A stretch of 64,000 bases of DNA from Bacteroidota bacterium (GTDB lineage: Bacteria; Bacteroidota; Bacteroidia; Chitinophagales; Chitinophagaceae): assembly GCA_030706605.1 (NCBI GenBank), contig JAUZOE010000002.1:1-64000 (forward strand), written 5' to 3'. The notes beneath the pieces were generated by a model. It ran no database searches, was not told the origin of the DNA, and was given only the letters and a program-made list of their open reading frames with translations. The position numbers and the translations under genes are program-made. This document shows positions 1 through 64,000 of this stretch, in pieces; position 1 is the stretch's first letter; each line of letters begins with the position of its first letter.

Positions 1-114
1 AAACAGAAAATTGCTATAATTTTATCTTCATTAAGCATCGGTAAAGATTTTTTAAGTGTCGTAACTCAAAATTATTCTTTATCGATGTCCTTTTTAATTA
101 GCAACTTGGGTTAA

Positions 115-687
115 TTAGTCCCTGTCATGGCCTCCATGATTACCTCGCCCATGTTCACCCCCATTTCCGCGACCATTATTTCTTCCTCCATTTCCTCTGC
201 CATCATCCCGTCCATAATCCCCACGATCACCGTGACGTTCATCTCTGTCTCCATAATGTCTATCCCCCCCCCTGTCGCGATTGTATCTTTCTCTTTCAGT
301 AAAATACCTATTATCCCGACTATCCCTTATTACAGGCTGATAACGCTCCCTATAAGATCTGTAATGATTACGATAATATTCATCCCGATCCCATGGATTA
401 CGTTGGTTAATTACCACTTTATAACTATGGTAAAGATCATAGCGGCCATAGCGGCCTGGTAGTGAGGCAGCAAAATTCCAGCGACCGTGATCATAGAAAA
501 CGAATAACCCCCGCGGAACATCGTAATAAACGTCCATATCGGGCAGGTAATAGTAATCAACATAATCATAACCCACAGGGCCCCATACTGGTTGAAGGCC
601 AATATTTACGTTGACTCTTACCTGTGCTTCTGTTTTATAGCAAAATGCACTTAAAAGAATTGCTGAGATAAGGAGAATTTTTTTCAT
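115..687 (-). CDS. Secreted low-complexity protein with Arg/Asp/Gly/His-rich tail
   Basis: This is a 190-residue protein of unknown function. Residues 1-21 form a signal peptide (MKKILLISAILLSAFC, cleavage near TEA-QV), so it is exported. Residues 22-90 are rich in Tyr, Val and Pro and include a PVWGPVGYDYVDYYYLPD-type segment, common in Bacteroidota periplasmic or outer-membrane proteins of unknown role. From about residue 95 to the end it is a low-complexity tail of RD, RG, NG and GH units, strongly basic and probably disordered. A run of nine G on the coding strand (plus-strand C9, 264-272) lies in codons 139-142 and could cause slippage. The ATG at 687 sits directly before the signal peptide. 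No operon partner is visible. Confidence 0.75.
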   Translation of the reverse strand: MKKILLISAILLSAFCYKTEAQVRVNVNIGLQPVWGPVGYDYVDYYYLPDMDVYYDVPRGLFVFYDHGRWNFAASLPGRYGRYDLYHSYKVVINQRNPWDRDEYYRNHYRSYRERYQPVIRDSRDNRYFTERERYNRDRGGDRHYGDRDERHGDRGDYGRDDGRGNGGRNNGRGNGGEHGRGNHGGHDRD

Positions 688-1150
688 CGTTATATATTTA
701 ATTGTTTAGATTACTAATATGATGACACTTTTATTTTAACATACATCAAATTTCATCTTATAATTACTAGGATGTAACTATTATGCCTGAGTTTAATGTA
801 AAGGCTACAATAACTTAATCTTAACATTTTTCACAGACTAATGAGAATTCATTAGTATTAAATTTTAAAAATAAAATACCTAGTGGTTGTCGGGATTAAT
901 CTGAACTTATCTGTTATCGCTATTAATGATTAATCAGGAAAAAGTAGTTCAGTTATATATTTCTATTTAAAAACAAAGAGGAAGATTTTTTTTTAAAAGA
1001 AAATTAATATTTACTGTATGATTTGATTGCAATAGTATTTTTAGACAATTTTACAAAATAGAAACAGCCTGTTTTATAATAATAATTTTGGAAGAAAAAC
1101 GAGAACCAGCTCCTCAAAAAAAATTACTTTTGCAACTATAATTATTCAAC
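688..1150. other. Gene-free divergent intergenic region
   Basis: About 460 bases separate the divergent starts of the secreted protein and the deoxyhypusine-synthase-like gene. It is very AT-rich with no ORF of useful length. A TACTTTTG sequence at 1125-1132 matches the Bacteroidota -7 consensus TAnnTTTG and sits 18 bases before the ATG at 1151, but I find no TTG at the expected -33 distance. I see no hairpin or repeat of note. Confidence 0.4.
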
Positions 1151-2125
1151 ATGAGCAAAGGACCTGTATCCCAATTTATAGAACATCATTATCGTCATTT
1201 TAATGCAGCTGCTTTAATGGACGCAGCGAAAGGATATGAAGTACATATTAATGAAGGAGGAAAAATGCTGGTATCACTTGCAGGAGCTATGAGTACTGCG
1301 GAATTAGGAATCTCCTTTGCTGAAATGATACGCCAGGATAAAGTGGCCATCATTAGTTGCACGGGAGCCAATCTTGAAGAAGATATTATGAACCTTGTAG
1401 CTCACAGTCATTATAAAAGAGTACCGAACTATCGTGATCTAAGCCCCCAGGAAGAATGGGATCTTTTAGAAAATCATTACAATCGTGTCACAGATACCTG
1501 TATCCCTGAAGAAGAAGCTTTCAGAAGATTGCAACAACACATTCATAAAATATGGAAGGATGCTGAAGCAGCAGGAGAGAGATATTTTCCTCATGAATAC
1601 ATGTACCAATTGCTGCGGAGTGGCATACTCGAACAATATTATGAAATAGATCCAAAAAATAGCTGGATGCTTGCCGCTGCTGAAAAAAATATTCCGATAG
1701 TAGTACCCGGCTGGGAAGACAGTACGATGGGAAATATTTTTGCTTCTTATGTTATTAAAGGAGAATTGAAGGCTTCTACCATAAAGAGCGGTATAGAATA
1801 TATGGTGGAGCTGAGCGATTGGTACCGGAAAAATTCTTCAGGAAAAGGTGTTGGATTTTTCCAGATTGGTGGCGGCATTGCTGGTGATTTCCCCATCTGC
1901 GTAGTACCCATGATGTACCAGGACCTGGAATGGACAGATGTTCCTTTCTGGAATTATTTCTGCCAGATATCAGATTCCACTACATCTTACGGATCTTATT
2001 CAGGAGCTGTTCCTAATGAAAAGATAACCTGGGGTAAACTGGATATTAATACTCCCAAATTTATTATAGAAAGTGATGCTACTATTGTGGCGCCTTTGGT
2101 ATTTGCATGGATTTTAGGATGGTAA
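1151..2125 (+). CDS. Deoxyhypusine synthase-like (homospermidine synthase-type) enzyme
   Basis: The 324-residue protein belongs to the deoxyhypusine synthase family, which transfers the aminobutyl group of spermidine to a lysine (eukaryotes and archaea) or to putrescine (homospermidine synthases), using NAD. Seen: a Rossmann-like core with ISCTGANLEEDI near residue 73, GGGIAGDFPICVVP near residue 242, and the C-terminal KITWGKL motif whose lysine (K296) matches the catalytic Lys that forms the enzyme-imine intermediate. Its length is slightly below eukaryotic enzymes (about 370). Bacteria have no eIF5A, so the substrate here is not known; polyamine metabolism is the best inference. It stands alone, 90 bases before a histidine kinase on the same strand. 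Confidence 0.85.
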   Translation: MSKGPVSQFIEHHYRHFNAAALMDAAKGYEVHINEGGKMLVSLAGAMSTAELGISFAEMIRQDKVAIISCTGANLEEDIMNLVAHSHYKRVPNYRDLSPQEEWDLLENHYNRVTDTCIPEEEAFRRLQQHIHKIWKDAEAAGERYFPHEYMYQLLRSGILEQYYEIDPKNSWMLAAAEKNIPIVVPGWEDSTMGNIFASYVIKGELKASTIKSGIEYMVELSDWYRKNSSGKGVGFFQIGGGIAGDFPICVVPMMYQDLEWTDVPFWNYFCQISDSTTSYGSYSGAVPNEKITWGKLDINTPKFIIESDATIVAPLVFAWILGW

Positions 2126-2215
2126 ATCTATTCAAAGTTTCTTTCTTTTGAAAAGCGAATCGATTCATAAATCAAAAAATTACTGGTTTTAATAAACCCG
2201 ATATTTACATTTTAA

Positions 2216-3262
2216 ATGATAAGTAAAAACTTCTCAGCGCAGCAGGCAGCCATCCTTACTGCCATTCCCATTGGCATAATGGGAAGTTTGGTATTTTATC
2301 TTTACAGCCATTTATGGCTGCCCTCATTAATTTTTCTAATTTCAATCATCCTCTTAGCGTATTACCTCATTAATTTTACCATCCAGCGATTTATTTACCG
2401 GAAAATAAAACTGATTTACAAATTAATTTACCAGACCAAAGCCAGTAAAAAAGAAGAATTTTATTTTAAAAATATTCTACCGCAAAAATCAATTGAAGAA
2501 GTAAATGAAGATGTAGAAGAATGGGCTGTACAGCATAAGGAAGAGATAGAAGTTCTTAGAAAAAACGAAGTATTCCGAAAAGAATTTTTGCTCAATCTTT
2601 CCCACGAATTAAAAACACCCATTTTCGCTATCCAGGGATATATAGATACCTTACTAAATGGAGCTTTGGATAATAATGATGTCAATAAAAGATTTTTGGG
2701 GAACGCCTCAAAAAATGTTGACCGGCTGGTAAACCTATTAATAGACCTCGATCAAATCACTAAATTAGAAAGTGGCGAATTATTTTTGGTTAAAGAAAAT
2801 TTCATTATCCAGGATCTCATTAAAGAAGTCTTTGATTCTCTTTCGATAAAAGCGGATGAAAAGAAAATAAAATGCTTTATAAAGAGTGGTTGCGAGTTAC
2901 CTTTAACTGTTTTTGCAGATAAAGAAAAAATCAGGATGGTGATTATCAACCTCGTTGATAACAGCATAAAATATGGCAAGCAAAATGGGACCATTGAGGG
3001 GAGTGCTTATAAGATAGATGGCAGGAAAATATTAGTAGAAATAAGCGACAATGGCTATGGCATAGCCGAAGAGCATCTTTCCAGAATCTTTGAAAGATTT
3101 TACCGGACAGACACTGCACGGGCCAGGAAGGTTGGTGGGAGCGGACTAGGTTTATCTATTGTAAAACACATTATTGAAGCACACGAAGACACAATTCATG
3201 TAAGAAGCAAAACTGAAGTGGGAACTACGTTTGGTTTTATATTGCCAACAGCAAGAACATAA
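2216..3262 (+). CDS. PhoR-like membrane sensor histidine kinase
   Basis: The 348-residue kinase has two membrane helices (about residues 10-30 and 34-56) with almost no periplasmic loop, a linker, a HisKA dimerisation domain with the phospho-acceptor H130 in LSHELKTP, and a HATPase_c domain with N-box NLVDNSIKYG, G1 box DNGYGIAEEHL, F box FERFYRTD and G2 box GGSGLGLSIVKHI. No PAS or HAMP domain is recognisable. The lack of a sensor loop resembles PhoR, which is thought to sense phosphate status through PstB and PhoU, and the pst operon lies 0.8 kb downstream on the other strand. No response regulator is encoded next to it or elsewhere in the window. The phosphate role is inferred from context. 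Confidence 0.8.
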   Translation: MISKNFSAQQAAILTAIPIGIMGSLVFYLYSHLWLPSLIFLISIILLAYYLINFTIQRFIYRKIKLIYKLIYQTKASKKEEFYFKNILPQKSIEEVNEDVEEWAVQHKEEIEVLRKNEVFRKEFLLNLSHELKTPIFAIQGYIDTLLNGALDNNDVNKRFLGNASKNVDRLVNLLIDLDQITKLESGELFLVKENFIIQDLIKEVFDSLSIKADEKKIKCFIKSGCELPLTVFADKEKIRMVIINLVDNSIKYGKQNGTIEGSAYKIDGRKILVEISDNGYGIAEEHLSRIFERFYRTDTARARKVGGSGLGLSIVKHIIEAHEDTIHVRSKTEVGTTFGFILPTART

Positions 3263-3321
3263 GTTTTCCTTTACATTTGATAATAATTACTTCATTTTAT
3301 TTCTCCAAAAAATAATCTGGA

Positions 3322-3990
3322 TCAAATATCGGGTTTACCACTTTCGGTAACCAATTCTGACTTTTTCGTATAGGCTATTCTGTTGATTATTTTTTCAAAA
3401 TAAATCCAACAGATAATTGCCGAAATAACTCCGATCGCAGATCCGGCTAATACATCATCTATAAAATGCTGGCCTAAATAAATACGACTATATCCTACCA
3501 GAGAAGCTAAGAATAAAAACAGAATAGAATAGTTTTTATTCTTTACCCAAAAACATAAAACTGCAGCCAGGGCAAAGGCTGAAGCGGTATGTCCGGAAGG
3601 AAATGAATGAAAATTATGCAAGGTTATGCCATCAATAAAATAAGGATAATGTGAATTCTTTAAATATAAAGCCGGCCGCGCTTCTAATATAAAGTATTTT
3701 AATACCTGTGCAATTATTCCTGATAAGGCATAACTACTAAATACCATTAACCCTAAAAATCGCTTTTTATATAAAAATAAAAAAAGACTCAGTACAACTA
3801 TAAAAAATCCATCACCGAGGTAAGTAGCCGGGATAAAAAAATAATCTAAAAATTCGGAATGGAATGGATTCAATAAGATAAACCCTTCAGCCTTTGTATA
3901 AAAGATCAGTAGGAAAATTGCCAAGAATACTAATGCCATATAACCAATAAAATAATATTGATTTTCTTTATAAATACGTTTTAAAGTCAT
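3322..3990 (-). CDS. PAP2-family membrane phosphatase
   Basis: The 222-residue integral membrane protein carries all three signature motifs of the PAP2 lipid phosphatase superfamily: a KYFILEARP motif (KxxxxxxRP), FPSGHTAS (PSGH), and SRIYLGQHFIDD (SRxxxxxHxxxD), the last two containing the catalytic histidines. Five to six hydrophobic helices surround them. Such proteins dephosphorylate undecaprenyl pyrophosphate, phosphatidic acid or lipid A phosphates on the periplasmic face; the substrate cannot be told from sequence. It reads toward the 3' end of the histidine kinase gene. The phosphate operon upstream on the same strand is separated from it by a terminator, so it is probably transcribed on its own. 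Confidence 0.85.
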   Translation of the reverse strand: MTLKRIYKENQYYFIGYMALVFLAIFLLIFYTKAEGFILLNPFHSEFLDYFFIPATYLGDGFFIVVLSLFLFLYKKRFLGLMVFSSYALSGIIAQVLKYFILEARPALYLKNSHYPYFIDGITLHNFHSFPSGHTASAFALAAVLCFWVKNKNYSILFLFLASLVGYSRIYLGQHFIDDVLAGSAIGVISAIICWIYFEKIINRIAYTKKSELVTESGKPDI

Positions 3991-4050
3991 GAAGTCTTTT
4001 TTCCTGAATTTGTAAAATTAACCAAAGCGTGAAGAATGATAATCTAAAAT

Positions 4051-4080
4051 AAAAAACCATCCTGAAATATTGCAGGATGG
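4051..4080 (-). terminator. Rho-independent terminator of the phosphate operon
   Basis: An 8-bp perfect inverted repeat (CCATCCTG at 4057-4064, CAGGATGG at 4073-4080) with an 8-base loop. Read on the minus strand, the stem is followed directly by TTTTTTATTTT. It lies about 80 bases downstream of the phoU stop, the position expected for the end of the operon. Confidence 0.85.
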
Positions 4081-4161
4081 CAAAGTTTTTAAGCTTTACG
4101 CGATTAAATAAGCATATGCTCTTAATCATAAAAATCCTTGCAGCATTAATCCATGAGGTTT

Positions 4162-4815
4162 TTATTGGTGCTTTAATACTTTTGCTTCAACATAAAATAT
4201 AATTTCTTCAGCAATATTTTTGGACTGGTCACCCACTCTTTCTAATTTCCTTATAATAGATAAAACAAATAAAGCTTCGTTTATATTTTTAAGATTTTCA
4301 AGAATATATTTCGAAATATTATTATCAGCATTTTTATTTATTTCATCAAGCATATCATCTCTTGAAAAAATAGTGCGGGCAAGAAGTGTATTCTCAAATT
4401 CAAAGGCAGCCTGCGCATCTGTCAAAATACTTATGGAGCCTTCAAACATTTGTAGCAATTGGGTTGATTCTAATATTTCCCTGTTGAATTTTGCAGGTGA
4501 ATCTACAATATATCTTGAAATACCGTCTGCAATATCTCCTATTCTTTCAAGGTTAGTATTAATTTTGAGCGCCGCCAATAAAAAGCGCAAATCGATAGCA
4601 ACAGGGCAATAGAGAGCAAAGATATTTTCGCAATCACTATCTATTTTTAATTCCAGGGCATTTACTCTTTTTTCCCTTGCAATAACTTCCCGGGCCAGGT
4701 CTTTATCAAAATTTAACATGGCCTCCCTCGATTTTAATAATTGCGAAAGAACCAGTTGCCACATCCTGATCACTTCAGATTTTACATCCTGCATTTCTGT
4801 CTCAAATTGTGTCAT
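4162..4815 (-). CDS. phoU: Phosphate signalling protein PhoU
   Basis: The 217-residue protein is all-helical with the duplicated PhoU layout. Each half carries a conserved E/DR[I/V]GD motif: ERIGDIADGISRY near residue 90 and ERVGDQSKNIAEEI near residue 195. PhoU sits in the cytoplasm, contacts PstB and the sensor kinase PhoR, and keeps the Pho regulon off when phosphate is plentiful. It is the last gene of the minus-strand operon, 22 bases after pstB, and is followed by a clear terminator. Length and motif positions are normal for the family. Confidence 0.95.
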   Translation of the reverse strand: MTQFETEMQDVKSEVIRMWQLVLSQLLKSREAMLNFDKDLAREVIAREKRVNALELKIDSDCENIFALYCPVAIDLRFLLAALKINTNLERIGDIADGISRYIVDSPAKFNREILESTQLLQMFEGSISILTDAQAAFEFENTLLARTIFSRDDMLDEINKNADNNISKYILENLKNINEALFVLSIIRKLERVGDQSKNIAEEIIFYVEAKVLKHQ

Positions 4816-4837
4816 AGCTTTTTGTATTTATAGTTCA

Positions 4838-5596
4838 TTAACTAAACCGGCCGGTTATATAATTTTGGGTACGTTTATCTTGTGGATTTGTAAACATATT
4901 TTTAGTTATATCATATTCAATTAATTCTCCCATATAGAAAAACGCAGTCTTATCACTAACTCTACCGGCCTGTTGCATATTGTGTGTTACAATAATAATA
5001 GTATAATTATTTTTAAGCTCATGTAGCAATACTTCTATATTAGAAGTAGAAATAGGATCCAGGGCCGATGTAGGTTCGTCCAGCAACAATACTTCAGGTT
5101 CCATGGCAATGGCTCTTGCAATACACAAACGTTGTTGCTGTCCACCCGATAAAAAAGTTCCTTTTTTGTGCAATGAATCTTTAACCTCGTTCCATAATGC
5201 AGCTTTTTGCAGTGACTGCTCAACGATAATGTCTTTATCCCGTTTAGCAATTTTCATTCCATTGAGTTTGTAACCCGCTATCACATTATCGTATATACTT
5301 AAATTAGGAAAAGGATTGGGGCGCTGAAAAACCATTCCTATTTTATGGCGTACAAATATGGGGTGCATCCCATATACATCTTCATTATTCAGCATCATTT
5401 TACCTTTGGTAGTAGCCCCTTCAATTAATTCGTGCATACGATTAATACAACGCAGAAAAGTAGTTTTGCCGCATCCTGAAGGTCCCATAACCGCAACAAC
5501 ATTATTTTTAGGGATCTCCATGTTTATTTTCTTAACAACATGATTCTCTCCAAAATAAGCATCAAAATCAATAGCTTTTAGAATTGTATTTTCCAT
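4838..5596 (-). CDS. pstB: Phosphate ABC transporter ATP-binding protein PstB
   Basis: This is the ATPase of the high-affinity phosphate importer. The 252-residue protein starting [10 protein letters not shown] shows Walker [10 protein letters not shown], the Q-loop in VFQRPNPFP (the NPFP segment is typical of PstB), signature [14 protein letters not shown], Walker [14 protein letters not shown] and the H-loop in VTHNMQQ. The frame is open to 5683, but the ATG at 5596 gives the family's usual N-terminus; the 29 extra residues would lie inside the end of pstA and look non-coding. With this start the gene overlaps pstA by 19 bases, implying translational coupling. Confidence 0.95.
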
Positions 5597-6423
5597 CTTC
5601 TGGTTGTAATCTTTGTGATTATGTTCAATAATAATACCCAAATAAGCAAAATAAGCGCCGCACCCCAGGCTAGGTCGTGCCATTCATCATATGGGCTGGT
5701 AGCATAGTTAAAAATCAATAATGGCAAACTTTGCATTGGCTTTAAAATATTTGTAGAAAAGTAGGGATTGCCAAATGCAGTAAATAATAAAGGCGCCGTT
5801 TCTCCTGCAATTCTTGCAACAGCTAATATTATTCCCGAAAGCACACCACTAAATCCACAAGGTAAAATAATTCTTAGTATAACTTTATGATAAGGCAAGC
5901 CTAAAGCGAGCCCGGCTTCTTTTAATGTTGACGGTAATAATTTCAGCGTTTCTTCTGTAGATCTTACTACAATAGGCAGCATCATTATTGCCAAAGCAAT
6001 GCTTCCTGATAATGCTGAAAAAGTACCTAATGGTTTTACTATCCAGAAATAAATAACAATGCCAACAACGATTGAAGGAGTACCCTGTAGCACATCCACC
6101 GAAAGGCGACACCAATAAGACAATCTGCTCTTTTTATTTTCACTTAAGTAAATGCCTCCCATAATACCAAAAGGAATAGCAATTATTGCAGCATAAAAAA
6201 CAATCAACAAACTTCCAATAAGCGCATTGGCTATTCCTCCCCCGGTTTCACCTACAGGCTTTGGCAGGTTTACCAGGAAATGCCAGTTAATTTTTGTGAA
6301 TCCTTCTTTTAAAATATAAATAAGAATTAAAAATAAAGGAAGTGTACATAAAACGGAAAGAAATATAATAAAGCCTTTAAAGGCTTTACTCTTACCTAAC
6401 CTATATTGTATATTTTGAGGCAT
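5578..6423 (-). CDS. pstA: Phosphate ABC transporter permease PstA
   Basis: The 281-residue inner-membrane permease has six predicted helices and the ABC-permease coupling segment ([20 protein letters not shown], with the EAA motif), which docks on PstB. Family features include [10 protein letters not shown] after helix 2 and [21 protein letters not shown] late in the protein. It pairs with PstC to form the phosphate channel. Only 3 bases separate it from pstC, and its 3' end overlaps pstB, so the three are one transcription and translation unit. Confidence 0.95.
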
Positions 6424-6426
6424 AAA

Positions 6427-7413
6427 TTAATCAGTTGTAAATCGCTTAATTATTTTTTTTCCGATTAAATTAATAAGAACAGTAACAAGAAATAAAATCA
6501 GGCCTAATTCTATTAATGAGGATAAATAAAGTGTGCTTGCAGCTTCAGTAAACTCATTAGCAATAACACTCGCCATCGTATTACCGGGATCAAAAATACT
6601 TTTTGGAATAATGCTTGTATTGCCAATAACCATTGTTACCGCCATAGTTTCTCCCAGCGCCCTTCCTAGAGATAACAAAATTCCCGCAAAAAGACCCGAT
6701 TTAGAATATGGCAGAATCACTGTTTTTATCACCTCATACCTGGTTGCTCCTAAGGAATAAGCTGCTTCTTTTAGTGAAGAAGGCACCATTCGGATCATTT
6801 CTCTTCCTAATGATGCGGCATAAGGAATTATCATAATAGCCAAAATCAAGGAAGACGTAAATATTCCAATACCATATGGAGTTACGCCAAGTTTCAATTC
6901 CATACTTCGCACAATGGGTACCAAAACAAATAAACCCCAAAAACCGTAAATCACCGAAGGAACAGCAGCTATTAATTCTATAGAATTTTTTAAAAATTCA
7001 GAAAACCAACCACGGGGGTAATATTCTCCCAAAAAAATTGCTATCGAAAATGAAAAAGGTATAGATATAATTAATGCCAAAAAGGAAGTAAATAAAGTAC
7101 CCAGCAAAAAAGGATAAGTTCCGTAAACATTGGCCACGGGATCCCATGTTTTTCCAAATAAAAAACTAAAACCCAATGCTTTTATTGAAGGCATTGATTG
7201 TACAATCAATGTAAATAAAAAAGCAATTACCAACACGAGAATACTTAATGCAACCAACACAAGAGAAGATCTGAAAATCTTCTCCATCCGTATCTGGCGA
7301 AAAGTCCGTTTTATTTTAATACTTTTCCAAACATCCATTTTTGCTATATATGAAATTTCCCGCACTAATAAATTACTGCGGGAATCCCGTGATTTTATGA
7401 ATGAGAATTTCAT
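6427..7413 (-). CDS. pstC: Phosphate ABC transporter permease PstC
   Basis: The partner permease of PstA, 328 residues from the ATG at 7413. It has about six helices, the coupling motif PSSLKEAAYSLGATRYEVI, and ALGETMAVTMVIGN near the end, which is typical of PstC. The frame extends to 7452, but that start would overlap the end of pstS; 7413 leaves 16 bases after the pstS stop. An ATG at 7338 (MDVWKS) is also possible and would give a length nearer the family norm of about 300. The first 60 residues are polar and poorly conserved. Confidence 0.93.
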   Translation of the reverse strand: MKFSFIKSRDSRSNLLVREISYIAKMDVWKSIKIKRTFRQIRMEKIFRSSLVLVALSILVLVIAFLFTLIVQSMPSIKALGFSFLFGKTWDPVANVYGTYPFLLGTLFTSFLALIISIPFSFSIAIFLGEYYPRGWFSEFLKNSIELIAAVPSVIYGFWGLFVLVPIVRSMELKLGVTPYGIGIFTSSLILAIMIIPYAASLGREMIRMVPSSLKEAAYSLGATRYEVIKTVILPYSKSGLFAGILLSLGRALGETMAVTMVIGNTSIIPKSIFDPGNTMASVIANEFTEAASTLYLSSLIELGLILFLVTVLINLIGKKIIKRFTTD

Positions 7414-7429
7414 TACAATGATAAGAATT

Positions 7430-8557
7430 TTATTGCAAAACAGGTTTGCCATTAAAAACAGGTTTGCCGTTAAAAGTCGCAGATTTCAAAATAGCTTCTG
7501 CTACAGCAACTGCTGCCGGTGATAATGGTGCATAATGTAACCCCTCACAGTATTGCTGTCCTTCATGAATATTCCACCACAATAATTTTACAAGGTTTTG
7601 TGCTTTTTGCTCTGAACGTTTATTGTAAGCTTGTTCCTGGTAAATCAATGCCCATGTAAAACCACTTATCGGGTAACCTTCTGCCGCATCAGTATTTCCT
7701 AAAAATATTTTTGAATCAGCAGGCAATTGTACATTACTTGCAGCACTTGTTGAAGCAATGCTGGGTGCAATAAAATTGCCAGCCTTATTCTGTACTTTTG
7801 CAAAGGCCATTTTGTTTTGAATTGCATAAGCCAATTCAATATACCCAATCCCTCCGGGAGTTTGTTTAATAAGCCCTGCCACGCCTTCATTACCTTTTCC
7901 ACCAAGCCCTATTGGCCAGTTTACAGCAGTTCCTTTACCTACTTTTGATTTCCATTCATCATTCACCTTTGAAAGATAATCAGTAAAAATATTGGTGGTG
8001 CCGCTTCCATCAGAACGGTGAGCAATAACAATAGCCGTTGCAGGTAATTGTATCCCTTTATTAATGGCAGCAATTTTTGCATCATTCCATCTGGTAATCT
8101 TGCCAAGAAAAATATCTGCAAGTACTTCCGGACTCAAGTTCAGGGTATCTTTTACCTCAGGTAAATTATAGCTTATCACGACTGCACCCGAACACATCGG
8201 AATGTGCAAAACCGGCACGCCTATTTTCTGTGCCTGTTCATCATTTAGTGGTGCATCAGAATCACCGAAATCAACCGTTTTATTAGTCAATTGCAAAATG
8301 CCCCCACCGGATCCAATTGACTGGTAATTTATTTTTAATCCTGTTTGTTTATTATATTCTGAAAATTGTTTGGAAAATAATGGATATACAAATGTACTTC
8401 CTGCTCCCAAAAGCGTCTTGTCATCACTGTTCGTTGCAGTTGAATCTGAACTACTATTATTTGAAGATCCGCCATTACACCCAGGTGTAATGCTGCCAAC
8501 AATTGCTAATACAAAAGCTACAAAAAGAGCGCTTTTTATTTTTGATTTTAATTTCAT
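7430..8557 (-). CDS. pstS: Phosphate-binding lipoprotein PstS
   Basis: The 375-residue substrate-binding protein of the phosphate importer. A signal peptide ends in a lipobox (ITPGC, Cys near residue 27), so it is a periplasmic lipoprotein; a Ser/Asn/Asp-rich linker follows. Phosphate-binding motifs of the family are present: GAGSTFVYPLF, GSGGGILQLTNKTVDFGDSDAPL, and HRSDGSGTTNIFTDYL. The C-terminal FTWALIYQEQ segment also fits PstS. It lies 40 bases after the porin gene and 16 before pstC in one operon. Confidence 0.95.
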   Translation of the reverse strand: MKLKSKIKSALFVAFVLAIVGSITPGCNGGSSNNSSSDSTATNSDDKTLLGAGSTFVYPLFSKQFSEYNKQTGLKINYQSIGSGGGILQLTNKTVDFGDSDAPLNDEQAQKIGVPVLHIPMCSGAVVISYNLPEVKDTLNLSPEVLADIFLGKITRWNDAKIAAINKGIQLPATAIVIAHRSDGSGTTNIFTDYLSKVNDEWKSKVGKGTAVNWPIGLGGKGNEGVAGLIKQTPGGIGYIELAYAIQNKMAFAKVQNKAGNFIAPSIASTSAASNVQLPADSKIFLGNTDAAEGYPISGFTWALIYQEQAYNKRSEQKAQNLVKLLWWNIHEGQQYCEGLHYAPLSPAAVAVAEAILKSATFNGKPVFNGKPVLQ

Positions 8558-8597
8558 AATTGGTATTTTAATATTAATAGAAATTTTTTAAAAATGA

Positions 8598-9800
8598 TTA
8601 TTTGCCAAAAACGTAATAAAAAGTGAACCGGTAAACAAGGTCATAACTGTTATATTTATACGCAAAACCCTGGTTAATATATTTATTATACCAGATGTTT
8701 GGCATAAGGTGTACTTTGCTCACAGGTGTAAAATCCAAACCGGCAGTAATAAATTGTTCTTTTGTAGATGGATCATTAAAACCACTGGCATTGCCAACAT
8801 ACTTATTATACTTAGCATTGTCAATTTTATTATCCGGGTTCAAGGCATCGAAACGTGCAAAGAAATTTAATTTGTCTTTTATAATAGGTCCGTGGGTAAA
8901 AATTGATATCCCCTTTGCCTGAACCGTCAAAACATCAACATTGCCTGTAGAAATTTCTGTAGCCTGGTTATCGTTTTGCAGTCTATTATTATAGGCTTCC
9001 ACGCCAACGGTGATTTTTGGTACAATATAGGCTACAAAACCTTTAATCATACTTCTTGAATGCTGCATTCCCGCAATCGGAGACATGCGGTTATAATCGA
9101 TATATAAATTTACATACAATTTTTTATCAAGGAATTTTCCCCAAATATCGGTGGAGAGCCACTTATATTTATCTCCTTCGGGTTTAGCCCCGGTTCCATT
9201 ACCCACCATTACATCATAACCAAAATTTCCTGTTTTTGGATCAAACTTACCCTGCAAAGCAGCCCCTAAATCATAGGAAGGCGCCCCGCGGTTATCATAT
9301 ATGGTCTTTTCTATAGAGCGATAAGCCCATATATTTTCTGATGACATAGGGAAACCTAATGTTGATACCTGACCAAGAACAAGATCTGTCCCTTTCCAAA
9401 CATTTTTAATACGTAAGTTGGCCAACTTTATATAAAAAGCCAGTTTATTATCAGCCAATGCGTCACCGCTTGTTGCTCCATTTGCAGCCTCAAGTAATAT
9501 TTCAGCAGAAAATTTCTTGTTGATATTATAATTATAGCCAAAATACAAACGCCTTATCTGGAAAGCATTTCTACCTTTCGGGATACCTGTGTACTGGTTA
9601 CCACCACCCCTGTTTAATGTATCAGAATGACCCTTGTAATAAAAGTCTGCGAATGAATATCCCCAAAGTTGGCCAGAATTAGGGCTTCCGGCCTTAAAGG
9701 CCGAATCAGAATTATTAGTAAATTGGGCTTTCAAAGAACTACTTACAAACAATCCCAGGCAAAGAAATGGTCCAAAAAATAAATGTTTTTTATTAAACAT
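8598..9800 (-). CDS. Phosphate-selective porin (OprP/OprO-like)
   Basis: The 400-residue protein starts with a signal peptide (MFNKKHLFFGPFLCLGLFVSS, cleaved before QFTNNSD) and continues as alternating amphipathic beta strands, ending in an aromatic strand (YRFTFYYVFGK) as outer-membrane barrels do. It resembles the OprP/OprO phosphate-selective porin family seen with pst genes in Bacteroidota, and as the first gene of the operon would let phosphate cross the outer membrane. The frame extends to 9842, but the predicted promoter (9825-9834) lies inside that extension, so the ATG at 9800 is preferred. Selectivity for phosphate is inferred from family and context. Confidence 0.85.
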   Translation of the reverse strand: MFNKKHLFFGPFLCLGLFVSSSLKAQFTNNSDSAFKAGSPNSGQLWGYSFADFYYKGHSDTLNRGGGNQYTGIPKGRNAFQIRRLYFGYNYNINKKFSAEILLEAANGATSGDALADNKLAFYIKLANLRIKNVWKGTDLVLGQVSTLGFPMSSENIWAYRSIEKTIYDNRGAPSYDLGAALQGKFDPKTGNFGYDVMVGNGTGAKPEGDKYKWLSTDIWGKFLDKKLYVNLYIDYNRMSPIAGMQHSRSMIKGFVAYIVPKITVGVEAYNNRLQNDNQATEISTGNVDVLTVQAKGISIFTHGPIIKDKLNFFARFDALNPDNKIDNAKYNKYVGNASGFNDPSTKEQFITAGLDFTPVSKVHLMPNIWYNKYINQGFAYKYNSYDLVYRFTFYYVFGK

Positions 9801-9824
9801 TTGGCATATATAAATAATTTCGTG

Positions 9825-9834
9825 CAAAGCACTA
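9825..9834 (-). promoter_or_regulatory. Candidate -7 element of the phosphate operon
   Basis: On the minus strand the sequence is TAGTGCTTTG, a variant of the Bacteroidota TAnnTTTG element with two extra bases. It lies 24 bases before the porin ATG at 9800 and 7 bases after the last repeat of the putative Pho box. A nearly identical TAATGCTTTG is found upstream of susC. Confidence 0.5.
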
Positions 9835-9841
9835 CTTATCA

Positions 9842-9880
9842 TGTTACCAAATTGTTACATGCACATTAATTTAATGTTAA
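9842..9880 (-). promoter_or_regulatory. Putative Pho box: four hexamers at an 11-bp period
   Basis: Read on the minus strand the hexamers are TTAACA (9880-9875), TTAATG (9869-9864), GTAACA (9858-9853) and GTAACA (9847-9842), each separated by exactly five bases. PhoB of Escherichia coli and PhoP of Bacillus subtilis bind tandem direct repeats with this same 11-bp period; the Bacillus repeat is TTAACA-like. The array ends 42 bases before the porin ATG and abuts the candidate -7 element, so an activator would overlap the -33 region. The regulator itself is not in the window. Confidence 0.65.
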
Positions 9881-9952
9881 CAAATCAAATTTTCTTTGCA
9901 AATTATAATTCATTCACATTGTGATCAACTTAACTTAATAATGATCTTAAAA

Positions 9953-9978
9953 ACCACCCCGCATGAATGGAGGGTGGT
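9953..9978 (-). terminator. Terminator after the susC-susD operon
   Basis: An inverted repeat ACCACCC (9953-9959) / GGGTGGT (9972-9978) with a 12-base loop, followed on the minus strand by TTTTTAAG. It lies about 170 bases past the susD stop and separates that operon from the Pho box. The rest of 9881-10148 holds no gene that I can see. Confidence 0.65.
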
Positions 9979-10148
9979 ACAGGCAGAAAATTTCTGTTTT
10001 GCTTGCGAAAAATTTAAAGTTTATTTTATTTAAAAATCAAGTGTAAAATAGGTCCCCCATATTATTAATACATTATGCCAGGATTAAATAATCGTTAACA
10101 ATAATTCCTTATAAAGGTTATTTTTTGCGCAGATCCAGGTTTCTTATT

Positions 10149-11636
10149 TTATTTCTCCCACCAGGCTTTAAAAGTTGTATTTTCTGTTCCTCCCATATTC
10201 TTTATTTCGGCACCATAGTTAGTACTATTAATTGTTTGTTCTGATGTTGGATATAAAAATCTCGAAGGAATCACCCCATTATTCATATTAGCATATCCGC
10301 CGGTTTGAAAATCAGGATATCCGGTGCGCCGGTATTCAATCCAACCTTCGAACCCATTATTAATATTACTGATCCACTTTTGTGTGATGATTTGATTAAG
10401 AGCCGATGCCATGGAAGAGTTGTCAAACATGACAGTAGTATGCGTCAGGTAATTGCTGGCAACTGTTGCAATAAACCCCGCTTCTGCGAAAGCTCCCATA
10501 ATTGCGTTATCATAATAGGTTTTAGCAGCAGCGCTTCCCCCCGCTATGTAACCTTTTAAAGCAGCCTCTGATATAACAAATTCCTGTTCTGCATACGTCA
10601 TTACTTTTGCTTTTAGTAAAGAAGGATTGCTACCCGTTTTAAAACTTGCATTAAAATTAGAAGCGCCGTTCACCTGGTCTGTAGTAGCATCTACTACTAA
10701 TGGCATTCCTCCATAGTTTGAAAAACTGAATGGAGTCCCAGAAGCAGTATTAGTGTTTATAGCAAAATAAACCGTAAGGCGAGCCGTATCTGATGTATTT
10801 ACAAATGTATTGTACAGTATGTTGTTTAAATATTTTACTGCAAAATCACCAGAACGCTCTGTAAGGCTCACAAAATTATAAGGAGTAGTGGTCGGTAATT
10901 GCAATGTGGCACTTTCTGTGGCATTTTGCATTAATGTTCCACCTGCTACTATGGATTGCATTTCTGCAGATGGATCCATTTTTGAAGATACACGCAAAAG
11001 ATAGCGCAATCTTAAAGCATTAATAAATTTTCTCCATAAAATAGTGTTGGAATTATAAAGCATGTCTCCTGAAATTATGCCATTCGGATTTGCATTTAAA
11101 AGACTATCCGCTCTTTTAAGAGATGGCAATATTCCCGATTGAGTATCTGTATATACTGTTTGCTGAGGATCATATGACGGAGTATAAATAGCTGTATTGC
11201 CTTGCAATGCTTGCTTAAATGGAATGTCGCCCCATAATTCAGTTAATTGAGCAAAAGCATAAGAACGTAAAGTAAGAGCCGCAGCCTCCAGCAAAGGATT
11301 ACTTTTTGCCTGGGCAAGTATATATAAAGTATTTGCATCTCTTGCCGATTCATATAAAGATATCCAGTAAGGTTCATTTGTTATGGGAGAGTACCGGGTT
11401 GGCTGATCATAATAAGATTGGCTAAAAGTCATGTATTGATCATACCCGTTTCCCAACGTCCATACAATATTGGCATTATTGTAAAATTCTGAAACAATTG
11501 TATTTGATAATAAGGTAGTAGCATCGGGCGATTCTAATGCATTTGGGTTCTGATTTACCCGCTGCAATTCTTTGGAGCAGGATGCCAAAATAATACTGCC
11601 TGCTGCTATGGTAAGAAATACTATATATTTTTTCAT
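10149..11636 (-). CDS. SusD/RagB-family outer-membrane lipoprotein
   Basis: The 495-residue surface lipoprotein forms the lid of a SusCD importer. The signal peptide ends with the lipobox LASC (Cys near residue 20), and KELQRVNQNPNALESPD follows, typical of the SusD-like_2 subfamily. Helical TPR-like segments include LRSYAFAQLTELWGDIPFKQAL (near residue 130) and FINALRLRYLLRVSSK (near 210), and the C-terminus has WIEYRRTGYPDF, a family hallmark. It lies 22 bases after susC in the same transcript. The ligand is unknown; glycans are usual for the family, but the promoter resembles that of the phosphate operon. Confidence 0.92.
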   Translation of the reverse strand: MKKYIVFLTIAAGSIILASCSKELQRVNQNPNALESPDATTLLSNTIVSEFYNNANIVWTLGNGYDQYMTFSQSYYDQPTRYSPITNEPYWISLYESARDANTLYILAQAKSNPLLEAAALTLRSYAFAQLTELWGDIPFKQALQGNTAIYTPSYDPQQTVYTDTQSGILPSLKRADSLLNANPNGIISGDMLYNSNTILWRKFINALRLRYLLRVSSKMDPSAEMQSIVAGGTLMQNATESATLQLPTTTPYNFVSLTERSGDFAVKYLNNILYNTFVNTSDTARLTVYFAINTNTASGTPFSFSNYGGMPLVVDATTDQVNGASNFNASFKTGSNPSLLKAKVMTYAEQEFVISEAALKGYIAGGSAAAKTYYDNAIMGAFAEAGFIATVASNYLTHTTVMFDNSSMASALNQIITQKWISNINNGFEGWIEYRRTGYPDFQTGGYANMNNGVIPSRFLYPTSEQTINSTNYGAEIKNMGGTENTTFKAWWEK

Positions 11637-11658
11637 GATTTTATTTTTATTAATTACA

Positions 11659-14600
11659 TTAAAATTTAAGTCCGAGCGAAAAACCCAGACTTTTAGCAGA
11701 TGGAATACTCAGAAATTCTGTTCCGGGTAAAATCTGTTGTCCGCGAAGCGCTAAAGTTTCGGGATCCACATCTTTGTTCTGAGTAAATTCCAATACATTC
11801 CTTGCAACAAAAGCCAAGTTCAGTTTTGCATTGGATGTGCCACCAAAAATTTTATTAAATGTATATCCTAAACGAAATTCCCGCAGTTTTAAATAAGAAG
11901 CATTGTACATGAAAGCTTCATTATTAGATGCATTATAGTAAGCATTATAATAAGTTGCAGCTGACACTTTTACATTGTTGGGAACATACTTTCCTGAAGC
12001 ACCATCCATCATAACTCCATTTCCTTTAATTCCTGTTTCTCTGCCAGGCAATGTTTCTACAGACATGCCGCCAGCTAATACGCCTAATTCAGTATAAGAA
12101 TAGAATTTTCCACCCTGGTGCCAATCCCAAAGAAAGTTCAGATTGAACCCTTTATAAGACAGGTCATTAGACCAGGCAAGCACAAAATCAGGATTATAGT
12201 TACCTAATAAAGTATTTTGTGTGGAAGTAAATGTAGGAACACCATTTTTATATACAATGTTACCCTGCGGGTCTCTTACAAAAGAATTTCCATACATATT
12301 GCCTAACCGCTGTCCAACTTTTGCATCGTACTGAATGGCACGATAATAACGATCATATTGAGTTACCTGGGCATATACATAAGTATTGATTCCATCTGGA
12401 AGTGATACCACTTTCCCCACATTATGACTAAAATTAAATGCTATATCCCAATTAAGTCCATCAGGATTAACCGGCCTCAATGCTTTAACTGTTAACATAA
12501 TTTCTATACCTGTGTTATCAATTTTTCCTCCGTTTACATAAGCATTGGTATACCCTGAAGAAACAGGAATTGGTAATTGCACTACTTCATCTTTCGTTTT
12601 TGATTTGTAAATAGTAGCGTCTATCCCAATTCTATTATCCACAAACCTGGCTTCTACACCAAGTTCTGTTGTCGTTGTCGATGAAGGTTTCAGATTATTG
12701 TTGGCCAAAACATTATTGCCTGTTGTAAGTGGGTAACTGCCAAAGGGCGTATTGGTATTATACGTATTGCTGATTGAATACGGATCTGCATCACGACCCA
12801 CCTGTGCCGCTGAAACTCTTAGTTTTAAAAAAGAAATAGCGGCTGGAAGATGCACCATATCTGATATGATACCACTTAATGAAGCAGAAGGATAATAATA
12901 GGAATTTTTACCCACAGGCAAAGTACTCGAATGATCATTGCGTCCTGTTACATTTAGAAAAAGTAAATTTTTATAGCTTAAATCAGCAAATGCATACATG
13001 CTGTAAACGATCTTATCAAACTTTTGATATAATGTGGGTAACTGGCTTTGTGCATTAGAAAAACTATACAATCCAGGAGTGATTAAAGTATTGGCAATAT
13101 CCCTGGTGTACGTAACATTTTGCATAAATCTGTTGCCACCGACAGATGCACTTACATTAAATAAATGACCGGGTTTTTTCTTATAACTGATAAGAAAATC
13201 AGTATTATTTTCAAAATAAACTACATTATCAGTTCGAAATCCTCCCGAAGGAAATCGAACAGTTGTAAAAGCACGATGTCCTTCCCTTGCATCATTATAG
13301 TAATCTGTTCCTGTTCTTACCATAATGTCCAATTGAGAATTAACAGCATATTTTAAAGAGGCATTCCCTATAACCCTGTTTTTATTGAAACTATTTACAT
13401 TGTCGTTCAATGTTACATATGGGTTATCATGATTGTTCCAATAACGTAATTGATTTTGTTGATTTCTCCCGGTTTGCCATTGTTGTTTAAGGGCGTTTAT
13501 ATCCATGTTAATAGGCATCCCATACACACCAAAGAAAGTGTAAATCACACTTTCAGAACCATACCCAATATTAGGCCGGTTCCGGCTGCTGCTATTGATA
13601 AAATTGATAAAAAAGTCTGAGGATAATTTATCGCTAAAAGAATGACTCCCTCTGAGAGAAAGGCCAAAACGATTTAAACCTGTCCCCGGCAATAATCCTT
13701 TGTTTGATAAATTATTAAATGAAAACCGGTAAGTTCCATGATCGCTTACACCACCAAAACTGATATTATTTTGTGTTGTAACACCGGTTTGAAGAAATTT
13801 CTTAAAATGATCAGCATGGCCAATCCATGGTGTAGGTGTCACGGTCAAACCAGGATTTGCACCACGGTAAACCAGGTCGCCAGCAAGGTATCCATTTCCG
13901 GCAGGGCTGTTAAACTGTACGACATCTAAACTGGGATCAAATTTAAGCCCCCAGTTGGGTATATTATTTTCACTGGAACCCCCTCCGTTTACAAATGAAT
14001 AGGTATTAGGAGCTCCAGTTAATGGGTAAGCATTTACACCTGCACCATACTCATTTTGGAGACGAGGCAATTTTAACGGGGTTTCAAATGTGGTTGTTGA
14101 ATTAAAGTCGATTCCTATCAATCCTTTTTCGCGGGTTCCTTTCTGTGTTGTTAAGACTACTGCACCATTGGCAGCTCTGGAGCCATATAAAGCGGCGGCA
14201 GTTGAACCTTTCAAAACTGTTACTTTAGAAATATCGTTGGGATTCACTTCTGCTGCGCCATTGCCCCAATCCACTTCAGCCCAGGTACCTTGTCCTGAGG
14301 AATTTTCTATTGCATTATTAAAAAATGTTTCATTATTTATAGGCACTCCATCGACAACAAATAAGGGTTGATTAGTTCCATTGAACGAGTTTTCTCCCCT
14401 GACAACAATCCTTGAAGTAGAACCCACACCAGCTCCTCCATTTGTTATTACAACACCTGCGACTTTTCCACTGATATTATTAATCAGATTGGGGTCCTGT
14501 GATTCGGTAAGTTGTTTTCTATTAATTGATTGCACAGCATATCCCAGAGTTTTCGATTGTTTACTGATACCCAGCGCGGTTATTACTATTTCATTTAATG

Positions 14601-14919
14601 ATTTATTGTCTTTTTGGAGCGCTATTTCAAAAGTATTCTTATTTCTAGTTTCTATTATGACCGGCAAATACCCGACAAAAGAAATATTTAATTTTTCGTC
14701 TCCCCTTGCATTAATCTTAAAATTCCCAGAACCATCAGTGAGTGTTCCCGCTTTCGTATTTTCCAATAATACAGCAGCACCGACAACAGGCGTTTTTTCA
14801 ACGTTATCTATTACCCTTCCGGTTATTGTCCTTGTTGCCTGCGCTAATAGTTGATTCGGGCTTAATAGAAGAAATTGTCCCAAAAAGAAGATTAAGATTA
14901 CAGAATAAAAATTTTTCAT
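11659..14919 (-). CDS. SusC/RagA-family TonB-linked outer-membrane transporter
   Basis: A 1086-residue TonB-dependent transporter. Order: signal peptide (1-26), a carboxypeptidase-regulatory-like beta-sandwich (ITGRVIDNVEKTPVVGAAV, about 33-115), a plug domain with the SusC signature FVVDGVPINNETF (about 190-203), and a large 22-strand-type barrel to the C-terminal strand LGFSLGLKF. It works with the SusD lipoprotein 22 bases downstream to import a ligand using TonB energy. No sigma or anti-sigma gene and no polysaccharide-degrading enzyme accompanies the pair, unlike a typical polysaccharide utilisation locus. The upstream region has a two-repeat Pho-box-like site. Confidence 0.93.
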   Translation of the reverse strand: MKNFYSVILIFFLGQFLLLSPNQLLAQATRTITGRVIDNVEKTPVVGAAVLLENTKAGTLTDGSGNFKINARGDEKLNISFVGYLPVIIETRNKNTFEIALQKDNKSLNEIVITALGISKQSKTLGYAVQSINRKQLTESQDPNLINNISGKVAGVVITNGGAGVGSTSRIVVRGENSFNGTNQPLFVVDGVPINNETFFNNAIENSSGQGTWAEVDWGNGAAEVNPNDISKVTVLKGSTAAALYGSRAANGAVVLTTQKGTREKGLIGIDFNSTTTFETPLKLPRLQNEYGAGVNAYPLTGAPNTYSFVNGGGSSENNIPNWGLKFDPSLDVVQFNSPAGNGYLAGDLVYRGANPGLTVTPTPWIGHADHFKKFLQTGVTTQNNISFGGVSDHGTYRFSFNNLSNKGLLPGTGLNRFGLSLRGSHSFSDKLSSDFFINFINSSSRNRPNIGYGSESVIYTFFGVYGMPINMDINALKQQWQTGRNQQNQLRYWNNHDNPYVTLNDNVNSFNKNRVIGNASLKYAVNSQLDIMVRTGTDYYNDAREGHRAFTTVRFPSGGFRTDNVVYFENNTDFLISYKKKPGHLFNVSASVGGNRFMQNVTYTRDIANTLITPGLYSFSNAQSQLPTLYQKFDKIVYSMYAFADLSYKNLLFLNVTGRNDHSSTLPVGKNSYYYPSASLSGIISDMVHLPAAISFLKLRVSAAQVGRDADPYSISNTYNTNTPFGSYPLTTGNNVLANNNLKPSSTTTTELGVEARFVDNRIGIDATIYKSKTKDEVVQLPIPVSSGYTNAYVNGGKIDNTGIEIMLTVKALRPVNPDGLNWDIAFNFSHNVGKVVSLPDGINTYVYAQVTQYDRYYRAIQYDAKVGQRLGNMYGNSFVRDPQGNIVYKNGVPTFTSTQNTLLGNYNPDFVLAWSNDLSYKGFNLNFLWDWHQGGKFYSYTELGVLAGGMSVETLPGRETGIKGNGVMMDGASGKYVPNNVKVSAATYYNAYYNASNNEAFMYNASYLKLREFRLGYTFNKIFGGTSNAKLNLAFVARNVLEFTQNKDVDPETLALRGQQILPGTEFLSIPSAKSLGFSLGLKF

Positions 14920-15372
14920 AAATTTTTTGTAAGGTGAATTTATTACTTAAACAAAATGTTTAAAAAGTGAGGCTAAGATTGATTATAAGTACAGTCAAAG
15001 CATTAAAACAGTTACCTAGATGTTAAGCAAATACCCGTTTTTGAATTTGTAATCTTTGCTCAAACTTTTTTGCTTTTTACAAAGCCGTTTATTGAAAAAT
15101 ATTTAATAAAAAAGGATAATTATATATGATCCAGGTCAGTTTTATGCTGCAAAGAGAGCAAAGTAATGTTATGGAAGAGTTACCACTATATTATCTAAAG
15201 GTTATGAATTTATACTATTATGAATAATAGGTTTTCAAAACTACACACAACATATTCTGGATAATTGTTGAAAGTAATTATCAACTTTAAGTAACCAATC
15301 AGTTTCATTTTTAAATTCAGAGTTATCCCAATAGCATATTACTTTTGTAATCAATTTTAGTTACTTTGTATT
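14920..15372. other. Gene-free region between susC and galE
   Basis: About 450 bases between divergent genes. The susC side contains the motif pair described at 14996-15026. On the galE side, TACTTTTG at 15340-15347 matches the TAnnTTTG -7 consensus and lies 25 bases before the galE ATG, although no TTG is well placed for a -33 element. I see no other structure. Confidence 0.45.
14996..15026 (-). promoter_or_regulatory. Candidate susC promoter with two Pho-box-like hexamers
   Basis: On the minus strand: TTAACA (15026-15021), five bases, GTAACT (15015-15010), four bases, then TAATGCTTTG (15005-14996). The hexamers have the same sequence type and 11-bp period as the array before the phosphate operon, and the 10-mer differs from TAGTGCTTTG there at one base. 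The site is about 77 bases upstream of the susC ATG. Only two repeats are recognisable, so confidence is lower than for the porin promoter. Confidence 0.5.
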
Positions 15373-16428
15373 ATGAATAAAATTTTAGTTACAGGAGGAT
15401 GCGGTTATATTGGAGCCCATACCATTGTTGACCTTATTCAAAATGGTTTTGACCCTATAAGTATAGATAATAACTCAAGGTCTACGCCGGCTTTACTTGC
15501 CGGTATAAAAGACATTACCGGGGTTACTATAAAAAATTATAAAGTTGACCTCAGTAATTTTGATGAAGCCTATGCTGTATTCCAGGAAAATACAGATATC
15601 AAAGGCATTATACATTTTGCCGCTTATAAAGCAGTTGGTGAATCAGTAGAAAAGCCATTAATGTATTTTGAAAATAATTTATTCTCTCTTATTAATGTTT
15701 TAAAATGTGCTAACGAATTTAATATACCTCATTTTATCTTTTCTTCTTCATGTACTGTTTATGGCAGCCCGGATAAAATACCTGTAACGGAAGATACACC
15801 CACTCAGCCCGCAGAGTCCTCATATGGCGCTACCAAACAAATGGGAGAAGAAATTGTAAGAGATGTAACAAAAGCTGGCGAGTTGCAGAGTGTTTTGTTA
15901 AGATATTTTAACCCGGTAGGTGCTCACGCCTCAGCTTTAATCGGTGAGTTACCCTTGGGAAAACCACAAAACCTGATTCCAGCAATCACACAGACCGCGA
16001 TAGGAAAACTTAAAGAAGTTACTGTTTATGGAAATGATTATCCTACAAGAGATGGCTCATGCATCCGCGATTATGTACACGTATGTGACATTGCTCATGC
16101 GCATACACTCGCACTGCAATATTTAATTGAAAAGAAAAATAAGGAAAAATCTGAAATCTATAATCTTGGCACCGGTAATGGCGTTTCTGTTCTGGAAGCT
16201 ATCCATGCTTTTGAAAAAGTAAGTAATCATAAACTTAATTACAAAATAGGAGCAAGAAGGCCGGGTGATATTATGGCAATTTATGCAAACAATTCATTGG
16301 CAAAAGATAAATTGGGTTGGATTCCCAAATATTCATTAGACGAAATGATGGATACTGCCTGGAAATGGGAATTAAAATTAAAACAAGATGAGGCATTACA
16401 TAACAATCCCAATTTTCAGATGAATTAG
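15373..16428 (+). CDS. galE: UDP-glucose 4-epimerase
   Basis: The 351-residue short-chain dehydrogenase/reductase interconverts UDP-glucose and UDP-galactose. The NAD-binding GGCGYIGAH motif is at residues 8-16, IHFAAYKAVGESV near residue 80, the catalytic Ser/Thr region SSSCTVYGSPD near 124, and the YxxxK pair in SSYGATKQ near residue 150. TRDGSCIRDYVHVCDIA and the C-terminal RRPGDIMAIYANNSLAKDKLGW segment are typical of GalE. It is a single gene, probably supplying UDP-galactose for lipopolysaccharide or exopolysaccharide. Confidence 0.95.
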   Translation: MNKILVTGGCGYIGAHTIVDLIQNGFDPISIDNNSRSTPALLAGIKDITGVTIKNYKVDLSNFDEAYAVFQENTDIKGIIHFAAYKAVGESVEKPLMYFENNLFSLINVLKCANEFNIPHFIFSSSCTVYGSPDKIPVTEDTPTQPAESSYGATKQMGEEIVRDVTKAGELQSVLLRYFNPVGAHASALIGELPLGKPQNLIPAITQTAIGKLKEVTVYGNDYPTRDGSCIRDYVHVCDIAHAHTLALQYLIEKKNKEKSEIYNLGTGNGVSVLEAIHAFEKVSNHKLNYKIGARRPGDIMAIYANNSLAKDKLGWIPKYSLDEMMDTAWKWELKLKQDEALHNNPNFQMN

Positions 16429-16581
16429 CATTTTTAAAAAAAATTTCGTTGAATCATTTGTTAGATGTATCATCATGGACTTAAAAAGAAAAAAATTCTA
16501 TTATATTACCTTTTGTAAATTAATGATGCATCTACATTAACTATTCATTAAATTTGTCGTTGTCAACAACTTCTCTAAGTA

Positions 16582-18108
16582 ATGGCTTTTATAGATATTA
16601 AACTTCCTAAGTCACTTTCAAAGGCATTAAATATACCTGTTACCTGTGCTAAAAGGCAGCAATTGAAAGTTTTGGAAAAATTATTAAAAAAAGCCCGCTT
16701 TACTGAATTCGGGCAAAAATATCTATTCGACCAAATACTACTGAGCAAGCATACGGGGAAATATTTTCAGCGGATAGTTCCCACATATGATTACGATAAG
16801 ATATTTAAAGAATGGTGGATAAAAGCTCTTGACGGAAAACCAGACGTATGCTGGCCCGGCACCATAAAATTTTTTGCCCTGAGCAGTGGCACCAGCGAGT
16901 CATCAAGCAAATATATCCCCATCACAAAAGAACTTATAAGAGCTAACACACTTACCAGTATCAGGCAACTCATCAGTTTGGCCTCTTATAATAATGTTCC
17001 TAAAAAATATGTCGGCAAAGGCTGGCTAATGCTGGGTGGAAGTACCCACTTACAAAAAAGTACAACTTACTATGCCGGCGACTTAAGCGGAATTCAGGCT
17101 AAAAATATTCCTTTTTGGTTTCAGGGAATGTACAAACCAGGAAGAAAAATTGCTAAAGAAACAGACTGGTCTAAAAAATTGGATGAAATTGTAGAAAGGG
17201 CTCCTGAATGGGATATTGCTTTTTTAGTAGGAGTACCTGCCTGGGTACAGCTTTGTATGGAAAAAGTTATTGATCGCTATAAGCTGAAGAACATTCATGA
17301 AATATGGCCCAACCTTGCGTTTTATGTACATGGAGGTGTTGCCCTGGAGCCATATAAGAAAGGCTTTAACCGGTTGTTGGGAAAACCAATTACTTATATA
17401 GAAACCTATTTAGCAAGCGAAGGCTTTTTAGCTTACCAAAATCGGCAAGATGCCAAAGGAATGAAGCTCGCTATTAATAATAATATCTTTTTTGAATTTG
17501 TTCCATTTGATCAGCACAATTTTGATGTGGAAGGAAATATGGTGGCCAACCCGGAAACATTAATGATACACGAGGTAGAAACAAATAAAAATTATGCAAT
17601 TCTGATAAGTACTAATGCTGGTACCTGGCGGTATTTGATAGGTGATACCATACAATTTGTAGACCTGGAAAAATATGAAATTATTATCACTGGACGAACA
17701 AGACATTTTCTAAGTATGGTAGGTGAACACCTGAGTGTAGATAATATGAATAAAGCTATCAACATGGTAAGTGATGAATTAAACATCTCTATTGGCGAAT
17801 TTACCGTTGCAGGAGTTCCTCATGGTAATTTTTTCGCCCATCATTGGTTTGTTGCGACAGACGACCATGTAAATTCAGAAACCCTCAGGATGATGATTGA
17901 TGAAAAATTAAAAGAATTAAATGACGATTATGAAGTAGAACGAAAACATGCTCTTAAAAGAATTTTTTTAGATGTACTGAGTGAAGATACTTTTATGGCA
18001 TTTATGAAATCAAAAGGCAAAGTAGGTGGCCAACACAAATTTCCCAGGGTATTAAAAGGAAAAATGCTGGAGGACTGGCAACAATTTCTTAAAGAGGAAA
18101 AGGTTTAA
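16582..18108 (+). CDS. GH3-family acyl-adenylate/amido-synthetase-like protein
   Basis: The 508-residue protein belongs to the GH3 family, named for plant auxin-responsive genes; plant members adenylate a carboxylic acid and conjugate it to an amino acid. Seen: the ATP-binding motif FFALSSGTSESSSKYIP (near residue 96), a mid-protein YIETYLASEGFLAYQ segment (near 272), and TWRYLIGDTIQFV followed by ITGRTRHFLSMVGEHLS (near 350-385), which match conserved GH3 blocks. Bacterial homologues are common in Bacteroidota, but their substrates are not established. It lies 92 bases before a LysE-type exporter gene on the same strand. A TAAATTTG at 16549-16556 may be its -7 element. Confidence 0.88.
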   Translation: MAFIDIKLPKSLSKALNIPVTCAKRQQLKVLEKLLKKARFTEFGQKYLFDQILLSKHTGKYFQRIVPTYDYDKIFKEWWIKALDGKPDVCWPGTIKFFALSSGTSESSSKYIPITKELIRANTLTSIRQLISLASYNNVPKKYVGKGWLMLGGSTHLQKSTTYYAGDLSGIQAKNIPFWFQGMYKPGRKIAKETDWSKKLDEIVERAPEWDIAFLVGVPAWVQLCMEKVIDRYKLKNIHEIWPNLAFYVHGGVALEPYKKGFNRLLGKPITYIETYLASEGFLAYQNRQDAKGMKLAINNNIFFEFVPFDQHNFDVEGNMVANPETLMIHEVETNKNYAILISTNAGTWRYLIGDTIQFVDLEKYEIIITGRTRHFLSMVGEHLSVDNMNKAINMVSDELNISIGEFTVAGVPHGNFFAHHWFVATDDHVNSETLRMMIDEKLKELNDDYEVERKHALKRIFLDVLSEDTFMAFMKSKGKVGGQHKFPRVLKGKMLEDWQQFLKEEKV

Positions 18109-18199
18109 ATCTCTTGCAGTTTTTATAACTAACTACTTATCTTTTTTATTGTAGTTTTATCTTCCCTGATTCATTAAAATTTAAATTTGTTTTTGATAA

Positions 18200-18844
18200 A
18201 TGATTGATGCTATAGAAGCAATATTAAAAGGCCTTGCAATGGGGTTATTGCTTGCGCTTTCAGTTGGACCTGTTATATTCACAATCATCAAACAAAGTAT
18301 TAATAATGGCAGAGAAGGCGGTTTTAGCTTTGTGATTGGTGTATGGATCAGCGATTTTTTATTGGTAGTTTTAAGTAATGCATTTTCTGAAATGGTAACC
18401 CGTTTGCTCGATTTTAAAATGCAAATAGGCATAGTAGGAAGTGCCTTTTTAATAGGCATGGGAGTATTTTATCTCTTCTTTAAAAAAGTTCACATTCATC
18501 CTGAAGATATTTCATTACCACCACTAAAAAGCAGTGATCACGCAAAAATTGTGTTACAGGGATTCCTGCTAAATACCCTAAACCCTGCAGTGATGGCTTT
18601 CTGGCTCACTGCCGCTACCGCTATCGCAGTTACTCATACTACCCGGGACCGCATCATTATTTTTGCCACAGCCCTGGTACTCAATATGAGTGCCGATGTT
18701 ATAAAAGTAACTTTGGCCGGCAAATTGCGAAAGAAACTAACCATAAAAAACATTAGGTTGATTAATAAAATATCCGGTTTAATTTTGCTAATATTTGGAG
18801 CAGTACTTCTTTTTGGTGTTTTACTTTTTGCAAAAAAAATATAA
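18200..18844 (+). CDS. LysE-family amino-acid/metabolite exporter
   Basis: The 214-residue inner-membrane protein has about six helices and the LysE/RhtB pattern: an N-terminal GLLLALSVGPVIFTIIKQSI with the conserved G-P-V segment, a polar loop after helix 3, and GFLLNTLNPAVMAFWLTA with the family's N-P motif. Members export amino acids or small metabolites by proton antiport. TAAATTTG at 18182-18189 fits a -7 element 11 bases before the start. It is one base away from the following secreted-protein gene, so they are probably co-transcribed. The substrate is unknown. Confidence 0.85.
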   Translation: MIDAIEAILKGLAMGLLLALSVGPVIFTIIKQSINNGREGGFSFVIGVWISDFLLVVLSNAFSEMVTRLLDFKMQIGIVGSAFLIGMGVFYLFFKKVHIHPEDISLPPLKSSDHAKIVLQGFLLNTLNPAVMAFWLTAATAIAVTHTTRDRIIIFATALVLNMSADVIKVTLAGKLRKKLTIKNIRLINKISGLILLIFGAVLLFGVLLFAKKI

Positions 18845-18845
18845 T

Positions 18846-19397
18846 ATGAAGGGTTTTTTGGTTCTTTTGAGTTCCCTTTTTCTTATTGCATCATCCTGCA
18901 TGGCTCAGTATGATATTCTTATTCTGAAAAAGAATAATCGAACTCAACAATCTTTTTTCACCGGAAGTGAAATGACATTTACAACGGCAACAGGATTTTA
19001 TCATGCCTATGTTACTTCGATTGAGAGAGATTCAGTTTTTCTGATTCAATATGACATCAGACAGATACCCACGAGCCTTGGTGTTTATGTTCTGGATACC
19101 CTTGCCAGGTATAATTTTGGTATCAATTATCATGACATAACAGGCTTTGACAAAATGACTAATAAATTTGACTGGAGCGCCTCAGGAGGTGCATTGTTTG
19201 GCGGAGGGGTTCTTTTAACTACTGTAGGTTTGGGAACCTGGATTTTTACAAAACCAAATACCAGGTATTATGCCAGTCCCTCACTGGTGATTGGCTCGGC
19301 AATCCTTGCAGGTATTGGATACCTGATGTTAAAATCAAGTAATAAAGGCAGGCGTTTAGGAAAAAAATATATGTTGCAATATATAAAAATGAAATAG
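18846..19397 (+). CDS. Hypothetical secreted protein with C-terminal hydrophobic segments
   Basis: I do not recognise a family. The 183-residue protein starts at the ATG directly after the LysE stop; an upstream in-frame start inside the LysE gene is rejected because a signal peptide (MKGFLVLLSSLFLIASSCMAQ) begins here. Residues 22-115 are a mixed beta region containing LKKNNRTQQSFFTGSEMTF. Two hydrophobic, glycine-rich stretches follow (GGALFGGGVLLTTVGLGTW and ASPSLVIGSAILAGIGYLM), then a basic tail (NKGRRLGKKY). This arrangement is seen in several uncharacterised Bacteroidota envelope proteins. Confidence 0.7.
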   Translation: MKGFLVLLSSLFLIASSCMAQYDILILKKNNRTQQSFFTGSEMTFTTATGFYHAYVTSIERDSVFLIQYDIRQIPTSLGVYVLDTLARYNFGINYHDITGFDKMTNKFDWSASGGALFGGGVLLTTVGLGTWIFTKPNTRYYASPSLVIGSAILAGIGYLMLKSSNKGRRLGKKYMLQYIKMK

Positions 19398-19424
19398 TAA
19401 AATGTTTTTCTGTTGAATAGTAAA

Positions 19425-20126
19425 ATGAAAGTAAAAAGAAAAGGACTTCTCAGAAGAATAACTCGTGGTATTTTGAAAATCATTTTATACGGATTTATTT
19501 TTTCCATAATATATATTCTCTTTTGCAAATGGATCAACCCGCCAATAACTCTTACACAATTAGACAGCGTTTTAAGCGGACACGGGCTGCACCGTGATTA
19601 TGTGAATATGAATGAAATCAGCCCCAATATAAAACTGGCTGTAATGGCTGGCGAAGATCAATTGTTTCCTGACCATAACGGTTTTGATTTTAAAAGCATT
19701 CAAAAGGCAATGAAACATAATCAAAAAAGCAAGTCACTACGAGGTGCAAGTACCATAAGCCAGCAAGTTGCAAAAAATGTTTTTCTATGGCAACATGGAG
19801 GTTATTTCCGCAAAGGATTAGAAGTTTATTTTACCTTTATGATAGAACAAATATGGGGTAAGAAACGTATACTTCAGACCTATCTTAATGTTGCTGAAAT
19901 GGGAGAAGGGATCTTTGGTATAGAAGCCGCAGCCCAACATTATTTTAAAACTTCCGCAAAAAAATTATCAAAAAAGCAGGCTGCAATGATTGCAGCCTGC
20001 CTACCTAACCCTAAAGAATTTACGATAATTCCTTTATCGTCAAGAGTTGCCTCACGCTACTCCTGGATATTAAGGCAAATGAATAACCTGGAAGCAGATC
20101 CTGATGTACAGGATTTACTGAGGTAA
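19425..20126 (+). CDS. mtgA: Monofunctional biosynthetic peptidoglycan transglycosylase
   Basis: A 233-residue GT51-family glycosyltransferase that polymerises lipid II into glycan strands on the periplasmic side. One N-terminal membrane helix (about residues 18-37) is followed by the catalytic domain with AGEDQLFPDHNGFD (catalytic Glu in the first conserved motif), RGASTISQQVAKNVFLW, and LQTYLNVAEMGEGIFGIEAAAQHYF. Length is typical for MtgA, and no transpeptidase domain follows. A TTG at 19413 would add four residues; the ATG at 19425 is preferred. Confidence 0.93.
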   Translation: MKVKRKGLLRRITRGILKIILYGFIFSIIYILFCKWINPPITLTQLDSVLSGHGLHRDYVNMNEISPNIKLAVMAGEDQLFPDHNGFDFKSIQKAMKHNQKSKSLRGASTISQQVAKNVFLWQHGGYFRKGLEVYFTFMIEQIWGKKRILQTYLNVAEMGEGIFGIEAAAQHYFKTSAKKLSKKQAAMIAACLPNPKEFTIIPLSSRVASRYSWILRQMNNLEADPDVQDLLR

Positions 20127-20262
20127 GTACTTAAAATTCCAATATATTTTCTCTAATTTCTACTATCCATCTTGTTAATTGTAAACAATAGCAGGATACT
20201 TTAGACTCAATTATCTATAACCCCACTCAAAGAATTTATTACAATTTTATCATCTTTCTAAG

Positions 20263-20292
20263 TTTTGATCCCACAATAAAAGCCTAATTTTG
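20263..20292 (+). promoter_or_regulatory. Candidate promoter of the PurF-like gene
   Basis: TTTTG (20263-20267) and TAATTTTG (20285-20292) are separated by 17 bases, matching the Bacteroidota -33 TTTG / -7 TAnnTTTG arrangement. The -7 element ends 16 bases before the ATG at 20309. Confidence 0.6.
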
Positions 20293-20308
20293 CGCTTCAT
20301 TTCCATCC

Positions 20309-22156
20309 ATGAGCGACGAAATTAAACATGAATGTGGTCTTGCTTTTATCAGGCTGCGTAAACCTTTCTCTTATTACCGCCAAAAATATGGCTCTGTACT
20401 TTATGGTCTGAATAAGCTGTACCTCCTTATGGAAAAACAGCACAATCGTGGCCAAGATGGCGCTGGAATAGCTGCCGTAAAGTTAAATACAGAACCAGGT
20501 TATCCTTTCCTTAACAGGATAAGAAGTGTAGCCAACCAGGCAATAGCCGATCTTTTTGCACAAATCGGTGGGCAAATAAAGGAAATTCAAAAATATCACC
20601 CAGATATAGAACAACATGCCGGACTAATGAAAGGACATATTGATTTCCTGGGAGAATTACTTCTGGGCCATTTACGCTATGGCACACAGGGAAAAAATAA
20701 TGTTGAATTTTGCCATCCTTTTATTAAAAGAAATACTATTCCTGCACGTAACCTTGCTTTAGCAGGCAATTTCAACCTCGTAAATAAAGACGAATTATTT
20801 GATCTCATTAATAGCCCACGTGATGAAAAAGATCGGGAAAGTGACCTCGGGGCTATGATGGATGTAATTCAATATTTTTTAATAAAAGCAGACGAAGCCT
20901 CGCCTGAGTGTCCAGATATAGCACATGTGCTCAAAAAATCAGTTCCTTTCTTTGATGGAGGCTTTACTTTTGGCGGCCTTACAGGCAGCGGATCTGCTTT
21001 CGTTGTAAGAGATGCGCACGGTATCCGTCCATGTTATTATTATATAAATAATGAAGTAATTGTGGCCGCTAGCGAACGCGCTGCTATACGTACTGCATTT
21101 AATGTTGGTGAAAACGAAGTAAAAGAATTAATGCCAGGTAATGCACTGATTGTGGAACCTGATGGCCAATATTCAATTCAACAAATATTAGAACCCAAAG
21201 AAAGAAAAGCCTGCAGTTTCGAACGTATTTATTTTTCAAGGGGAAGCGATGAGAAAATTTACAGGGAACGAATTGCATTAGGATATCACCTCAGTGAAAG
21301 AGTACTTAAGGCGGTAGATTATGATCTTAAAAATACCATTTTTTCTTTTATCCCCAATACTGCAGAAACTGCATTTTATGGAATGATAAAAGGGGCAGAA
21401 GATTATCTGAATAAAATAAAAATTGAAAGAATATTAAGCTGGGGAAAAGATTTTGATGAAGAAAAGCTTACAGAAATGGTTAATCGAAAAGTTCGTTTTG
21501 AAAAGATTGCTATCAAAGACGTAAAGCTACGCACTTTTATTACAGAAGACCATAGCCGAAATGAGATGGTACAACACGTTTACGATATTACTTATGGCAC
21601 TGTAAGAAAAAATATAGACACTCTTGTAGTCATTGATGACTCTATTGTAAGAGGAACTACTTTACGTGAAAGTATCATACGAATGCTGTCACGACTGGAA
21701 CCTAAAAAAATTATAGTGGTTTCTTCTGCTCCACAAATAAGATACCCCGATTGCTATGGGATTGATATGAGCAAACTCGGCGAATTTGTAGCCTTTAAAG
21801 CCGCCATGGAATTAATCAAAGAAAGAGGTATGGAATCGCTTCTTGCAAACCTGGTTGAAAAATGTAAAGAGCTTAAAAGAAATAATCAATTACATGTTCA
21901 AAATCTTGTTAGAGAAGTATACAAACCTTTTTCATTAGAAGAAATTTCTAAAAAAATTGCACAGTTAATCACGCCCCCGGAAATTACCGTTGCAGTGGAA
22001 ATGATTTATCAAACTATAGAAGATCTCCACGATAGCTGTCCTACCAATTTAGGCGATTGGTATTTTACAGGTAATTATCCTACACCTGGAGGCAACCGCG
22101 TTGTAAACAAAGCTTTTTTGAATTATATGGAAGGAAAAGATGTACGGGGTTATTAA
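20309..22156 (+). CDS. Amidophosphoribosyltransferase-like glutamine amidotransferase
   Basis: The 615-residue protein combines a class-II glutaminase domain and a phosphoribosyltransferase domain, as in PurF, which makes phosphoribosylamine from PRPP and glutamine in the first step of purine synthesis. Seen: C9 as the presumed N-terminal nucleophile (after MSDEIKHE), GHLRYGTQG, LAGNFNLVN, DAHGIRPCYYY, then the PRPP loop VVIDDSIVRGTTLRE near residue 445 and APQIRYPDCYGIDMS. It is about 120 residues longer than E. coli PurF, mainly from insertions in the glutaminase domain and a C-terminal extension. A short propeptide would have to be removed to expose C9. It could be the sole PurF or a paralogue. 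Confidence 0.85.
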   Translation: MSDEIKHECGLAFIRLRKPFSYYRQKYGSVLYGLNKLYLLMEKQHNRGQDGAGIAAVKLNTEPGYPFLNRIRSVANQAIADLFAQIGGQIKEIQKYHPDIEQHAGLMKGHIDFLGELLLGHLRYGTQGKNNVEFCHPFIKRNTIPARNLALAGNFNLVNKDELFDLINSPRDEKDRESDLGAMMDVIQYFLIKADEASPECPDIAHVLKKSVPFFDGGFTFGGLTGSGSAFVVRDAHGIRPCYYYINNEVIVAASERAAIRTAFNVGENEVKELMPGNALIVEPDGQYSIQQILEPKERKACSFERIYFSRGSDEKIYRERIALGYHLSERVLKAVDYDLKNTIFSFIPNTAETAFYGMIKGAEDYLNKIKIERILSWGKDFDEEKLTEMVNRKVRFEKIAIKDVKLRTFITEDHSRNEMVQHVYDITYGTVRKNIDTLVVIDDSIVRGTTLRESIIRMLSRLEPKKIIVVSSAPQIRYPDCYGIDMSKLGEFVAFKAAMELIKERGMESLLANLVEKCKELKRNNQLHVQNLVREVYKPFSLEEISKKIAQLITPPEITVAVEMIYQTIEDLHDSCPTNLGDWYFTGNYPTPGGNRVVNKAFLNYMEGKDVRGY

Positions 22157-22199
22157 ATGTTAGATAATTCATTCCTTGCAGCTAATAAATCATATAAAA

Positions 22200-22694
22200 A
22201 TGAAAACGCTTCTACTCATCAGACATGCAAAAAGTAGTTGGGATCATTCTATCCTTTCAGACTTTGACAGGCCCCTAAATGAGCGGGGAAAGCAAGATGC
22301 ACCAATAGCAGCAAAAATATTAAGAGATAAAAAAATAAACATTGATGCTTTTGTTTCAAGCCCTGCCAAAAGAGCCAAAAAAACTGCTGAGATTTTTTTA
22401 AAAGAATATGACAAAAAAGAAAAATATCTTACACTTATTCCCTCACTTTACGAAGCTTCTACCGCAGAATTCTACCAGGTAGTTGAAAAACTTGAAGACA
22501 AATACGATTCCGTTGCTTTATTTTCTCACAATCCCGGCATTACCGATTTTATCAATTCTCTTGGCTGCAACCCGATTTACGATATGCCCACCTGTGCTGT
22601 ATATGGGTTAGAAATAAATACAAAACACTGGAAAGCTTTTAAAGATTCGAAAAAGAAATTTCTCTTTTTGGATTATCCTAAAAAAGAACAATGA
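22200..22694 (+). CDS. sixA: SixA-like phosphohistidine phosphatase
   Basis: The 164-residue histidine-phosphatase-superfamily protein starts MKTLLLIRHAKSSW, with catalytic H9 in the RHAKS motif, and has DFDRPLNERGKQDAP, SSPAKRAKKTAE and the second catalytic His in FSHNPGITDF. SixA removes phosphate from phosphohistidine of phosphorelay or PTS proteins; many bacterial homologues have no assigned substrate. A TTG at 22176 would add eight residues with no family support, so the ATG at 22200 is used. It follows the PurF-like gene by 43 bases. Confidence 0.88.
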   Translation: MKTLLLIRHAKSSWDHSILSDFDRPLNERGKQDAPIAAKILRDKKINIDAFVSSPAKRAKKTAEIFLKEYDKKEKYLTLIPSLYEASTAEFYQVVEKLEDKYDSVALFSHNPGITDFINSLGCNPIYDMPTCAVYGLEINTKHWKAFKDSKKKFLFLDYPKKEQ

Positions 22695-22711
22695 ATTCAA
22701 TTGTGATAAAT

Positions 22712-23827
22712 TCACATTGAATACTTTAAAGTGGCAACAAATCCGGCAATAACCTTTTTATAGTCATTTAAAGGAGTATTAAAATCTTGAGGAGAAAATC
22801 CTGCGTTATTTTTCAATGCGATGCTTAAAGAGAATTTTTTTTGTTCAATGGAATAAAAATATTTTTTTTCAAAAAGATGTTTAGCAAGATATTCCTGTTC
22901 TGTTTGCCCGGGGGTAGGAACAAAAATTGCCTTCTTTTTCAACTTTACAAGATCCATAATAGTTGTGTATCCGCTCCTGCAAATTACCATTTTTGATTGT
23001 TCAAATGCTCTATTCAATTCTTCGGAAGAAAGGTGATTAACAATTTTAATAGAATCATTTGGAGTATTTAGCTCTTTTTTTTCTCCCGGCAAACCTCTTA
23101 CCATTAAAACTTTTCCGGGATAGTTTTGGAGTTCTGATAAAATCATATTTTCAAAAATAGTGCGTTGAGGCTCAGGCCCCGAAATTGAAACTAACAGATC
23201 ATAGATATTTGCAACATCCCGTAATGCCTCAAATCTTGATAATGGTCCCATATAAATAACCTTTGAGGAAATTTTTCGAGGATGAGATAACTTACCCGCA
23301 AAACCATTTTCTTTAAAATCCGGAACCCAGCAATTTGAATATTTTTTGATAAAAAAATTATTGATTTTTTGAACAAAAAAATCAACGAAAGAATTTCCTG
23401 TATTAATAAAAAGCTGATGAGTAATAAAAATACTCGGAATATTTTTACAGTACATTCCAAAACGGTTATCAGAAATTACAGCATCAATATAATGACCCTT
23501 TGCTATTTTTTGTAACCATTTTTTTTCATTTCTGATAGCAAAAAATAGTTTTGGGACCTGTAAAAACATTTTAGTAAAAAATCCTGTCTTTTGCTGACTA
23601 TACTCTATTTCATAGCCTTTGCACCGTAAAAATACGAGATTAGGAAATTCTTTTTTTAATAAAAAAAAAGGTTGATTATCGGCCACAATTACCACCTCAC
23701 AGCCTAATTGAATAAGCTCATTAATAATTGGAATACAACGAGTTGCATGACCAAGACCCCAATCCAAGGGGGCTATTAATATTCGTAATTTTTTTTTATC
23801 TTTAATAAATAATTTTTTTTCTTTCAA
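22712..23827 (-). CDS. MurG-like (GT28-type) glycosyltransferase
   Basis: The 371-residue protein resembles two-domain GT-B glycosyltransferases related to MurG. The N-terminus has LRILIAPLDWGLGHATRC (the GLGH motif of nucleotide-sugar and lipid-acceptor binding), and the C-terminal half has VSISGPEPQRTIFE, MVICRSGYTTIMDLVKLKKKAIFVPTPGQTEQ, the donor-binding region. Membership is clear, but donor and acceptor are unknown. No ATG is available near the N-terminus: TTG at 23827 begins a 15-residue Lys-rich lead-in before the conserved start, so the exact start is uncertain. It ends 17 bases from the convergent sixA gene. Confidence 0.8.
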   Translation of the reverse strand: MKEKKLFIKDKKKLRILIAPLDWGLGHATRCIPIINELIQLGCEVVIVADNQPFFLLKKEFPNLVFLRCKGYEIEYSQQKTGFFTKMFLQVPKLFFAIRNEKKWLQKIAKGHYIDAVISDNRFGMYCKNIPSIFITHQLFINTGNSFVDFFVQKINNFFIKKYSNCWVPDFKENGFAGKLSHPRKISSKVIYMGPLSRFEALRDVANIYDLLVSISGPEPQRTIFENMILSELQNYPGKVLMVRGLPGEKKELNTPNDSIKIVNHLSSEELNRAFEQSKMVICRSGYTTIMDLVKLKKKAIFVPTPGQTEQEYLAKHLFEKKYFYSIEQKKFSLSIALKNNAGFSPQDFNTPLNDYKKVIAGFVATLKYSM

Positions 23828-23954
23828 AAGATTACAATAATTATTAGTAAAAATAGTTTAATTTGGTAAGCAGATTTATTGCTTGGTAGTGAAGATTTCG
23901 TAAATGGAATTTTCTCAGCCCAAAAATAATTCAAAAGATATCAATATTTTTTTA

Positions 23955-24080
23955 ATGAAAAACGTAAGCAAAATTTTGTTGATTTTATTAGTAACTATAG
24001 CAATATTTGCTATAAGCTGCAATGCTTCCAAAAAAAGTAATTGTGGTTGTCCTAGTAAAAGCGGCATGATAGGCTATTAA
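23955..24080 (+). CDS. Small lipoprotein with CGCPSKSGMIGY C-terminus
   Basis: A 41-codon reading frame, ATG at 23955 to TAA at 24078-24080, encodes a short basic N-terminus, a hydrophobic helix (ILLILLVTIAIFAI) and a lipobox Cys at position 22 (AISC), then 19 residues ending SNCGCPSKSGMIGY. An in-frame ATG at 23904 would add 17 residues, but the signal peptide starts at 23955. The mature peptide would be a lipid-anchored, roughly 20-residue tail with two further cysteines (CxC). It lies 14 bases before the next small gene. I have no functional assignment; it could be part of a two-gene unit with that gene. Confidence 0.65.
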   Translation: MKNVSKILLILLVTIAIFAISCNASKKSNCGCPSKSGMIGY

Positions 24081-24094
24081 AAACCAAATTCAAA

Positions 24095-24340
24095 ATGGAC
24101 AAGTTTAACCGGGATCTCTTGGTACTGTTCAAACAAGAACTCAACCCCCAGGCAATCGAACACGAAGTGGAGCTTCTCCACGAATTATTATTTTATGTAG
24201 AAAAAATTGACAACGTTGTCGTTTCTTATGAAGTAGTAAATGTTAATAAGTATTCCATTACTTCAGAAAAACAAATTGTTAGGGAAACAATTAGCCATCG
24301 GCAATTAAAGCCTTTTGTTTTTTTGAATAATAAAAATTAA
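24095..24340 (+). CDS. Hypothetical 81-residue cytoplasmic protein
   Basis: I do not recognise a family. The protein is soluble, with an acidic amphipathic helix (AIEHEVELLHELLFYVEKI, residues 19-37), then probable beta strands (NVVVSYEVVNVNKYSIT) and a basic C-terminus. It follows the small lipoprotein by 14 bases and converges with the korB gene, with five bases between the two stop codons. Its real-gene status rests on an ordinary composition and its tight position between neighbours. Confidence 0.55.
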   Translation: MDKFNRDLLVLFKQELNPQAIEHEVELLHELLFYVEKIDNVVVSYEVVNVNKYSITSEKQIVRETISHRQLKPFVFLNNKN

Positions 24341-24345
24341 AAAAA

Positions 24346-25377
24346 TTATTCGCTTATCGACCAGGTTTCTCTACCTCTCAAAAGTTTATCTAAATCTCCT
24401 TTTCCTTTTGACAATGCTTCATCTATCTGCATTGTCATTACCTCTTCATAACAAGGTCTTTCCGTTTGGTAAAAAACTCCGAATGGCCGCGGGAAGTGAT
24501 GCTCTGCCTTCGGATCATCAAACAATCTTGTAAGTATCTGGGCTTTGTAAAAATCATTTTCATCATGTATCCACAAATCATTTTCACTTACCTGTTCATT
24601 TAATTCTACCACAACAGGCCTGAGGCCATCTAATTTAATTCCTTTGTTTTTTTCGTTACCAAATATCAATGGCTTACCATGCTCCAGAAATAAAGCTTCT
24701 TCAGGCTTTGATTTCTTTTCCGTGTATATTTCAAAAGCTCCGTCATTAAAAATATTACAGTTTTGATAAATTTCCAGGAAAGAAGATCCCGTATGTTCGT
24801 GAGCCCTCAAAAGCATTGCCTGCAAATGTTTAGGATCCCTGTCCATGGTCCTGGCAACAAAAGTTGCATCAGCGCCTAATGCTAAAGCAGATGGATTAAA
24901 CGGGTGATCTATACTTCCGTAAGGAGTGCTCTTTGTAACTTTATGCTGTTCACTTGTCGGTGAATATTGGCCCTTTGTAAGACCATATATTTCATTATTG
25001 AAAAGCAAAAGGTTTACATTAAAATTGCGCCGCAATAAATGAATGGTATGATTTCCACCAATACTGAGACAATCACCATCACCGCTAACAATCCAAACAC
25101 TTAATTCAGGACGGCTGGCTTTTAAACCGCTGGCGATTGCCGTAGCTCGTCCATGAATACTATGCATGCCATACGTATTCATATAATAGGGAAAACGACT
25201 ACTACAGCCAATTCCCGAAATAATAACGAAGTTCTCTCTTGGAATTCCTAAAGTCGGCATTACTCTTTGAACCTGTGCTAATATGGAATAATCACCGCAT
25301 CCGGGACACCAACGTACTTCCTGGTCTGTAGTAAAATCTTTAGCGGTTAAAGAGGGTAGGGTTGCTGTTTCGCTCAT
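24346..25377 (-). CDS. korB: 2-oxoacid:ferredoxin oxidoreductase beta subunit (KorB-like)
   Basis: The 343-residue thiamine-diphosphate-binding subunit of a 2-oxoacid (probably 2-oxoglutarate) ferredoxin oxidoreductase, which converts the oxoacid and CoA to acyl-CoA, CO2 and reduced ferredoxin. Seen: the CPGCGDYSIL motif (residues 24-33) and GIGCSSRFPYYM, which carry conserved cysteines of this subunit; the TPP motif VSGDGDCLSIGGNH near residue 96; and NNEIYGLTKGQYSPTS. The alpha subunit, usually encoded next door, is absent: upstream on this strand is a small membrane protein gene after a 248-base gap. It must pair with an alpha subunit encoded elsewhere. Confidence 0.92.
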   Translation of the reverse strand: MSETATLPSLTAKDFTTDQEVRWCPGCGDYSILAQVQRVMPTLGIPRENFVIISGIGCSSRFPYYMNTYGMHSIHGRATAIASGLKASRPELSVWIVSGDGDCLSIGGNHTIHLLRRNFNVNLLLFNNEIYGLTKGQYSPTSEQHKVTKSTPYGSIDHPFNPSALALGADATFVARTMDRDPKHLQAMLLRAHEHTGSSFLEIYQNCNIFNDGAFEIYTEKKSKPEEALFLEHGKPLIFGNEKNKGIKLDGLRPVVVELNEQVSENDLWIHDENDFYKAQILTRLFDDPKAEHHFPRPFGVFYQTERPCYEEVMTMQIDEALSKGKGDLDKLLRGRETWSISE

Positions 25378-25625
25378 TTTAAAAAATTATGCTTTCAAAG
25401 TTACTACATACTTATGTTACAGAAAATACAAGCAACAGTGAAAAGAGGAATTATAATGTAAAAATTCTGTTAAGCAAATATAATTTCAAATTAAGTGAAT
25501 TTCTTCCGAATCCAAAATAATTTTGATTAATGACCTTTATCTGACAACCTGAACATTTTCAATGGCCCGGAATGCTATATAATAAGTATTACAAAAGGCC
25601 TCGTTAGATTAGCAAATATCTTGCA

Positions 25626-25916
25626 TTACTGATTACCGATATTGTTAATATCATCATCTAAACTTTGGTCAGGCAATTTGCTTAACTGAGCTTTGATAAT
25701 AAAGTAGCTGGTTATGGCAAATGTTAAGCCAACCAATATTACCGAAAAAAGATTGTCTTTACCAAAGATCATTACACCTACAATTATTCCAATGATTTCA
25801 GATATAATCCAACCCAAAATGGTATAAATTTTCCAGATTCCGGGTTTAAGCCCTTTAGCATGTGCAAGCTTTCCAATTTCTTTTGTCAAAAAAACAAGAA
25901 CAATTATTTCAATCAT
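25626..25916 (-). CDS. Hypothetical small membrane protein
   Basis: A 96-residue protein with an N-terminal hydrophobic stretch and two clear helices (ILGWIISEIIGIIVGVMIFG and SVILVGLTFAITSYFII), ending in an acidic tail (SLDDDINNIGNQ). The motif HAKGLKPGIWKIYTILGW resembles small uncharacterised Bacteroidota membrane proteins. It follows the PfkB-type kinase by 36 bases on the same strand and may share its transcript. Function unknown. Confidence 0.65.
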   Translation of the reverse strand: MIEIIVLVFLTKEIGKLAHAKGLKPGIWKIYTILGWIISEIIGIIVGVMIFGKDNLFSVILVGLTFAITSYFIIKAQLSKLPDQSLDDDINNIGNQ

Positions 25917-25952
25917 TTCGTTAGTTATCGTTAATAAATTATCGTTGAAAGA

Positions 25953-26876
25953 TCATACCAGGTCTATATCAAAATTTACTAATTGTACAAATTCTGAAAG
26001 CCGGGTATCGATATCCTGCTTTGTAATTTCTTTCAGTCTTTGTGGGCCAAATTTTTCCACACAGAAACTTGCCAGTGCCGAGCCGACTATAATGGCAGTC
26101 TTCATGTTTTCAAAACTAATATCTTTGGTCTTAGCAATATGCCCGATAAAGCCCCCCGCAAAGGAATCTCCCGCCCCGGTAGGATCAAAAACATCTTCTA
26201 ACGGTAAAGCAGGTGCAAAGAAGACGTGATCTTCATGAAACAATAAAGCACCATGCTCCCCTTTTTTTATAACCAAAAATTTAGGGCCCATTTGCAAAAT
26301 TCTTTTTGCAGATTTTACCAATGAAAATTCTCCGCTCAGCTGCCTCGCTTCGCTGTCATTAATCATCAATACATCAACCATTCCCAAAACTTTTTTCAAA
26401 TCATCCAGAGCCGTTTCCATCCAAAAATTCATTGTATCCAAAACAACCAGTTTTGGCCTAGTACGCAATTGTTCTATCACACTTATTTGTAATCCCGGCA
26501 TAAGATTGCCAAGCATTAAAAATTCTGCTCCTTGGTATTCTTCAGGCACTTTAGGCTTAAAATTCGCCAATACATTCAGGTCTGTTATCAAAGTATCGCG
26601 ACTGTTCATATCTAAATGATATTTCCCACTCCAGAAAAAAGATTTTTGGTCGGCCACTATTTCTACTCCGGTTAGCTGCACATTTCTTTTTTTCAATTCA
26701 TTCATTTCTTCATCAGGAAAATCGTTTCCTACAATTGAAATTTGCTGAATCGGCTGGGTCAAATGACTCGCAGAATAAGCAACGTAAGTTGCAGAACCAC
26801 CTACAATTTTATCAATTTTTCCAAAAGGAGTTTCAATAGCATCAAAAGCCATTGTGCCAAGTGTAATTATCGCCAT
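25953..26876 (-). CDS. PfkB-family sugar/nucleoside kinase
   Basis: The 307-residue ribokinase-superfamily enzyme has the N-terminal GGSATYVAYSASHL (family signature 1, near residue 26) and the C-terminal DPTGAGDSFAGGFIGH (signature 2, near residue 228), where the Asp of GAGD is the catalytic base. It lacks the features that identify ribokinase or fructokinase, so the substrate (sugar, nucleoside or another alcohol) is open. It probably forms a transcript with the small membrane protein gene downstream. Confidence 0.88.
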   Translation of the reverse strand: MAIITLGTMAFDAIETPFGKIDKIVGGSATYVAYSASHLTQPIQQISIVGNDFPDEEMNELKKRNVQLTGVEIVADQKSFFWSGKYHLDMNSRDTLITDLNVLANFKPKVPEEYQGAEFLMLGNLMPGLQISVIEQLRTRPKLVVLDTMNFWMETALDDLKKVLGMVDVLMINDSEARQLSGEFSLVKSAKRILQMGPKFLVIKKGEHGALLFHEDHVFFAPALPLEDVFDPTGAGDSFAGGFIGHIAKTKDISFENMKTAIIVGSALASFCVEKFGPQRLKEITKQDIDTRLSEFVQLVNFDIDLV

Positions 26877-27083
26877 AGTTAAGTTACAGGTTTTATGTTT
26901 AAACGTTGCAAATGTAAGTTAAGGAGCTGAAAACCGGGTATCTTGTAATTTGAAAGCAAGCAACCCTTTCAGGAAAAATTTTTTATCAAAAGAATTCTCC
27001 TGTTCAATGAAATAGAAACCCATTATTACCTGGATTGCCAAATCATAAAACAAATTACCTTTACAAAACAAATTTTTGCTAAA

Positions 27084-27692
27084 ATGCTTTTATCAATTCA
27101 TCCTGAGAATCCGCAGATTCGTCTTATTAACCAGGTTGTTGAATGTTTAAAAGATGGCGGAATCATTATTTACCCTACAGATACTATTTATGGTTTGGGA
27201 TGTGACATTCATCATCCAAAAGCCATAGAACGTATTTGCAAGATAAAAAATGTAGACCCCAAAAAAGCACAGCTTTCTTTCATATGCAGAGATCTGAGTC
27301 ATCTGAGCGATTATACCAAAAGCATTAATACACCATTATACAGGATCCTCAAAAATTATTTGCCCGGTCCATTCACTTTTATTTTGCCAGCCAGCAAACA
27401 AGTACCCAAGATATTAAAGAACAAAAAAGAAACTATTGGTTTGCGCGTACCCAATAATATTATTTGTATGTCCATTCTTGACTCAATGGAAAGTCCTCTC
27501 TTAAGCACATCTCTTCCAGGAGAAGAGGTTCAAGAATATACGAATCCCGAAATTATTTACGAAACTTTTGGAAAGCAGGTTGATTTTGTAATTGATGGCG
27601 GCCCCGGTGGCATTATTCCTTCAACCATTGTTGATTGCACTTCCGATGAATGGTTGGTTACCCGCGAAGGATTAGGTGAATGGAGAGCATAA
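27084..27692 (+). CDS. Threonylcarbamoyl-AMP synthase (YrdC/Sua5 family)
   Basis: The 202-residue enzyme makes threonylcarbamoyl-AMP from threonine, bicarbonate and ATP for the t6A37 tRNA modification. The YrdC fold motifs are present: IYPTDTIYGLGCDI near residue 29, KAQLSFICRDLSHL near 62, LPGPFTFILPA near 95, TIGLRVPNN near 118, and PSTIVDCTSDEWLVTREG at the end. It has the short YrdC/YwlC layout without the C-terminal Sua5 domain. It is a single gene that converges with rnhB. Confidence 0.92.
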   Translation: MLLSIHPENPQIRLINQVVECLKDGGIIIYPTDTIYGLGCDIHHPKAIERICKIKNVDPKKAQLSFICRDLSHLSDYTKSINTPLYRILKNYLPGPFTFILPASKQVPKILKNKKETIGLRVPNNIICMSILDSMESPLLSTSLPGEEVQEYTNPEIIYETFGKQVDFVIDGGPGGIIPSTIVDCTSDEWLVTREGLGEWRA

Positions 27693-27766
27693 GAAACAGT
27701 GTTTTACTTTCAATAAAAATTAATCGCTACTAATAAAAAAAGGGTAGCCATTGAAAAATTAAATTT

Positions 27767-28387
27767 TCAAAATTTTTCAATCAATTTTTTTGTTCCAGCA
27801 ATATTGAAACTCTTCCTATGGTACCGGCATAAGCCATATATTTCAATAGCAGAGCGATGTTCAAGGGTTCCATAACCTTTATTTTTATGCCAGGAATACA
27901 TTTTATATTTTTCATGTAATTTTTGCATATACTCATCCCGGTATGTTTTTGCCAGTACACTCGCTGCAGCAATTGATGCATATTTTCCATCTCCTTTAAT
28001 AATGCACTGATGAGGAATTTGTTTATATGGTTTGAACCCGTTGCCATCTACTAATAAAATTTCTGGCTTGTGCTTCAATTTATTCAATGCAAGATGCATT
28101 GCCTTAAATGAAGCCTGTAAAATATTAATGCGGTCAATTTCTTTATTATTGACTCCAGACACGGCATAGGCAATGCTATCTTTTTCAATGATCGGTCTCA
28201 GGTAATCGCGCTGTGCTGAAGTAAGTTGCTTTGAATCATTCAGCAAAGGATGATAAAAATCTTTAGTTAGGATAACAGCAGCGGCAAACACCGGGCCTGC
28301 ATAGCATCCCCGTCCTGCTTCATCAATACCCGCTTCAATAAATTTATTATGGAAAAAAGGAAGTAACAATTCAATTATTTTGATCAA
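27767..28387 (-). CDS. rnhB: Ribonuclease HII
   Basis: The 206-residue enzyme cuts RNA in RNA-DNA hybrids and at single ribonucleotides in DNA. The DEAGRG motif (AGIDEAGRGCYAGPVFAAAVIL, near residue 19) contains the first two catalytic acids, ILLVDGNG near residue 109 the third, and IIKGDGKYASIAAASVLAKTYRDEYM near 130 the remaining conserved block. No ATG precedes the motif; TTG at 28387 or a second TTG six codons later could be the start. An 11-bp AT inverted repeat (27750-27760 / 27771-27781) overlaps the stop codon and may serve the convergent gene ends. Confidence 0.93.
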   Translation of the reverse strand: MIKIIELLLPFFHNKFIEAGIDEAGRGCYAGPVFAAAVILTKDFYHPLLNDSKQLTSAQRDYLRPIIEKDSIAYAVSGVNNKEIDRINILQASFKAMHLALNKLKHKPEILLVDGNGFKPYKQIPHQCIIKGDGKYASIAAASVLAKTYRDEYMQKLHEKYKMYSWHKNKGYGTLEHRSAIEIYGLCRYHRKSFNIAGTKKLIEKF

Positions 28388-28504
28388 AAATAAACCAGAC
28401 TTTTATTTTTGTATCATCCTTTTTTCAACAGATCATTTTAAAATAACCTGATATGGGCAATGTATGCTCTCACAGGATTAACTTTGCCGGAATAAAAAAT
28501 AATA

Positions 28505-29572
28505 ATGGAGGAAATTTTATTAAACAAATCCAATAAAAATATTGCTAAGTGGCTTTACCTGGGAGTCTTTATGTTAATGATTCAGATTTTATTAGGAGGA
28601 ATCACCAGGCTTACTGAATCGGGATTAAGCATTACCGAATGGAATCCCATAACCGGCGCTCTGCCTCCATTGAACGCTGCTCAATGGCAAATAGAATTTG
28701 ATAAATACAAAGGCACAGACCAGTTCCGGTATATCAATGCCAACTTTTCTTTAAGTGATTTCAAATCAATTTTTTTTTGGGAATGGTTTCACCGGACCTG
28801 GGCAAGATTAATGGGAATTGTTTTTTTAGTCGGATTTTTTTATTTCTTGATAAAAAAACAGTTTAAAGCAGACATGATCATACCACTTATCATTTTATTT
28901 CTTTTAGGCATGATACAAGGCGCTATTGGGTGGATAATGGTGGAAAGCGGGTTAATGCCTGAAAAATTATTTGTGGGACACATTCAACTGGCTACACACT
29001 TCATGACGGCACTTGTATTGCTTTGCTATACCCTTTGGTTTGCCATGCGTATTTCAATTACTGAAAAGATGAAAACGATCAACAAGCCTCTGAAGAGAAT
29101 AACCATACTGATCATTTGCCTTCTCTTTTTCCAACTAATTTATGGCGCATTTATGGCAGGATTGCATGCAGCCGTCGCAGCGCCTACCTGGCCGCAAATT
29201 AACGGGCAATGGGTTCCTGATGTAATGAATGGCCTATCCCCTTCATGGAAAAATTTGATTGATAACAAAATAACCGTACAATTTATTCATCGGGGCATCG
29301 CTTACACGCTTTTAATAATAGTACTTATTTGGTGGGCAAAGGCAAGGAAATTCAAAGGAAGTTCATTGTTCAACAAAACAAAATTTATACCGGTAGCACT
29401 CATATTTCTGCAAGTAATTCTTGGAATATTAACAGTTACACTTTCTCCGTATCGCAATAACCTGGTTTGGTTTGGCGTTGCTCACCAATTAGTAGCCATA
29501 TTATTTTTGATGTCAATTCTTTTTATGCTATTTATTATCATATCTAATAAATCACGCAATCGGTATACTTAA
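28505..29572 (+). CDS. ctaA: Heme A synthase (COX15/CtaA family)
   Basis: The 355-residue integral membrane enzyme oxidises the C8 methyl of heme O to give heme A for cytochrome c oxidase. Seen: eight predicted helices in two similar halves; GGITRLTESGLSITEWNPITG in the first half, typical of the alpha-proteobacterial/mitochondrial type; and haem-ligand histidines in FEWFHRTWAR-like (here EWFHRTWARLMG), GHIQLATHFMTA, QFIHRGIAYTLL and GVAHQLVAIL. TAACTTTG at 28479-28486 may be its -7 element. The product implies an aerobic respiratory chain with an aa3-type oxidase. Confidence 0.93.
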   Translation: MEEILLNKSNKNIAKWLYLGVFMLMIQILLGGITRLTESGLSITEWNPITGALPPLNAAQWQIEFDKYKGTDQFRYINANFSLSDFKSIFFWEWFHRTWARLMGIVFLVGFFYFLIKKQFKADMIIPLIILFLLGMIQGAIGWIMVESGLMPEKLFVGHIQLATHFMTALVLLCYTLWFAMRISITEKMKTINKPLKRITILIICLLFFQLIYGAFMAGLHAAVAAPTWPQINGQWVPDVMNGLSPSWKNLIDNKITVQFIHRGIAYTLLIIVLIWWAKARKFKGSSLFNKTKFIPVALIFLQVILGILTVTLSPYRNNLVWFGVAHQLVAILFLMSILFMLFIIISNKSRNRYT

Positions 29573-29596
29573 AAACGAACAGCAAAATATTTTGCA

Positions 29597-31819
29597 ATGA
29601 AGAAATTTGCCCGGATATTTTATTTTTCATTTCCAATACAATTATTGCTGCTTCATTTCAGAAAATCGCAAATTCTATTATTTTTTTGGCTGATTATTTT
29701 TTTAACGATCACTGGAAATTTTATGCAAATTTTCGGAGCCAATGGTTTATTTCTCGCCCCTGAATACCTTGGAAATGTAAATGCTGCCGGAGCCGCTATT
29801 ACAGGATTAGCCGCAGGAGTCTTTATTATGAGCTGGAATATAACCACTTTTATACTCCATAGTATACGATTCAGATTTTTGGCCACCAGTTCAAACCCTT
29901 TTTTAAAATATTGCATTAACAATTCAATTATTCCAATTGTTTTTTTAATCGTTTATTTTTTTGAGGCATTTAATTACGACGTCAATAAAGAATTGATTCC
30001 TCCAGGCCAGTTTCTACTGATTGCACTTGGGTTTTTGGGCGGCTTTCTCTTATTAATTCTTTTTTCATTTGTCTATTTTTTTACTGCCGACAGGACAATA
30101 GTGAGAGCATTTAAACCTGATTATAAAGAATTAAATGAAAAAGAAAGTATAAATAAACCAGGAGATATTACCACTCAAAACGATTTTGGATTACCTGTAG
30201 GGTTTTATTTAAATACTCGTTTTAAAATCAAGAAAGCCAGACCAGTAAGGCATTACAGCCAGAGTTTTTTGGATATTATTTTTAAAAGACATCATTTTTC
30301 TGCAATGATTACGATGCTCCTGGCCTTTATTTTTATGATATTTATTGCTTTTTTTCTGGATCACCCGGTATTCCAGGTTCCTGCAGCTGCAAGTATCCTT
30401 ATTTTGTTTGCCATAATGGTTGCGGTTTTTGGCGCGCTTTCCTACTTTTTAAGAAGCTGGAGCCTGGTTTTTATTATTTTCCTTTATAGTATACTGAATG
30501 TACTTTATAAATATGATATTATAGATCCAAGAAATAAAGCCTACGGATTAAATTATACCAATAAGACACGACCAGAATATTCTTTGCAAAGCCTGGAATC
30601 ACTCAATAGAGAAGCAAAAATTGAAGCGGATAAAAATAATATGATTGCTATTTTGAACCGATGGAAAAAAAAGCAAAAAGAAGATAAGCCGATGATGATT
30701 GTATTAAATTTTAGCGGAGGAGGAATAAGAAGCGCCTGCTTTGGAATGAACGTTTTACAGGAATTAGACAGCATGACTAACGGAACCATCATGAACAAAA
30801 CAATGCTGATATCTGGTGCATCGGGAGGAATGCTGGCTGCGGTTTATTTTCGAGAATTAGAAAGGTTAAAAATTAATGGCAAAAACGTTAACCCTGAAAA
30901 TAAAAAATACATAGATGATATTTCAAAAGATTTATTGAACCCGGTGTTTTCTTCAATGATAGCAAGAGACCTCATTGCTCCCTCACAAAAATTTACATAC
31001 GGCAAATACAGTTATGTAAAAGACAGGGGATACGCATTTGAACAAAAATTAAACTTAAATACCCATGGCATGCTGGATAAAAACATTGGGTTTTATCAAT
31101 CTGCTGAAAGCAATGCCGAAATTCCTCTAATGATTTTGAATTCTTCTGTAAGCAGGGATCTTAAGAAAATGATGGTTTGCACGCAGCCGCTAAGTTTTAT
31201 GATGCAATCAACATTTATAGATAGCGCTTCAAAAATGGCAGGACCCGATGCGATTGACTTTGCTGCTTTATTTAAAAACGAAAACCCGATGAACCTGAGA
31301 TTGCTTACCGCCTTGAGAATGAATGCAACGTATCCTTATATTTTACCAAGCGTATGGCTTCCCTCCAATCCAGTAATAGATGTGATGGATGCAGGGCTTA
31401 GAGACAATAATGGCGAGGAAACCACACTTCGCTTTTTAAATGTTTTTAAAGATTGGGTTAATAAAAATACACGCGGTGTTTTAATTATCCAGGTTCGGTC
31501 AAGGCAAAAGGGAAGCTGGGCTGATCCAGTTAAAAATGGCGGCATTTCAGACATCATTACCAATCCATTTACGATGTTACAAACTAATTGGTTCAGACTA
31601 CAAGATTATTTCCAGGATGATGAAATGACTTATGCACAAAGTTTTTTAGACAACAACATTCATCGTGTGGCTTTTATGTATATCCCGGAAAAAGAAGAAA
31701 GTGGTGCATCACTTAATTTTCATTTAACAGCCCGGGAAAAAAGGGAAGTAAATTCTTCTTTACGCAGGCAAAATAATATAGAAGCATTTGAACAAATAAA
31801 AAGAATTCTGCAAAATTAG
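29597..31819 (+). CDS. Membrane-anchored patatin-like phospholipase
   Basis: A 740-residue protein with about six membrane helices in residues 1-310 and a C-terminal patatin domain. The domain has the oxyanion-hole motif SGGGIRSACFG (near residue 373), the nucleophile elbow GASGG with S409, and the partner acid D598 in DAGLRDN (the DG/A-type motif), so the Ser-Asp dyad is intact. Patatins hydrolyse acyl esters of lipids. It follows the heme A synthase gene by 24 bases on the same strand and its stop codon overlaps the convergent lipid kinase gene by four bases. The membrane half has no recognised family. Confidence 0.85.
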   Translation: MKKFARIFYFSFPIQLLLLHFRKSQILLFFWLIIFLTITGNFMQIFGANGLFLAPEYLGNVNAAGAAITGLAAGVFIMSWNITTFILHSIRFRFLATSSNPFLKYCINNSIIPIVFLIVYFFEAFNYDVNKELIPPGQFLLIALGFLGGFLLLILFSFVYFFTADRTIVRAFKPDYKELNEKESINKPGDITTQNDFGLPVGFYLNTRFKIKKARPVRHYSQSFLDIIFKRHHFSAMITMLLAFIFMIFIAFFLDHPVFQVPAAASILILFAIMVAVFGALSYFLRSWSLVFIIFLYSILNVLYKYDIIDPRNKAYGLNYTNKTRPEYSLQSLESLNREAKIEADKNNMIAILNRWKKKQKEDKPMMIVLNFSGGGIRSACFGMNVLQELDSMTNGTIMNKTMLISGASGGMLAAVYFRELERLKINGKNVNPENKKYIDDISKDLLNPVFSSMIARDLIAPSQKFTYGKYSYVKDRGYAFEQKLNLNTHGMLDKNIGFYQSAESNAEIPLMILNSSVSRDLKKMMVCTQPLSFMMQSTFIDSASKMAGPDAIDFAALFKNENPMNLRLLTALRMNATYPYILPSVWLPSNPVIDVMDAGLRDNNGEETTLRFLNVFKDWVNKNTRGVLIIQVRSRQKGSWADPVKNGGISDIITNPFTMLQTNWFRLQDYFQDDEMTYAQSFLDNNIHRVAFMYIPEKEESGASLNFHLTAREKREVNSSLRRQNNIEAFEQIKRILQN

Positions 31820-32715
31820 GGCTGAATAAGCTTGTATGCCGAAGGCAAAATTTCTATTGAAATTTCTGCAACTGCCTCCTCCGGATCACCATCAATATGC
31901 AATGGGGCCATATCCGGATTTTTGATTTTTATTTTATTGGTCTGAAAATATAAAACATTTTTTTTGTAAGTCGCTTCCTCATTTACTGCTATCGCTTTTC
32001 CCGCCAATATTTGTTTGACAAATGCCAAAACAACTTGAAATTTGCTTGTTTTTTTAATTATTATAATATCCAGTAATCCATCGCTAAGACTTGCTTTCGG
32101 CGCTATTTTAAAATTATTTCCAAATTGATTACTATTGGCAATGCAGATTAAAAAAGCTTCTACATTAAATAAGAAACGATTGATATCAATAGAAAAAGGA
32201 TAAGTTTTTGCGGCAAAGAAATTTTTAAATGTCTCCCTGGTATATGAAGAAAGGCCTCTTTTTCTTTGTTTAGAGAACTCCTGTGCCACCATAGCGTCAA
32301 ATCCCAGGCCGCAAACATGGCAACTCACCTGATTGTTTATTAAAAAAGCATCCACATATGATGCCTTTCCTTGTAAAATAATATCAAAGGCTTTATCAAT
32401 AGATTTAGGAATTCCGGCAGTTCTTGCCAGGCCATTTCCTGAGCCCAGAGGAAGAATTCCTATATTAACTTCGGTCTTTAGTATATAAGATATGATTGGG
32501 CTAAGACTCCCATCTCCACCACAAATAATCACATCTGAAATTTTTTCTCTTTCAATTTTCTCCTTTAGGAAATCATAATTGCGATCTGAAGACGTAAATA
32601 ATATTTCAAAAGCAATATTTTTTTCTTCACATTTTTTAATAATTTTCTTTTCTAATGACAACTTGCTCTTAGTACCAGAAATTGGATTGATAAAAAATAA
32701 AATTTTACGGCTCAT
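31816..32715 (-). CDS. Diacylglycerol kinase-family lipid kinase
   Basis: The 299-residue protein belongs to the DAGK/YegS/LCB5 family of soluble lipid kinases. It starts RKILFFINPISGTKSK, the conserved N-terminal motif; CGGDGSLSPII (near residue 64) is the GGDGT-type ATP-binding motif with Ser for Thr, and ILPLGSGNGLARTAG (near 94) is the second block. The C-terminal half has SLSDGLLDIIII, also conserved. Lipid substrate is unknown. Its ATG overlaps the upstream stop codon (TAATG), so it is coupled to the preceding gene, and it is the last of an obg-led operon. Confidence 0.9.
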   Translation of the reverse strand: MSRKILFFINPISGTKSKLSLEKKIIKKCEEKNIAFEILFTSSDRNYDFLKEKIEREKISDVIICGGDGSLSPIISYILKTEVNIGILPLGSGNGLARTAGIPKSIDKAFDIILQGKASYVDAFLINNQVSCHVCGLGFDAMVAQEFSKQRKRGLSSYTRETFKNFFAAKTYPFSIDINRFLFNVEAFLICIANSNQFGNNFKIAPKASLSDGLLDIIIIKKTSKFQVVLAFVKQILAGKAIAVNEEATYKKNVLYFQTNKIKIKNPDMAPLHIDGDPEEAVAEISIEILPSAYKLIQP

Positions 32716-33149
32716 TAGTTTAAATACACTTTAGCGAGTTTCTTCATTTTGGATGGAATTTTCATTCTTGAATCAGCAGGATTTTCTACCAGGATTAAAT
32801 TTATTATTTTTTTTGACAATATCTTTTTGCAAACCCTTTTTAATTCAAAAGGAAATATACCAGGATTCGAAATGTCCTCTTCCGTAGAAAATAACATTTT
32901 TTCTTTTTCAGAAACCACTTCCAGGGTTCTTTTGTAGGCTGCAGAAATGTTTGGGGAATTTACTTTTATCAAAAACCCGGTAATTTTCTTATAAGAACTT
33001 TTATTGATTATAATCGTAGCTGGCAAATCAACAACCGTTATAATAGCAGTTTCTTTACCATTGATTATTGCACTTATATGATATTGCCCAAAAATATTTT
33101 CGTTCAGAAAAAATATAAGCAGAAACGATATTAAAAGACAAGGCTTCAC
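32715..33149 (-). CDS. Hypothetical secreted protein between obg and the lipid kinase
   Basis: A 144-residue protein with a signal peptide (LLISFLLIFFLNENIFG, before QYHISA) and a mixed alpha/beta body with a Lys-rich C-terminus (KIPSKMKKLAKVYLN). The start is a GTG at 33149, six bases after the obg stop. I recognise no family. It overlaps the lipid kinase ATG and follows obg closely, so the three genes look like one transcript, but the function cannot be read from them. Confidence 0.65.
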   Translation of the reverse strand: MKPCLLISFLLIFFLNENIFGQYHISAIINGKETAIITVVDLPATIIINKSSYKKITGFLIKVNSPNISAAYKRTLEVVSEKEKMLFSTEEDISNPGIFPFELKRVCKKILSKKIINLILVENPADSRMKIPSKMKKLAKVYLN

Positions 33150-33155
33150 GTAATT

Positions 33156-34142
33156 TTAATTTAGGGTTTTCCACAATAAATCTTTTAATTCCGAAAGCCC
33201 TTTATTGGTTATTGATGAAATAAAAATATGCGGGATATTTTCAGGAAGCTCCTGTTCTATCGCTTGTTTTAATTCATCATCAAGCATGTCACTTTTGCTA
33301 ATGGCAATCACAAATTTTTTATCCAATAACTCAGGATTATATTCTTCTAATTCATATCGCAAAATTTGAAATTCTTCAAAATGATCATTACTATCTGCCG
33401 GAATCACAAAAAGTAGAACGGGATTGCGTTCAATGTGTCTCAAAAACCTATGTCCAAGACCTTTACCTTCAGCAGCACCTTCTATGATTCCTGGAAGATC
33501 TGCAATACAAAAGCTTTTTTGATCCCTGTATTCCACCATACCCAATTGAGGGGTCAAGGTAGTAAAAGCGTAATCAGCAATTTTTGGCTTCGCAGCAGTT
33601 ATCACAGAAAGCAAAGTCGATTTTCCTGCATTAGGAAACCCAACTAAACCTACATCTGCAAGTACTTTTAATTCTAAAGAAACAAAAGTTTCTTCGCCTG
33701 GTTCTCCAGGTTGTGAGTGTTCAGGTGCCTGGTTGGTGGGTGTAGCGAAATGCGAATTCCCCTGGCCACCTCTACCGCCTTTCAACAGGATCTTTTGCTG
33801 CCCATCTTCTAATATTTCTACCATATTACCATTTTCTTCAATAGTTGCAATGGTACCCAAAGGCACGTCTATGATAATATCTTTACCATCTCGACCGGTA
33901 CAATTATTCTTGCTACCATTTTCTCCATTTTCAGCGAGAATATTTTTAAAATAACGCAAATGTAAAAGTGTCCATAAATTTTTATTCCCACGTAAAATGA
34001 TGTGGGCACCTCTTCCGCCGTCACCTCCATCGGGGCCGCCAAATGCAGTTAATTTATTACGCAAAAAATGCCTGGCTCCACTTCCGCCATGCCCGCTTCT
34101 ACAAAAAACTTTAATTAAGTCTATAAAATTTGTTTTTTCCAT
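33156..34142 (-). CDS. obgE: GTPase Obg (CgtA)
   Basis: The 328-residue ribosome-assembly GTPase. Order: glycine-rich Obg fold (residues 1-155, with [15 protein letters not shown] and [16 protein letters not shown]), then the G domain with G1 [10 protein letters not shown]3 [17 protein letters not shown]4 SKSD and a C-terminal end at about 328 without the long extra domain of E. coli. The frame extends to 34208, but the ATG at 34142 (MEKTNFID) matches the usual Bacteroidota N-terminus. It heads an operon with the secreted protein and lipid kinase. Confidence 0.95.
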
Positions 34143-34269
34143 CGTGGTAAAGGTCGCAAAGTTTTTTTTAGGAATTGATTTTGTTATGTGATACCCTCTT
34201 TTTTTCATTTTACAATGGAAGCTAAAAGTTGTTGATCCATCAATTTTTACAACCCTTTTTAGAATTTCA

Positions 34270-34301
34270 TTGAAAATAAGCCATCAGAATGCCTAATTTT
34301 G
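34270..34301 (+). promoter_or_regulatory. Candidate promoter of the JmjC-like gene
   Basis: TTG at 34270-34272 and TAATTTTG at 34294-34301, 21 bases apart, match the Bacteroidota -33/-7 pattern. The -7 element covers the TTG at 34299 that opens the longer reading frame, so that TTG is unlikely to be the start codon. Confidence 0.55.
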
Positions 34302-34325
34302 CTGCGGAAACTCATAAACATAAAT

Positions 34326-35213
34326 ATGCAACTGTACGCAGTAGATATTGTGGAGAGCATTTCTCCCGATGATTTTAAAAATAATTATTATAACACCCAA
34401 AAACCCCTGGTTATTACCGGTCTTGCCAAAGAATGGCCCGCTTATAAAAAATGGAACTGGGATTATTTTAAAGAAATAGTAGGTGACAAAAAAGTAGGAC
34501 TTTACAACAATATTAAAAGCGATGCTTATACGCCAATTAATACTGCCGATGATTATAAAACTTTTGGTGAATATGTAGATATGATAAAGGGAGGCCCTGC
34601 GGCCTGGAGGATATTCCTGTTTAATATTTTTGATCATGCCCCGCAGCTTATAGACGATTTTACCTGGCCCGAGCACCTGATGAAAGGTTTTGTAAAAAAG
34701 TATCCGATGCTTTTTACCGGGGGAGAAACCTCGATCACTCACATGCATTTTGATATTGACCTTTCACATATTTTGCATACCCAATTTGCTGGTCGCAAAA
34801 GAGTTCTTTTATTTCGGCATGAAGAACAGCATAAGCTTTATCGTAAACCTTTTGAAGTATTAAGCCTGGCTGATTTTTCCAATTATAGCAAAAATGTGGG
34901 TAATCCAGATTACGAAAAGTTTCCAGCATTGAAACATGCTATAGGCTATAACTTAATTTTAAACCCCGGAGATACGCTTTTTATGCCCGCCGGATATTGG
35001 CATCACATGGAATATATTGACAGTGGATTTGCCATGAGCTTGCGTGCGCTCCAAAATTCTCTTTCCGGAAAAGCAAAAGGAGTATGGAATTTATTTGGAA
35101 TGAGAAGTATCGACACAGTAATGAAAAAAACCTCTCCCAAATGGTGGTACAATTATAAAATTAAAAAAATTGATGAACTGGCTTCTAAGGAATTACAAAA
35201 ATTTTCAAATTAA
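34326..35213 (+). CDS. Cupin/JmjC-like Fe(II)/2-oxoglutarate oxygenase
   Basis: A 295-residue cupin_8 (JmjC-like) protein, similar to factor-inhibiting-HIF-type hydroxylases. The N-terminal NTQKPLVITGLAKEWPAYKKW is the family's conserved lead-in. A complete facial triad is visible: H141 and D143 in MHFDID, and H226 in GYWHHMEYI, with FAGRKRVLLF between them, where the Lys or Arg would hold 2-oxoglutarate. Such enzymes hydroxylate proteins or small molecules; the substrate is unknown. The ATG at 34326 is chosen over a TTG inside the promoter. It is followed by a long untranslated region with a strong hairpin. Confidence 0.85.
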   Translation: MQLYAVDIVESISPDDFKNNYYNTQKPLVITGLAKEWPAYKKWNWDYFKEIVGDKKVGLYNNIKSDAYTPINTADDYKTFGEYVDMIKGGPAAWRIFLFNIFDHAPQLIDDFTWPEHLMKGFVKKYPMLFTGGETSITHMHFDIDLSHILHTQFAGRKRVLLFRHEEQHKLYRKPFEVLSLADFSNYSKNVGNPDYEKFPALKHAIGYNLILNPGDTLFMPAGYWHHMEYIDSGFAMSLRALQNSLSGKAKGVWNLFGMRSIDTVMKKTSPKWWYNYKIKKIDELASKELQKFSN

Positions 35214-35531
35214 CCGCCCAAAAAGTTGCTTTTATAACTAATTTATTATTACTTTAGCAGCCCGTCCTATTTTTCCTTTTCCTATTGTTTAAAACCGCGT
35301 CTAAACCAATACCCTAATTAATTTGTAATTAAGGTTCTTTTATATATCATTTATCCTCTATCATCTTTTTCAAGAAATTATAAACTTTTTCTTGTGGTTT
35401 CAGAGGTAAGCAAGGCCGGTGATTTTTATCACTGGCCGTTTTTTACTCTCTCTCTCTTTTAATTTCCATTCTTATATTATTTGCGATTTTCATATTGACA
35501 GACAATGATTGTAAATCAATATTTTTGACAA
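35214..35531. other. Gene-free region before recX with a strong hairpin
   Basis: 318 bases with no ORF. It contains the terminator-like hairpin at 35414-35437 and, just before it, AAGAAA / TTTCTT arms that could form a second weak hairpin. The transcript of the JmjC-like gene may run about 230 bases past its stop, or a small RNA may end here. TATTTTTG at 35520-35527 and TTG at 35495-35497 (22 bases apart) could form the recX promoter, giving a very short leader. Confidence 0.45.
35414..35443 (+). terminator. Strong rho-independent terminator
   Basis: A 10-bp stem (GGCCGGTGAT at 35414-35423, ATCACTGGCC at 35428-35437, one G-U pair) with a TTTT loop, followed by GTTTTTTACTC. It is the most GC-rich hairpin in the window and faces the plus strand. 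Confidence 0.85.
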
Positions 35532-36008
35532 ATGGCTTTTCAAAATCTTACTCCAGAGCAATCTCTTCTAAAAATAAAGCAGTATTGTGCCTACCAGGAA
35601 AGATGCCATGCAGAAACGCGTGAAAAATTATTTTCTTTTGGATTGAACAAAAAAGAAATTGATGAAATCATTTCGGTACTTATTACTGAAAATTACCTGA
35701 ATGAAGAACGATTTGCTATTCATTACGCGGGAGGTAAATTCCGGATGAAATATTGGGGTAAATATAAAATAAAGCAAGCGCTGAAATACAAACAAGTAAG
35801 TGATTATTGCATTAAAAAAGCACTAAAAGAAATTGACGAAAAAGAATATCAAAAAACTTTTCAGAAACTGGCTGATCAGAAATTAAAAACCCTGAAAAGT
35901 GAAAAAAATATTTTTGTAAAAAAAAGAAAATTACAGGATTTTCTATTGCAAAAAGGATATGAGAGTGATTTAGTAAGCAACGAATTAAAGAAGATTGGGA
36001 GCAAATAG
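35532..36008 (+). CDS. recX: Regulatory protein RecX
   Basis: The 158-residue protein binds RecA filaments and limits their activity. It is helical with three-helix repeats; seen are RCHAETREKLFSFGL, the conserved VLITENYLNEERFAIHYAGGKFRMKYWGKYKI segment (residues 55-85), and a basic C-terminal half. Length is normal for Bacteroidota RecX. It lies 22 kb from recA, not next to it, and ends five bases before the convergent SGNH hydrolase gene. Confidence 0.9.
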   Translation: MAFQNLTPEQSLLKIKQYCAYQERCHAETREKLFSFGLNKKEIDEIISVLITENYLNEERFAIHYAGGKFRMKYWGKYKIKQALKYKQVSDYCIKKALKEIDEKEYQKTFQKLADQKLKTLKSEKNIFVKKRKLQDFLLQKGYESDLVSNELKKIGSK

Positions 36009-36013
36009 TTTCC

Positions 36014-36838
36014 TCAATATTTTTTCATAATCTTCACCAGTATTTTAGCAATAAGAGCATGGCCTTTATCTGAAGGATGTAGACCGTCAAACGTCATATT
36101 CATAGCACCTACCGGATAAGGATACTCATCCGTTGTCGAATTAAATGGAATGCCTATAAAATGAGGATAGCGATAATTTTTATAAACGCCTGTTTGCGGA
36201 TCTTTTAAACGTTTATAGTTTACTATATTCTTTTGTGTTATCCCGCTATGATGATAAAGGTCCACCACTTTTACATGTTCATATTCACCAATACGGCTAA
36301 TAGCATTGGCAAACTCTTCTAATGTTTGCCCGTTTTTTTCTTTATATGATCCATAGGCATTATTTTTTTTGTCATTTATATATACAAAATCTCCCCGCTG
36401 CATTGGCGTTATCAGAATAATCTTTGCCTCTTTATTCAGTGAACGAAGTTTATTCATAATAATCCGGAATGCACCATACAAAGTTTTACTGCCTGTATTA
36501 TTTTGATAATCAGCAAAAGTGCCTACGGGCCTTCCTTGCCACCAGTCATTAGTCCCCAGAAAAACAGAATATACATCGGCTTTTTGTAGATTAAGTTTTT
36601 CAATAGCGACAGCAATATTTCCCGATGTCCAGCCATTATAGCCCTGGTTTATGTAATGAATATTGGGAAGTTTTTGAGTTACCACGGTCATATATCCTTT
36701 CGTAATTCTATTAGCCGTTTCATTGGTATGATCATTTAAATAAGTAATGGAATCTCCAATTGCCACCCAGGTAATTTCTTTTTCCTTAAAAGAGGTTATG
36801 GCGCAAAAGAGCATCAACACTAAAATCAGTTTTTTCAT
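36014..36838 (-). CDS. Secreted SGNH/GDSL hydrolase
   Basis: A 274-residue esterase-type protein with a short signal peptide (MKKLILVLMLFCAITSF). The four SGNH blocks are present: block I GDSITYL with S30, block II glycine in NQGYNGWTSGN, block III asparagine in LGTNDWW, and block V D251-x-x-H254 in DGLHPSDKGH. Family members deacylate or de-esterify carbohydrates, lipids or peptidoglycan; the substrate is unknown. It is a single gene converging with recX. Confidence 0.88.
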   Translation of the reverse strand: MKKLILVLMLFCAITSFKEKEITWVAIGDSITYLNDHTNETANRITKGYMTVVTQKLPNIHYINQGYNGWTSGNIAVAIEKLNLQKADVYSVFLGTNDWWQGRPVGTFADYQNNTGSKTLYGAFRIIMNKLRSLNKEAKIILITPMQRGDFVYINDKKNNAYGSYKEKNGQTLEEFANAISRIGEYEHVKVVDLYHHSGITQKNIVNYKRLKDPQTGVYKNYRYPHFIGIPFNSTTDEYPYPVGAMNMTFDGLHPSDKGHALIAKILVKIMKKY

Positions 36839-37033
36839 TTTGTAATTTTAAGACATGTGTGGAAATGGCTTTTTAATATCAATTTTTAATTGGATTTTCC
36901 ATACTACTTTATATTGCAGCCAATTATAATTCACAATAAATAAAGCTAACCAATTGTAACAATACACCCAAATGGTCCTGATTGATAAATTACTAACTTC
37001 TTTTTTCTTGCCAAATCACAATAACTTTACACA

Positions 37034-37825
37034 ATGTCTTCTCTTACCATAACACTCATTCAGCCCAACCTTTTTTGGGAAGATAAAAAGGCTAATCTTG
37101 AAATGCTTCAAAAGAAAATTGAAAGTATTTCAGAAAAAACCGAGGTGGTCATTTTGCCCGAAATGTTTAGTACAGGATTCAGCATGAAGCCGGAAATGTT
37201 TGCAGAAACTATGGATGGAAATACGGTACAATGGATGAAAAAAAATTCGGCTGAAAGAAAAATAATAATAACCGGGAGCCTTATTATAGAAGATGAAGAA
37301 AACTATTTTAACCGGCTGGTGTGGGTGTTGCCTAATGGTGAAACGGGCTATTATGATAAAAGACATTTATTTGCTTTCGGAGATGAGCATTCCCATTATA
37401 AAGCAGGAAATAAAAAATTAATAGCCTCTGTAAAAGGATGGAAAATCAATCTGCAGATTTGTTATGACCTGCGTTTTCCTGTTTGGACAAGACAGTCTCC
37501 CGGAAAATCAGAAACCCAGTATGATCTTTTGATTAATGTAGCCAACTGGCCCGAAAAAAGAAGCACGGCCTGGAAAACTTTATTACAGGCAAGAGCCATC
37601 GAAAATCAGTGCTATGTAGCCGGTGTAAACAGGGTGGGTGAAGATGGCAATAAAATATATTATAATGGGGAAAGCATGATCATTGATCCTTTAGGAGAAA
37701 TTATTTATATCAAAAATAAAGAAGAAGACATTTTTACTTACACCTTACAGAAGGAAAAAGTGAATGAAGTAAGAAAACAGTTTCCCTTTCAGGAAGATGC
37801 CGATTCGTTTATTATAAGCGAATAA
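37034..37825 (+). CDS. Omega-amidase-like carbon-nitrogen hydrolase
   Basis: The 263-residue nitrilase-superfamily enzyme has the full Glu-Lys-Cys triad: E43 in ILPEMFSTGFS, K109 in YYDKRHLF and C143 in LQICYDLRFPVW. The MFSTGF and CYDLRFP motifs match the YafV/NIT2 omega-amidases, which hydrolyse alpha-ketoglutaramate or alpha-ketosuccinamate formed when glutamine or asparagine transaminases act. A matching transaminase of the kynurenine/glutamine type is encoded at 59368, though not nearby. It converges with the S41 protease gene (nine bases apart). Confidence 0.9.
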   Translation: MSSLTITLIQPNLFWEDKKANLEMLQKKIESISEKTEVVILPEMFSTGFSMKPEMFAETMDGNTVQWMKKNSAERKIIITGSLIIEDEENYFNRLVWVLPNGETGYYDKRHLFAFGDEHSHYKAGNKKLIASVKGWKINLQICYDLRFPVWTRQSPGKSETQYDLLINVANWPEKRSTAWKTLLQARAIENQCYVAGVNRVGEDGNKIYYNGESMIIDPLGEIIYIKNKEEDIFTYTLQKEKVNEVRKQFPFQEDADSFIISE

Positions 37826-37834
37826 AAAATTTGA

Positions 37835-39298
37835 TTACTTTTCGTCTTCGATCATTTTTTTCACCACTTCTAACTTCGTATCTACTCCATTAAGAATATC
37901 ACGCCAGTTAGGGCCAATATAAATATCCGGCATTATCCCGATCCCTTTTGTAGCAATATGATGATATTGTACCAGCCTGAAAAAAGGAAGCCGAACTTTT
38001 AATTTGGTATTTTGCAAGGTAATATTAGGAATCATAATACCGGAATTACCATACCAGCCACCACCAGTTTCTTCACCTGCCAGTATTATATTCGGTTGAT
38101 CTTTTACCGCATTACAAAATAAAGCAGAAGCCGAAAAAGTCAGCCCGTTGGTAAGTATATAAACATTCCCGTTAAAATGATTTTTACGTTTAACCCGGAA
38201 GAAATGTCGTTCCCAATACCCGAAATGATAATTCCCGTCTTTCTTCTTATGGGTTGCAAAAAGCAATACAATATTATTGAGCCATCCCGAGGATATTCTT
38301 CCTGTATAGGGATTAAAATTTTTACTTATAGAATAAGCTGTATCAGCAACTTTAAAAGGAGCATTTCGCAAAAACTTGGTAAGCAATACTGATTTATTTA
38401 TATCGCCACCTCCATTTGCCCGCAAATCAATTATTAACTTTTCGGCTTTTTGCTGGCGGAGATCCCGAAATGATTTTCTGAAAAAATGACTTAAGTGCCC
38501 TTTAGAAAATCCATTCACAGTCATTAAGGCAAATGAAGAATCATATTCAAGCGAACGTATATTTTCTATCTTTTGGCGGTGCGTCATTTTTCTCTCTTCC
38601 CGCTTCCGCTCTTTTGTTTCTTTTTTCACTGTATCAGAAGGAGGTGCATAATAGGGAAGAAGAGCACTTTTTTCAACACCATTGCTGTCCGTATAGTCAA
38701 CATAATAATTTTTATATAAACCAAAAACATTACGATGAAAATAAGGAAAACTGTTGCTTAGCCTAATATAGTTTACATTTTCAGTATAACCATCTTCTGC
38801 CATATAATCAAACATAAGGCTGATCATATCAGTGCTTTTTAATCCATTAATTGATGTAATAAAGTCGCCGGGTTTTATTGCAGAATCATTTCGATTAAGG
38901 TTACCTGTTACCATCATGGTATCTTTCCAAACTTTTAAAAAAAGAGGGAATGAGGGAATACGTTTGTTTTTAATAAATTTATTCCAACCTTTGCTCATAC
39001 TAAAACTGGTGTGTCCGCAATGGATAACAGAAGTAATCGGTGCCAATATTTTCCAACCAAACTGAAGCTCCGTCATCGAATCAGTAATGGCTTTATATCC
39101 CTGGTCAAAATAATAATCCATACTGTCTTTCGGGGTATACCAATAAAGTGAAGGATGTTTTTTTTCAAGGATGTGGCGAAGCAAAGAATAATCCTGTTGT
39201 AATTCTTCTTTAGAATATTTTTTATTGGGATTATAATTTTTAGAGGCGGAACAGGAAAAAAGGACAAGAACAATAAACAAAAAAGGTAGTCGCCTCAT
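37835..39298 (-). CDS. S41-family peptidase lipoprotein
   Basis: A 487-residue C-terminal-processing-type protease. A lipobox ends the signal peptide (LVLFSC, Cys near residue 16). A PDZ-like region lies about residues 120-190 (GDFITSINGLKSTDMISL), and the S41 domain follows with LIIDLRANGGGDINKSVLL and the catalytic Ser in ILTNGLTFSASALF; AGEETGGGWYGNSG is also conserved. Members cleave exported proteins or peptides. The ATG at 39298 is used instead of 39331 because the signal peptide begins there. The extreme N-terminal domain (LLRHILEKKHPSLYWY) is common in Bacteroidota S41 proteins. Confidence 0.88.
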   Translation of the reverse strand: MRRLPFLFIVLVLFSCSASKNYNPNKKYSKEELQQDYSLLRHILEKKHPSLYWYTPKDSMDYYFDQGYKAITDSMTELQFGWKILAPITSVIHCGHTSFSMSKGWNKFIKNKRIPSFPLFLKVWKDTMMVTGNLNRNDSAIKPGDFITSINGLKSTDMISLMFDYMAEDGYTENVNYIRLSNSFPYFHRNVFGLYKNYYVDYTDSNGVEKSALLPYYAPPSDTVKKETKERKREERKMTHRQKIENIRSLEYDSSFALMTVNGFSKGHLSHFFRKSFRDLRQQKAEKLIIDLRANGGGDINKSVLLTKFLRNAPFKVADTAYSISKNFNPYTGRISSGWLNNIVLLFATHKKKDGNYHFGYWERHFFRVKRKNHFNGNVYILTNGLTFSASALFCNAVKDQPNIILAGEETGGGWYGNSGIMIPNITLQNTKLKVRLPFFRLVQYHHIATKGIGIMPDIYIGPNWRDILNGVDTKLEVVKKMIEDEK

Positions 39299-39351
39299 GA
39301 TTTTAATAAATCTGGATACTTTTGTTGGCAATATTAATGCATAAAAATAAA

Positions 39352-40386
39352 TTAATCACGTAAAGCATTCCAGCCCTGTGCTATAACGGGATATTTATTT
39401 CCACCTTTGGTAATTATTATGGAACCTTCTTCCTTTCCTGTAATATGGCCAATTATACTTATCTCCCCATTAGCCGCAATTTTTTCATAATCTTTCTGGT
39501 CAATAGTAAATAATAGTTCATAATCTTCTCCTCCGCTAAGTGAGCAAGCCGTAGGATCCAATTCAAGTTTATAGGCAAACTGCCGGGAAAGATCACTCAC
39601 CGGGATTTTTTCTTCATACAAAACACAACCCACTTCGCTTTGTTTACAAATATGTAAAATCTCGCTGCTTAGTCCATCACTGATATCAATCATAGACGTT
39701 GGCATTAACTCTTCTACTGCAAAAAATTCAATAATATCTTTTCTTGCCTCAGGTTTTAATATTCTCCCGATTATATAATCCTGGTTTTCCAAATCAGGCT
39801 GTACGCCTTTTGTTTCCAGGTAAACTTTCTTTTCTCTTTCTAACAAAGTTAATCCCAAAAAGGCCCCTCCAAGATCGCCGGTCACGCAAATAAGATCTCC
39901 TTTTTTTGCAGTGCTTCTTGTAACAAATTTTGCCGACGCTACTTCACCAATTGCTGTAACACAAATAATAAATCCTTTTTGAGAAGAAGTCGTGTCGCCA
40001 CCTACAAGATCAACATTATATTTGTTACAGGCAATATAAACGCCTTCATAAAATTCATCTAATGCTTCCACACTAAATCGGTTGCTGAATGCAAGGCTCA
40101 TTGTAATCTGTGCCGGTGTTGCATTCATAGCATAAATATCACTGAGGTTCACAATCACGCTTTTATAGCCTAAATGCTTCAAAGGAGTATACATTAAATC
40201 AAAATGAATTCCTTCTACCAGCATATCGGTAGTCACTACCACTTGCTTTCCAAAATGATCTAAAACGGCAGCATCATCCCCAACCGTCAACACGGTTGAG
40301 GCGTTTTTAATTTCATTGTTCTTTGTAAGATGGTCAATAAGACCAAATTCACCAAGAGAAGACACTTCTGTTCGTATTTCTGCCAT
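39352..40386 (-). CDS. thiL: Thiamine-monophosphate kinase
   Basis: The 344-residue enzyme phosphorylates thiamine monophosphate to thiamine diphosphate with ATP. Seen: LGEFGLIDHLT at the N-terminus, VGDDAAVLD near residue 36, TTDMLVEGIHFD near 54 with the metal-binding Asp residues, VGGDTTSSQKG near 120, GDLGGAFLGL near 150 and SGGEDYELLFT near 290. The ATG at 40386 (MAEIRTEVSSLGEFGL) matches the usual N-terminus; the frame is open to an ATG at 40467. It forms a possible transcript with the inositol-phosphatase-like gene upstream. Confidence 0.93.
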   Translation of the reverse strand: MAEIRTEVSSLGEFGLIDHLTKNNEIKNASTVLTVGDDAAVLDHFGKQVVVTTDMLVEGIHFDLMYTPLKHLGYKSVIVNLSDIYAMNATPAQITMSLAFSNRFSVEALDEFYEGVYIACNKYNVDLVGGDTTSSQKGFIICVTAIGEVASAKFVTRSTAKKGDLICVTGDLGGAFLGLTLLEREKKVYLETKGVQPDLENQDYIIGRILKPEARKDIIEFFAVEELMPTSMIDISDGLSSEILHICKQSEVGCVLYEEKIPVSDLSRQFAYKLELDPTACSLSGGEDYELLFTIDQKDYEKIAANGEISIIGHITGKEEGSIIITKGGNKYPVIAQGWNALRD

Positions 40387-40529
40387 TTTTTTGATTTGTG
40401 ATTTTAGTTTTTCAGGCATTTTGATTATTTCAAATGCCTTATTGTTCACTTTTTTCTCAATGTTCATTTTGGGTATTTATAAAGAAGTTTCTACCGGCTT
40501 TTTTATAAAAGTTCCCTAAAATCTTCTGT

Positions 40530-41300
40530 TTATTCTGCATTAATCCATTCCACCAGTTCGTCATGAATTTTTCCATTGGTAGCTATGATGCCAAACTCAA
40601 AAGGAGAATATTTTTCGCCTTTTAAATTTGTTACCTTTCCTCCTGCTTCTTCTACAATTAAAAAACCTGCAGCACTGTCCCAGGGATATAATTGATGTTC
40701 ATAAAATCCATCAAATCTTCCGGCAGCAACCCAACAAAGATCTATGGCCGCACTGCCCAACCTGCGCAGAGGGATTCCTTTTTTAATCAATCTTGAAAAA
40801 ACCTGTAACGGACCGTTAGGCTGATCTAAATAAGTATAAGGAAACCCCGTAACAAGGCAACTTGTCAATACTTCAGTTTTATCACTTACCGATATTTTTT
40901 GATCATTAAGGGTAGCGCCTTTATTTTTTTCTGCAAAGAAAAATTCATTTAAAATGGGATTAAATACGGCACCCATGAGCATTTCACCACGGTATTCCAG
41001 GCCAATACTCACACAACAGATAGGAATGCTGTTGGCAAAATTTACGGTACCATCTATCGGATCAATAATCCATTTATACTCGCTTTCAGAAATTTTTTCT
41101 TCGCTTTCTTCGCTTACAATTCCATGATCCGGGAAAGCCGTTTTTATTACTTCCCGAATGGCTTTGTCAGAGGCATGGTCAGCTTCGGTAACCAAATTAT
41201 TAATCCCTTCTTTGTTGCTAATAAAAAATTTACCATTGAAGAATCGTTTCAATTCTTTAGCGCCAGCCTGGGTAGCATTAATGAGTGTTTGTTTGTACAT
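40530..41300 (-). CDS. Inositol-monophosphatase-family phosphatase
   Basis: A 256-residue Mg-dependent phosphatase of the IMPase/SuhB family. The metal-binding motifs are all present: GIVSEESEE (Glu ligand), WIIDPIDGTVNFA near residue 81 and YPWDSAAGFLIVEEAGG near residue 205. The family also contains CysQ and SuhB, and the sequence does not separate these. The frame extends to 41462, but the ATG at 41300 (MYKQTLINATQAGAKE) matches the family start; the extra region is repeat-like and overlaps the promoter area of the divergent glycosyltransferase. Confidence 0.88.
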   Translation of the reverse strand: MYKQTLINATQAGAKELKRFFNGKFFISNKEGINNLVTEADHASDKAIREVIKTAFPDHGIVSEESEEKISESEYKWIIDPIDGTVNFANSIPICCVSIGLEYRGEMLMGAVFNPILNEFFFAEKNKGATLNDQKISVSDKTEVLTSCLVTGFPYTYLDQPNGPLQVFSRLIKKGIPLRRLGSAAIDLCWVAAGRFDGFYEHQLYPWDSAAGFLIVEEAGGKVTNLKGEKYSPFEFGIIATNGKIHDELVEWINAE

Positions 41301-41408
41301 GCTGCAAAGGTTCATTAAAATTATTACATGATTTATAACAAATTTCACGAATTTCACGAATTTCCAATACTGATTCTTAAATAACAAACCAATTAACCAT
41401 ATCGCTAT

Positions 41409-43349
41409 TTGCAACTTTCCGTCATCATAGTAAGTTATAATGTTAAGTATTTTTTGGAGCAATGTCTTTTGTCGGTATTAAAAGCAATGAAAAATATTGA
41501 TGGAGAAATAATTGTTGTGGATAATCATTCCACGGATGACAGTTTTCTCTTTTTCGAAGAAAAATTTAAAGACGTAAATTTTATATGGAATACGAGCAAT
41601 TCAGGATTTGCCAAAGCCAATAACCAGGCCCTTAAAATAGCCTCTGGAGATTATATTTTATTTCTAAATCCCGATACCCTTCTTCCCGAAGATTGTTTTG
41701 AAAAATGTATTTCCTTTATACAATTACAAAAAAATGATTGTGCCCTTGGAATAAAAATGATTGACGGGTCGGGGAAATTTTTGAAAGAAAGTAAAAGAGC
41801 TTTTCCCTCTCCAATGACTTCTCTTTACAAGCTTTCCGGGTTTGCAAAACTTTTTCCACATTCAAAAATTTTTGCAAAATATCACTTGGGTTATCTATGT
41901 GAAAATGAAAATCATGAGGTAGATGTACTGGCTGGCGCCTTTATGATGATTCCCAAAAAAATCCTGAATGTTGTCAATGGTTTTGACGAAGCTTTTTTCA
42001 TGTATGGCGAAGATGTGGACCTCAGCTTTCGCATCCAGCAGGCGGGGTTCAAAAATTTTTATTTCGCGGAAAGCAGTATCATTCATTTTAAAGGAGAAAG
42101 TACAAAAAAAGGGAGCTTGAATTATGTAAAAATGTTTTATAAAGCTATGAGCATTTTTGTAAAAAAGCACTATGGCAGCACCCGGGCCCGGTTATTTAAT
42201 CTATTCATACAAGCAGCCATTTTTTTACGTGCCGGCATGTCAATCATTGCCCATTTTTTAAAATGGATTGGAATGCCGGTAATTGATGCAGGGATAATTT
42301 TATTTAGTTTTTGGAGCATGACATTTTTTTGGAGCACTTTAATAAGACATGAGATAAACTATCCATCCCATCTTCTTTTTATTGCTTTCCCTGCTTTCAC
42401 TATTTTATTTTTAGCCGCCTCTTATTTTGCAGGATTATATGATAATGATTATAGGCAATCAAGATTAAATAAATCAGCACTGGTCGCCATTCTGATTAAT
42501 CTTTCTTTTTATTCATTGTTGCCCGAAAGACTTCGTTTTTCGAGAGGAATATTATTGTTTGGTTCCATACTGGCTTTTCTTTTAATGACATTGGTACGCC
42601 GCCTCTTACTGAAATGGAACATTATTGAAAGTGCTGCAGAAAGGGATGAAATTAATCAGACAATTATTGCAGGAGCACAAGAAGAGTTTAATAGGGCAAA
42701 TTATTTTCTTAAAAATTCAGGGAAAAAAGAAAGAGTGCTGGGAAGAATTGGCACCAGCAGGTCAGAAGATACATCTGCCATTGGAAAAATTAAAGATATT
42801 GCTGATATTTTACATTCATACCCGGTAAAAGAAATCATCTTTTGTGAAGGAACACTTTCCTTTAAAACAATTATTGAAACAATCCCAACTATTTCTCATC
42901 ATGTCCGGATAAAATATTTTGCCACAGGGAGCCACACAATCATTGGAAGCGATGATAAAGATGTCACTGGTGAATTTATTACAGAAGATGAAAATTATCA
43001 TTTGGCCAATGCGGTTTATCGTCGTTCAAAAAATTGGTTTGATTTAATATTATCCCTCATTTTCCTAATCTTATTTCCATTTCTTGTTTTTATTAAAAAC
43101 CGACCTGCGATTTTTTTAAAAAATATCATGGATGTCTTATTAAGAAAAAAATCTTGGATTGGTTATGCTGGCAATAAAAAGAGTTTGCCGGAATTATTAC
43201 CCGGAATTATTACCACAACAGGTTTGCCACATTCATTAAACTCGCTCCCTATGCAAAGTCTTTTTAAGACTGATAAATTATATGCAAAACACTTCAGGAT
43301 ATTGCACGACCTTAGATTAATCTGGAAAAATTTTAATTTACTTTCCTAA
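41409..43349 (+). CDS. GT2 glycosyltransferase fused to a sugar-transferase-like membrane half
   Basis: A 646-residue two-part protein starting at TTG (QLSVIIVSYNVKYFLEQCL). Residues 1-230 are a GT2 (rhamnosyl-type) glycosyltransferase with DNHSTDDS, the DxD-like FLNPDTLLPED and FDEAFFMYGEDVDLSFR. Residues about 260-400 hold four or five membrane helices. Residues about 410-520 are a soluble Rossmann-like stretch as in WcaJ-type proteins (AGAQEEFNRANYFL). The end has a helix (WFDLILSLIFLILFPFLVF) and LKNIMDVLLRKKSWIGY, similar to the tail of polyprenyl-phosphate sugar transferases (NVLkGdMSlVGPRP), but the catalytic SLDELPQ segment is absent. Likely role: cell-surface glycan synthesis. Confidence 0.8.
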   Translation: MQLSVIIVSYNVKYFLEQCLLSVLKAMKNIDGEIIVVDNHSTDDSFLFFEEKFKDVNFIWNTSNSGFAKANNQALKIASGDYILFLNPDTLLPEDCFEKCISFIQLQKNDCALGIKMIDGSGKFLKESKRAFPSPMTSLYKLSGFAKLFPHSKIFAKYHLGYLCENENHEVDVLAGAFMMIPKKILNVVNGFDEAFFMYGEDVDLSFRIQQAGFKNFYFAESSIIHFKGESTKKGSLNYVKMFYKAMSIFVKKHYGSTRARLFNLFIQAAIFLRAGMSIIAHFLKWIGMPVIDAGIILFSFWSMTFFWSTLIRHEINYPSHLLFIAFPAFTILFLAASYFAGLYDNDYRQSRLNKSALVAILINLSFYSLLPERLRFSRGILLFGSILAFLLMTLVRRLLLKWNIIESAAERDEINQTIIAGAQEEFNRANYFLKNSGKKERVLGRIGTSRSEDTSAIGKIKDIADILHSYPVKEIIFCEGTLSFKTIIETIPTISHHVRIKYFATGSHTIIGSDDKDVTGEFITEDENYHLANAVYRRSKNWFDLILSLIFLILFPFLVFIKNRPAIFLKNIMDVLLRKKSWIGYAGNKKSLPELLPGIITTTGLPHSLNSLPMQSLFKTDKLYAKHFRILHDLRLIWKNFNLLS

Positions 43350-43456
43350 AACAGATTAATGATTTTATGCTAGTAACCAAATTGCTTTTCATACCCGAAT
43401 TAGCACATTGATTAATTATTTCCGAAATTGCACCCTAAATATTAAATATTTAATGA

Positions 43457-44080
43457 ATGGCATATAATCGTTTCCGGCCCTCACAAACAGCGACTCCGGT
43501 AGTTTTAAATCTTATTATAATAAACGCTATTGTTTTTGTAGCCCAATTGGTTTTCGATAAAACAGGCGGCCAAACAGCATGGCTTACTAACAAATTGGCT
43601 TTATATTCATATGATACCGGCTTATTCAAGCCTTATCAATTAGTAACCCACATGTTTGCCCATGGTGGTTTTTTTCACATACTTTTCAATATGTATGCTT
43701 TGTGGCTATTTGGTGCGGTTTTGGAAAAAACATGGGGGCCAAAAAGATTTTTGATTTTTTATCTTGTATGCGGCCTGGCTGCTGGTGTAACAGAAATGTT
43801 CCTGGTAAGTGGTGGTGCCGCTATAGGTGCATCAGGAGCGGTTATGGGTTTACTCGCTGCATTTGCTTATACATTTCCGAATGTCCAGTTTTATATTTTA
43901 CCTATCCCGTTTCCTATAAAAGCTAAATACTTAGCCATGATTTATGCGGCTATAGATATATTTGGTCAGTTTTCTGGCTACGGCGGCAATATTGCTCATT
44001 TTGCTCATCTCGGAGGATTAGCTACGGGCCTTATATTAGCAATTATCTGGAATAAAACTGATAGAAAAAACAGGTATTAA
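43457..44080 (+). CDS. Rhomboid intramembrane serine protease
   Basis: A 207-residue, six-helix rhomboid that cleaves membrane proteins within the bilayer. The catalytic residues are all present: S126 in GASGAVMG, H184 in IAHFAHLGG, and the oxyanion-hole H74 and N78 in FFHILFNMY. The first gene of a pair: a second rhomboid-like gene starts 67 bases downstream. Substrates are unknown. Confidence 0.9.
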   Translation: MAYNRFRPSQTATPVVLNLIIINAIVFVAQLVFDKTGGQTAWLTNKLALYSYDTGLFKPYQLVTHMFAHGGFFHILFNMYALWLFGAVLEKTWGPKRFLIFYLVCGLAAGVTEMFLVSGGAAIGASGAVMGLLAAFAYTFPNVQFYILPIPFPIKAKYLAMIYAAIDIFGQFSGYGGNIAHFAHLGGLATGLILAIIWNKTDRKNRY

Positions 44081-44147
44081 ATTTTACTTATCTCTTCTTT
44101 ACTGCCGGGAAATTGGTAATTTTACAATAGTGCTAAAATCACTTTAC

Positions 44148-45077
44148 ATGGGAGAATCAGAAAGATATATGGACAGGCGTTTAAAAAAAATGACTCTCGG
44201 TGATGATAGTAATGCGCTTATGGCACTTGTTGCTATCAATGCAATGATATTTGTTTCTTTTGGACTGATACAGGTGGTTTATTACTTATCTCAATCGTCT
44301 GATTCTGCTTTTCAATACGAAATATTAAGAAGGTTTATTTTGCCCGCCAAATTATCAACACTGGCTACAGAACCATGGACAGTTGTTACTTATATGTTTG
44401 TGCATACAGGGATTGTTTACACATTTATCAATATGATCTGGCTCTGGGTATTTGGTTCCATCCTTCAGGACATGTCAGGAAACAAAAATATAATTCCTAT
44501 TTATTTATATGGAGGATTAGCCGGAGCTTTTGTTTTCATAGCAGCTAATTATGCTATTCCACAATTAAAGTCGGAAATTGAATATTCCACAATGCTTGGA
44601 GGAAACGCTTCTATAATAGCGGTGGCCGTTGCGGCTACGGCACTTACTCCCAATTATCGCTTTTTCAAAATGCTTAACGGAGGCATTCCATTATGGATAC
44701 TTACCATTCTTTATGTGATTATTGATTTTGCAGGAATGGGAGGTACTGCCCATCATCTTGCGCATTTAGGTGGTGGACTTATTGGGTATTTATTTATTGC
44801 CGGTTTACGAAAGGGTTACGACTGGGGTAAGTGGATGAACGACCTTTATTCCTGGTTCATAAACCTTTTTAATCCCGATAAAAAAGCTGTACCTACCAAT
44901 AAAATAAAGGAAAAAATATTTTATAAAACCGGCACACAAAAACCTTTCGAAAAAAGATCTGTAATAACCCAGGAACGCATTGATGAAATCCTTGATAAAA
45001 TCAATCACAAAGGCTATAAGTATTTGTCTGAAGAGGAGAAAAATATTTTAAAGAAAGCCCGTGAAACAGATTTTTAG
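44148..45077 (+). CDS. Rhomboid-like protein lacking the catalytic serine
   Basis: A 309-residue, six-helix rhomboid homologue with a cytoplasmic C-terminal tail of about 95 residues (KKAVPTNKIKEKIF..., ending in SEEEKNILKKARETDF). Ungapped alignment with its neighbour pairs IGASGAVMG with LGGNASIIA, so the nucleophile Ser becomes N153; the oxyanion His (FFHILFN) becomes Y91 (IVYTFIN). The His of the AHLGG motif (H206) is kept. It is thus probably an inactive, iRhom-like protein, unless S155 takes over. The ATG at 44148 is preferred to a GTG at 44130. It likely shares a transcript with the active rhomboid upstream. Confidence 0.85.
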   Translation: MGESERYMDRRLKKMTLGDDSNALMALVAINAMIFVSFGLIQVVYYLSQSSDSAFQYEILRRFILPAKLSTLATEPWTVVTYMFVHTGIVYTFINMIWLWVFGSILQDMSGNKNIIPIYLYGGLAGAFVFIAANYAIPQLKSEIEYSTMLGGNASIIAVAVAATALTPNYRFFKMLNGGIPLWILTILYVIIDFAGMGGTAHHLAHLGGGLIGYLFIAGLRKGYDWGKWMNDLYSWFINLFNPDKKAVPTNKIKEKIFYKTGTQKPFEKRSVITQERIDEILDKINHKGYKYLSEEEKNILKKARETDF

Positions 45078-45121
45078 TTCTTTATCAAAATTCTAATTCA
45101 CCGTAAAACGGATTGCCGTAA

Positions 45122-46255
45122 ATGGAAAAACCTTTTCTGCGCAGACTCACAAAAAAGATCTTTATTATTTCAAATATTGTGATTGGAATATTTTTCCTGG
45201 TAGGAGCCAATGTAAAATATTTTGATCCGGATAGCTGGTGGTTTCTGAGTTTATTTACACTTGCTCTTCCTTATTTACTACTTCTATTAGTACTGTTTAT
45301 TTTGTTTTGGTTATTAATAAAGCCATTTTGGAGCTGGATTTCTCTCCTGGTTATTTTCATTTCTTTACATGCTGTAAAAAATATTTTCCCCTTAAATTTT
45401 TCTGCTGGCTTTACATTGGTAAAGCAAAAAGGAAATATCCGTATCATGAGCTGGAATGTAGAACAATTTGATATTCTACATCATAAAGATCATCCGGAAG
45501 TAAAACAGGAAATGTTTGACCTTATCAATAAATATGATCCGGATATAGCCTGTTTCCAGGAAGCAGTTGCCGGAGAATATAAAAAGGGAATCAATTATTT
45601 TCCTGACATTAAAAATGCTTTGCATTTTAGTGACTATTTATATTCTTACCAACTACGGGATGATTACGACCGTTATCATCATTTTGGAATTTTGGTGTTT
45701 TCAAAGTTTCCGATTATAAGAAAACAAACGATAGTTAATAATCCCAATGATTATAACTCTACTTTTCAATTTATAGACGTGTTAGCAGGCAATGATACGC
45801 TCAGGATATTTAATGTTCACCTGCAATCATTAAAATTTTCTAAAGAAAATTTAACTTACCTGGACAGTGGAAAAATAATTGACAACTCAAATATTACTGA
45901 ATCGAAAAGTATTATTTCAAAAATAAAAAAGGGGATTATAAAAAGAGCCTCCCAGGCATTCTTCATAAAAGATGAAATGAATCACAGTCCATATCCTATT
46001 ATTGTTTGCGGCGATTTTAATGATGTCCCCGTTTCTTATGCCTATGAAACAATTGGTGCAGGGCTTCAAAATGCTTTCGTAAAAAGAGGATCAGGTATTT
46101 CGCGAACATTCAGTTCTATTTCTCCCACACTCCGAATTGATAATATTTTTGCTGATAAAAAGTTTACTATCTCACAATTTATCCGTGTTAAAAAATTACT
46201 TAGCGATCATTTTCCTATTATTGCCGATATGAAACTAAAGCCTGATCATGAATAA
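45122..46255 (+). CDS. Membrane-anchored endonuclease/exonuclease/phosphatase-family protein
   Basis: A 377-residue protein with three N-terminal membrane helices (residues 12-95) and a C-terminal EEP domain. Catalytic motifs: SWNVEQFD (Asn), CFQEAV (Glu), GILVFSKFPII, NVHLQS, CGDFNDVP (Asp and Asn) and LLSDHFPII (Asp-His). Such proteins in Bacteroidota are usually annotated as secreted nucleases or phosphodiesterases; the actual substrate is not known. It follows the rhomboid pair by 44 bases on the same strand. Confidence 0.88.
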   Translation: MEKPFLRRLTKKIFIISNIVIGIFFLVGANVKYFDPDSWWFLSLFTLALPYLLLLLVLFILFWLLIKPFWSWISLLVIFISLHAVKNIFPLNFSAGFTLVKQKGNIRIMSWNVEQFDILHHKDHPEVKQEMFDLINKYDPDIACFQEAVAGEYKKGINYFPDIKNALHFSDYLYSYQLRDDYDRYHHFGILVFSKFPIIRKQTIVNNPNDYNSTFQFIDVLAGNDTLRIFNVHLQSLKFSKENLTYLDSGKIIDNSNITESKSIISKIKKGIIKRASQAFFIKDEMNHSPYPIIVCGDFNDVPVSYAYETIGAGLQNAFVKRGSGISRTFSSISPTLRIDNIFADKKFTISQFIRVKKLLSDHFPIIADMKLKPDHE

Positions 46256-46355
46256 ATGTTTAAAATAAAAGAGTATTGTAAAAGGTAGGATATCTTTGAA
46301 AAAAATAGAAGTATTTATCATCTGCAGAAAATGATTTTTAAATTAATAATTTTTT

Positions 46356-47843
46356 ATGCCTTTAAAAGTATATAACTCTCTGTCCAAAAAAAAAGAAGTA
46401 TTTGTTCCTATCAATTCTCCACACGTAGGCATGTATGTTTGTGGCCCTACAGTTAGCGGAGAAAGCCACCTTGGCCATGCAAGACCTTATATTACTTTTG
46501 ACGTCGTTTACCGGTACCTCAAATACCTGGGTTATCATGTGCGCTATGTGCGTAATATCACAGATGCAGGTCATTTTGAAGAAGAGGGCCGGGAAGCAGA
46601 AGATAAAATTTCAAAAAAAGCATTACTAGAAAAAGTAGAGCCAATGGAATTGGTGCAAAAATACACCAACCTTTTTCATTGGGCCTTTAAACAATTAAAT
46701 ACTCTCGATCCTGATATTGAACCAACTGCTACAGGACACATTGTAGAACAAATTGGTATGATTGAAAAATTATTAGAAGCGGGATATGCTTACGAGGTAA
46801 ATGGCTCCGTTTATTTTGATGTGAAAAAATATGCATTTTCTCATAATTATGGAGAATTAAGCGGGCGCAAAATAGATGATCTTTTAGAAACTACACGCGA
46901 ACTGGAGGGGCAGGATGAAAAAAGGAATAAAGCAGACTTTGCACTTTGGAAATCAGCACCTCCCAAGCATATAATGAGATGGAAAAGCCCATGGGGAGAA
47001 GGTTTCCCCGGTTGGCATATTGAATGCTCAGCTATGGCTACCAAATACCTGGGACCAAGATTTGATATTCACGGAGGCGGTATGGACCTGATGTTTCCTC
47101 ACCACGAAAGCGAGATAGCTCAAAGTACAATTTGCAATCATGCTTCTCCTGCAAAATACTGGATGCACAATAATATGATAACCATTAATGGAAAAAAAAT
47201 GGGTAAGAGCTATAACAACGTTATAAAACTTACTGAAATGTTTAGTGGCAATCATCCTTTATTAACACAGGCTTTCAGCCCAATGACAATCCGTTTTTTC
47301 ATTTTACAAACGCATTATCGCAGTACCCTTGATTTTAGCAGTGAAGCGCTTATTGCTGCAGAAAAGGGGTTAAAAAGATTATGGGAAGCTTACGAAATAT
47401 TAAAAAAATGGCCCGTAACAGGAGATCATCTGGCAAAAGATATAGAACTTGATGAAAAAATTAATACGCTTATTAAAGAATTTGATGAATTCATAAACGA
47501 TGATTTTAATACCGCAAAAGTACTTGCCAATATCTTTGAAATAGTGCCTATAATTAATTCTTTAAAAGACGGATTAATTGATCCAGAGGCCATTTCTGCC
47601 AATACAGTCAGGCAAATGAAAGAGTCTTTCTCTATATATATTGAGCAAATCCTGGGATTAAAAAATAGCGCTGAGAGCTCTGAACAGTTTAACGGAATAA
47701 TAGAACTACTGGTAGAAATCCGGAAAGAGGCCAAAACAAAAAAAGACTTTTTTACATCGGATAAAATCCGGAAACAGTTGGCTGTATTAGGAATCGAAAT
47801 GAAGGATGAAAAAGATGGAAAGATAACCTGGAGCAGAATGTAA
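46356..47843 (+). CDS. cysS: Cysteinyl-tRNA synthetase
   Basis: The 495-residue class-I aminoacyl-tRNA synthetase charges tRNA-Cys. Seen: zinc-ligand Cys in [10 protein letters not shown], the HIGH-type motif [18 protein letters not shown] and HHESEIAQ (further zinc ligands), the KMSKS loop as KKMGKSYNN, and a C-terminal helical DALR domain with [28 protein letters not shown] at 46291-46298 could be its -7 element. It is followed 10 bases later by the DNA glycosylase gene. Confidence 0.96.
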
Positions 47844-47853
47844 AAATCAGTAA

Positions 47854-48459
47854 ATGAAACACATTTTACATTTATCAAAAGATAAAAAACTAAAGCAGCT
47901 AATTGATTCACAGCCAGTCCGCACTCTGGAAATAAGAGATAAAGTTTACCTGCGCTTATGTGCTTCTATTTTAAGCCAACAGTTGAATACAAAAGTTGCC
48001 AAAGTTTTATATAATCGTTTTCTTGACCTTTATGGCGGCAAAGAACCTACAGCAAAAATGATTTTAGCAACTCCCGTGGAAGTATTTCGGAGTATTGGAT
48101 TTTCCAATGCGAAAGCTTCTTATGTACACAATGTTTGTCGTTTTTTCATCGAAAATAAAATCAACGATAAAGCCCTCAATAAAATGAGCAATGAAGAAAT
48201 TATCAGTTTGCTTACTCAAATAAAAGGTGTGGGGAAATGGACTGTGGAAATGATTTTAATGTTTACTCTGGCCAGGGAAGACATCTTTGCCTTTTATGAT
48301 CTTGGATTAAAACAAAGTATAATAAAACTTTATAAAATAAAAATAACTGATAAAAAGTTATTGCAGGAAAAAATGGAAACCATTACAATGAAATGGAGTC
48401 CATATCGCACTTATGCCTGCAGGTATTTATGGAACTGGAAAGACGGTGATGTAGTATAA
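47854..48459 (+). CDS. DNA-3-methyladenine glycosylase II-family protein
   Basis: A 201-residue HhH-GPD superfamily base-excision enzyme. The helix-hairpin-helix is LTQIKGVGKWTVEMILMF (near residue 127) and the catalytic Asp is D149 in FYDLGLKQS. The N-terminal ILSQQLNTKVAKVLYNRF block is typical of AlkA-type glycosylases, and no iron-sulfur cysteines are present, excluding the EndoIII type. It removes alkylated bases from DNA. It lies 10 bases after cysS and is probably co-transcribed with it. Confidence 0.9.
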   Translation: MKHILHLSKDKKLKQLIDSQPVRTLEIRDKVYLRLCASILSQQLNTKVAKVLYNRFLDLYGGKEPTAKMILATPVEVFRSIGFSNAKASYVHNVCRFFIENKINDKALNKMSNEEIISLLTQIKGVGKWTVEMILMFTLAREDIFAFYDLGLKQSIIKLYKIKITDKKLLQEKMETITMKWSPYRTYACRYLWNWKDGDVV

Positions 48460-48487
48460 ACTTGCCTTTTATCAACCAAAAAGTATC

Positions 48488-49207
48488 TTATTTTCTTTTA
48501 ATTAATGGATTATTGAGTCCGTTAATCAAATTATCAACTACAAGAAAACCGGGCAGTTTGGAAAAAAACTGGGTGAGCGTTTTACAACCATAAGTTCTTA
48601 CATCAAAGCTAGGATCCAGTTTTCTCAAATTAGTTCCTAATGTAGAAATATAGGCTTCATTACTTTCATTAATACTCATGTCATAGGCCTTATTAATGAG
48701 TTTGTTATTTACTGCTACTTTTTCTTTCGTTTTTTTTACTGTTGCCCTTTTTTCTGTAACTTCTGCTTTTGGTTCAAGATTTTCTACATAAGTAAAAATT
48801 TCACAGGATTTTACAAACGCATTGGGTGTTTTTTGTTCACCAATTCCCATTACAAAAATTCCAGCCTCTCTTATTCTTTTGGCAAGCCCTGTATAGTCGC
48901 TGTCACTGGAAACAATACAAAAACCATCCACCAGCTCAGCATGTAAAATATCCATAGCGTCTATGATAAGTGCACTGTCAGTAGAGTTTTTTCCAGTGGT
49001 ATATGAAAATTTTTGTATCGGGTTAAAAGCCATTTCATTGAGCAGACTTTTCCAGTGGTTCATATGCTGGGTGGTCCAGTCTCCGTAAACTCGTCTTATA
49101 GTAACCTTTCCGTATTTGGAGGCCTCTTCCAAAACTAGATCCATAATTTTTGACTGGGCATTATCGCCATCTACAAGCAATGCTATTTTTTGATTTTTGA
49201 TATCCAT
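48488..49207 (-). CDS. NYN-domain ribonuclease-like protein with OST-HTH domain
   Basis: A 239-residue protein with an N-terminal NYN (LabA/DUF88-type PIN-like) domain: acidic residues D13 and D15 in LVDGDNAQ, D76 and D82 in NSTDSALIIDAMD, and D101 and D103 in VSSDSDYTGLA form the expected metal site. A Lys-rich linker (about 140-160) leads to a C-terminal OST-HTH/LOTUS-like domain (KLINKAYDMSINESNEAYISTLGTNL... GCKTLTQFFSKLPGF). NYN proteins are usually RNases and LOTUS domains bind RNA. The substrate is unknown. It converges with the DNA glycosylase gene. Confidence 0.88.
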   Translation of the reverse strand: MDIKNQKIALLVDGDNAQSKIMDLVLEEASKYGKVTIRRVYGDWTTQHMNHWKSLLNEMAFNPIQKFSYTTGKNSTDSALIIDAMDILHAELVDGFCIVSSDSDYTGLAKRIREAGIFVMGIGEQKTPNAFVKSCEIFTYVENLEPKAEVTEKRATVKKTKEKVAVNNKLINKAYDMSINESNEAYISTLGTNLRKLDPSFDVRTYGCKTLTQFFSKLPGFLVVDNLINGLNNPLIKRK

Positions 49208-49319
49208 ATTGGGTAAGTTGAAAGTTGAGGTCGTTTCATTTATTGAAAGAAATTATGATACGAAATTAAGATTATGATTTTAAATGGATTATTCCTTTTC
49301 TATTCCATAATTTAGATCC

Positions 49320-49523
49320 ATGAAAAAAGCTACAAAAAGGAGTGTAATCCTGGGTTGTGTTTTCGTTTTGCTCTCAGCAATTAACCTTGTAATGGAATAA
49401 AGAAAACCCAATCCAACCGATTTAACTCTTCAATGGATTATGCTGGTTGTGCTAACGATTTATGCAATTGTAGCATTTATTCGCTTTCAGAAAGCAAAAT
49501 CTGAAACAGCAGCTAATAAATGA
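49320..49523 (+). pseudogene. Small two-helix membrane-protein ORF interrupted by an in-frame TAA
   Basis: From ATG 49320 to TGA 49521 the frame is 67 codons, broken only by TAA at codon 27 (49398-49400). Before it: MKKATKRSVILGCVFVLLSA then INLVME, a hydrophobic helix; after it: RKPNPTDLTLQ, a second helix (WIMLVVLTIYAIVAFIRF) and a basic tail (QKAKSETAANK). Both halves stay in one frame and look like a single small membrane protein with two helices. One base change would restore a sense codon. Explanations are a recent nonsense mutation, a sequencing error, or two very short proteins. The rest of 49208-49649 holds nothing else I can see. Confidence 0.55.
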
Positions 49524-49649
49524 CACCTGATACCTTTTCCTCTGAATTATTTTTCAGTGTCCTTTCTTTTCGGGAAGTTAAAAAACGAATGTTTTTATTT
49601 CTTTTCATTACTATGAATCTTTTATCTTTGGCATTAACAAATTTTTATT

Positions 49650-50765
49650 ATGAAATTTATCGTTTCCTCTACACAATTATTAAAACATCTGCAACAGATA
49701 AGTGGCGTTATCAATGCCAATACCGTTTTGCCAATTCTGGAAGATTTTCTTTTTGAAATTGAAGTTAACAAATTAACAATTGTAGCTACTGACCTGGAAA
49801 CAGTCATGAAAATTCATATGAATATTGAAGCAAAAGATAGTGGCAAAGTATGTATCCCCGGGAAAATATTATTAGACTCTCTTAAAAATATTCCTGAACA
49901 GCCGCTGACTTTTAATATCGATAAAAATTTTGGAATAGAAATTACCAGCGATAATGGAAAATATAAAGTGATGGGAGAAAATCCGGATAATTTTCCAAAA
50001 GATCCTGTTGCTGACACCGCCAATTCTTTTAACATGCCTTCTTCGGCATTGGTGACCGCTATCAGTAAATGCCTTTTTGCAGTAAGTAACGATGACCTGA
50101 GGCCAGCAATGACGGGCGTTTTCTTTGAACTTTCTCCTAAAGGAATCACCTGCGTTGCCACCGATGCACATCGTTTAGTACGCTTTTCAAGGCTTGATGT
50201 AAGTTGCCCTGAAAGCGATACATTTATTGTACCCAAAAAACCTCTTAATTTATTAAAAAATGTTTTACCTAATACTGACGAGGAATTAAACGTTTCTTAT
50301 AACAGTAATCACCTGTTTGTAAAATATGGCGGCACAGAAATGGTTTGTCGGCTTATTGATGCAAGATTTCCGGATTATAAAGTAGTGATCCCAACAGATA
50401 ACCCATACAAATTAACGGTTAATAAAAACGATTTTCAAAATGCTTTGCGCCGGGTAAGTGTATTTAGTAATAAAAGTACCAACCAGGTAGCATTGACTAT
50501 AACAGGAAGCGAATTACAACTGGCTGCACAAGATATAGACTTTAGTTTTGAAGGCAATGAACGAATGGCTTGTCAATATGATGGCGAAGATTTGCAAATA
50601 GCTTTTAATGCTAAATTTTTAATAGAAATGCTTAATGCTGCCGAAACTGATGAAGTTTTTATAGAATTAAGTACACCCACAAAAGCAGGCATTATCAAGC
50701 CAACAGAAAAAGCAGAAAACGAAGAACTACTTATGTTGGTAATGCCACTGATGCTTAATAATTAA
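49650..50765 (+). CDS. dnaN: DNA polymerase III beta sliding clamp
   Basis: The 371-residue ring clamp that holds polymerase III on DNA. It has three similar domains of about 120 residues; recognisable segments are NTVLPILEDFLFEI and IVATDLETVM (domain 1), PAMTGVFFELSPKGITCVATDAHRLVRF (domain 2), RFPDYKVVIPTDNPYKLTVN (domain 3) and the C-terminal IIKPTEKAENEELLMLVMPLML, with the final MPLxL lining the partner-peptide cleft. It is not beside dnaA. A perfect hairpin follows its stop by 20 bases. Confidence 0.96.
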   Translation: MKFIVSSTQLLKHLQQISGVINANTVLPILEDFLFEIEVNKLTIVATDLETVMKIHMNIEAKDSGKVCIPGKILLDSLKNIPEQPLTFNIDKNFGIEITSDNGKYKVMGENPDNFPKDPVADTANSFNMPSSALVTAISKCLFAVSNDDLRPAMTGVFFELSPKGITCVATDAHRLVRFSRLDVSCPESDTFIVPKKPLNLLKNVLPNTDEELNVSYNSNHLFVKYGGTEMVCRLIDARFPDYKVVIPTDNPYKLTVNKNDFQNALRRVSVFSNKSTNQVALTITGSELQLAAQDIDFSFEGNERMACQYDGEDLQIAFNAKFLIEMLNAAETDEVFIELSTPTKAGIIKPTEKAENEELLMLVMPLMLNN

Positions 50766-50784
50766 TATTCACATTTTACAAATA

Positions 50785-50824
50785 AATCACAAAAGCAATT
50801 CTAAAATGAATTGCTTTTGTGATT
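50785..50824 (+). terminator. Long perfect hairpin after dnaN
   Basis: A perfect 16-bp inverted repeat (50785-50800 and 50809-50824, arm AATCACAAAAGCAATT) with an 8-base loop. The U-tract after it is short (TTACCCC), but the 3' arm itself is T-rich. It probably terminates dnaN transcription. Confidence 0.65.
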
Positions 50825-50882
50825 TTACCCCAAACAATTTCCGTATTTTTAAAACAACCTTTTTTTATTATAACCATCGCCA

Positions 50883-51326
50883 ATGGATTTGGTAACTATT
50901 CGGACTTTTCAAAATTATTTCTCAACTCATATTTTATTAACCAAATTAAGGCATGAGGGTATTGAATGTTATTTAAAAGATGAATTTACCATAACCGTAG
51001 ATCCTTTTTTATCAAATGCGGTTGGTGGAATAAAACTGGTTGTCAAACAAAAGGATGAACAGGAAGCTTGTGAACTTCTCCGGCTTTTTGATGAAGAATA
51101 CAGGAATAGTGTAGCTTGTCCTAAATGCGGGAGCCATTCTATAGAACTGGTTCCTAAAAGAACAACCGCTAATATGATAACAGCAATACTCAGTTGGTTA
51201 TTGGGCGATTATGCCGTTTCTGCAGAAAATATATATCAATGTAGTTCCTGTAAATTTGAAAGTGCAACTTTGCCTGAAAATTATCACAACAATCCACAGG
51301 TTCATGAATCCCGGGAATTAAATTAA
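50883..51326 (+). CDS. DUF2007 protein with zinc ribbon
   Basis: A 147-residue cytoplasmic protein. Residues 1-75 match the DUF2007 (putative signal-transducing) domain, with LVTIRTFQNYFSTHILLTKLRHEGIECYLKDE and GGIKLVVKQKDEQEACELL. A zinc-ribbon follows with paired cysteines CPKCGS (near residue 79) and CSSCKF (near 121), separated by a hydrophobic ITAILSWLLGDYAVSA insert. The function of the domain is not known. It lies 24 bases before kdsB on the same strand. Confidence 0.8.
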   Translation: MDLVTIRTFQNYFSTHILLTKLRHEGIECYLKDEFTITVDPFLSNAVGGIKLVVKQKDEQEACELLRLFDEEYRNSVACPKCGSHSIELVPKRTTANMITAILSWLLGDYAVSAENIYQCSSCKFESATLPENYHNNPQVHESRELN

Positions 51327-51350
51327 AAAATATTAGCTTAAAATTAATGA

Positions 51351-52076
51351 ATGAAAACTATTGCACTTATCCCTGCCCGTTACGCTGCCACACGATTCCC
51401 TGCAAAACTAATGCAGGTCCTTGGTGAAAAAACCATTATCAGGCACACTTATGAAAATACGGTGGCTACATTATTGTTTGATGAAGTAATTGTAGTAACC
51501 GACAGTGAAATTATTTTTAATGAAATTGTTGAAAATGGCGGATATGCGATTATGAGCAGGCAGGAATACCATAGCGGAAGCGACCGGATAGCAGAAGCCG
51601 CTGCAAACATTGATGTAGATATAATTGTGAATGTTCAGGGTGATGAACCTTTTGTGAAAAAAGAATTGCTTCAAAATTTATTAAATGTTTTTAAAAATGA
51701 TCCAAAACAAAAAATAGAAGTAGCTTCACTTATGTATCCAATAACGGATAAAGAAACAATCACCAATCCCAATCATGTAAAGGTGGTGGTAGATAACAAT
51801 ATGAATGCCTTGCTGTTTTCGCGCAATGCAATTCCGTTTCATCGTGATAAAAGTATAAACCCAACTTATTATAAACACATCGGAATTTATGCATTTAGAA
51901 AAAAGGCTTTGATGAATTTTACAAAATGGGAAGTCACACCTCTTGAAGCTATTGAAAAACTAGAGCAACTTCGCTACCTGGAAAACGGTATAAAAATAAA
52001 AATGGTAATTACGGACGAAAACCCGGCATCCATTGATACTCCCCAGGACCTGGAAAATGCGAAAAATTTATTGTAA
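51351..52076 (+). CDS. kdsB: CMP-Kdo synthetase (3-deoxy-manno-octulosonate cytidylyltransferase)
   Basis: The 241-residue enzyme activates Kdo with CTP for lipopolysaccharide core synthesis. Seen: ALIPARYAATRFPAKLM at the N-terminus (nucleotide-binding RxxSxRxPxK-type motif, here with A-T), YHSGSDRIAEAA and VNVQGDEPFVKKELL near residues 65-105, HIGIYAFRKKALM near 175 and PLEAIEKLEQLRYLENG near 200. The pathway partner KdsD is encoded at 62528. Length and motifs are normal. Confidence 0.95.
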   Translation: MKTIALIPARYAATRFPAKLMQVLGEKTIIRHTYENTVATLLFDEVIVVTDSEIIFNEIVENGGYAIMSRQEYHSGSDRIAEAAANIDVDIIVNVQGDEPFVKKELLQNLLNVFKNDPKQKIEVASLMYPITDKETITNPNHVKVVVDNNMNALLFSRNAIPFHRDKSINPTYYKHIGIYAFRKKALMNFTKWEVTPLEAIEKLEQLRYLENGIKIKMVITDENPASIDTPQDLENAKNLL

Positions 52077-52184
52077 TTTTTTGTTTGCTCCTTTACTATT
52101 GATATTGATTATATTTAGCCAGAATAGTGCCTTTAAAAGAAGGAGTTATGCCTGGCAATTTTTAATCCAAATTAATTACATATA

Positions 52185-52715
52185 ATGGTATTCTTATTGA
52201 AAAAACCTGTTTTATTCTTTTTGTGTTTTACACTTACGTTATTATCCTGCAATGAAAAAGATAAAATAGCTATTGAAAATTCCGCTTCTGCATTTGATAT
52301 AAACCAGGGAGAGGCATCAATTAAACAAAGCAACCAAAATTTCATGAAAGCTTTTAAGGCTTTGGATTCAGAAACTGTTTCCAATAGTTATACCACAGAT
52401 GCAAAAGCTATGGTGGCTAATATACCTACCATAGAAGGAAGAAATAATATTAAACATTTTATTTCTGAGGAGATGAATAAAGGTATAAGAGACATTGATC
52501 TTCACACTATTAAAATTTGGGGAGATAGCAATATGCTTGCCGAAGAGGGCACTTATAAATCTCTTGATAGCCTCGGAAAAAAACTTGATAAAGGCAAATA
52601 CATTGTTCTTTGGAAAATAGAAGCAGGCAATTGGAAAATGTATCGCGACATCTGGACAAGTGACGAACCAGGAACCCTTATGTTGCCTGAAAAAAAATCG
52701 GTTTCTAAAAAGTAA
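52185..52715 (+). CDS. Lipoprotein with SnoaL/DUF4440-like domain
   Basis: A 176-residue lipoprotein; the signal peptide ends in LLSC, Cys near residue 22. Residues 45-160 resemble the SnoaL-like/DUF4440 NTF2 fold: QSNQNFMKAFKALDSETVSNSYTTDAKAMVANIPTIEGRNNIKHFI, then IDLHTIKIWGDSNMLAEEGTY and KYIVLWKIEAGNWKMYRDIWTSD. The fold binds small ligands or has been recruited for many roles, so no specific function can be given. It has its own upstream gap of 108 bases. Confidence 0.75.
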   Translation: MVFLLKKPVLFFLCFTLTLLSCNEKDKIAIENSASAFDINQGEASIKQSNQNFMKAFKALDSETVSNSYTTDAKAMVANIPTIEGRNNIKHFISEEMNKGIRDIDLHTIKIWGDSNMLAEEGTYKSLDSLGKKLDKGKYIVLWKIEAGNWKMYRDIWTSDEPGTLMLPEKKSVSKK

Positions 52716-52773
52716 TTATATATTTTCGACATCTGTTTTGTCAAAAATCGGCACCTGAAATTTATTTTTATAT

Positions 52774-53862
52774 ATGAAAAACAAAAGGTATTTATCAATT
52801 ATCAAACCTTTTGAGAAAATGGCTACTCAAAAAGTGCTGCAGGTAAATCCCACCATTGCCGCATCCAGAAAAGAGCCTGAAAAAACCATCATCTCGATTT
52901 ATGAATATACTACTCAAAATGTAAATATTGAGGAGATAAATAAGATAGAAAATTGCTTTAAGCATCTTCTCTCTCCGAATATTAGCTGGATAAACCTGGG
53001 TGGGCTCAAAAAAGCTGATGTTGAAAATATTTGTACCCATTTTGGAATTCATCCTTTGATCCAGGAGGATATCTTAAGTTCCGGGCAAAGACCCAAAATG
53101 GATGATTTAAATCAACTCCTGTTTGCTTTATTGAATATGTTATATTTTAACGAGGAAACTTATTCTGTGGAAAGTGAACAAATTAGTATTGTGCTTGGCC
53201 CCAACTTTGTCATCAGTTTCCAGGAAGATGCATCAAGAGATGTATTTAATCCGATAAGAGAAAAAATAAAAGTTTTCGGTAGCAAACTAAGAATGAGTAA
53301 TTCTGATTACTTATTCTATTCTTTAATAGATATTCTCGTCGATAATTATTTTTTAATTATGGAGAAATTAGGAGAAAAGATAGAAGACCTGGAAGAGGAT
53401 ATTGCTCAAAGGCCAGACACACACACGCTTGCTAGAATAAATATGCTTCGCAAAGAAATGATTGTCTTAAAAAGAAACATTTCTCCGGTAAGAGAATTAA
53501 TCAACGGAATTTTACGTAGCGAAAGCGCCTTAATAGAAAATAAAACAGAAAAATATTTTAAAGACGTATATGATCATATCATACAAGCCAATGAACTGGC
53601 GGAAAACTATCGTGATATGATGATCAATCTCCAGGATCTTTATCTGAGTAATGTAAATTTAAAAATGAATGAAGTGATGAAGGTGATGGCTGTAGTTACC
53701 TGCCTTCTTGCTCCAGCTACAGTTATTGGCGGTATTTTTGGAATGAATTTCAACAGAATTCCATGGCTTCATAATCCATACGGCTTTTTTATTGCCGTGA
53801 GTTTAATGCTTATTATTCCGTTTTGGATGATTTGGATTTTTAAAAAAAGGGGCTGGTTTTAA
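52774..53862 (+). CDS. corA: CorA magnesium/cobalt transporter
   Basis: A 362-residue CorA-type channel. A large cytoplasmic alpha/beta domain (residues 1-290) includes a long helix with EKLGEKIEDLEEDIAQRPDTHTLARINMLRKEM, then the two C-terminal membrane helices with the pore signature GMN in GGIFGMNFNRIPW (near residue 323) and a basic C-terminal tail KKRGWF. It forms pentamers and imports Mg2+ or Co2+. The annotated ATG is 52774; an ATG at 52819 (MATQKVLQ) is also plausible. Its stop touches the convergent DUF2480 stop. Confidence 0.92.
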   Translation: MKNKRYLSIIKPFEKMATQKVLQVNPTIAASRKEPEKTIISIYEYTTQNVNIEEINKIENCFKHLLSPNISWINLGGLKKADVENICTHFGIHPLIQEDILSSGQRPKMDDLNQLLFALLNMLYFNEETYSVESEQISIVLGPNFVISFQEDASRDVFNPIREKIKVFGSKLRMSNSDYLFYSLIDILVDNYFLIMEKLGEKIEDLEEDIAQRPDTHTLARINMLRKEMIVLKRNISPVRELINGILRSESALIENKTEKYFKDVYDHIIQANELAENYRDMMINLQDLYLSNVNLKMNEVMKVMAVVTCLLAPATVIGGIFGMNFNRIPWLHNPYGFFIAVSLMLIIPFWMIWIFKKRGWF

Positions 53863-54381
53863 TTATATCATTTTACTATTTTGTTTGAATATAGGTACCG
53901 TACTACATGGCTCTCCATACATAATACTTTTTGCTACAGGGCGCAGCATTTTTGTAATTTCTACAAAAGCTATTTCAGGGATTTTTTTATCACCACATCC
54001 TTTTACCACCACTCTTTTACCATCAAACTCTTTAACATCTGTTTTCCAGATATTTTTTAAAAAAATTATATTAAAAAGTTCTTCTTTACTCCCATAAATA
54101 ATTTCTTTGGCTACAGGTTGAAGATAGGCTGTGATAAGCATATAAGCCCAAAGGGGAATTATAGCATCGGCTGAGCAACCTATCGCTACATTCTTCTCCT
54201 GGTAGGCGCTCCAATCTACAGATTTTAAAGACTCACGAAACTCTTTTTCCTTTAAGATAAGTTCCATATATAAATAGTTCTTTAAATCAAAAACCACGAT
54301 TTCTCCCCCAGGATAAAACCTTTCCAGGTTAAGAGTAAGTATGGTACTTTGTGCTACTTTATTAACAATTGTATCTTCCAT
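53863..54381 (-). CDS. DUF2480-family protein
   Basis: A 172-residue cytoplasmic protein characteristic of Bacteroidota. It has the family's conserved pattern: VNKVAQSTILTLNLERFYPGGEIVVFDLKNYLYMELILKEKEFRESLKS at the N-terminus, AIGCSADAIIPLWAYMLITAYLQPVAKEIIYG in the middle and RVVVKGCGDKKIPEIAFVEITKMLRPVAKSIMYGEPCSTVP at the end; the two VAK[ES]I[IM]YG segments suggest an internal duplication. The ATG at 54381 (MEDTIVNKV) is preferred to 54438. Function unknown. Confidence 0.85.
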   Translation of the reverse strand: MEDTIVNKVAQSTILTLNLERFYPGGEIVVFDLKNYLYMELILKEKEFRESLKSVDWSAYQEKNVAIGCSADAIIPLWAYMLITAYLQPVAKEIIYGSKEELFNIIFLKNIWKTDVKEFDGKRVVVKGCGDKKIPEIAFVEITKMLRPVAKSIMYGEPCSTVPIFKQNSKMI

Positions 54382-54475
54382 AATTTTTTTTCTTCCTGTA
54401 AAGTTACAATTATCATTTTCTTTACTAGTTAATGTCACTGATATTTATGATTTTTAAAACATGTGCAAATAGAAA

Positions 54476-54495
54476 AGCCACCTGGTCGGGTGGCT
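54476..54495 (-). terminator. Terminator after ppiD-like gene
   Basis: AGCCACC (54476-54482) and GGTGGCT (54489-54495) form a 7-bp stem with a 6-base loop. On the minus strand it is followed by TTTCTATTT, 26 bases after the stop codon of the peptidyl-prolyl isomerase gene. Confidence 0.75.
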
Positions 54496-54520
54496 CTCTT
54501 TATCAGATATGATAAAAAAA

Positions 54521-56659
54521 TTAAAAGAATTTACTTCTGTTGTCTTTAATGTCTGCTATTTTCTTTAAAGAATTAAATGATTTACCAAGAGCAGATTGAA
54601 TATTACTGTTAATTTGAGCATTCTCTTGCTGGTTCAGTAATTCCTGGGGAAGTTTTGTTTTGGGGGCTATACTATTTACTTTAATTACAAAAATGCCTGT
54701 ATTTCCAGGAATTGGTGGTGATACTTTTGCCTGGAAATCTTTGTCAAATGCCGCACCGGCAATTTTAGGTTCATTTCCAATTCCGTTAATTATTTGTGCC
54801 TGAAAAGTAAGCGTAGAATCCATACCAGTATTTAAAACCTGCAGATTGTATGCAGCTGCTGCTGCCTCAAGCGTAGAAGGATTATTTAATTTCTTTTGTA
54901 TTTCTCCTGATTTTTTTTCATTTCTGATAACAGACTCTACCAAAGGTCTGGCAGTATTTACATCAGGAACACCTTCAGCTACTTTGCGGTCAACAATAGC
55001 CACAATAAAATTATCGCCTACCGAAAAAGGTTCAGAGACCTCACCCTCTTTAGCATCAAAAGCCCATTTTACAATAGACCTTGCGTCCTGCAAACCACCT
55101 AATTGAAAATCATTTTCTTTCACTACGTTCGGAACAGATATTTTATTCAATCCGTTTTTAGCAACATATTCATTAAATGATTTTTCATCTTTTGTATTAC
55201 CGGAAAGCTTGATAGCCGCTGAATTAGCTAAATTAATTGTTTCATCACTTGGTGCAATCTCTTTTGCCATATAGGCAATTTTATAGGCGGGTTGAAAATC
55301 TTTTTTATCTAAAATTTCAATATAATGCCAACCAAACTGTGTTTTTACTACTTTTTTGGTTTCTCCTTTATCATTCAACAAAAAATCGCCAAAGGGTTTG
55401 GCAAAACCATCGCCTTCTATTGTCATCAAATCGAATGTCATTACGCCATTATCTTTTTTGGCAGCTTCATCAGTAGAATACTTCGCTTCTAATGAATCAA
55501 AATTAGCACCTCCTTTAATGGCAACTTCAATACTGTCTGCTATTCTGTGTGCAGTACTATCATCCATTAGTGGTTGTTGTGTCTGGGGATTGACAGTGCC
55601 TAATAAAATGTGACGACACTTAATCGTATCTGGTAATATTTTGGTAGCTATTTTTTTGGCAAGTACATAATTCTTTCCATCTAAATAGGGTCCATAAACA
55701 CCCCCATCGGTCAAATCAATAATTGCCTGTGAATTATTAGGTATTTGTATTTTTGCCTTAGGCGTATATCCATCAAAAAAGGGTATTACAGAGGAATTTC
55801 TTCCAAGGAAGAACTTTGCATTTGAATCTGCAGCAAACTCAGGCTTTAAATTTTCCAGAGATTGAAATATGCGGGCACTATCTTTTGCATTGGCAGCTGC
55901 GCTAAATGAAACATAAGAAATTTTACGACCAGCTTCCTGCTTATATCTTTCTTTATTTTTATTCAGATAATTTTCAATATCATTATCACTAACCTGAACA
56001 GAACTGTCATTTATTACAGTGTAAGGAACGGCTACATAAGAAATTCTTGCAAAATTATTTTTTTCTTCTTCCTGTTCTGTAACAAGCCATTTAGGTTGAT
56101 AGATACTCGCAGAAATCATAGAAGTATATTTAGTATATAAACTATTAAGCCGCATGGGATCTATTACTTGAGAAATAATAGCATTTCTTTGTTCTTCATT
56201 TTTATTTTTTTTGGTTTCTGCCCACCATTGTTGTGCCTGCCCTATATCATATTGCCCGGTTTGCTTATTGGCAAAGGCTTGTTTTAATTGTTGAGGTGCA
56301 TCGTTACTGAACATAATAGCGCTCATTTCTTTAGGGGTAAAGGTTAATCCTAATTTTGTAAACTGATCTTCTACTATTTTTTCACCAACTAATTGGTTCC
56401 AGACAGATTCCATAATTTGATTACGTTGCTCATTCCCGCTGTTGGGATATTGTTGCTCCATCTCCTTTACTTTATCATTGAACACATTAAGTTCAATATC
56501 TTCCCCATTCACTGCACCTAACACCGAAGTGTTTCCACCACCGAATAACTTTTTTGTTCCGCTCATGGAATCCATTAAAATAAATCCGATAAGGCTTATA
56601 GCAATGATAGCAATTACTATTACAGCTCCTTTCTCACGTATGGTCTGAATGATTGACAT
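54521..56659 (-). CDS. PpiD/SurA-type peptidyl-prolyl isomerase chaperone
   Basis: A 712-residue membrane-anchored periplasmic folding factor. One N-terminal helix (GAVIVIAIIAISLIGFILM, about 12-30) anchors it; SurA-N-like helical parts follow (about 40-250), and a parvulin-type rotamase domain is visible in CRHILLGTVNPQTQQPLMDD ... KAIKGGANFDSLEAKYSTDEA ... TQFGWHYIEILD (about 345-470), with a second region to the C-terminus. It helps fold exported and outer-membrane proteins. The ATG at 56659 (MSIIQTIREKG) fits better than 56722. A gene of this type is usually single, as here. Confidence 0.9.
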   Translation of the reverse strand: MSIIQTIREKGAVIVIAIIAISLIGFILMDSMSGTKKLFGGGNTSVLGAVNGEDIELNVFNDKVKEMEQQYPNSGNEQRNQIMESVWNQLVGEKIVEDQFTKLGLTFTPKEMSAIMFSNDAPQQLKQAFANKQTGQYDIGQAQQWWAETKKNKNEEQRNAIISQVIDPMRLNSLYTKYTSMISASIYQPKWLVTEQEEEKNNFARISYVAVPYTVINDSSVQVSDNDIENYLNKNKERYKQEAGRKISYVSFSAAANAKDSARIFQSLENLKPEFAADSNAKFFLGRNSSVIPFFDGYTPKAKIQIPNNSQAIIDLTDGGVYGPYLDGKNYVLAKKIATKILPDTIKCRHILLGTVNPQTQQPLMDDSTAHRIADSIEVAIKGGANFDSLEAKYSTDEAAKKDNGVMTFDLMTIEGDGFAKPFGDFLLNDKGETKKVVKTQFGWHYIEILDKKDFQPAYKIAYMAKEIAPSDETINLANSAAIKLSGNTKDEKSFNEYVAKNGLNKISVPNVVKENDFQLGGLQDARSIVKWAFDAKEGEVSEPFSVGDNFIVAIVDRKVAEGVPDVNTARPLVESVIRNEKKSGEIQKKLNNPSTLEAAAAAYNLQVLNTGMDSTLTFQAQIINGIGNEPKIAGAAFDKDFQAKVSPPIPGNTGIFVIKVNSIAPKTKLPQELLNQQENAQINSNIQSALGKSFNSLKKIADIKDNRSKFF

Positions 56660-57206
56660 ATTGATTAATCTCTTAAATTTAAAATAAGGCGGCAAAAATA
56701 GTGTAAAATAAAATAGGAACAAACTGTGGATAACCTATTCCAATTAGCTTTGGCAGGCTTTTTTATTAATTCAATTCTTTTATCTTTTATTTTACTTAAA
56801 TATTCATAAAAAACTTTTCAACACTGGCCTGTGCAAAAATTACTTTTCATGTGTAGAAGTGAGACTTTTTATAAATGACTATCTTAATAAGAAGTAATAA
56901 CTTGGATACTTTTGGAAAGATTTAAGTTTTTTAGAAAACTAAGAACAAATTTTCCATTCTCCATTCACAAATTTCAAAAATAAATGTTGCTTAATTTTAT
57001 CAACCTCTTTTTTTATTAACAGATGTTAGAAATATAGATTTATAATAGAACCCTATGTTAAAAATACGATGTTAATGAAATGTGTATAGCTGTGTATAAG
57101 TAAGATATTTTAAATTTGCATCAAAATAAAAATACGATCTATCCACAAATTAACACCCCTAATAGTAATAGGAGTTTAAATAAATAATGTATTAATACTA
57201 AATACT
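56660..57206. other. Gene-free divergent region before nadA
   Basis: About 550 bases between the ppiD-like and nadA starts; very AT-rich with no supported ORF. TAAATTTG at 57111-57118 matches the -7 element for nadA, but no TTG is at a suitable distance. I see no riboswitch-like or repeat structure. Confidence 0.4.
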
Positions 57207-58217
57207 ATGGCAGATATTAACATTGACAAAGCGCGGGTTAATTTAGAAAAAAAAGGTTTCCTTGATTTGGATATTGATGTTAACTTGGACCTATTCTCGG
57301 AAATTAAACGTTTAAAAAAAGAAAAAAATGCCATCGTACTTGCACACTATTACCAGGAACCAGATATTCAGGACGTTGCTGATTTTATTGGAGACAGCCT
57401 TGCCCTTGCACAAAAAGCTCAATCGACCGATGCTGATATAATTGTTTTTGCTGGTGTTCATTTTATGGCTGAGACTGCTAAAATTCTAAACCCGGATAAA
57501 AAAGTTTTATTGCCTGATTTGAAAGCCGGTTGTTCACTTGCTGATTCTGCGCCGGCTCATCTTTTTAAAAAATTCAGAGATAAATATCCCGATCATGTAG
57601 TGATTACTTACATCAATTGTTCGGCAGGAATGAAAGCTTTAAGTGATGTAATTTGTACCTCATCTAATGCAGAAGCAATCATTAATAGTTTTCCAAAAGA
57701 ACAAAAGATCATATTTGCCCCCGATAAAAATTTAGGTGCTTATCTTATTAAAAAAACCGGAAGGGATATGGTTTTATGGAATGGTGCTTGTATGGTTCAC
57801 GAAATATTTAGTCTTGAAAAAATTACTAAACTTAAAATAAGGCATCCGAAAGCTAAAGTGATTGCACATCCTGAATGCGAAGAGCCAATTTTAAGAATTG
57901 CTGATTTTATAGGCAGTACTAGTGGTTTATTGAAATATACGTTGCAAAATCCGGCAACAGAATTTATTGTTGCCACTGAATCAGGAATCATTCATCAAAT
58001 GCAGATTCAATCACCCCTTAAGACCTTTATTCCTGCGCCACCTGATAATATGTGTGCCTGTAATGATTGCCCTTATATGAAGCTGAATACGCTTGAAAAA
58101 TTGTATTTGTGTATGGAATATGAAGAACCTGAAATAATAATGGATGAACAATTACGGATAGCTTCCAAAATTCCAATTGAAAGAATGTTAGAAATCAGTA
58201 AAAGAAGTGGATTATAG
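57207..58217 (+). CDS. nadA: Quinolinate synthase
   Basis: The 336-residue iron-sulfur enzyme condenses iminoaspartate with dihydroxyacetone phosphate to quinolinate in NAD synthesis. Three cysteines for a [4Fe-4S] cluster are visible in the usual places: GCSLADS (near residue 108), the [12 protein letters not shown] region with NCSAGMKA (near 140), and [10 protein letters not shown] (near 285). [25 protein letters not shown] at the N-terminus is highly conserved. No nadB or nadC is adjacent. It ends 16 bases from the convergent recA stop. Confidence 0.95.
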
Positions 58218-58233
58218 AAATAAAAAATATTGA

Positions 58234-59250
58234 TTAAACTACTCCTTCAGCAATTTTCGCTCTTATTTTTGCTTCAATTTCTTTTGCCAAATCAGGGTTG
58301 TCAAGTAAAAGTTGTTTTACGGCCTCACGACCTTGTCCCAATTTTGTAGTATCATAGCTAAACCAACTTCCGCTTTTTTGAACTATTCCTAAATCAACTC
58401 CCATATCAATAATTTCACCCACTTTTGAAATTCCACCACCGAAAATAATATCAAATTCTGCTATCCGGAAAGGAGGTGCCATTTTATTTTTTACCACTTT
58501 TACTTTTACCCGGTTTCCAATAGATTGGTCGCCATCTTTTATTTGTGCCATTCGGCGAATATCCAATCTTATAGAAGAGTAAAATTTTAATGCATTTCCA
58601 CCAGTGGTTGTTTCAGGATTGCCAAACATTACCCCAATTTTATCACGAAGCTGATTTATAAAAATACAACAGCAATTGGTTTTACTTATAGTAGCTGTTA
58701 ATTTTCTCATTGCCTGGCTCATTAACCTTGCCTGTAACCCCATTTTACTGTCACCCATTTCACCTTCCAGTTCGCCTTTTGGAACCAAAGCTGCAACAGA
58801 ATCTATAACAACTACATCCAAAGCACCGGAAAGAATTAACCTGTCAGCAATTTCCAATCCTTGTTCTCCATAATCGGGTTGGCTTATTAAAAGATTATCC
58901 ACATCCACACCCAATCTTCTGGCATATGCACTGTCAAATGCATGTTCTGCATCAATAATAGCGCACATGCCACCCTTTTTCTGAGCTTCAGCAATTACGT
59001 GTATGGCTAAGGTTGTTTTACCAGAGGATTCCGGTCCGTATATTTCTACAACTCTTCCTTTAGGCAATCCGCCAATACCTAATGCTACATCTAAGCCTAT
59101 TGATCCAGAAGAAATTACTTCATGAGGTTCCTGGGAGCGTTCATTCATCATCATCACACTTCCCTTTCCAAAATCTTTATCTATTTTATCAATAGTAAGT
59201 TTAAGGGCTTTTAATTTTTCAGAAATTTTATCCGTATTTGTATTGGCCAT
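58234..59250 (-). CDS. recA: Recombinase RecA
   Basis: The 338-residue recombination and SOS-activating ATPase. Walker [10 protein letters not shown] (near residue 69), Walker [22 protein letters not shown] (near 143), loop L2 [27 protein letters not shown] (near 195) and the C-terminal domain are all normal. The neighbour is nadA, not recX, which lies at 35532. A TATATTTG -7 element and a palindrome lie 49 bases upstream. Confidence 0.97.
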
Positions 59251-59298
59251 AATATGATAATTAAAAAATTTATTTAAATTGTAAAGTTATTAGTTGCG

Positions 59299-59324
59299 CA
59301 AATATATTGATTAATAATTATCAA
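59299..59324 (-). promoter_or_regulatory. Candidate recA promoter with palindromic spacer
   Basis: On the minus strand TTG (59324-59322) and TATATTTG (59306-59299) are 15 bases apart, slightly shorter than the usual 17-23. The 18 bases between and including the TTG (59307-59324) form an imperfect palindrome with arms TTGAT and ATCAA, so a repressor could cover the promoter. Confidence 0.45.
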
Positions 59325-59367
59325 CACTAATATATTTAGTATTAAATAGATAAAAAGTTTAGTTATC

Positions 59368-60555
59368 TTAAATATTTTTTATAAAATTATTCTTACCTAA
59401 AGAAAAATAATTTATTAATCTGTTTACAGCTTCGTTCAAAGTACTTTCTTTTTTAGCAAAACAAAAACGTAACACTTTATTATCTTTTCCTTCTTTGTAA
59501 AAGGCAGAAACAGGTATACTTGTAACGCCGGCATTTCGTGTTAATCTTTTAGCAAATTCAATTTCACTCTCATTGCTAACTTCAGAATAATTATACAATT
59601 GAAAATAGCTTCCATGTGAAGGAATAGCTTTAAATTTTGTTTGAGCCATTATGACATTAAAATAATCTCTTTTTTTTTGAAAAGAATTACCAAGTTGGAG
59701 ATATTCATTTTTATTTTGTAAATATTGTGCAAGTGCATATTGAAGAGGAGAATTACAAGAAAAACAATTGTATTGATGCACTTTTAAAAATTCCTTCATT
59801 AGTGTTGGAGGAGCAATGCAATATCCTATTTTCCATCCGGTACAATTATATACTTTCCCAAATGAAAAAGCTATGAAGCTTCGGGCAAAAAGATCGGGAT
59901 ACTTTAGAATACTTTCATGTTGGATACCATCGAAAATTATATGTTCATATACTTCATCGCTCAAAATAAGGATATCCGTACCAAAAACAATCTTTCTTAG
60001 TTCTTCTATATCATTTTTATCAATTACCGTTCCTGTAGGATTATGAGGAGAATTCAGAATTATCATCCTTGTTTGCGGATTAATTTTGTCTTTTACTAAA
60101 TTCCAGTCTATTTTATATTCAGGATAAGTAAGAGGAATTAAAACCGGAATAGCCCCATTAATTTTGATGTTAGGAATATAACTATCATAGGCAGGTTCAA
60201 AAACAATTACTTCATCACCAGGCTTTAGCAAAGATGTAAGCGCAGTATAAATAGCATAAGTTCCGCCAGGGGTGATGCAAATTTCTTTATTGGGATTAAT
60301 TTTACTTTGATATAAATAAAAAATTTTATCAGCAATTGTTTCTCTTAATTCAATTAAACCGTTCATGTGTACATATTGATTATGGCCATCTTTCATGGCT
60401 TTATGTACTAGGCTAATCAAATCTTCATTCATATCAAAATCAGGAAAACCCTGGCCAAGATTTATAGCTTTGTGTTTTTTTGCTAATACACTCATTACTG
60501 TAAAAATAGTTTGGCCGGTATTGGGTAATTTGCTTTTTATGGAAGTAGTGATCAA
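59368..60555 (-). CDS. PLP-dependent methionine/glutamine-type aminotransferase
   Basis: A 395-residue class-I/II aminotransferase of the YbdL/KYAT type. N-terminal INLGQGFPDFD is typical; ILNSPHNPTGTV holds the PLP-binding Asn and the motif SFGKVYNCTGWKIGYC contains the catalytic Lys near residue 235. Such enzymes transaminate methionine, glutamine or aromatic amino acids, using 2-oxo acids. The start is TTG at 60555, with no ATG available near it; the N-terminus IKSKLPNTGQTIF matches the family. It could produce the alpha-ketoacid amides hydrolysed by the nitrilase at 37034. Confidence 0.9.
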   Translation of the reverse strand: MITTSIKSKLPNTGQTIFTVMSVLAKKHKAINLGQGFPDFDMNEDLISLVHKAMKDGHNQYVHMNGLIELRETIADKIFYLYQSKINPNKEICITPGGTYAIYTALTSLLKPGDEVIVFEPAYDSYIPNIKINGAIPVLIPLTYPEYKIDWNLVKDKINPQTRMIILNSPHNPTGTVIDKNDIEELRKIVFGTDILILSDEVYEHIIFDGIQHESILKYPDLFARSFIAFSFGKVYNCTGWKIGYCIAPPTLMKEFLKVHQYNCFSCNSPLQYALAQYLQNKNEYLQLGNSFQKKRDYFNVIMAQTKFKAIPSHGSYFQLYNYSEVSNESEIEFAKRLTRNAGVTSIPVSAFYKEGKDNKVLRFCFAKKESTLNEAVNRLINYFSLGKNNFIKNI

Positions 60556-60606
60556 AATTTGGGTTTAGTTTGATAGTCGAAATTATAGAATCCTTGTAGA
60601 AAAATA

Positions 60607-61359
60607 TCAAACTTTGTTTTTGCGGGGATATATTACAATGAGTAATGGAAATATCCATAAAATCCTGGATAAATATTTAGTAAGTGTTTGGAAGATATAT
60701 GCTCTCGGAGCCGGAAAAGAATTTATTTTTCCAACTTTTAATGGCAAGGATTTTCCAAATTCCCAATCAAGGTTGAATAGGATGGCATTATAAAATTTCT
60801 TTAAACTATCAGCATTCTGTTTCCAATTATTTTCATTTCTTTCTTCTCCATGTATTTCAGGTTCCATGTCGGTATCAAAAAAATACCATGAATTATTAAA
60901 ATTGAGTTCAGTAGCATAATGATGGGGAAAACCAATACTTCTATAAGGAACTTTTTGTCTTTTCATAACAGATACTAAAACTATGGCTTGTTGTGAGCAG
61001 CCGGCATAAGGATATCGTAAGATTTCATCAGAATTAACCGGGCAGGCTACATTGTAGCCAAATATATATTGAGTGGTTGCGGCAATCCAGTTTTGTTTTA
61101 AGGAATAACTAGAAAAGCCATGGTAAAACCGATTTCGTATAATACGTGCCACTATTTTTGCATATTCAAAAGAATTGCCAGCATATTTCTTTTCGGAAAT
61201 ACTATCAGCATATTCTATCAATTTTTGTACAGAGTTTATTTTGCTAAGAGAAGGATCAAAAAATTCGACCTTATTAAATACAGGATCTTTTTCAAAATTA
61301 ATATTGAAAAAATTGGGAAGAAGAAATAAGACAGATAGACTAATTAAAAAAAATTTCAT
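60607..61359 (-). CDS. Transglutaminase-like membrane protein
   Basis: A 250-residue protein with an N-terminal membrane helix or signal (residues 3-18), a C-terminal helix (ILWIFPLLIVIYP), and a papain/transglutaminase-like core between them. The likely triad is C121 in YAGCSQQAIVL, H146 or H147 in FPHHYATELN and D162 or D164 in WYFFDTDMEPE. This is my reading from motif order only; residue assignments are tentative. The ATG at 61359 is used; 61377 is an alternative. Context: next to manC, so possibly connected with surface polysaccharide. Confidence 0.6.
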   Translation of the reverse strand: MKFFLISLSVLFLLPNFFNINFEKDPVFNKVEFFDPSLSKINSVQKLIEYADSISEKKYAGNSFEYAKIVARIIRNRFYHGFSSYSLKQNWIAATTQYIFGYNVACPVNSDEILRYPYAGCSQQAIVLVSVMKRQKVPYRSIGFPHHYATELNFNNSWYFFDTDMEPEIHGEERNENNWKQNADSLKKFYNAILFNLDWEFGKSLPLKVGKINSFPAPRAYIFQTLTKYLSRILWIFPLLIVIYPRKNKV

Positions 61360-61433
61360 TAGATTTTTTAAAATCATAAAATAAAATAACGAAAAATAGT
61401 GCAATTTTATTTTATATGAAATCTTGTCTTTTC

Positions 61434-62516
61434 TTACAAATATTTATCTCCTTTATTTCTTTTTACTTCAGATAAATATTCTTTTATATGCTGTTCTTTA
61501 TCCTTTTTACAAACCAATAAGGCATCAGGAGTATCTACTATAATGAAATCTTCCAGTCCTTGTAGTAAAATTAATTTTTCACCATTGGAATGCACTATAT
61601 TTTTAGAACAATCAAAAAGTATTACGTTATGGGCAGCAACAGCATTTTCATGATAGTCTTTTTCCAGGTTTTCATAAGCGCTGCCCCAGGTGCCAAGATC
61701 GCTCCAGCCGAATGAGGATGGAATCACATATACATTATCTGCTTTTTCTAAAATGCCATAATCAATTGAAATATTTTCGCATAATGGATAAATCAGTTCA
61801 ATTGCTTCTTTCTCTTCTTTTGAATTCATTGCTTTTTTAGCGCCATTAAAAACCTCGTGAATTTCCGGAAGGTATTTTTCAAAAGAAGCAATAATATTTT
61901 TTGTTTGCCATACAAAAATTCCTGCATTCCATAAAAAATCTCCACTGGAAATAAATGTTTTGGCCAGTTCCAGATCCGGTTTTTCGGTAAAAGTTTTTAC
62001 TTTATAGATATTATCACTTACAGCGTGTTCTTCATATTGTATATATCCATACCCGGTATTCGGTTGAAAAGGCTTGATTCCTAAAGTAAGAAGTGCATTG
62101 TTTTTTTCAGTAAATTCAAGAGCCTCCAGGCTCACTTTTGTAAATGAAGTATTATCTAAAATAAGATGATCGGCAGGAGCACAGATCAAATTACTTTGTG
62201 GATTAAGTTGGTTGAGCTTGTAAGAAATATATGCTATGCAGGGAGCTGTATTTTTTCGGGAAGGCTCACAAACAATATTTTCAGGGTTTAACTGTGGTAA
62301 TTGTTTTGCAACAATATCTTTGTATTGATCGGATGTTACGATGTAAATATTTTCAGGTGGTAAGAATTGTGCAAAGCGGTCATAGGTTGCCTGAATTAAT
62401 GTTTTTCCAATATTCAAAATATCCAGAAACTGTTTAGGATACTCAACCCGGCTTACAGGCCAGAATCTACTTCCTATTCCTCCCGCCAGAATGGCTACGT
62501 AATTATTTTTATTCAT
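61434..62516 (-). CDS. manC: Mannose-1-phosphate guanylyltransferase
   Basis: A 360-residue nucleotidyltransferase that makes GDP-mannose from mannose-1-phosphate and GTP. The N-terminal AILAGGIGSRFWPVSR (GGxGxRxxP motif), APADHLI near residue 113, FTEKPDLELA near residue 162, and FGWSDLGTWGSAYE near residue 265 fit the family. It lacks the C-terminal isomerase domain of bifunctional enzymes. An ATG at 62516 is used; a TTG at 62522 would add two residues. It lies 11 bases after kdsD on the same strand, and both serve surface-sugar synthesis. Confidence 0.93.
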   Translation of the reverse strand: MNKNNYVAILAGGIGSRFWPVSRVEYPKQFLDILNIGKTLIQATYDRFAQFLPPENIYIVTSDQYKDIVAKQLPQLNPENIVCEPSRKNTAPCIAYISYKLNQLNPQSNLICAPADHLILDNTSFTKVSLEALEFTEKNNALLTLGIKPFQPNTGYGYIQYEEHAVSDNIYKVKTFTEKPDLELAKTFISSGDFLWNAGIFVWQTKNIIASFEKYLPEIHEVFNGAKKAMNSKEEKEAIELIYPLCENISIDYGILEKADNVYVIPSSFGWSDLGTWGSAYENLEKDYHENAVAAHNVILFDCSKNIVHSNGEKLILLQGLEDFIIVDTPDALLVCKKDKEQHIKEYLSEVKRNKGDKYL

Positions 62517-62527
62517 TTTCAATAAGA

Positions 62528-63490
62528 TTAAATAATTCCTTCACGAATAAGATCGTGTAAATGTATGATACCTAAGTACAAGTTGTTTTGGATAACTATT
62601 AATTGTGTAATATTTTTTTTACGCATGATATCCAGGGCATTTACTGCCAGTTCGTTGCTGTTTATTGATTTTGGATTCGTTGTCATAATGTCCCTGGCTT
62701 TTACTCCCGCAGAATAGAGATCTTTTTCAAGCATTCTTCTCAAATCTCCATCAGTAATGATACCTGATAATGTATCATCATTGCTTAATACTACAGTAGC
62801 TCCTAAACGCTTTTGGGTAATTTCAAGGATCACATCTTTTAATGAGCTTTCTATATATACAAAAGGTTTTTCATTATTAATGCACAAATCTTTTACCTGT
62901 AAGTATAATTTTTTTCCAAGAGTTCCCCCCGGGTGAAATTTAGCAAAATCTCCTGAAGTAAATCCTCGTTTATGCATCAGGCAAACGACAAGAGCGTCGC
63001 CCATTACTATTTGAGCTGTGGTACTGCTTGTTGGTGCAAGATTAATTGGACATGCTTCTTCAGAAACAGTAGTATTAATGGTTATATCTGCATTTTTTGA
63101 TAAGTAACTTTGCATATTTCCACACATGGCAATGAGTGAATTATTAAAATTTTTTATCAAAGGAACAAGGACTTTAATCTCAGGACTATCGCCGCTTTTA
63201 CTAATCACCATTACAATATCATCTTGCTGAACCATACCAATGTCACCATGTATGGCATCAGCAGCATGCAGGAAGATAGAAGGTGTTCCTGTGCTATTCA
63301 GTGATGCGACTATCTTTTGGGCAACAATAGCACTTTTGCCAATTCCACTAATAACAAGTCTGCCTTTACTGCTGTATATAAGTGAAACTACTTTTTCAAA
63401 ATCTTTATTAATAAAATTCACCATTTCTTTTATAGAATAAGCTTCCAGTTCAATGGTTTGTTTTGCAATATCAATTATAGTGTTCTCCAA
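62528..63490 (-). CDS. kdsD: Arabinose-5-phosphate isomerase
   Basis: A 320-residue KpsF/GutQ-family enzyme that interconverts ribulose-5-phosphate and arabinose-5-phosphate, the first step toward Kdo. An N-terminal SIS domain (residues 1-190) includes ISGIGKSAIVAQK, NSTGTPSIFLHAADAIHGDIG and MVISKSGDSPE; two CBS domains follow (about 205-320) with TDGDLRRMLEKDLYS between them. The start is TTG at 63490 because no ATG is available before the conserved segment. It forms a two-gene unit with manC. Confidence 0.94.
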   Translation of the reverse strand: MENTIIDIAKQTIELEAYSIKEMVNFINKDFEKVVSLIYSSKGRLVISGIGKSAIVAQKIVASLNSTGTPSIFLHAADAIHGDIGMVQQDDIVMVISKSGDSPEIKVLVPLIKNFNNSLIAMCGNMQSYLSKNADITINTTVSEEACPINLAPTSSTTAQIVMGDALVVCLMHKRGFTSGDFAKFHPGGTLGKKLYLQVKDLCINNEKPFVYIESSLKDVILEITQKRLGATVVLSNDDTLSGIITDGDLRRMLEKDLYSAGVKARDIMTTNPKSINSNELAVNALDIMRKKNITQLIVIQNNLYLGIIHLHDLIREGII

Positions 63491-63756
63491 TATAGAGTGT
63501 AAATTTCTATTTATAATGTATTCAAATATACATTAACCCATAAAAAGAATGCAAACCTACTTTAAATGAATGGTTGAGCAAAGCTCAGATTTCTATTGGG
63601 CTACCACAAAATCTTCGTACCTTAACACTGCCAGTTCGCCTTAGATCATAGGGTATAATGTTAAAAGACACTTTAACAACCTTTTTTGAAATACAATTCA
63701 ATTAACTTTGGAACCCTACGAATATAAAAATATAAAGTGGAGTAGAAACGAAAACC

Positions 63757-64000
63757 ATGCCTACAACAAAAACCAAAACACCGAAAACCTCTGCAAAGGG
63801 TAAAACAGAAAAGACAATCAATTCCGGCGAACTTATTAAACAACTTCAGAAAAACTTTGGATTTAATGCTTTTAAAGAGCCTCAGGAAGATATCATTAAT
63901 AATCTTTTATCGGGCAAAGATACTTTTGTGATCATGCCAACTGGCGGTGGAAAAAGCCTTTGTTATCAACTTCCAGCTATAATAAGTGAAGGGTGTGCTA
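63757..64000 (+). CDS. recQ: RecQ-type ATP-dependent DNA helicase (5' part, runs off the window)
   Basis: From the ATG at 63757 the frame stays open for 81 codons to the window end. After a Lys/Thr-rich lead-in (about 22 residues) it has [18 protein letters not shown], matching the RecQ motif-0 pattern (FGF..F...Q..I), and [20 protein letters not shown], the Walker A motif of RecQ helicases with GGGKS. TAACTTTG at 63703-63710 may be its -7 element. The rest of the gene lies outside the window. The interval 63491-63756 shows no other gene. Confidence 0.88.

Follow-up and report, generated by a model that had tools for sequence, protein, structure and literature searches.

A tandem array of 11-bp direct repeats upstream of a Chitinophagaceae porin-pstSCAB-phoU operon, a predicted PhoB operator of the Bacteroidota

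The window, by which we mean the whole stretch of 64,000 nucleotides that was analysed, carries a porin-pstSCAB-phoU operon on its minus strand. The first gene (8598..9800) encodes an outer-membrane porin-like protein of 400 aa, which was named by resemblance, with homologues preceding pstS in relatives; no Pfam or NCBIfam match to the protein was found. Position 9800 is the likelier start because a signal peptide-like sequence, recognized by eye, begins there; an in-frame ATG at 9842 overlaps the fourth repeat of the array described below. The porin gene is followed by pstS (7430..8557; Pfam PF12849, with TIGR00975 above cut-off), pstC (6427..7452; PF00528), whose true start probably lies downstream of the listed ATG, pstA (5578..6423; PF00528), pstB (4838..5596; PF00005) and phoU (4162..4815; PF01895). 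The reading frame of pstB was listed as 4838-5683, and its start, MENTI, was matched by eye to Ginsengibacter hankyongi (locus L039). Past the operon lies a PAP2 phosphatase gene. A histidine kinase gene on the plus strand (2216..3262; HisKA and HATPase_c), probably encoding PhoR, converges on the pst operon, and no response regulator gene was found beside it within positions 1-4000 of the window. Upstream of the pst operon and on the same strand lies a susC-susD pair (10149-14919), made up of susC (11659-14919; SusC/RagA, TIGR04056) and susD (10149-11636; SusD-like_2).

The array lies between the susCD pair and the porin gene. Read directly, the minus strand from 9880 to 9842 is TTAACA-N5-TTAATG-N5-GTAACA-N5-GTAACA with an exact period of 11, as an earlier sequence-only reading of this DNA had reported with the right coordinates. 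The four hexamers occupy 9875..9880 (repeat 1, TTAACA), 9864..9869 (repeat 2, TTAATG), 9853..9858 (repeat 3, GTAACA) and 9842..9847 (repeat 4, GTAACA), and are separated by ttaaa, tgcat and atttg. Repeat 4 is followed by tgataag, TAGTGCTTTG (9834-9825) and CA; read in 11-bp units, tgata completes the fourth unit, and agtagtgc separates it from TTTGCA at 9823..9828, the core of the -7 element, 13 bases past repeat 4. The candidate Pho box of four direct repeats spans 9837..9880 on the minus strand. The gap of 42 bases which the sequence-only reading had measured from the last hexamer to the first gene of the operon was confirmed with the porin ATG at 9800. Its description of a -7-like element beside the array held in part: TTTGC(A) is conserved in relatives, but TAGTGCTTTG is not a perfect TAnnTTTG, with GT at the expected TA position.

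When KTAACA was scored at four positions 11 apart, the 300 bp upstream of the window operon reached 22/24, a score attained by 0/2000 dinucleotide shuffles of that upstream region (shuffle maximum 19). The scoring hexamer was derived from the window site itself, and it is therefore the relatives that provide independent evidence. Porin homologues were found in 28/147 genomes of the window's own family, and pstS loci were taken from 80 named contigs (the best 80 of 187 loci), among which Ginsengibacter hankyongi was the closest named record with 83% PstS identity. After exclusion of one locus in which no start codon was found (L011) and of loci whose porin match started past residue 60 (for example L050 and L062), 67 porin upstream regions were left. 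Removal of 10 duplicate loci gave 57 upstreams, window included, for the shuffle and period test, with five near-duplicate pairs remaining; removal of 15 duplicates and near-duplicates gave 52 upstreams for the matrix and hexamer-only tests.

A four-repeat array of period 11 scoring at least 19 was present in 41/56 of the relatives' porin upstreams (window excluded). Other periods (8-10 and 12-15) gave 0 or 1 upstreams of 56, and shuffled sets averaged 0.2. When a position matrix was trained with the window and its genus sister left out, it recovered the same register in both, and leave-one-out matrices placed an array in 45/52 porin upstreams. The seven upstreams without one were L015, L019, L022, L027, L031, L034 and L037; L015 and L037 are each the second copy in their genome, the array being present at the other one, and L027, counted as a miss, retains repeats 3 and 4 plus TTTGC. 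In Ginsengibacter hankyongi the array was retained despite upstream neighbours that differ from those in the window. A low-affinity phosphate permease gene and a DUF47 gene (both by eye; L039 282-1996) lie there divergently beside pst, at the place held by susCD in the window. The region is AT-rich, and an accidental repeat in such DNA, or an upstream region shared by ancestry without function, might at first sight account for the array. A chance repeat was rejected by the shuffles and the relatives, and the presence of the array before unrelated genes, together with its retention in Ginsengibacter hankyongi, makes either form of this explanation barely credible.

With respect to spacing, TTTG lay exactly 13 bases after the last hexamer in 41/45 matrix-placed arrays, a figure partly built in, as the matrix registers were first chosen with TTTGCA counted. 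The test was therefore repeated with hexamers alone, which placed an array in 39/51 porin upstreams, with TTTG at 13 bases in 28/39; stricter hexamer-only scores gave 25/32 and, at the strictest, 16/18. TTTG was missing at 13 bases in 11/39 arrays, and in 5/39 it was found at 24 bases, one repeat off. A comparison of orthologous upstream regions had been proposed along with the sequence-only reading, and the array came through it, with period 11 in most upstreams and a mostly fixed distance to TTTG. Position 5 of the hexamer reads C, T, C, C over repeats 1-4 of the window, and in relatives (n = 41) it was mostly C in repeats 1 (33) and 3 (38) and T in repeats 2 (30) and 4 (26). This alternation suggests that the units form two pairs. 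The array also preceded pstS in 9/10 Marinifilum/Labilibaculum-type loci (the miss being L110), none of them in training and all presumably from one family of Bacteroidales, and a -7-like TAAC/TAAT-ATTG sits there in the same register. The box consists of four 11-bp units (consensus KTAAYATTNNG) set head to tail, and it ends 13 bp before a -7 TTTGC.

Promoter coordinates were inferred by setting TTTG at -8 to -5 after PMC9723704, where TAnnTTTG is quoted as the sigma-A consensus for F. psychrophilum with the box at -12 to -5. On this scale the array is predicted to span about -60 to -17 with the -33 position inside repeat 3, and the predicted transcription start lies near 9820, leaving a leader of about 20 nt. 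As in known Pho boxes, the array would overlap the upstream promoter element, by this inferred start position, and it keeps a largely constant distance to the downstream one by both of the counts given above.

To search for further sites, a sequence-only profile (R1) was built from 40 gapless-aligned arrays of relatives (40 of 43; L086, L014 and L092 were excluded), with the window's genome not in it. R1 ranked the window site (9881-9823) first in its own genome (39.4 bits, E 2.3e-9). Five matches were obtained at E<=0.05, in the order window site, an array before susC (19.7 bits), a stretch at 10045-10099 (19.1), a match on contig C16 (16.8) and one at C37:23847 (16), followed by 15 weaker matches with E from 0.16 to 6.2. 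The genome-wide motif search suggested earlier thus placed the window site at the top, with further sites before susCD and PlcP-like operons. The match at C16:37382 falls inside a gene (a phosphoketolase, by eye) and was taken as chance. No convincing array was found upstream of the genome's second porin gene (C19) or of its probable phoB.

The array before susCD (minus strand, about 15148-15205) reads ATAACC, ATAATA, GTAACT and ATAACA plus TTTGCA in the same geometry, and its 19.7 bits correspond to E 0.0035 for the genome and 5.2e-5 for the window. A partial two-repeat stretch is also present upstream of susC at 15033-15004. By its array, susCD may be a phosphate-regulated outer-membrane transporter. 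The weaker array-like stretch (10045..10099, minus strand; E 0.0052) lies between susD and a terminator-like hairpin within 9976-9948, about 70 bases past it, both being upstream of the main box; the two may be what is left of a box, or mark a short transcript under phosphate control. A reading as a small RNA was set aside, with no Rfam match in window positions 9700-15500. The site at C37:23847 precedes a Metallophos gene, a glycosyltransferase gene and a family 1 glycosidase gene. At L147 4077-7359, in the window's genome, the genes for a PlcP-like phosphoesterase, a glycosyltransferase and a family 1 glycosidase form an operon with a weak array before it, a candidate for phosphate-saving lipid remodelling. 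The Metallophos gene was named PlcP-like by analogy with the phosphate-induced Fjoh_4577 (PF12850; PMC8115612).

Across the family, R1 matched 94/98 genomes at E<=0.05, some of which had given training arrays, and 108 matches at E<=1e-4 were counted among those listed. A control profile with its letters reversed, applied to the family genomes and the 80 named loci, matched 39/98 family genomes, none at E<=1e-4 (best E 2.2e-4), and gave 2 matches in the named loci versus 62 with R1. The R1 matches comprised 51/64 named Bacteroidota loci, many of the 51 being training sequences or copies and one Ignavibacteriales locus, a miss, being counted in, and 0/16 other named loci (one of unstated phylum).

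The genes downstream were sorted into classes at the 70 best among the 150 listed family matches, at 24 loci at phylum level and at 20 chosen sites; gene names at scanned sites were assigned by likeness and by eye, except for those checked with Pfam. An open reading frame on the same strand started -35 to +60 nt from the site end at 62/70 of the best family sites versus 389/7600 random positions. TonB receptors or similar barrels followed 37 of the 70 sites (of four checked with Pfam, two were TonB receptors and two of OMP_b-brl_4 type). A further 12 sites preceded pst porins, nine of these being training arrays and none of the other 58 sites having been in training. The remainder preceded six PlcP-like genes (one checked with Pfam), five lipoproteins (one member scanned, no Pfam match), two phosphodiesterase-like genes (one checked, PF01663), five single proteins and, in genome G056, one PhoB-type regulator followed by its kinase, a phoB-phoR pair; two sites had no open reading frame. 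When 20 longer regions were inspected, 19 contained a receptor, followed in 12/19 by one lipoprotein family, and one region contained a histidine phosphatase. In F. johnsoniae, phosphate depletion induces TonB receptors, adjoining lipoproteins, SusCD pairs, PlcP, EndA nucleases and phoB (PMC8115612). The gene set downstream of the family sites appears to mirror these classes, the lipoproteins being matched by class only, and it is by this analogy and by their neighbours that the TonB receptors, the commonest downstream class, may be linked to phosphate.

Beyond the family, R1 matched 82/296 phylum genomes at E<=0.001. Among the genes downstream in the 24 phylum-level loci are those for porins, PstS, PstC, TonB receptors and Na/Pi cotransporters (Pfam confirmed Na/Pi and two of the PstS; the others were named by eye), several of them in families outside the class. 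The 20 further sites within the class comprised 17 in family f5 and three in two other families. Half of these (10/20) precede phosphate-type genes, namely four DUF47/PhoU_div, three Porin_O_P, one PstS, one lipoprotein and one endonuclease I, the last carrying the fn3 and LTD domains that make up the domain set of F. johnsoniae EndA1 and EndA2, which are phosphate-induced (PMC8115612). At the other 10/20 no recognisable phosphate gene was found downstream. Like a known Pho box, the array thus stands before pst and other phosphate-starvation genes at several promoters, with half of the class sites in other families lying elsewhere. Six near-alike KTAACA-type sites in family f5 (L282, L286, L287, L288, L289 and L292), with an aspS-like gene (by eye) downstream in two and no clear open reading frame in four, are not explained by phosphate control.

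The repeats might instead belong to the general promoter of the phylum, for example as an extended upstream element of sigma-A promoters, and so be no specific operator. In favour of this, most arrays keep a fixed distance to a -7-like TTTGC, and the matches are dominated by TonB receptor genes, which are expected to be common in these genomes. A promoter element of general use is nonetheless disfavoured by the few matches in the window's own genome (the five at E<=0.05), by the reversed control and by the downstream gene set, where pst, PlcP-like, Na/Pi, DUF47 and phoB genes turn up repeatedly. For F. psychrophilum, TAnnTTTG is given as the sigma-A consensus (PMC9723704). We regard this explanation as very improbable.

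In the class sample, pstS was found in 14/198 genomes, and when these loci were scanned together with flanks of 1.5 kb, R1 matched 4/14; one of the four comes from a training genome and another is weak (E 0.018). Weak arrays with TTTGC in place were seen by eye at L244 and L247, and one R1 match in G241 falls just outside the scanned pstS flank. The box is thus widespread but not universal. A broader reading would take one operator-promoter module, consisting of two PhoB dimer sites with alternating C/T placed 13 bp before the -7 element and without a -33 element, as the ancestral Pho box of the Bacteroidota taken broadly, with Chitinophagales, Bacteroidales and other classes included. It would also define a phylum-specific phosphate regulon with TonB receptor-lipoprotein pairs, SusCD (including the window susCD) and PlcP lipid remodelling at its core beside pst. 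We place this reading at even odds, because the independent Bacteroidales evidence comes from what is presumably one family and the class sample gave 4/14.

With respect to the regulator, six matches to the OmpR/PhoB DNA-binding domain were obtained in the window's genome. One of these, L145 on contig C8, was nearest to PhoB among the NCBIfam models, at scores below the equivalog cut-offs (TIGR02154, 226 bits with a cut-off of 296; NF053854, 216 with a cut-off of 270). For the four that were scanned among the remaining five, the nearest models were YycF, PmrA (two) and RprY, all below cut-off. For the window kinase at 2216-3262, PnpS and PhoR were among the best NCBIfam matches, again all below cut-off. 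With the regulator of the array-bearing phoB-phoR pair in G056 (locus L205), L145 shares 63% identity; the kinase that follows this PhoB-type regulator and the window kinase share 55%. The PhoR-like kinase and its probable PhoB partner are encoded apart in the window's genome, unlike the adjacent pair in G056. The recognition helix of L145 is nearly the same as that of E. coli PhoB (1gxp, 3t72; DRTIDVHIRKIRQ versus DRTVDVHIRRLRK), and despite the aligned recognition regions the core is TAACA here and TGTCA in E. coli. Over the 296 phylum genomes, a PhoB-type (L145) match at E<=1e-50 was present in 80/82 genomes with an array versus 134/214 without an R1 match; relatedness inflates the counts in these co-occurrence tables, and hence no probability is given. 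This co-occurrence and the array at one phoB-phoR operon support PhoB as the regulator predicted to bind.

The array could alternatively be read by another regulator of the OmpR/PhoB family, such as the L120 type, possibly the counterpart of the Riemerella anatipestifer regulator named PhoP, for which DAP-seq gave a motif with the core TTTAACA, reported to be ArcA-like, and redox and Bat targets, among them moxR, the Bat genes and a TonB receptor (PMC9603813). Presence of the array and of an L120-type match at E<=1e-50 are indeed associated in the same tables (36/82 array genomes versus 40/214 others). At this threshold, however, 46/82 array genomes, those of family f5 included, had no L120-type match, and it is this co-occurrence across the phylum, set beside the near-constant presence of the PhoB type, that disfavours an L120-type reader. 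Phosphate genes also make up many of the downstream genes, and one array sits before a phoB-phoR pair. Taken together, we consider control by such a regulator unlikely. In L120 itself (1492-3209 and 126-1484), an OmpR-type regulator and a kinase lie beside a BatD-like gene (by eye); this may correspond to the PhoPR of Riemerella, which controls the Bat operon there. The Riemerella regulator shares with the present case the core hexamer, the phylum and an autoregulated OmpR-family protein, and it differs in that the text of PMC9603813, its logos aside, mentions neither an array of tandem 11-bp units nor a fixed spacing to the promoter. Expression of pstS was up 8-fold in a Riemerella PhoP mutant (PMC5399024), which argues against a simple PhoB, and the regulator with the TTTAACA motif may therefore not be PhoB.

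Among known systems, the boxes of Bacillus PhoP and cyanobacterial SphR/PhoB are TTAACA-like direct repeats with an 11-bp period. By these consensus sequences the array resembles them in core and period, and differs in phylum, promoter and regulator. A Pho box consists of 11-nt direct repeats with the core CTGTCAT in E. coli and a consensus that varies between species (PMC4415409), in agreement with the period that the sequence-only reading had ascribed to PhoB and PhoP repeats of other phyla. The array, with four units at period 11 where at least two make a box, has this architecture and lacks the E. coli-type core, its consensus being KTAAYA. It shares with the E. coli PhoB box the head-to-tail 11-nt units, the pst-type targets, the nearly identical recognition helix and, as predicted here, the replacement of the upstream promoter element. 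It differs from that box in its core (KTAAYA in place of CTGTCA), in the usual four units of the pst promoters seen here and in its usual position 13 bp before a -7 TTTGC, the E. coli box lying near a -10 element. Within the phylum, PhoB of Bacteroides fragilis binds a 512-bp pstC promoter fragment in vitro (PMC3547664); the target operon is the same, as compared through that paper, whose main text is without the words consensus and repeat and has Pho box once. In the literature searched, most subscription journals lying outside it, nothing was found that describes a Pho box of tandem 11-bp units for Bacteroidota. The array most likely represents an operator of a known type, in a phylum for which that literature gave no defined tandem box.

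From these data we conclude that the array is very probably the PhoB operator, or Pho box, of the porin-pstSCAB-phoU operon and one instance of a box widely used in the Bacteroidota, with binding predicted from sequence. The sequence-only reading had offered a candidate Bacteroidota Pho box whose regulator and function were inferred, and this proposal is now strengthened by conservation in relatives, by the sites at phosphate genes and by the co-occurrence with PhoB. When phosphate is scarce, PhoR, which is probably the kinase at 2216-3262, would phosphorylate PhoB, predicted to be the response regulator encoded on contig C8. PhoB would then bind the four units as two head-to-tail dimers that cover the predicted span of the array, and bound PhoB would replace the -33 element and recruit sigma-A RNA polymerase to the -7 element.

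The Bacteroidota have a promoter code of their own, and what the papers cited say about phosphate control there is based on expression data and gel shifts, with no tandem site defined. With a sharply defined box of favoured geometry that can be searched for, sequence would suffice to predict the phosphate regulons of the phylum, and the action of an activator at a -7/-33 sigma-A promoter could be tested cleanly. Many TonB receptors and lipoproteins whose substrates are unknown would also gain a likely trigger.
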